Assembly (NCBI GenBank): GCA_029248485.1
Contig: JAQWJG010000004.1
Coordinates: 1 to 13,553 of the forward strand
DNA: 13,553 nucleotides
Direction: 5' to 3'
Source of the DNA: SAR86 cluster bacterium
Lineage (GTDB): Bacteria > Pseudomonadota > Gammaproteobacteria > SAR86 > D2472
This document shows positions 1 to 13,553 of this stretch, in pieces. The notes below the pieces were generated by a model. It worked only from the letters and a program-made list of their open reading frames with translations. It was not told where the DNA came from and searched no databases. The position numbers and the translations under genes were made by a program. Position 1 is the stretch's first letter. Each line of letters opens with the position of its first letter.

Positions 1-38
1 TAATCCATCCTGCAATTAAAGAAGCGTTAGAAGGCTAA
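1..38 (+). CDS. C-terminal end of an unidentified protein (partial, 5' cut by window)
   Basis: An open plus-strand frame (codons begin at base 3) reads IHPAIKEALEG and stops at TAA 36-38. The stop lies only 2 bases before the end of the convergent oxidoreductase gene, which is the normal packing in this window. Eleven residues are too few to name a family. The call rests on the frame being open from the window edge, on the protein-like amphipathic tail and on the tight convergent arrangement, so it could be chance. Confidence 0.4.
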   Translation, partial: IHPAIKEALEG

Positions 39-40
39 TC

Positions 41-2188
41 TTATAAATTAATCACGGCTTTTCTTGCATCGCCTATAGCACCGTGTATGTACCCAATTGA
101 AGCGCAATCACCAATGGTTGTAAGTGGGATATTTATTTTACTAAGCATCTTTGAGAGACTTAAATTTGGATTTGCTCCTAGAGCAATGATGACTTGATCC
201 ATGTTAAAGGTTTTTTCCATATCTTCATGATGAACAAAAACCTCTTGGCCGCGAACCTCTTTGATATCCACATTGGTCAAAAGATCTACGCCATGCTCTT
301 TAAGCAAATGCACTACTCTTGAGCGCCTGACAATACTGAGGTTAGGACCCAATGATCCAGTTGGCTCTAATACTCTAACTTTTCTACCTCTTTCTACTAA
401 AAACTCGGCCAACTCTAACCCAACCAAATCTCCGCCAATGATAATAATATCTTTTGATAGGGGCATCCAAAGTTTGCTGAGGAACCTGAGCACATTTATA
501 TTTCTTAGCAATTGAGAGACCCTCCCAATTTTTAAAATTATTTGTTGCGCAAGTGAAAGCTTTTTAATTGCATGAATATCCGAACCAAACAATAGACCTC
601 TTAACTCCTCACCATCAAAAACATTTTTGTTATCTTTGCCTTTGATAGATGGTGCATCTCTGTTTGCCCCAACTGCCACAACCACATGATCAGGATTGAA
701 GGCTTTGATAGCTTCTGGTGTGCCCAAAGTATTCATTTTAATTTTAACGCCTAGTTCAGATAATGAATTTTTTAAGTAATTTATTAGATGTCCATTTGGC
801 TCATATGCCAAAGCTGCAACTCGAACAGTTCCGCCAATATCTTTATCTTTTTCCCAAATCTCAACATCATGACCTCGCATAGCAAGCAATCTTGCTGCTT
901 CCATACCGCTTGGACCAGCTCCAATCACTAAGATTTTCTTTTGATCGGCACTTGAGCAAATAATATTCTCATTACGATGCTCATTTCCCAGTTGCGAATT
1001 CACCGCACACATCATGGGTTTATTAATAAAAATTTGACTGACACAAATATAGCAATAAATACAAGGGCGAATGAGATGCTCTTGCCCTGAAATAATTTTA
1101 TTAGGCAATCCAGGGTCGGCTAATAATTTTCTTCCCATGGCTAAAAAATCAAATTCTTGATTTTTCAAACCTCTCTCTGCAACATCAAGCTCAATTCGAC
1201 CAACCGCAACAACGGGAATAGACAGTGCCTTTTTAGCCATCCTTACGAATTCTAAGAATCCACCAGGCTCATGGACAAGGGGAGCTTCAGTAAATGCAAT
1301 TCCTTTGCTGGTATTGCCATAGGCACTTACATCAATTGCATCAGCGCCAGCTTTTTGAGCTAATGATGCTGTGATTAAAAAATCATCTGGAGTTATACCG
1401 TTTTCAATACGATATTCATTAGCATCCAATCTAACCAGGATTGGAAAATCTTCTATTTGTTTTTTGATTTGAGAAATAATTTCAACGAGCAATCTTGCTC
1501 TTTTTTCAGGCGTGCCACCATATTCATCTGTTCTTTTATTTACTGCTGGTGAAAGAAAGCTTGAAATTAGGTAGCCATGGCCGGCATGAATTTCTATTGC
1601 ATCAAAATTTGAGGCTTTAGCCCGTTTTGCTGCATCAACAAAATGCTGAACCTCATGTTGAATTTCAGCAATTGATAACTCGTGATAGCGAGGACCTTTA
1701 CCATCTGGTCCTCCAGCTTTAATAAAATTCATAATCTCATCTTGAGTCAATAGACCAAACATGTCGCTTGGTTGTGATTTTGGAATTGAAGGCACTGGAA
1801 TAGGTCTGCCTGCAATCACATCCTCTTGAGCGATTTTTCCACTGTGATTGAGTTGAGCAGCTATTTTTGCTCCATGTTGATGAACGCGTTGAGTAAGTGA
1901 TTGCAAAGTTGGGATGAATTCATCTTTTGAAAAACCTATCATATTTGGCATAGATGCTCCTGCCGGCCAAGTAATGGCTGAAGTTTCTAAAATTATTAAT
2001 CCAACTCCACCCCTGGCCCTTTCCTCATAGTAAGCTGCAAGTTGTTCTGATGCGTGCCCATCCTCCGAGGCAAAATTTGATCCCATTGCTGCCATGATCA
2101 TCCTATTTTTTAGTTCTAAATTTCCTATGAAGGCGGAGGAGGCTAATACAGGATGTTTAATTTTTTGATTCATTTCGTTAATTTTCAT
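41..2188 (-). CDS. Old-yellow-enzyme-type NADH:flavin oxidoreductase with 4Fe-4S and FAD domains
   Basis: The 715-aa product has the architecture of 2,4-dienoyl-CoA reductase and trimethylamine dehydrogenase. An FMN-binding TIM barrel covers about residues 15-370, including HAGHGYL at 201-207 and NKRTDEYGG at 217-225. A 4Fe-4S ligand set follows (C376, C379, C382, C394; spacing C-x2-C-x2-C-x11-C, closer to trimethylamine dehydrogenase than to the x2-x3 pattern of E. coli FadH). Next is an FAD Rossmann segment (VIGAGPSG 421-428) and a second dinucleotide fold (IIGGDLVG 583-590). The IGDC motif at 692-695 sits near the C-terminus. These proteins pass electrons from NAD(P)H via FAD and FeS to FMN and reduce activated C=C bonds. 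The substrate is unknown; the neighbouring oxygenases suggest an enone or enoyl-CoA. No clear ribosome-binding site precedes the chosen ATG, so the in-frame ATG at codon 6 is an alternative. It is transcribed divergently from the SnoaL-like gene. Confidence 0.9.
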   Translation of the reverse strand: MKINEMNQKIKHPVLASSAFIGNLELKNRMIMAAMGSNFASEDGHASEQLAAYYEERARGGVGLIILETSAITWPAGASMPNMIGFSKDEFIPTLQSLTQRVHQHGAKIAAQLNHSGKIAQEDVIAGRPIPVPSIPKSQPSDMFGLLTQDEIMNFIKAGGPDGKGPRYHELSIAEIQHEVQHFVDAAKRAKASNFDAIEIHAGHGYLISSFLSPAVNKRTDEYGGTPEKRARLLVEIISQIKKQIEDFPILVRLDANEYRIENGITPDDFLITASLAQKAGADAIDVSAYGNTSKGIAFTEAPLVHEPGGFLEFVRMAKKALSIPVVAVGRIELDVAERGLKNQEFDFLAMGRKLLADPGLPNKIISGQEHLIRPCIYCYICVSQIFINKPMMCAVNSQLGNEHRNENIICSSADQKKILVIGAGPSGMEAARLLAMRGHDVEIWEKDKDIGGTVRVAALAYEPNGHLINYLKNSLSELGVKIKMNTLGTPEAIKAFNPDHVVVAVGANRDAPSIKGKDNKNVFDGEELRGLLFGSDIHAIKKLSLAQQIILKIGRVSQLLRNINVLRFLSKLWMPLSKDIIIIGGDLVGLELAEFLVERGRKVRVLEPTGSLGPNLSIVRRSRVVHLLKEHGVDLLTNVDIKEVRGQEVFVHHEDMEKTFNMDQVIIALGANPNLSLSKMLSKINIPLTTIGDCASIGYIHGAIGDARKAVINL

Positions 2189-2199
2189 AAAGAAAAAAA

Positions 2200-2218
2200 T
2201 TCATTTATATTAAATGAA
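2200..2218. promoter_or_regulatory. 19-bp palindrome in the divergent gap (candidate operator)
   Basis: Perfect 8-nt arms TTCATTTA (2200-2207) and TAAATGAA (2211-2218) surround a 3-nt centre. The palindrome fills much of the 53-bp gap between the oxidoreductase start (2188) and the SnoaL-like start (2242). A single dimeric regulator bound here could control both genes. No T-tract follows, so a terminator is unlikely. The role is inferred from symmetry and position only, and AT-rich DNA yields such repeats by chance fairly often. Confidence 0.45.
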
Positions 2219-2241
2219 AGATTTAATTCTAGGTGATTAGT

Positions 2242-2784
2242 ATGAGTGATATTGATAGCAAAATCCAAGAAATCCTTGATAAGGAATCTATCAGAGATTT
2301 AGTGCATTTGTATTGCAGAGCAGCTGATAGACATGATCATGTGTTAATGCGTGAGCTCTATCATGAAGATGCTTATGATGATCATGGATCTTTTTTTAAA
2401 GGCAAGGCAATGGAATTTATTGATATGCTTCCAGAAATTCAAAAATCGATGGGTATTTTGCATCACAATGTTACGACTCATAATATTAAGTTAATGGGTG
2501 ATAAAGCAGAAGGAGAGACTTACATTATTGCCTTCCATCAAGTGTTAGCTGAGACCGGAAATTTTGATGTACTAATTGGAGGTAGGTACTTTGATGAATA
2601 CCAAAAAAGAGAGGGGCTTTGGAAATTCTCTAGTAGGGCAGTCGATGCAGATTGGGCCTATGTTAATGATCCTTCCCAAGTAAACTTGAAGCATCCTATG
2701 ATTGAAGGAGCTAACATTGGCACATCAAATGATAAGGACCCATCTTATAATTACCTCCATAATTTCAAAAGAGGGAAGAGGTAA
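2242..2784 (+). CDS. SnoaL-like / NTF2-fold protein
   Basis: The 180-aa protein matches the SnoaL_4-type NTF2-like pattern. An N-terminal helix with IRDLVHLYCRAADRHD (residues 17-32) is followed by L-x-x-x-Y, D-A-x-x-D-H-G (43-49), a cone-forming helix, HHNVTTHNI (74-82), and beta strands ending GLWKFSSRAVDADW (125-138). Members include dehydratases, isomerases, epoxide-hydrolase-like enzymes and the small beta subunits of ring-hydroxylating oxygenases, so the reaction cannot be assigned. A GTG at 2233 would add three residues. The ATG at 2242 is preferred because AGGTG at 2231-2235 sits 6 nt before it as a Shine-Dalgarno and would itself overlap the GTG. Neighbouring redox genes suggest a role in catabolism of a cyclic hydrophobic compound. 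The stop codon abuts the stop of the convergent thymidine kinase gene with no bases between. Confidence 0.85.
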   Translation: MSDIDSKIQEILDKESIRDLVHLYCRAADRHDHVLMRELYHEDAYDDHGSFFKGKAMEFIDMLPEIQKSMGILHHNVTTHNIKLMGDKAEGETYIIAFHQVLAETGNFDVLIGGRYFDEYQKREGLWKFSSRAVDADWAYVNDPSQVNLKHPMIEGANIGTSNDKDPSYNYLHNFKRGKR

Positions 2785-3366
2785 TTAAATTAATTGAGTT
2801 AATTCTCTAAAATGTTTTCTACAAAATACTTTATAAGAGTCGTTACCGCCAATTTTAATTTGGTCTCCATCCTTGACCACTTTTCCCTTTTCGTCCAAGC
2901 GAACAACCATTATTGCTTTTCTTCCACAGTCACAAACCGTTTTTAATTCTATTAAATTATCTGCTAGCGCAAGCAGCTCTGAGCTGCCCTCAAAAAGCTT
3001 GCCTTGAAAGTCAGTTCGAATTCCGTAGCACATTGCTGGAATATTCAATTCATCACTTACTTTGCAAACTTGCCTAATTTGATCTTTAGTAAGAAATTGC
3101 ACTTCATCGATTAAAATGCAGCTAATGGCCTTTTTAATTTTTTCCTGAGAAACAAAATCAAAGAAATTAAAATCTGAATCAACAGAATGAGCCTCAGCAG
3201 TTAAACCAATTCTAGAATGAATCTTTCCATCGTTACTATCCGCATCAATTTTAGGAAGGAACAATAGAGTTTCCATGCCTCTTTCATAATAGTTATAGTT
3301 TGATTGAAGCAAGGCAGTTGACTTGCCAGCATTCATTGTGGAGTAGAAGAAGTGTACCTTAGCCAA
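2785..3366 (-). CDS. tdk: Thymidine kinase, type II
   Basis: The 193-aa protein resembles E. coli Tdk throughout and phosphorylates thymidine (and deoxyuridine) to the monophosphate in nucleotide salvage. Visible features are the P-loop region STMNAGKST (9-17), the catalytic DEVQF segment (87-91, with E88 as the family base), GIRTDF (115-120), and the zinc ligands C145, C147, C182 and H185 in CDCGRK and CRKH. E. coli Tdk is a little longer at its C-terminus. The start is TTG at 3366: the protein MAKVHFFYSTMNAGKS then aligns residue for residue with E. coli MAQLYFYYSAMNAGKS, and the next Met (residue 11) would cut into the P-loop. No Shine-Dalgarno is visible. The codon lies in the same frame, one codon after the TGA of the upstream Rieske gene, so translational coupling is likely. 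Confidence 0.95.
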   Translation of the reverse strand: MAKVHFFYSTMNAGKSTALLQSNYNYYERGMETLLFLPKIDADSNDGKIHSRIGLTAEAHSVDSDFNFFDFVSQEKIKKAISCILIDEVQFLTKDQIRQVCKVSDELNIPAMCYGIRTDFQGKLFEGSSELLALADNLIELKTVCDCGRKAIMVVRLDEKGKVVKDGDQIKIGGNDSYKVFCRKHFRELTQLI

Positions 3367-3369
3367 AGA

Positions 3370-4371
3370 TCAGTTTTGAATGGGTTCTGAATAAAATTGG
3401 CTGACCCATTTACGAAATTTATTAATCGGTCCATCGCCGTCGCAGAGGATTGGATCAGCAACATAGCTTTTGTTATCCCAGATGGGCATGTCATCCAAAA
3501 CCCCATTAGCAATTCCATCAATAATTGCCATGCCAAGTTCATCCTCAATATCTTTGGAAACCCTCATAGACCATCTCAGAATTGAGTGAGTATTATCCAC
3601 TGGGCATGATGCATTGACCATGATAAATTCTCCTCCACTTGGAGGAAGATTTATCATCTTTAAGCCCACTGTCCCCAAGCCCCATGATTCCCTAGTAAAA
3701 GTTGTTGTAAACATCCCATGATCCTTAACCTTATGCTCTTCTGAAACGCTATCATTGCTTGGATCCATCAATGTTTCTGCAATTGTTTTTTTGTATATGC
3801 CCTCTGTGATTGCCTCGGTCTCAGGCAGACTGGGCGATCCATGCACTTTTGGAAAATGAGCTTGATCAACATCATTCTCAGCTATTTCTTGTAAAACAGT
3901 GTTGATGTTGTAATCGTAGTGATAAACCTTGCCCCACTTTTCATCATCTCCATTAAAGCCTTCTATTTCAGGAACCTCCCAAGTTGGCTCTTCTTTGTGA
4001 AGATGATGCCATGCCCAAATAAAACCATTAACCTCAACCACAGGATAATTAAAGATCTTAGTTTCCTTGGCTTTGGGTGGAAAATTTTTAGCATACGGGA
4101 TTTCTGCGCAGGTTCCATCAGCATTCCATCTCCATGCATGGAAGGGGCACTCAATGGTTTCACCTTTTACACATCCACCTTCGCCTAAGTGAGCTCCCAA
4201 ATGGGGACAAAATGCATCTAATACAGTTGGTGTCCCGCTCTCTGTCCTAAAAGCAACCACCTCTTTTTCACAAAATTTTAGAGATTGCACATCTCCAACC
4301 TTCAACTCATGGCTTCTTGTGATGCAAAACCACCCGTTTGGCATTGGAAATGGAAATTCTTGTTTTGGCAT
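3370..4371 (-). CDS. KshA-like Rieske non-heme iron oxygenase
   Basis: The 333-aa oxygenase component has a Rieske 2Fe-2S domain with C55, H57, C75 and H78 (C-x-H-x17-C-x2-H, in CPHLGAHLGEGG and CPFHAWRW). Its catalytic domain has the mononuclear iron ligands H172 and H177 (AHFPKVH), bridging D169, and probably D294 in the DDMPIW segment. The end, DMPIWDNKSY then DGDGPINKFRKW and SQFY, follows the pattern of 3-ketosteroid 9-alpha-hydroxylase (KshA) and of cholesterol 7-desaturase (DAF-36/Neverland) relatives. Such enzymes hydroxylate or desaturate polycyclic or terpenoid substrates with electrons from a separate reductase, and no such reductase is encoded in this window. AAGGAAG (complement of 4377-4383) is the ribosome-binding site. 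The gene is divergent from the ADC-SDR-P450 run and is followed by thymidine kinase after a 3-nt gap. The exact substrate is an inference. Confidence 0.9.
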   Translation of the reverse strand: MPKQEFPFPMPNGWFCITRSHELKVGDVQSLKFCEKEVVAFRTESGTPTVLDAFCPHLGAHLGEGGCVKGETIECPFHAWRWNADGTCAEIPYAKNFPPKAKETKIFNYPVVEVNGFIWAWHHLHKEEPTWEVPEIEGFNGDDEKWGKVYHYDYNINTVLQEIAENDVDQAHFPKVHGSPSLPETEAITEGIYKKTIAETLMDPSNDSVSEEHKVKDHGMFTTTFTRESWGLGTVGLKMINLPPSGGEFIMVNASCPVDNTHSILRWSMRVSKDIEDELGMAIIDGIANGVLDDMPIWDNKSYVADPILCDGDGPINKFRKWVSQFYSEPIQN

Positions 4372-4398
4372 TTTTTCTTCCTTGGCTATTTAAATAGT

Positions 4399-4421
4399 TG
4401 GTTTAAATTATAGTGGTTTAA
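4399..4421 (-). promoter_or_regulatory. Rieske gene promoter: TATAAT box flanked by 8-bp direct repeats
   Basis: On the minus strand a perfect TATAAT (complement of 4407-4412) lies about 36 nt before the Rieske ATG, predicting a leader of roughly 28 nt. No good -35 element is seen. The plus-strand octamer TGGTTTAA occurs at 4399-4406 and again at 4414-4421, exactly 15 bp apart and bracketing the -10 box, which could be a regulator site. The promoter call rests on motif and spacing; the repeat function is inferred. Confidence 0.45.
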
Positions 4422-4522
4422 CATCATTTTTAAAAATAAGTATTTATCATGATTTCACTATTAATTATTTGAATCAACACATTTTCTCATAAAAGCATCA
4501 TATTTAATTACGAGTTATATTA

Positions 4523-4558
4523 TTGTTAATTATATTTTATAAACTGTATGATTAATCA
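4523..4558 (+). promoter_or_regulatory. Candidate promoter of the ADC-SDR-P450 run
   Basis: TTGTTA (4523-4528) and TATGAT (4547-4552) are separated by 18 bp. They match the sigma-70 boxes at 4 of 6 and 5 of 6 positions. The predicted start near 4559 leaves a leader of about 20 nt that includes the Shine-Dalgarno GGGAGA (4565-4570) of the ADC-like gene. A 10-bp palindrome TGATTAATCA (4549-4558) overlaps the -10 box and could be an operator. The rest of the 207-bp divergent gap (4372-4578) is AT-rich with no ORF or RNA gene that I can see. Confidence 0.4.
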
Positions 4559-4578
4559 AACATTGGGAGAGAAAAACT

Positions 4579-5346
4579 ATGTCACAACTTAGATTTGTTA
4601 AAACACCTGAGCAGTTAATTGAGGCTGCAGAAAATAATTTAGAATTTTTTGATGCAAACATGCAGGCAATCAAAGCTTGGTATAAAACTGAGCCAGGGCT
4701 GATTGAGCAATTAATTCCAGCACCATTAGAGCCTCACGCAGACCCAATGGTAAGAATAGTTATCTCTCGAGTTTTTGTTGACTTAAATGGTGGCATGGAC
4801 TTTGGGGCTGCTACTTTTGGCGTTAATTGTATGTACAAAGGCAAAGAAGGTATTTATGAAATCACTATGCCAATGGAAACTGAGGGAGTTGTTGTTGGTG
4901 GCAGGGAGACTTATGGTGAGCCCAAGAAAATAGCAGATGTAACAGCTGAAAAAAATGGCGATGACTGTGTTGCAACTGTGACCAGGCATGGAATCACATA
5001 TCTCGAATTAAAAGGCAAAACTACTGATTCTTTAGAAACTTCTTCCTTTACTGATGACGTATATTGCTTCAAGGTATTTCCTTCCTGCGAGCAGCATAAA
5101 GCAGTAGACCAAAACCCTTTATTGGTAAAAATAAATATGCATAGGACACAATCAGTTCACACTAAACTGGATGGAGAAATCATACTCAGAGAATCACCTG
5201 TAGATCCAGTTGTTGATCTTCCAGTCAAGGAAATGGTTTCTTTGGTTTGGGAGGAAGGAACCTCATCTTCAAATGCCTCAGTAATGGAAGAAGTGGATGC
5301 AATGTCATATGTACCATTTATGCATTCTAGATACGATTCTGTTTAA
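4579..5346 (+). CDS. Acetoacetate decarboxylase family protein
   Basis: The 255-aa protein carries the family signature GRETYGEPKKIADV (108-121). K116 fits the Schiff-base lysine (K115 of the Clostridium enzyme) and K117 the lysine beside it. Length is close to the 244 aa of clostridial Adc. True Adc converts acetoacetate to acetone and CO2, but many homologues outside clostridia use other beta-keto acids or act as aldolase-dehydratases through the same Schiff base. Acetoacetate is therefore not assumed; a side-chain or ring-cleavage product of the neighbouring oxygenases is plausible. It is the first gene of a plus-strand run and ends 9 nt before the SDR gene, whose ribosome-binding site AAGGA overlaps this stop codon. 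Expression is likely from the promoter at 4523-4552. Confidence 0.88.
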   Translation: MSQLRFVKTPEQLIEAAENNLEFFDANMQAIKAWYKTEPGLIEQLIPAPLEPHADPMVRIVISRVFVDLNGGMDFGAATFGVNCMYKGKEGIYEITMPMETEGVVVGGRETYGEPKKIADVTAEKNGDDCVATVTRHGITYLELKGKTTDSLETSSFTDDVYCFKVFPSCEQHKAVDQNPLLVKINMHRTQSVHTKLDGEIILRESPVDPVVDLPVKEMVSLVWEEGTSSSNASVMEEVDAMSYVPFMHSRYDSV

Positions 5347-5355
5347 GGACTCATT

Positions 5356-6234
5356 ATGAAAGATTTTAATGGCAAGTTAGCAGTCGTTACTGGCGGTGCA
5401 TCTGGGGTAGGTTTTGCCATCGGTGAAGCTTTGGCGAAGCAGGGTGCAAAGGTTGTTTTAACAGATATTGAAAAAGAGAGCCTTGAAAATTCAACTGCAT
5501 TGCTCACCAATCAATCTCTTGATGTCTATTCCAAGGTTGCGGATGTTTCTAATATCGAGTCGATGCAAGAACTTGCTAGCTGGTGCAAGGCTGAGCATGG
5601 CTCAGTTCATTTGCTTTTTAACAACGCTGGAGTTGCACCTGCAGAATTATTGCCAATTTGGGATACAAAGCCTAACGATTGGCAGTGGGCCTATGGCGTA
5701 AATGTTATGGGAGTGCTTCATGGCATTCAAGCATTTGTTCCAGGGATGCTTGCTCATGGAGAAGAATCAAGAGTGATCAATACATGTTCAGGCAATGGCG
5801 CATTTATTAATTTGCCTTCAACGCCAATTTATACGTCATCTAAAGCTTCGGTTTCTAGCATTACGGAAGTATTAAAACTTCAACTTGAACAGGCCGAGTC
5901 AAATGTAAAGGTTTCAATTTTGTTTCCGGGACCTCATACCGTAAGAACCAAGCTGTTTTCAGCTGAGCGTAATCGTCCCGAAGACTTAGCTAGAGATCCA
6001 AATGCACCCGAACACCCTATCTCATCTGTTGAGGACATGCTCGAAATGATGAGTTCTATGGGTATTGAAATGGAAACTACCGAGCCAGAAGAAGTTGCCT
6101 CATTTTGTCTTGAGCAAATAAAAAATGAGAAGTACTGGATTAATCCTATCAATGAAAAAAGCGAACAAGCCTTTAAGGAGCGTGTTGAATCAATTATCAC
6201 CCGCAGTGATTTACCTAATCCTAATATTTTTTAA
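5356..6234 (+). CDS. Short-chain dehydrogenase/reductase (SDR)
   Basis: The 292-aa classical SDR has the cofactor motif TGGASGVG (12-19), NNAG (89-92), and the catalytic set S145, Y159 and K163 (YTSSK 159-163). D37 after the second beta strand favours NAD(H) over NADP(H). The protein is longer than the usual 250 aa because of a C-terminal part (about 200-292) with an acidic stretch and substrate-lid character. The family interconverts alcohols and ketones; here it most likely oxidises a hydroxyl group introduced by the adjacent P450 or Rieske enzyme, which is inference. The Shine-Dalgarno AAGGA (5345-5349) is 6 nt from the ATG and overlaps the ADC-like stop. The P450 gene follows after 11 nt, so the three genes probably form one operon. 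Confidence 0.92.
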   Translation: MKDFNGKLAVVTGGASGVGFAIGEALAKQGAKVVLTDIEKESLENSTALLTNQSLDVYSKVADVSNIESMQELASWCKAEHGSVHLLFNNAGVAPAELLPIWDTKPNDWQWAYGVNVMGVLHGIQAFVPGMLAHGEESRVINTCSGNGAFINLPSTPIYTSSKASVSSITEVLKLQLEQAESNVKVSILFPGPHTVRTKLFSAERNRPEDLARDPNAPEHPISSVEDMLEMMSSMGIEMETTEPEEVASFCLEQIKNEKYWINPINEKSEQAFKERVESIITRSDLPNPNIF

Positions 6235-6245
6235 TTAAATATCCC

Positions 6246-7472
6246 ATGAGCGTTCAAACCGTCGATCATTTTTTTAACCCATCCTCAAAAGATTTTATCC
6301 ATGATCCAGTGCCTACCTTGGAAAAGTTATGTGCTGAGTATCCAATCTCTAGATTTGATGCATGGCAAGCATGGTTGGTTACAGGGCATGCAAACATAAT
6401 CAAATGTTTATTAGACACAAGGCTATCGACAGACTTCAATCTTTGGGAATACGCTCCCCCCAAAAAACCAGTTGAAGAAATGGATGCATTTGAAAAATTA
6501 ATGAACAATAATTTATTTTTTCTTGATAGAAAAAATCATTTAAGATTAAGAAAATTAGCTTTACCAGCATTCTCACCAAGAATCATGGAGCAGATGAAAG
6601 ACAGGTTCTCGGTTCTTGTTAAAGAAAGGTTTGATGAAATAGGAACACCAGATTCGTTTAACTTTGCAGCAGAAATTGCCGAGATTGTTCCAACCCAAGC
6701 CATAGCAAGTTTGGTTGGTATTCCAAGAGATAAGTTCCCCATCTTTGATTCCTTAGCCTATGGAGTTGTTAGAGGAATTAATCCTATGCTTACACCTGAT
6801 GAGAGAAAGGATGCTATCAAGGGTGTCCCAGAGGGTTTAGCTCTGTTGAATGAGCTTATAGATGAGAGGAGAGCCAATCCTGGCAATGATTTTTTATCTA
6901 CTTTGATCCTTGCTGAAGACCAAGGATCTAAATTATCCAACCTAGAAATGTGCGCATTGGTTGGAGCAGTCCTTGGAGCTGGCTCAGATACTGCTGTTGA
7001 TTTGCATAGCTACCTAATCAAAAATTTATTACAACATCCCGATGAATTTCAGTCGCTGAAAGCAGATCCAGCTCTTGTTCAAGGGGCAATATCTGAAACT
7101 TTAAGATATGAATCATCTGGCAAAACAGGCTTGGCGAGATATGCTTCAGAGGATCTAGAGATCAATGGACATCATGTTAAAAAAGGACAAATGGTTCAGC
7201 TCATCACTAGCACCGCAGGCATGGATTCATCTATTTACAACGAACCAAGAAAATTTGATATTCAAAGAGATCACGATAAAAGCATATCTTTTGGCCAGGG
7301 TCCTCACTACTGCATTGGAGTCACATTGGTTCGCTCCCAAACAGAAGTAATGCTAAAAGAATTATTTAAACGATTTCCAAACCTTAGTCTCGGAGATGAG
7401 ATTGTTTATGATTACAATCATCATAATGCTAGACGCATGGATGTCATGATGGTTAATACCAATCTTGGTTAA
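6246..7472 (+). CDS. Cytochrome P450 (bacterial, soluble)
   Basis: The 408-aa protein has all P450 landmarks: the C-helix H98-x3-R102, the I-helix oxygen-activation motif GAGSDT (244-249), the K-helix ETLR (284-287), and the heme loop FGQGPHYCIG (349-358) with the thiolate ligand C356. No membrane anchor is present, as expected for bacterial class I enzymes that need a ferredoxin and ferredoxin reductase; neither is encoded here. The size and motifs fit the CYP families that hydroxylate terpenoids, steroids or fatty acids, but the substrate cannot be read. It lies 11 nt after the SDR gene with no visible Shine-Dalgarno, which suggests translational coupling or A/T-rich initiation. A hairpin spans its stop codon (7461-7494). 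Confidence 0.96.
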   Translation: MSVQTVDHFFNPSSKDFIHDPVPTLEKLCAEYPISRFDAWQAWLVTGHANIIKCLLDTRLSTDFNLWEYAPPKKPVEEMDAFEKLMNNNLFFLDRKNHLRLRKLALPAFSPRIMEQMKDRFSVLVKERFDEIGTPDSFNFAAEIAEIVPTQAIASLVGIPRDKFPIFDSLAYGVVRGINPMLTPDERKDAIKGVPEGLALLNELIDERRANPGNDFLSTLILAEDQGSKLSNLEMCALVGAVLGAGSDTAVDLHSYLIKNLLQHPDEFQSLKADPALVQGAISETLRYESSGKTGLARYASEDLEINGHHVKKGQMVQLITSTAGMDSSIYNEPRKFDIQRDHDKSISFGQGPHYCIGVTLVRSQTEVMLKELFKRFPNLSLGDEIVYDYNHHNARRMDVMMVNTNLG

Positions 7473-7494
7473 TACATCTAACTAAACCGAGATT
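7461..7494 (+). terminator. Weak hairpin at the end of the P450 gene
   Basis: AATCTTGGTT (7461-7470) can pair with AACCGAGATT (7485-7494) over 10 bp with one G-U pair, around a 14-nt loop that includes part of the stop codon. A short, interrupted T-rich stretch (AGATTTTA) follows. This may be a partial terminator or an mRNA 3' stabiliser ahead of the Smr gene. The large loop and poor T-tract make it weak. Confidence 0.35.
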
Positions 7495-7512
7495 AGATTT
7501 TACAAGAAATTA

Positions 7513-7749
7513 ATGAGTATTTTTGAAGAACGGGGCATTACTCACTTAGATTTGCATGGGCTTAAGCATCAAGATGTTGAGTCTGAAATCATTAATTTTG
7601 TATATCAATACCAACATTTGCTTCCGTTAATTATTGTTTGCGGCAACAGCAATAAGATGATTGAAATTGCAACTAAAGCGCTTACCACATCTCATATTTC
7701 ATATTCATCCCCTAGATTTGGGATCATTCGGATTGAGGGTATTGAATGA
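7513..7749 (+). CDS. Small stand-alone Smr-domain-like protein
   Basis: The 78-aa protein begins with the Smr hallmark LDLHGLKHQDVESEI (13-27). A hydrophobic strand PLIIVCGNSNKM (38-49), a helix and a final FGIIRIEG strand follow. Full Smr domains (about 80-90 aa; MutS2 C-terminus, SmrA/SmrB) bind or cleave nucleic acid, with an H-G-x-G motif in the second half. Here that place reads C-G-N-S, which I recall from short phage-like and marine Smr proteins, so the nuclease-type role is uncertain. The start ATG has only a weak purine-rich AAGAAA upstream. It stands 40 nt after the P450 gene and 109 nt before the TonB receptor, with no obvious functional link to either. Confidence 0.7.
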   Translation: MSIFEERGITHLDLHGLKHQDVESEIINFVYQYQHLLPLIIVCGNSNKMIEIATKALTTSHISYSSPRFGIIRIEGIE

Positions 7750-7858
7750 TTTTAAGTACTTTTGCAAGCTTTTTATTGAATTGATGGCTGCTAAAGATGC
7801 AAACTTGACCCTTTTTTGTAATAATTAATTAACTTTATCGATATTTATGGGGAATTTT

Positions 7859-10039
7859 ATGAGTAATTTTAGACTTATTTTTATGGCACTGCCTTTGGTA
7901 TTTGCATTGAATGTTAATGCTCAGTCGGTTGGCGTTCTTGAGGAGGTTGTTGTAACCGCTCAAAAGAAAGAGGAAAATCTCCAAGATACACCAATTGCCA
8001 TTACAGCAATTACTGAATCTACCATTGATGATTTAGATCTTGCAAATGTAGTTGATTTGGCAGGCATGGCACCCAACGTGCATATCATCAATACACCTTC
8101 AAATAACACAGCAGCAACTATTGCTATGAGAGGCGGCGTTACCATTAACCCTGCAATTACGTGGGAGCCAACTGTTGGGATGTATTTAGATGGTGTTTAT
8201 TTAGGTAAGGGCCAAGGCTCAATTTTTGATGTAGTTGATTTAGAAAGGGTTGAGATTTTGCGAGGACCCCAAGGAACTCTTTATGGAAGAAATACTCTCG
8301 GTGGCGCAATTAACTTAATCAGCAAAAAACCTTCTGGGGAAGGTATGTCTGCAAAAGTTACTATTGGAAACTATGGCTTAAAGCAAAGTCAGCTCATCGC
8401 TGATTATGAAATTGGTGAAAATATTTTTACCAAAGTGGTTCTAAATTCTAAAAAAAGAGGTGGTTATGTAAATAATACTGACTCACCTTATCAAGCGGCT
8501 CAAGGCGTAGTCCCCAATACTGTTGCTGATCACCTGGAACTAGACACAATCGATTCAAAAGGTTTTAAATTTACATTAGCCTATGAGGGAGATAAAACCA
8601 GTGTTAATTTAACGCTTGATAGAACCGACCAAGACAATGTTCCCCCATTTGCACAATTAACCAATACCATTCCTAACTGGAGTACTGCATTTGGTGTTGG
8701 CGCTTCAGCTCTAACAGGTGGATTGAAGCTGTGGCCAATAGAGATGTTTACAAATGAAAAACGCCAAGACGTTGCTCATATTAATACCCCTACATATGAG
8801 CTATCAGTTGTAGAAGGAACAAGTTTGACCATTGCTCGTGATATGAGTCTGGGAACCTTAAAAGTTATTTGGTCAAAAAGGAAAACTGATTGGGATGATA
8901 GACTCGATCTTGATGGTGGGCCATTCCCTATAGCAGACACTGAAAGACATACTAACTATTCCGCTGAAACTCTCGAAATTCAGTTAAGCGGTTCCACAGA
9001 TAACATGGAATATGTTTTTGGTTACTACAGCCTGAAAGATGATGCTTTTACAGCAAACCCTCAGTCATTTTTTGGAGGTGGATCAGTCTTTGCGCAGAAT
9101 TATTCTGGAAGTGGTGACTCTGAAGCATTTTTTGGTCAGATCACATGGGCTATTGCTGATAAATGGGACCTGACTGTTGGTGCAAGATCAACAGAAGAGG
9201 ATAAGGCTGGGTTTAAAGAATATGTTGGTATTATTTCTGCAAATGGAAGCGGAAGTTTTGACGATACTACAGGCACATTCATCCTCTCACATGATTATAG
9301 CGAAAATACCAACCTCTACTTTAAAGTAGCAGATGGATTTAAGGCTGGTGGATTTAATGCAGAAAGCTCAAACCCATTTGCAGCAGCAACTCCTTATGGG
9401 CCTGAAACAGTTTCATCAACTGAGTTCGGTCTCAAAGGTAAATATTTTAATAATAGAATGATGATGAATATTGCTTATTTTGATAATGAGCATGAAGACA
9501 TGCAAATTTCATACTTTACAGCTAACGCTGCAGCGGCATCTGAGGTAATCAATAACTCTGCAGATATTTCTGGTCTTGAGATTGAAACAACAACTCTTAT
9601 CAATGATTCAACAAGACTCATGGTAAATTTAAGCACACTTGATTCTGAGTTTACTGGAAATAAAGTTGCAAGCGATGGTTTTCTCCTTGAGCAGGTACCG
9701 TATTCTCCAGAGACAACTCTATATGTATCTTTAGAAAAAGATTATGGCAATTATCGCATGCGCCTGGATCACAGCAGAATAGGAGAGCACCCAACTTTTC
9801 CTTATAACTCAAAAGATCCAAGAGCTGCATTGACTAATCTAGCTTCTAGAGGCACTACTGATTTTAGGTTATTGACTGAACCAATGGAAAATATGCAGGT
9901 AAATTTTTGGATTAAGAATCTAAACAATGATTATCACAGAATGAGTGCTATTCCATTTGGACCAGCCTTTGGTCAATTAACTTTGAGCTACTTTAATGCT
10001 CCAAGAACAATTGGTATGGATATACACTACAAATTCTAA
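7859..10039 (+). CDS. TonB-dependent outer-membrane receptor
   Basis: The 726-aa protein has a Sec signal peptide (about residues 1-21, cleavage after NVNA), a TonB-box-like EEVVVTAQ (28-35), and a plug domain (about 40-160) with RGGVT, MYLDGVYLG and the highly conserved VEILRGPQGTLYGRNTLGGAINLISKKP region (131-158). A beta-barrel ending in HYKF follows, with the C-terminal aromatic residue needed for outer-membrane assembly. An ATG at 7847 would add four residues, but GGGGA (7849-7853) is well spaced for the ATG at 7859 and leaves a normal signal peptide. The receptor imports a scarce substrate across the outer membrane using TonB-ExbBD. No siderophore-specific feature is evident, and the adjacent oxygenase genes suggest a hydrophobic carbon source. 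It is closed by a strong terminator. Confidence 0.96.
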   Translation: MSNFRLIFMALPLVFALNVNAQSVGVLEEVVVTAQKKEENLQDTPIAITAITESTIDDLDLANVVDLAGMAPNVHIINTPSNNTAATIAMRGGVTINPAITWEPTVGMYLDGVYLGKGQGSIFDVVDLERVEILRGPQGTLYGRNTLGGAINLISKKPSGEGMSAKVTIGNYGLKQSQLIADYEIGENIFTKVVLNSKKRGGYVNNTDSPYQAAQGVVPNTVADHLELDTIDSKGFKFTLAYEGDKTSVNLTLDRTDQDNVPPFAQLTNTIPNWSTAFGVGASALTGGLKLWPIEMFTNEKRQDVAHINTPTYELSVVEGTSLTIARDMSLGTLKVIWSKRKTDWDDRLDLDGGPFPIADTERHTNYSAETLEIQLSGSTDNMEYVFGYYSLKDDAFTANPQSFFGGGSVFAQNYSGSGDSEAFFGQITWAIADKWDLTVGARSTEEDKAGFKEYVGIISANGSGSFDDTTGTFILSHDYSENTNLYFKVADGFKAGGFNAESSNPFAAATPYGPETVSSTEFGLKGKYFNNRMMMNIAYFDNEHEDMQISYFTANAAAASEVINNSADISGLEIETTTLINDSTRLMVNLSTLDSEFTGNKVASDGFLLEQVPYSPETTLYVSLEKDYGNYRMRLDHSRIGEHPTFPYNSKDPRAALTNLASRGTTDFRLLTEPMENMQVNFWIKNLNNDYHRMSAIPFGPAFGQLTLSYFNAPRTIGMDIHYKF

Positions 10040-10048
10040 TATTAGAAT
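10033..10048. repeat. 16-bp perfect palindrome over the TonB receptor stop codon
   Basis: ATTCTAATATTAGAAT is a perfect 16-bp palindrome that includes the TAA stop (10037-10039). Its last base is the first base of a perfect TATAAT (10048-10053). It sits 5 bp before the terminator stem. It may be a regulator site for the downstream acyl-CoA dehydrogenase or a chance AT-rich palindrome. Confidence 0.4.
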
Positions 10049-10053
10049 ATAAT

Positions 10054-10085
10054 AAAAGCCTCGGTATTTCCCGAGGCTTTTTTTT
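10054..10085 (+). terminator. Strong intrinsic terminator after the TonB receptor
   Basis: AAAAGCCTCGG (10054-10064) pairs perfectly with CCGAGGCTTTT (10071-10081) around a 6-nt loop, and the T-tract continues to 10085 (8 T in a row from 10078). This is a textbook Rho-independent terminator for the plus-strand run ending with the TonB receptor. The A-rich left flank means it could also act in the reverse direction. Confidence 0.93.
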
Positions 10086-10094
10086 GTAAAAATT

Positions 10095-11261
10095 ATGGAT
10101 AATAACTGGGAAGACATTTTAAGGCTTGATGGTCAATTAACCGAAGAAGAAAGGATGATTCGCGACAACGTTCGCGAGTATTGCAACAAATCCTTGATGC
10201 CCCGCATTTTAGATGCCAATAGGAATGAAACATTTCATCCTGAAATATATAAAGAAATGGGAGAGCTTGGTATTCTTGGCGCCTCTATTAAAGGCTATGG
10301 ATGTGCAGGTGTTGGGTATGTTTCTTACGGACTAATAACGCGTGAAATTGAAAGAGTTGACTCTAGTTATAGATCTGCATTCAGTGTCCAGTCTTCATTA
10401 GCAATGTATGCCATTTATCAGTTTGGATCAGAGGAACAAAAAGAAGATTTATTACCGCAGATGGCAGCTGGAAATTTAATTGGATGCTTTGGATTGACCG
10501 AGCCTGATGCTGGTTCTGATCCTGGTAGCATGGTTTCAAATGCAAAAAAAGTTGAAGGAGGTTATCAATTAAATGGATCTAAGACATGGATAACAAATGC
10601 ACCTGTTGCTGATGTATTTATTATTTGGGCAAAAGATGAGCAAGGAGTTTTAAGAGGTTTCATAGCTAGAAAAGGTTTTAAAGGACTTGATACTAAGGTC
10701 TTAGAGGGTAAGTTTGCACTTAGGGCATCAGTTACAGGCCAAATTTTTATGTCTGATGTTTTCATCCCAGACGACCATGTTCTCCCTTTAGCTCAAAGTT
10801 TTAGAGGCCCTTTTTCTTGTTTAAATATGGCTAGGTATGGCATTGCATGGGGCGCCATGGGCGCGGCTGAATTTTGCTGGCATGCTGCTCGCCAATATAC
10901 GCTAGACAGGACTCAGTTTGGAACACCTCTTGCTGCAAAACAATTAGTTCAGAAAAAATTAGCTGACATGCAGACAGAAATTACATTAGGCTTACAAGCA
11001 GCCTTGCGAGTTGGAAGATTAATTGATGATGAGCAGATGATCCCTGAAATGATTTCTCTTATTAAGCGAAACAATTGTGGTAAAGCTTTAGAAGTTGCCA
11101 GATTGGCGAGAGACATGCATGGCGGTAACGGAGTGATTGATGAATATCATGTCGTAAGACACTCAATGAATTTAGAAGCAGTAAATACCTACGAAGGCAC
11201 CCATGATATACATGCTTTAATTCTTGGTAATCTTCAGACCAATATAGCAGCCTTCGAGTAA
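10095..11261 (+). CDS. gcdH: Glutaryl-CoA dehydrogenase (acyl-CoA dehydrogenase family)
   Basis: The 388-aa flavoprotein follows human and bacterial GCDH closely, for example [11 protein letters not shown] (91-101), [14 protein letters not shown] (130-143), [11 protein letters not shown] (322-332), RDMHGGNG (339-346) and [15 protein letters not shown] (364-378). The catalytic base is E367. E86 and R93 match the glutarate-binding pair E87/R94 of human GCDH, and Y366 next to the base is typical of decarboxylating forms. The enzyme converts glutaryl-CoA to crotonyl-CoA and CO2 in lysine, tryptophan and aromatic breakdown and passes electrons to ETF. The start is fixed by the N-terminal match (WED then [10 protein letters not shown]). 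No Shine-Dalgarno is seen, and the ATG is only 9 nt after the upstream T-tract. No CoA-transferase gene is adjacent. Confidence 0.94.
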
Positions 11262-11263
11262 TG

Positions 11264-11291
11264 TTTAATGTCAAGTAAACTTGACATTAAA
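11264..11291. promoter_or_regulatory. 28-bp perfect inverted repeat (candidate operator, SoxR-box-like core)
   Basis: Arms TTTAATGTCAAG (11264-11275) and CTTGACATTAAA (11280-11291) are perfectly complementary around the 4-nt centre TAAA. The repeat begins 2 bp after the GCDH stop. The right arm contains a consensus -35 box. The central 14 bp, TCAAGTAAACTTGA, differ at one position from the core of the E. coli SoxR box (TCAAGTTAACTTGA), as I recall that sequence. It could be a regulator site for the efflux operon, a weak GCDH terminator (it is followed by TTTATATAT rather than a T-tract), or both. Confidence 0.7.
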
Positions 11292-11309
11292 TTTATATAT
11301 ACATACCAT
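11281..11309 (+). promoter_or_regulatory. Promoter of the nitroreductase-ABC-adaptor operon
   Basis: A perfect -35 TTGACA (11281-11286), an optimal 17-bp spacer and TACCAT (11304-11309, 4 of 6 matches to the -10) precede the ATG at 11319. The predicted start, near 11316, leaves only about 3 nt of leader. This fits the lack of any Shine-Dalgarno and suggests a leaderless or nearly leaderless mRNA. The -35 lies within the inverted repeat, so a bound regulator would directly affect polymerase access. Confidence 0.6.
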
Positions 11310-11318
11310 TAAAAATCA

Positions 11319-11777
11319 ATGAGCTCTGAAAAATACACTTTAAAACAAGCAAAAATAGCTAAACGAATTATCAAGTACTTTGCTAAATTTCAGGCTAGTA
11401 TTTTTTTGATAAGCAAAGGAAGACTTTGGAATAAATGGCCAGGTGGTTTCCCAATTATGGTTGTAGAAACCAGAGGTGCTAAGTCCAATAAAATAAGAAA
11501 CATACCGCTGATCTATGTGCATCAAGAGGGGATGCCAATATTGGTTGCCTCTTTAGGTGGGATGCCAAAGAACCCTAATTGGTATTACAACGTTATAGCA
11601 AACCCAACAGTTAAGATCTCCACCATTGAGGGGCATGGGAACTATTTAGCAGAAGTGGTGTCTAAAGAAAAAAAGGAAGAGTTATGGCCATTAATTTGTT
11701 CATTCTACCCCGATTATGAAACTTATCAGAGTAACACTGCCAGAGAGATACCTGTTTTTTTGTGTAAACCAGCATGA
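11319..11777 (+). CDS. Deazaflavin-dependent nitroreductase (Ddn)-like protein
   Basis: The 152-aa protein shows the split-beta-barrel family pattern. RLWNKWPGGFPIMVVETRGAKS (35-56) corresponds to the family TTTGRKSG region, followed by IRNIPLIYV (59-67), the signature GGMPKNPNWYYNVIANP (80-96), and a tail with LW, YPDYETYQ and REIPVFL. In mycobacteria such proteins (Ddn/FDOR-B) use reduced F420 to reduce nitroaromatics, quinones and other electrophiles. F420 is uncommon in gammaproteobacteria, so the true cofactor here may be F420, FMN or none. There is no signal peptide. No Shine-Dalgarno is present, in agreement with the predicted leaderless transcript. The TGA stop overlaps the start of the ABC ATPase gene (ATGA 11774-11777), which points to translational coupling and a shared function with the exporter. 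Confidence 0.85.
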   Translation: MSSEKYTLKQAKIAKRIIKYFAKFQASIFLISKGRLWNKWPGGFPIMVVETRGAKSNKIRNIPLIYVHQEGMPILVASLGGMPKNPNWYYNVIANPTVKISTIEGHGNYLAEVVSKEKKEELWPLICSFYPDYETYQSNTAREIPVFLCKPA

Positions 11778-12463
11778 ATGTTATAGACGTTAAAAATATT
11801 ACCAAACATTATTTACTTGGCACCCAAACAGTAGAGGCCTTAAGAGGCGTGAGCTTTGGTATAGAGCAAGGTGAATTTATAGCAATTATGGGTCCATCAG
11901 GGTCCGGTAAATCTACGCTCATGAACATTATTGGATGTCTTGATAGCCCTACAGATGGAACATATCACCTTAACAACCAAGAAGTTAGCACTTTAGAAGG
12001 GGATGAGCTTGCAGGCATAAGAAATAAAGAGATTGGTTTTGTATTTCAAAATTTTCATCTATTGGCACGTAACAGTGCGCTTGATAATGTTATGTAGCCA
12101 TTAAAATATGCTGGAGTTGATAAGGCAGATCAACTTAAAAGAGGTAAGGATGCTCTTTCCCAAGTTGGGCTTGAATCAAGAATGGATCATCAGCCATCTG
12201 AACTGTCAGGAGGGCAGCAGCAAAGAGTTGCTATAGCCAGAGCGTTGGTGAATAACCCATCTATTTTATTTGCCGATGAGCCAACTGGAAACTTAGACAG
12301 CCAAACTGGACACGATGTCATGCAACTTTTTCATAATCTGCATCAACAAGGCCAAACAATTATTTTAATTACTCACGAAAATGAAGTAGCCGCAGAGGCT
12401 CAAAGAACAATATTTATTAAAGATGGTTTGATAGAATCGGACATTAGAAAGGAAAAACTATGA
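11774..12463 (+). CDS. MacB/LolD-type ABC transporter ATPase, split by one in-frame TAG codon
   Basis: The frame is open for 229 codons apart from TAG at codon 108 (12095-12097). Every ATPase element is intact: Walker A GPSGSGKST (40-48), Q-loop Q92 (FVFQNFHLL), ABC signature LSGGQ (144-148), Walker B ILFADEP (164-170) with E169, D-loop NLD, and H-loop H201. The class is the MacB/LolD/FtsE-like exporters that couple to a MacB- or LolC/E-type permease for drug, toxin or lipoprotein export. The TAG replaces a position in NVM-x-PLKYAG, where relatives often carry Leu or Glu. As written, a 107-aa fragment with Walker A only would be made, and a 93-aa fragment from ATG 12182 has no ribosome-binding site. 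ATGA overlaps tie it to the genes on both sides. It may be a recent nonsense mutation, a sequencing error or a read-through codon. Confidence 0.88.
12095..12097 (+). other. In-frame amber codon within the ABC ATPase gene
   Basis: TAG at codon 108 interrupts the reading frame between the Q-loop and the ABC signature. The same frame continues without any shift, with conserved residues right after it (PLKYAG) and intact motifs to the natural TGA at 12461-12463. A single base change from TTG (Leu) would create it. None of the other complete genes in the window stops at TAG (all use TAA or TGA). Confidence 0.9.
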
Positions 12464-13553
12464 AGAGCTCAATTATTAAAACATTCAGTATCATTTTATC
12501 GGCGGTATTAGTTGTTAGTTGTGGTGGAGGTAAAGAGGAAGAGGAATTTAAATTCTATGCTCTAAAAGAAGCGGCATCTCAGCAACTAGAGCTTACTGTT
12601 GAAGCCTCAGGAACTGTTGAGGCTATCTCGTCTATTGAGATTAAATCAAAAGCATCTGGGCAAATTCTTTTTTTAGGAGCTGAAATTGGAGATTATGTAG
12701 ATGAGGGTGTGGTTCTTGCAAGAATAGATCAAAGAACGCCAACAAACACTCTTGCTCAAGCCAACGCAGATCTTGAGGTTGCTAAAGTTCGTTTAAGCAA
12801 TGCCCAAAATCAATTTGAGCGCTCCAAAAGATTGCATGATGAAGGTAATATTTCTGATAAATCATTTGAGGATGCTCAAGAATCATTCTCCTCAGCAAGA
12901 GCTCAGTTAGTTAGAGCGGAAGTATTCTTAGAAAATGCTCGAATAGCTTTAGATGATACAAGTGTAAGATCACCAATTGCTGGTACTGTTATCAGTAGAT
13001 TAGCTGAAGTGGGCCAAGTGATCACTTCACCAACATCTGCTGTAGGTGGCGGGACATTATTAATGGAGATGGCAGATCTCAATAAAGTTCGAGTTAGAGC
13101 ATTAATCGATGAGATAGACATTGGCAAGATTACTATTGGTCAAGAAGTTACATTAAAGGTTTCAGCGTATAGGGACAAAAAATTTGTGGGAGTTGTTTCC
13201 AAGATTGAACCTATGTCAAAAATTGATCAAAATGTTACGACATTCCCAGTGCTAATAGACATCGAGAATCAAGATAATTTATTACTAATAGGAATGAACA
13301 CTGACGTTGAAATTGAAATTTTAAATGAGGAAGTAGCTTTAGCATTACCAGCAGGCTCTTTGAGAACGCGAAAAGATATTGGTTCTGTTGCTCCGTTGCT
13401 TGGGATTAAAGAAGATGAGTTAAATAATTTTTTAACCAAAAGAGTTGAGGGCGAAAATTTTGACTCATACATAGTTCTTAAAAAAACCAAGAAGGGTGCA
13501 ATACCTATTTGGGTAAAAGTTGGAAAAACAGATCTTAATTATGTTGAGGTCAA
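12460..13553 (+). CDS. MacA/HlyD-type periplasmic adaptor lipoprotein (partial, 3' cut by window)
   Basis: An open frame of 364 codons runs off the window end. It begins at the ATG of an ATGA overlap with the ABC ATPase stop. The N-terminus is a lipoprotein signal with lipobox LVVSC (Cys21), followed by a Gly-rich and acidic linker. Then come a first half-lipoyl region (ASGTVEAISSIEIKSKASGQI, about 49-69, continuing GDYVDEGVVLARID), a coiled-coil hairpin (about 95-165, rich in Ala, Gln and Glu), the second half-lipoyl motif VRSPIAGTVISRLAEVGQVI (169-188), and a beta-barrel domain (about 200-290). This is the membrane-fusion protein of a MacAB-like exporter, connecting an inner-membrane ABC permease to an outer-membrane channel. 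The permease gene is probably just beyond the window. An anchored lipid in place of MacA's transmembrane helix is a known variant. Confidence 0.92.
   Translation, partial: MKSSIIKTFSIILSAVLVVSCGGGKEEEEFKFYALKEAASQQLELTVEASGTVEAISSIEIKSKASGQILFLGAEIGDYVDEGVVLARIDQRTPTNTLAQANADLEVAKVRLSNAQNQFERSKRLHDEGNISDKSFEDAQESFSSARAQLVRAEVFLENARIALDDTSVRSPIAGTVISRLAEVGQVITSPTSAVGGGTLLMEMADLNKVRVRALIDEIDIGKITIGQEVTLKVSAYRDKKFVGVVSKIEPMSKIDQNVTTFPVLIDIENQDNLLLIGMNTDVEIEILNEEVALALPAGSLRTRKDIGSVAPLLGIKEDELNNFLTKRVEGENFDSYIVLKKTKKGAIPIWVKVGKTDLNYVEV

Follow-up and report, generated by a model that had tools for sequence, protein, structure and literature searches.

Exporters of the MacB/LolD type and interrupted reading frames

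The closest described systems to the locus considered here are the ABC exporters of the MacB/LolD type, in which an ATPase of the ABC_tran family (PF00005) is found together with a HlyD-family adaptor and a permease of the MacB_PCD/FtsX type. The window (that is, the whole stretch of 13,553 nucleotides of SAR86 cluster DNA that was analysed) resembles these systems both in the motifs of its ATPase and in the order of its ATPase and adaptor genes, and differs from them in that the ATPase frame contains one in-frame TAG. In the relative locus L001, the order of the genes is ATPase, adaptor and permease; because the ATPase and permease are encoded there by separate genes, the system differs from, and is not, a fused MacB. 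The ATPase of the window falls below the NCBIfam cut-offs of the models for MacB, LolD, DarD and FtsE: its score is 266.4 bits against a cut-off of 966 for MacB proper (NF007826, a model of 648 positions named ATP-binding protein/permease), and 234.1 bits against a cut-off of 307.75 for LolD (TIGR02211).

Two further classes of phenomena provide a frame of reference for the interruption itself. Ordinary private nonsense mutations and consensus base errors have in common with this locus a single lesion, its private occurrence and flanks that remain under constraint, and no feature that differs from them was found. Reassignment of UAG, as described for bacteria and phages, likewise involves TAG within a reading frame, at a position where a sense codon is conserved; in contrast to that situation, the window has a single such occurrence, its relatives mostly possess RF1 and have genes that are ended by TAG, and a CUA-anticodon tRNA was not seen. 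No relatives of the adaptor were found in viral contigs. Among the titles surveyed on SAR86 pseudogenes and on UAG and release-factor codes in metagenomes, none concerned the locus, and SAR86 was not found in the main text of PMC8629427. As argued below, the TAG is very probably a nonsense change of one base, private to the window, in a SAR86 gene that is normal in other respects and has no special decoding.

Organization of the interrupted ATPase gene

The ATPase frame, which is MacB/LolD-like, spans positions 11774..12463 of the forward strand (229 codons plus TGA) and is interrupted once, by a TAG at codon 108 (12095..12097, forward strand) that lies between the Q-loop and the signature motif. 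Upstream of the TAG are the sequences GPSGSGKST (residues 40-48) and FQNF (residues 91-94), the Walker A motif and the Q-loop stretch, respectively; downstream and in the same frame are LSGGQ (residues 144-148), ILFADEPTGNLDS (residues 164-176) and ITHE (residues 199-202), respectively the signature motif, the Walker B/D-loop and the H-loop. The Walker A, Q-loop, signature, Walker B and H-loop elements by which a PF00005 exporter ATPase is assessed are all found in one frame, split by the TAG, and the two halves of the protein match complementary parts (1-79 and 85-136) of the 137 positions of the Pfam ABC_tran model. Read with the TAG as a terminator, the frame yields an ORF of 107 amino acids (11774..12097, forward strand) that contains only Walker A and the Q-loop, while past the TAG an in-frame ORF of 93 amino acids (12182..12463, forward strand), beginning at the first listed in-frame start (an ATG), contains the signature, Walker B and the H-loop and is devoid of Walker A.

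The gene that precedes the ATPase, a member of the deazaflavin-dependent nitroreductase family (PF04075; 11319..11777, forward strand), overlaps it through an ATGA, with the TGA of the former at 11775-11777 and the ATG of the latter at 11774. A second ATGA joins the ATPase TGA (12461-12463) to the ATG at 12460 of a periplasmic adaptor of the HlyD/RND_mfp family (12460..13553, forward strand), which is cut by the window end, is undamaged over its visible part, and has as its ribosome-binding-like stretch AGAAAGGA. The sequence therefore bears out what a preliminary description had said of the frame: that it is interrupted by a single TAG at codon 108, that its catalytic motifs are kept in the same frame on both sides (as the matches of both halves to ABC_tran also indicate), and that the overlaps with both neighbours are intact at the coordinates given above.

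Codon 108 among relatives

The window is part of a SAR86 chromosome. A scan with the adaptor gene led to 23 relative loci, 20 of them labelled as SAR86 cluster; the labels of L013, L019 and L021 are limited to Proteobacteria or Gammaproteobacteria. The longest close match to the window, L001, displays 86.8% identity over 11.1 kb, so that no relative examined represents the same strain. In all 23 loci, position 108 is occupied by a leucine sense codon, a result that goes against the suggestion of TAG recoding, for which comparison with the same locus in related genomes had been proposed as a check. Leucine is also found at that position in the best 120 of 7999 scored protein matches, a set that is biased towards intact genes because it is made of predicted proteins.

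The first stop was located in the 22 loci that could be read from the aligned start (L011, which begins inside the gene, being left out), and falls at codon 227-230 in 21 of them and at codon 216 in L012. In six loci (L007, L008, L009, L010, L015 and L017) the natural end comes two codons early, as a TAA at codon 228, and the ATPase copy of L020 itself ends with a TAG, at codon 227. Among 107 genomes of the family, 73 carry the ATPase gene (E <= 1e-80); an in-frame TAG was found in none of those 73 copies, and one in-frame TAA in each of five. Three of these five genomes (G007, G035 and G040) match L007, L008 and L015 by place, where the TAA is that of codon 228, and in the other two (G058 and G072) the frame stays open for 226 residues. 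No internal stops were present in tblastn alignments (at least 70% identity) of 11 window genes to the 23 loci. A 107-residue truncated form ending at the residues that precede the TAG was not found among the best 120 of 7990 matches, a weak search, since the database had been clustered at 90% identity and short forms may be concealed by its representatives.

A separate irregularity was observed in the SAR86 MAG FRAM18_bin297 (L012:9341-10004), in which the ATPase gene loses its frame near codon 214, reaches a stop at codon 216, and has its usual C-terminus continuing in another frame, as the result of either a mutation or an assembly error.

Constraint on the gene and age of the change

Changes on the branch leading to the window were counted at sites where at least three of the loci L001, L023, L002 and L005 have data and agree, and where the window differs. 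In the ATPase gene this yielded eight synonymous changes, no missense change and one nonsense change, where roughly 27 missense changes would be expected beside eight synonymous ones in the absence of selection (an approximate figure, based on the share of each class among possible single changes). The lack of missense change against that expectation implies that the stop, provided that the base is real, appeared towards the end of this branch and would be very recent; it also agrees with the earlier statement that decay has not set in. Relative to L001, the two halves of the ATPase are equally constrained (14 synonymous and no nonsynonymous changes in the N half, 18 and one in the C half).

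An intact frame on both sides of the stop, without missense change on the branch, would also be the product of programmed or suppressor-driven read-through, in which the single TAG is passed often enough to generate some full-length ATPase. However, extreme recency accounts equally well for the intact frame; the stop is common to no relative examined, so that nothing points to a recoding signal being maintained; and a CUA-anticodon tRNA was not found in two relatives. Such read-through is very unlikely, and it is similarly improbable that the strain, by way of a suppressor tRNA or some other form of read-through, tolerates the amber codon and still produces its ATPase at full length.

Gene decay, with the entire exporter operon on its way to loss in the lineage of the window, might be imagined from the null allele that the TAG (if real) represents and from the other relative, L012, that is out of frame near the end of its ATPase gene. 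Against it stand the missense changes missing from the ATPase and the state of the adaptor, which is 98.6% identical to that of L001 at the protein level (58 synonymous and six nonsynonymous changes) and, judged from those substitutions, is free of decay; a decaying operon is highly improbable.

TAG as a terminator in the window and its relatives

The remaining alternative holds that TAG has been reassigned to an amino acid in the organism of the window and that the ATPase is made at full length, a scenario suggested by one in-frame TAG with perfect flanks and by the lack of TAG among the visible gene ends. The 12 window genes with a visible end stop at TAA (eight genes) or TGA (four) and never at TAG; the preliminary tally was accurate for the four TGA and the missing TAG, and had nine TAA where eight were counted. 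At the rate seen in relatives (47 of 335), the probability of finding no TAG among 12 ends is 0.16, so its absence from the window is not informative, and the accompanying caution that the visible stops are too few to prove recoding was justified. That rate comes from the 23 loci, in which 335 non-overlapping ORFs with a length of 150 codons or more end in TAA (208), TGA (80) and TAG (47). When gene ends in relatives were aligned to those of ten window genes with a visible end, TAG was found at 27 of 150, and the three loci that are closest in the ATPase gene (L001, L002 and L023) are among those that have TAG gene ends.

The machinery of termination presents a similar picture. RF1 scores above the family cut-off in 91 of the 107 family genomes and in 11 of the 14 source genomes of the loci; the 16 family genomes where it does not, which include G001 and G002, are of unstated completeness. 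Among close relatives, G014 contains a whole RF1, G001 a piece of one at a contig edge, and G002 (its completeness again unstated) none above the cut-off; most genomes also have a second, weaker match, at about 265 bits, which is presumably RF2. In analyses with ARAGORN, neither the 34 tRNAs of G012, a complete SAR86 chromosome, nor the 23 tRNAs of the close relative G014 included one with a CUA anticodon, and no tRNA is located within the window. Whereas reassignment would be expected to place many in-frame TAGs at conserved codons and to leave TAG unused as a gene end, the 13 window genes contain one, against 4319 sense codons, and the relatives terminate genes with it. Reassignment is thus left with next to no probability, and we infer that the strain of the window decodes TAG as its relatives do.

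Of the three options raised in the preliminary description, recent nonsense mutation and base-call error survive, and recoding, as far as relatives can tell, is made very unlikely by their sense codon, RF1 and terminal TAGs; on the strength of the terminal and internal stops, RF1 and tRNAs of relatives, both recoding and read-through were rejected as main explanations.

A real null allele or a consensus error

The TAG occupies a well-defined position, is unique among the relatives examined, has intact surroundings and occurs in a group whose members make ordinary use of TAG; a recent nonsense mutation and a base-call error, taken together, are by far the likeliest account. The verdict is an ordinary, private and very recent nonsense change or base error. 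Between a null allele that is real, of very recent origin and probably transient on the one hand and a consensus error on the other, the balance is roughly even, and the evidence available from sequence leaves it near even, with neither the constraint nor the shared residues described below settling the matter.

The window departs from residues that are invariant in at least eight relatives at 10 of 2190 positions in 11 genes, the stop being one of them, and approximately 4.7% of single-base changes in its genes would create a stop. Since the gene is strongly constrained, a true null allele is unlikely to turn up in a genome that happens to be sampled, a consideration that would pull towards error. 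Because the upstream gene (11319-11777) has six private missense changes relative to four relatives, with three of them at positions that are invariant in 15 relative loci, poor local sequence quality was also suspected. For two or more of these three changes, that suspicion was countered by P0312, a 106-residue partial protein encoded by another contig (longest contig, 513 bases), which has the residue of the window at five of the six sites, the sixth (site 13) lying outside it, and differs from the window at one other residue. Three of the five residues common to both are frequent among the matches; besides P0312, the residue at site 93 is found in no match of at least 75% identity and that at site 113 in one match (P0242), while the residue of the window at site 13 is present in none of 82 matches. 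The sharing of rare residues indicates that no fewer than two of the three unusual changes represent natural variation rather than errors; the recurrence of residues 93 and 113 in another contig pulls towards a sound local consensus, and most of the nearby consensus represents a real strain. A comparison of mutation classes between genes gave P = 0.04, and was not relied upon because the genes had been grouped after the fact. The residues shared at sites 93 and 113 are, in addition, a sign that the haplotype of the window occurs elsewhere.

If the base is real, RF1 would end translation at codon 108, leaving a 107-residue piece devoid of the signature motif, Walker B and the H-loop, and a restart at 12182 could provide a 93-residue piece devoid of Walker A. 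Since neither piece has a complete ATP site, the exporter would be left without its ATPase, which would be null in the cell lineage concerned. Should the base be wrong, the TAG would be a consensus error of the contig.

Divergence and gene content along the window

Synonymous divergence from L001 falls along the window (positions 2233-13551): it is about 0.9-1.3 in six genes between 2785 and 10039, reaches 3.0 and 2.5 in two genes (at 2233 and 7513, respectively) that are short or partly aligned, and declines to 0.67, 0.34, 0.25 and 0.27 over the final four genes, a drop at the right end that suggests recombination or stronger synonymous constraint. In L009, L010, L015 and L018 the alignment breaks off at 11313 and resumes at 11768-11774, with few bases between, and the nitroreductase gene (11319-11777) appears to be missing. 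DNA identity to L003 and L014 is approximately 78% up to 8475, is followed by no alignment from 8476 to 9322, and is 73% over 9323-11268 and 86% from 11325 onwards, with protein identities in L003 of 58% for a TonB receptor and 85% for an acyl-CoA dehydrogenase; the drop at 8476-11268 may correspond to the replacement of a block of genes.

Implications

The significance of the finding is small, and lies in the demonstration that a lone in-frame stop, in a contig for which the genome is lacking, can look like recoding, and that the stop usage, RF1 and tRNA content of relatives settle most of the recoding question. If the base is real, the window would represent a null allele of recent origin in a well-conserved exporter, sampled from an uncultured marine lineage.
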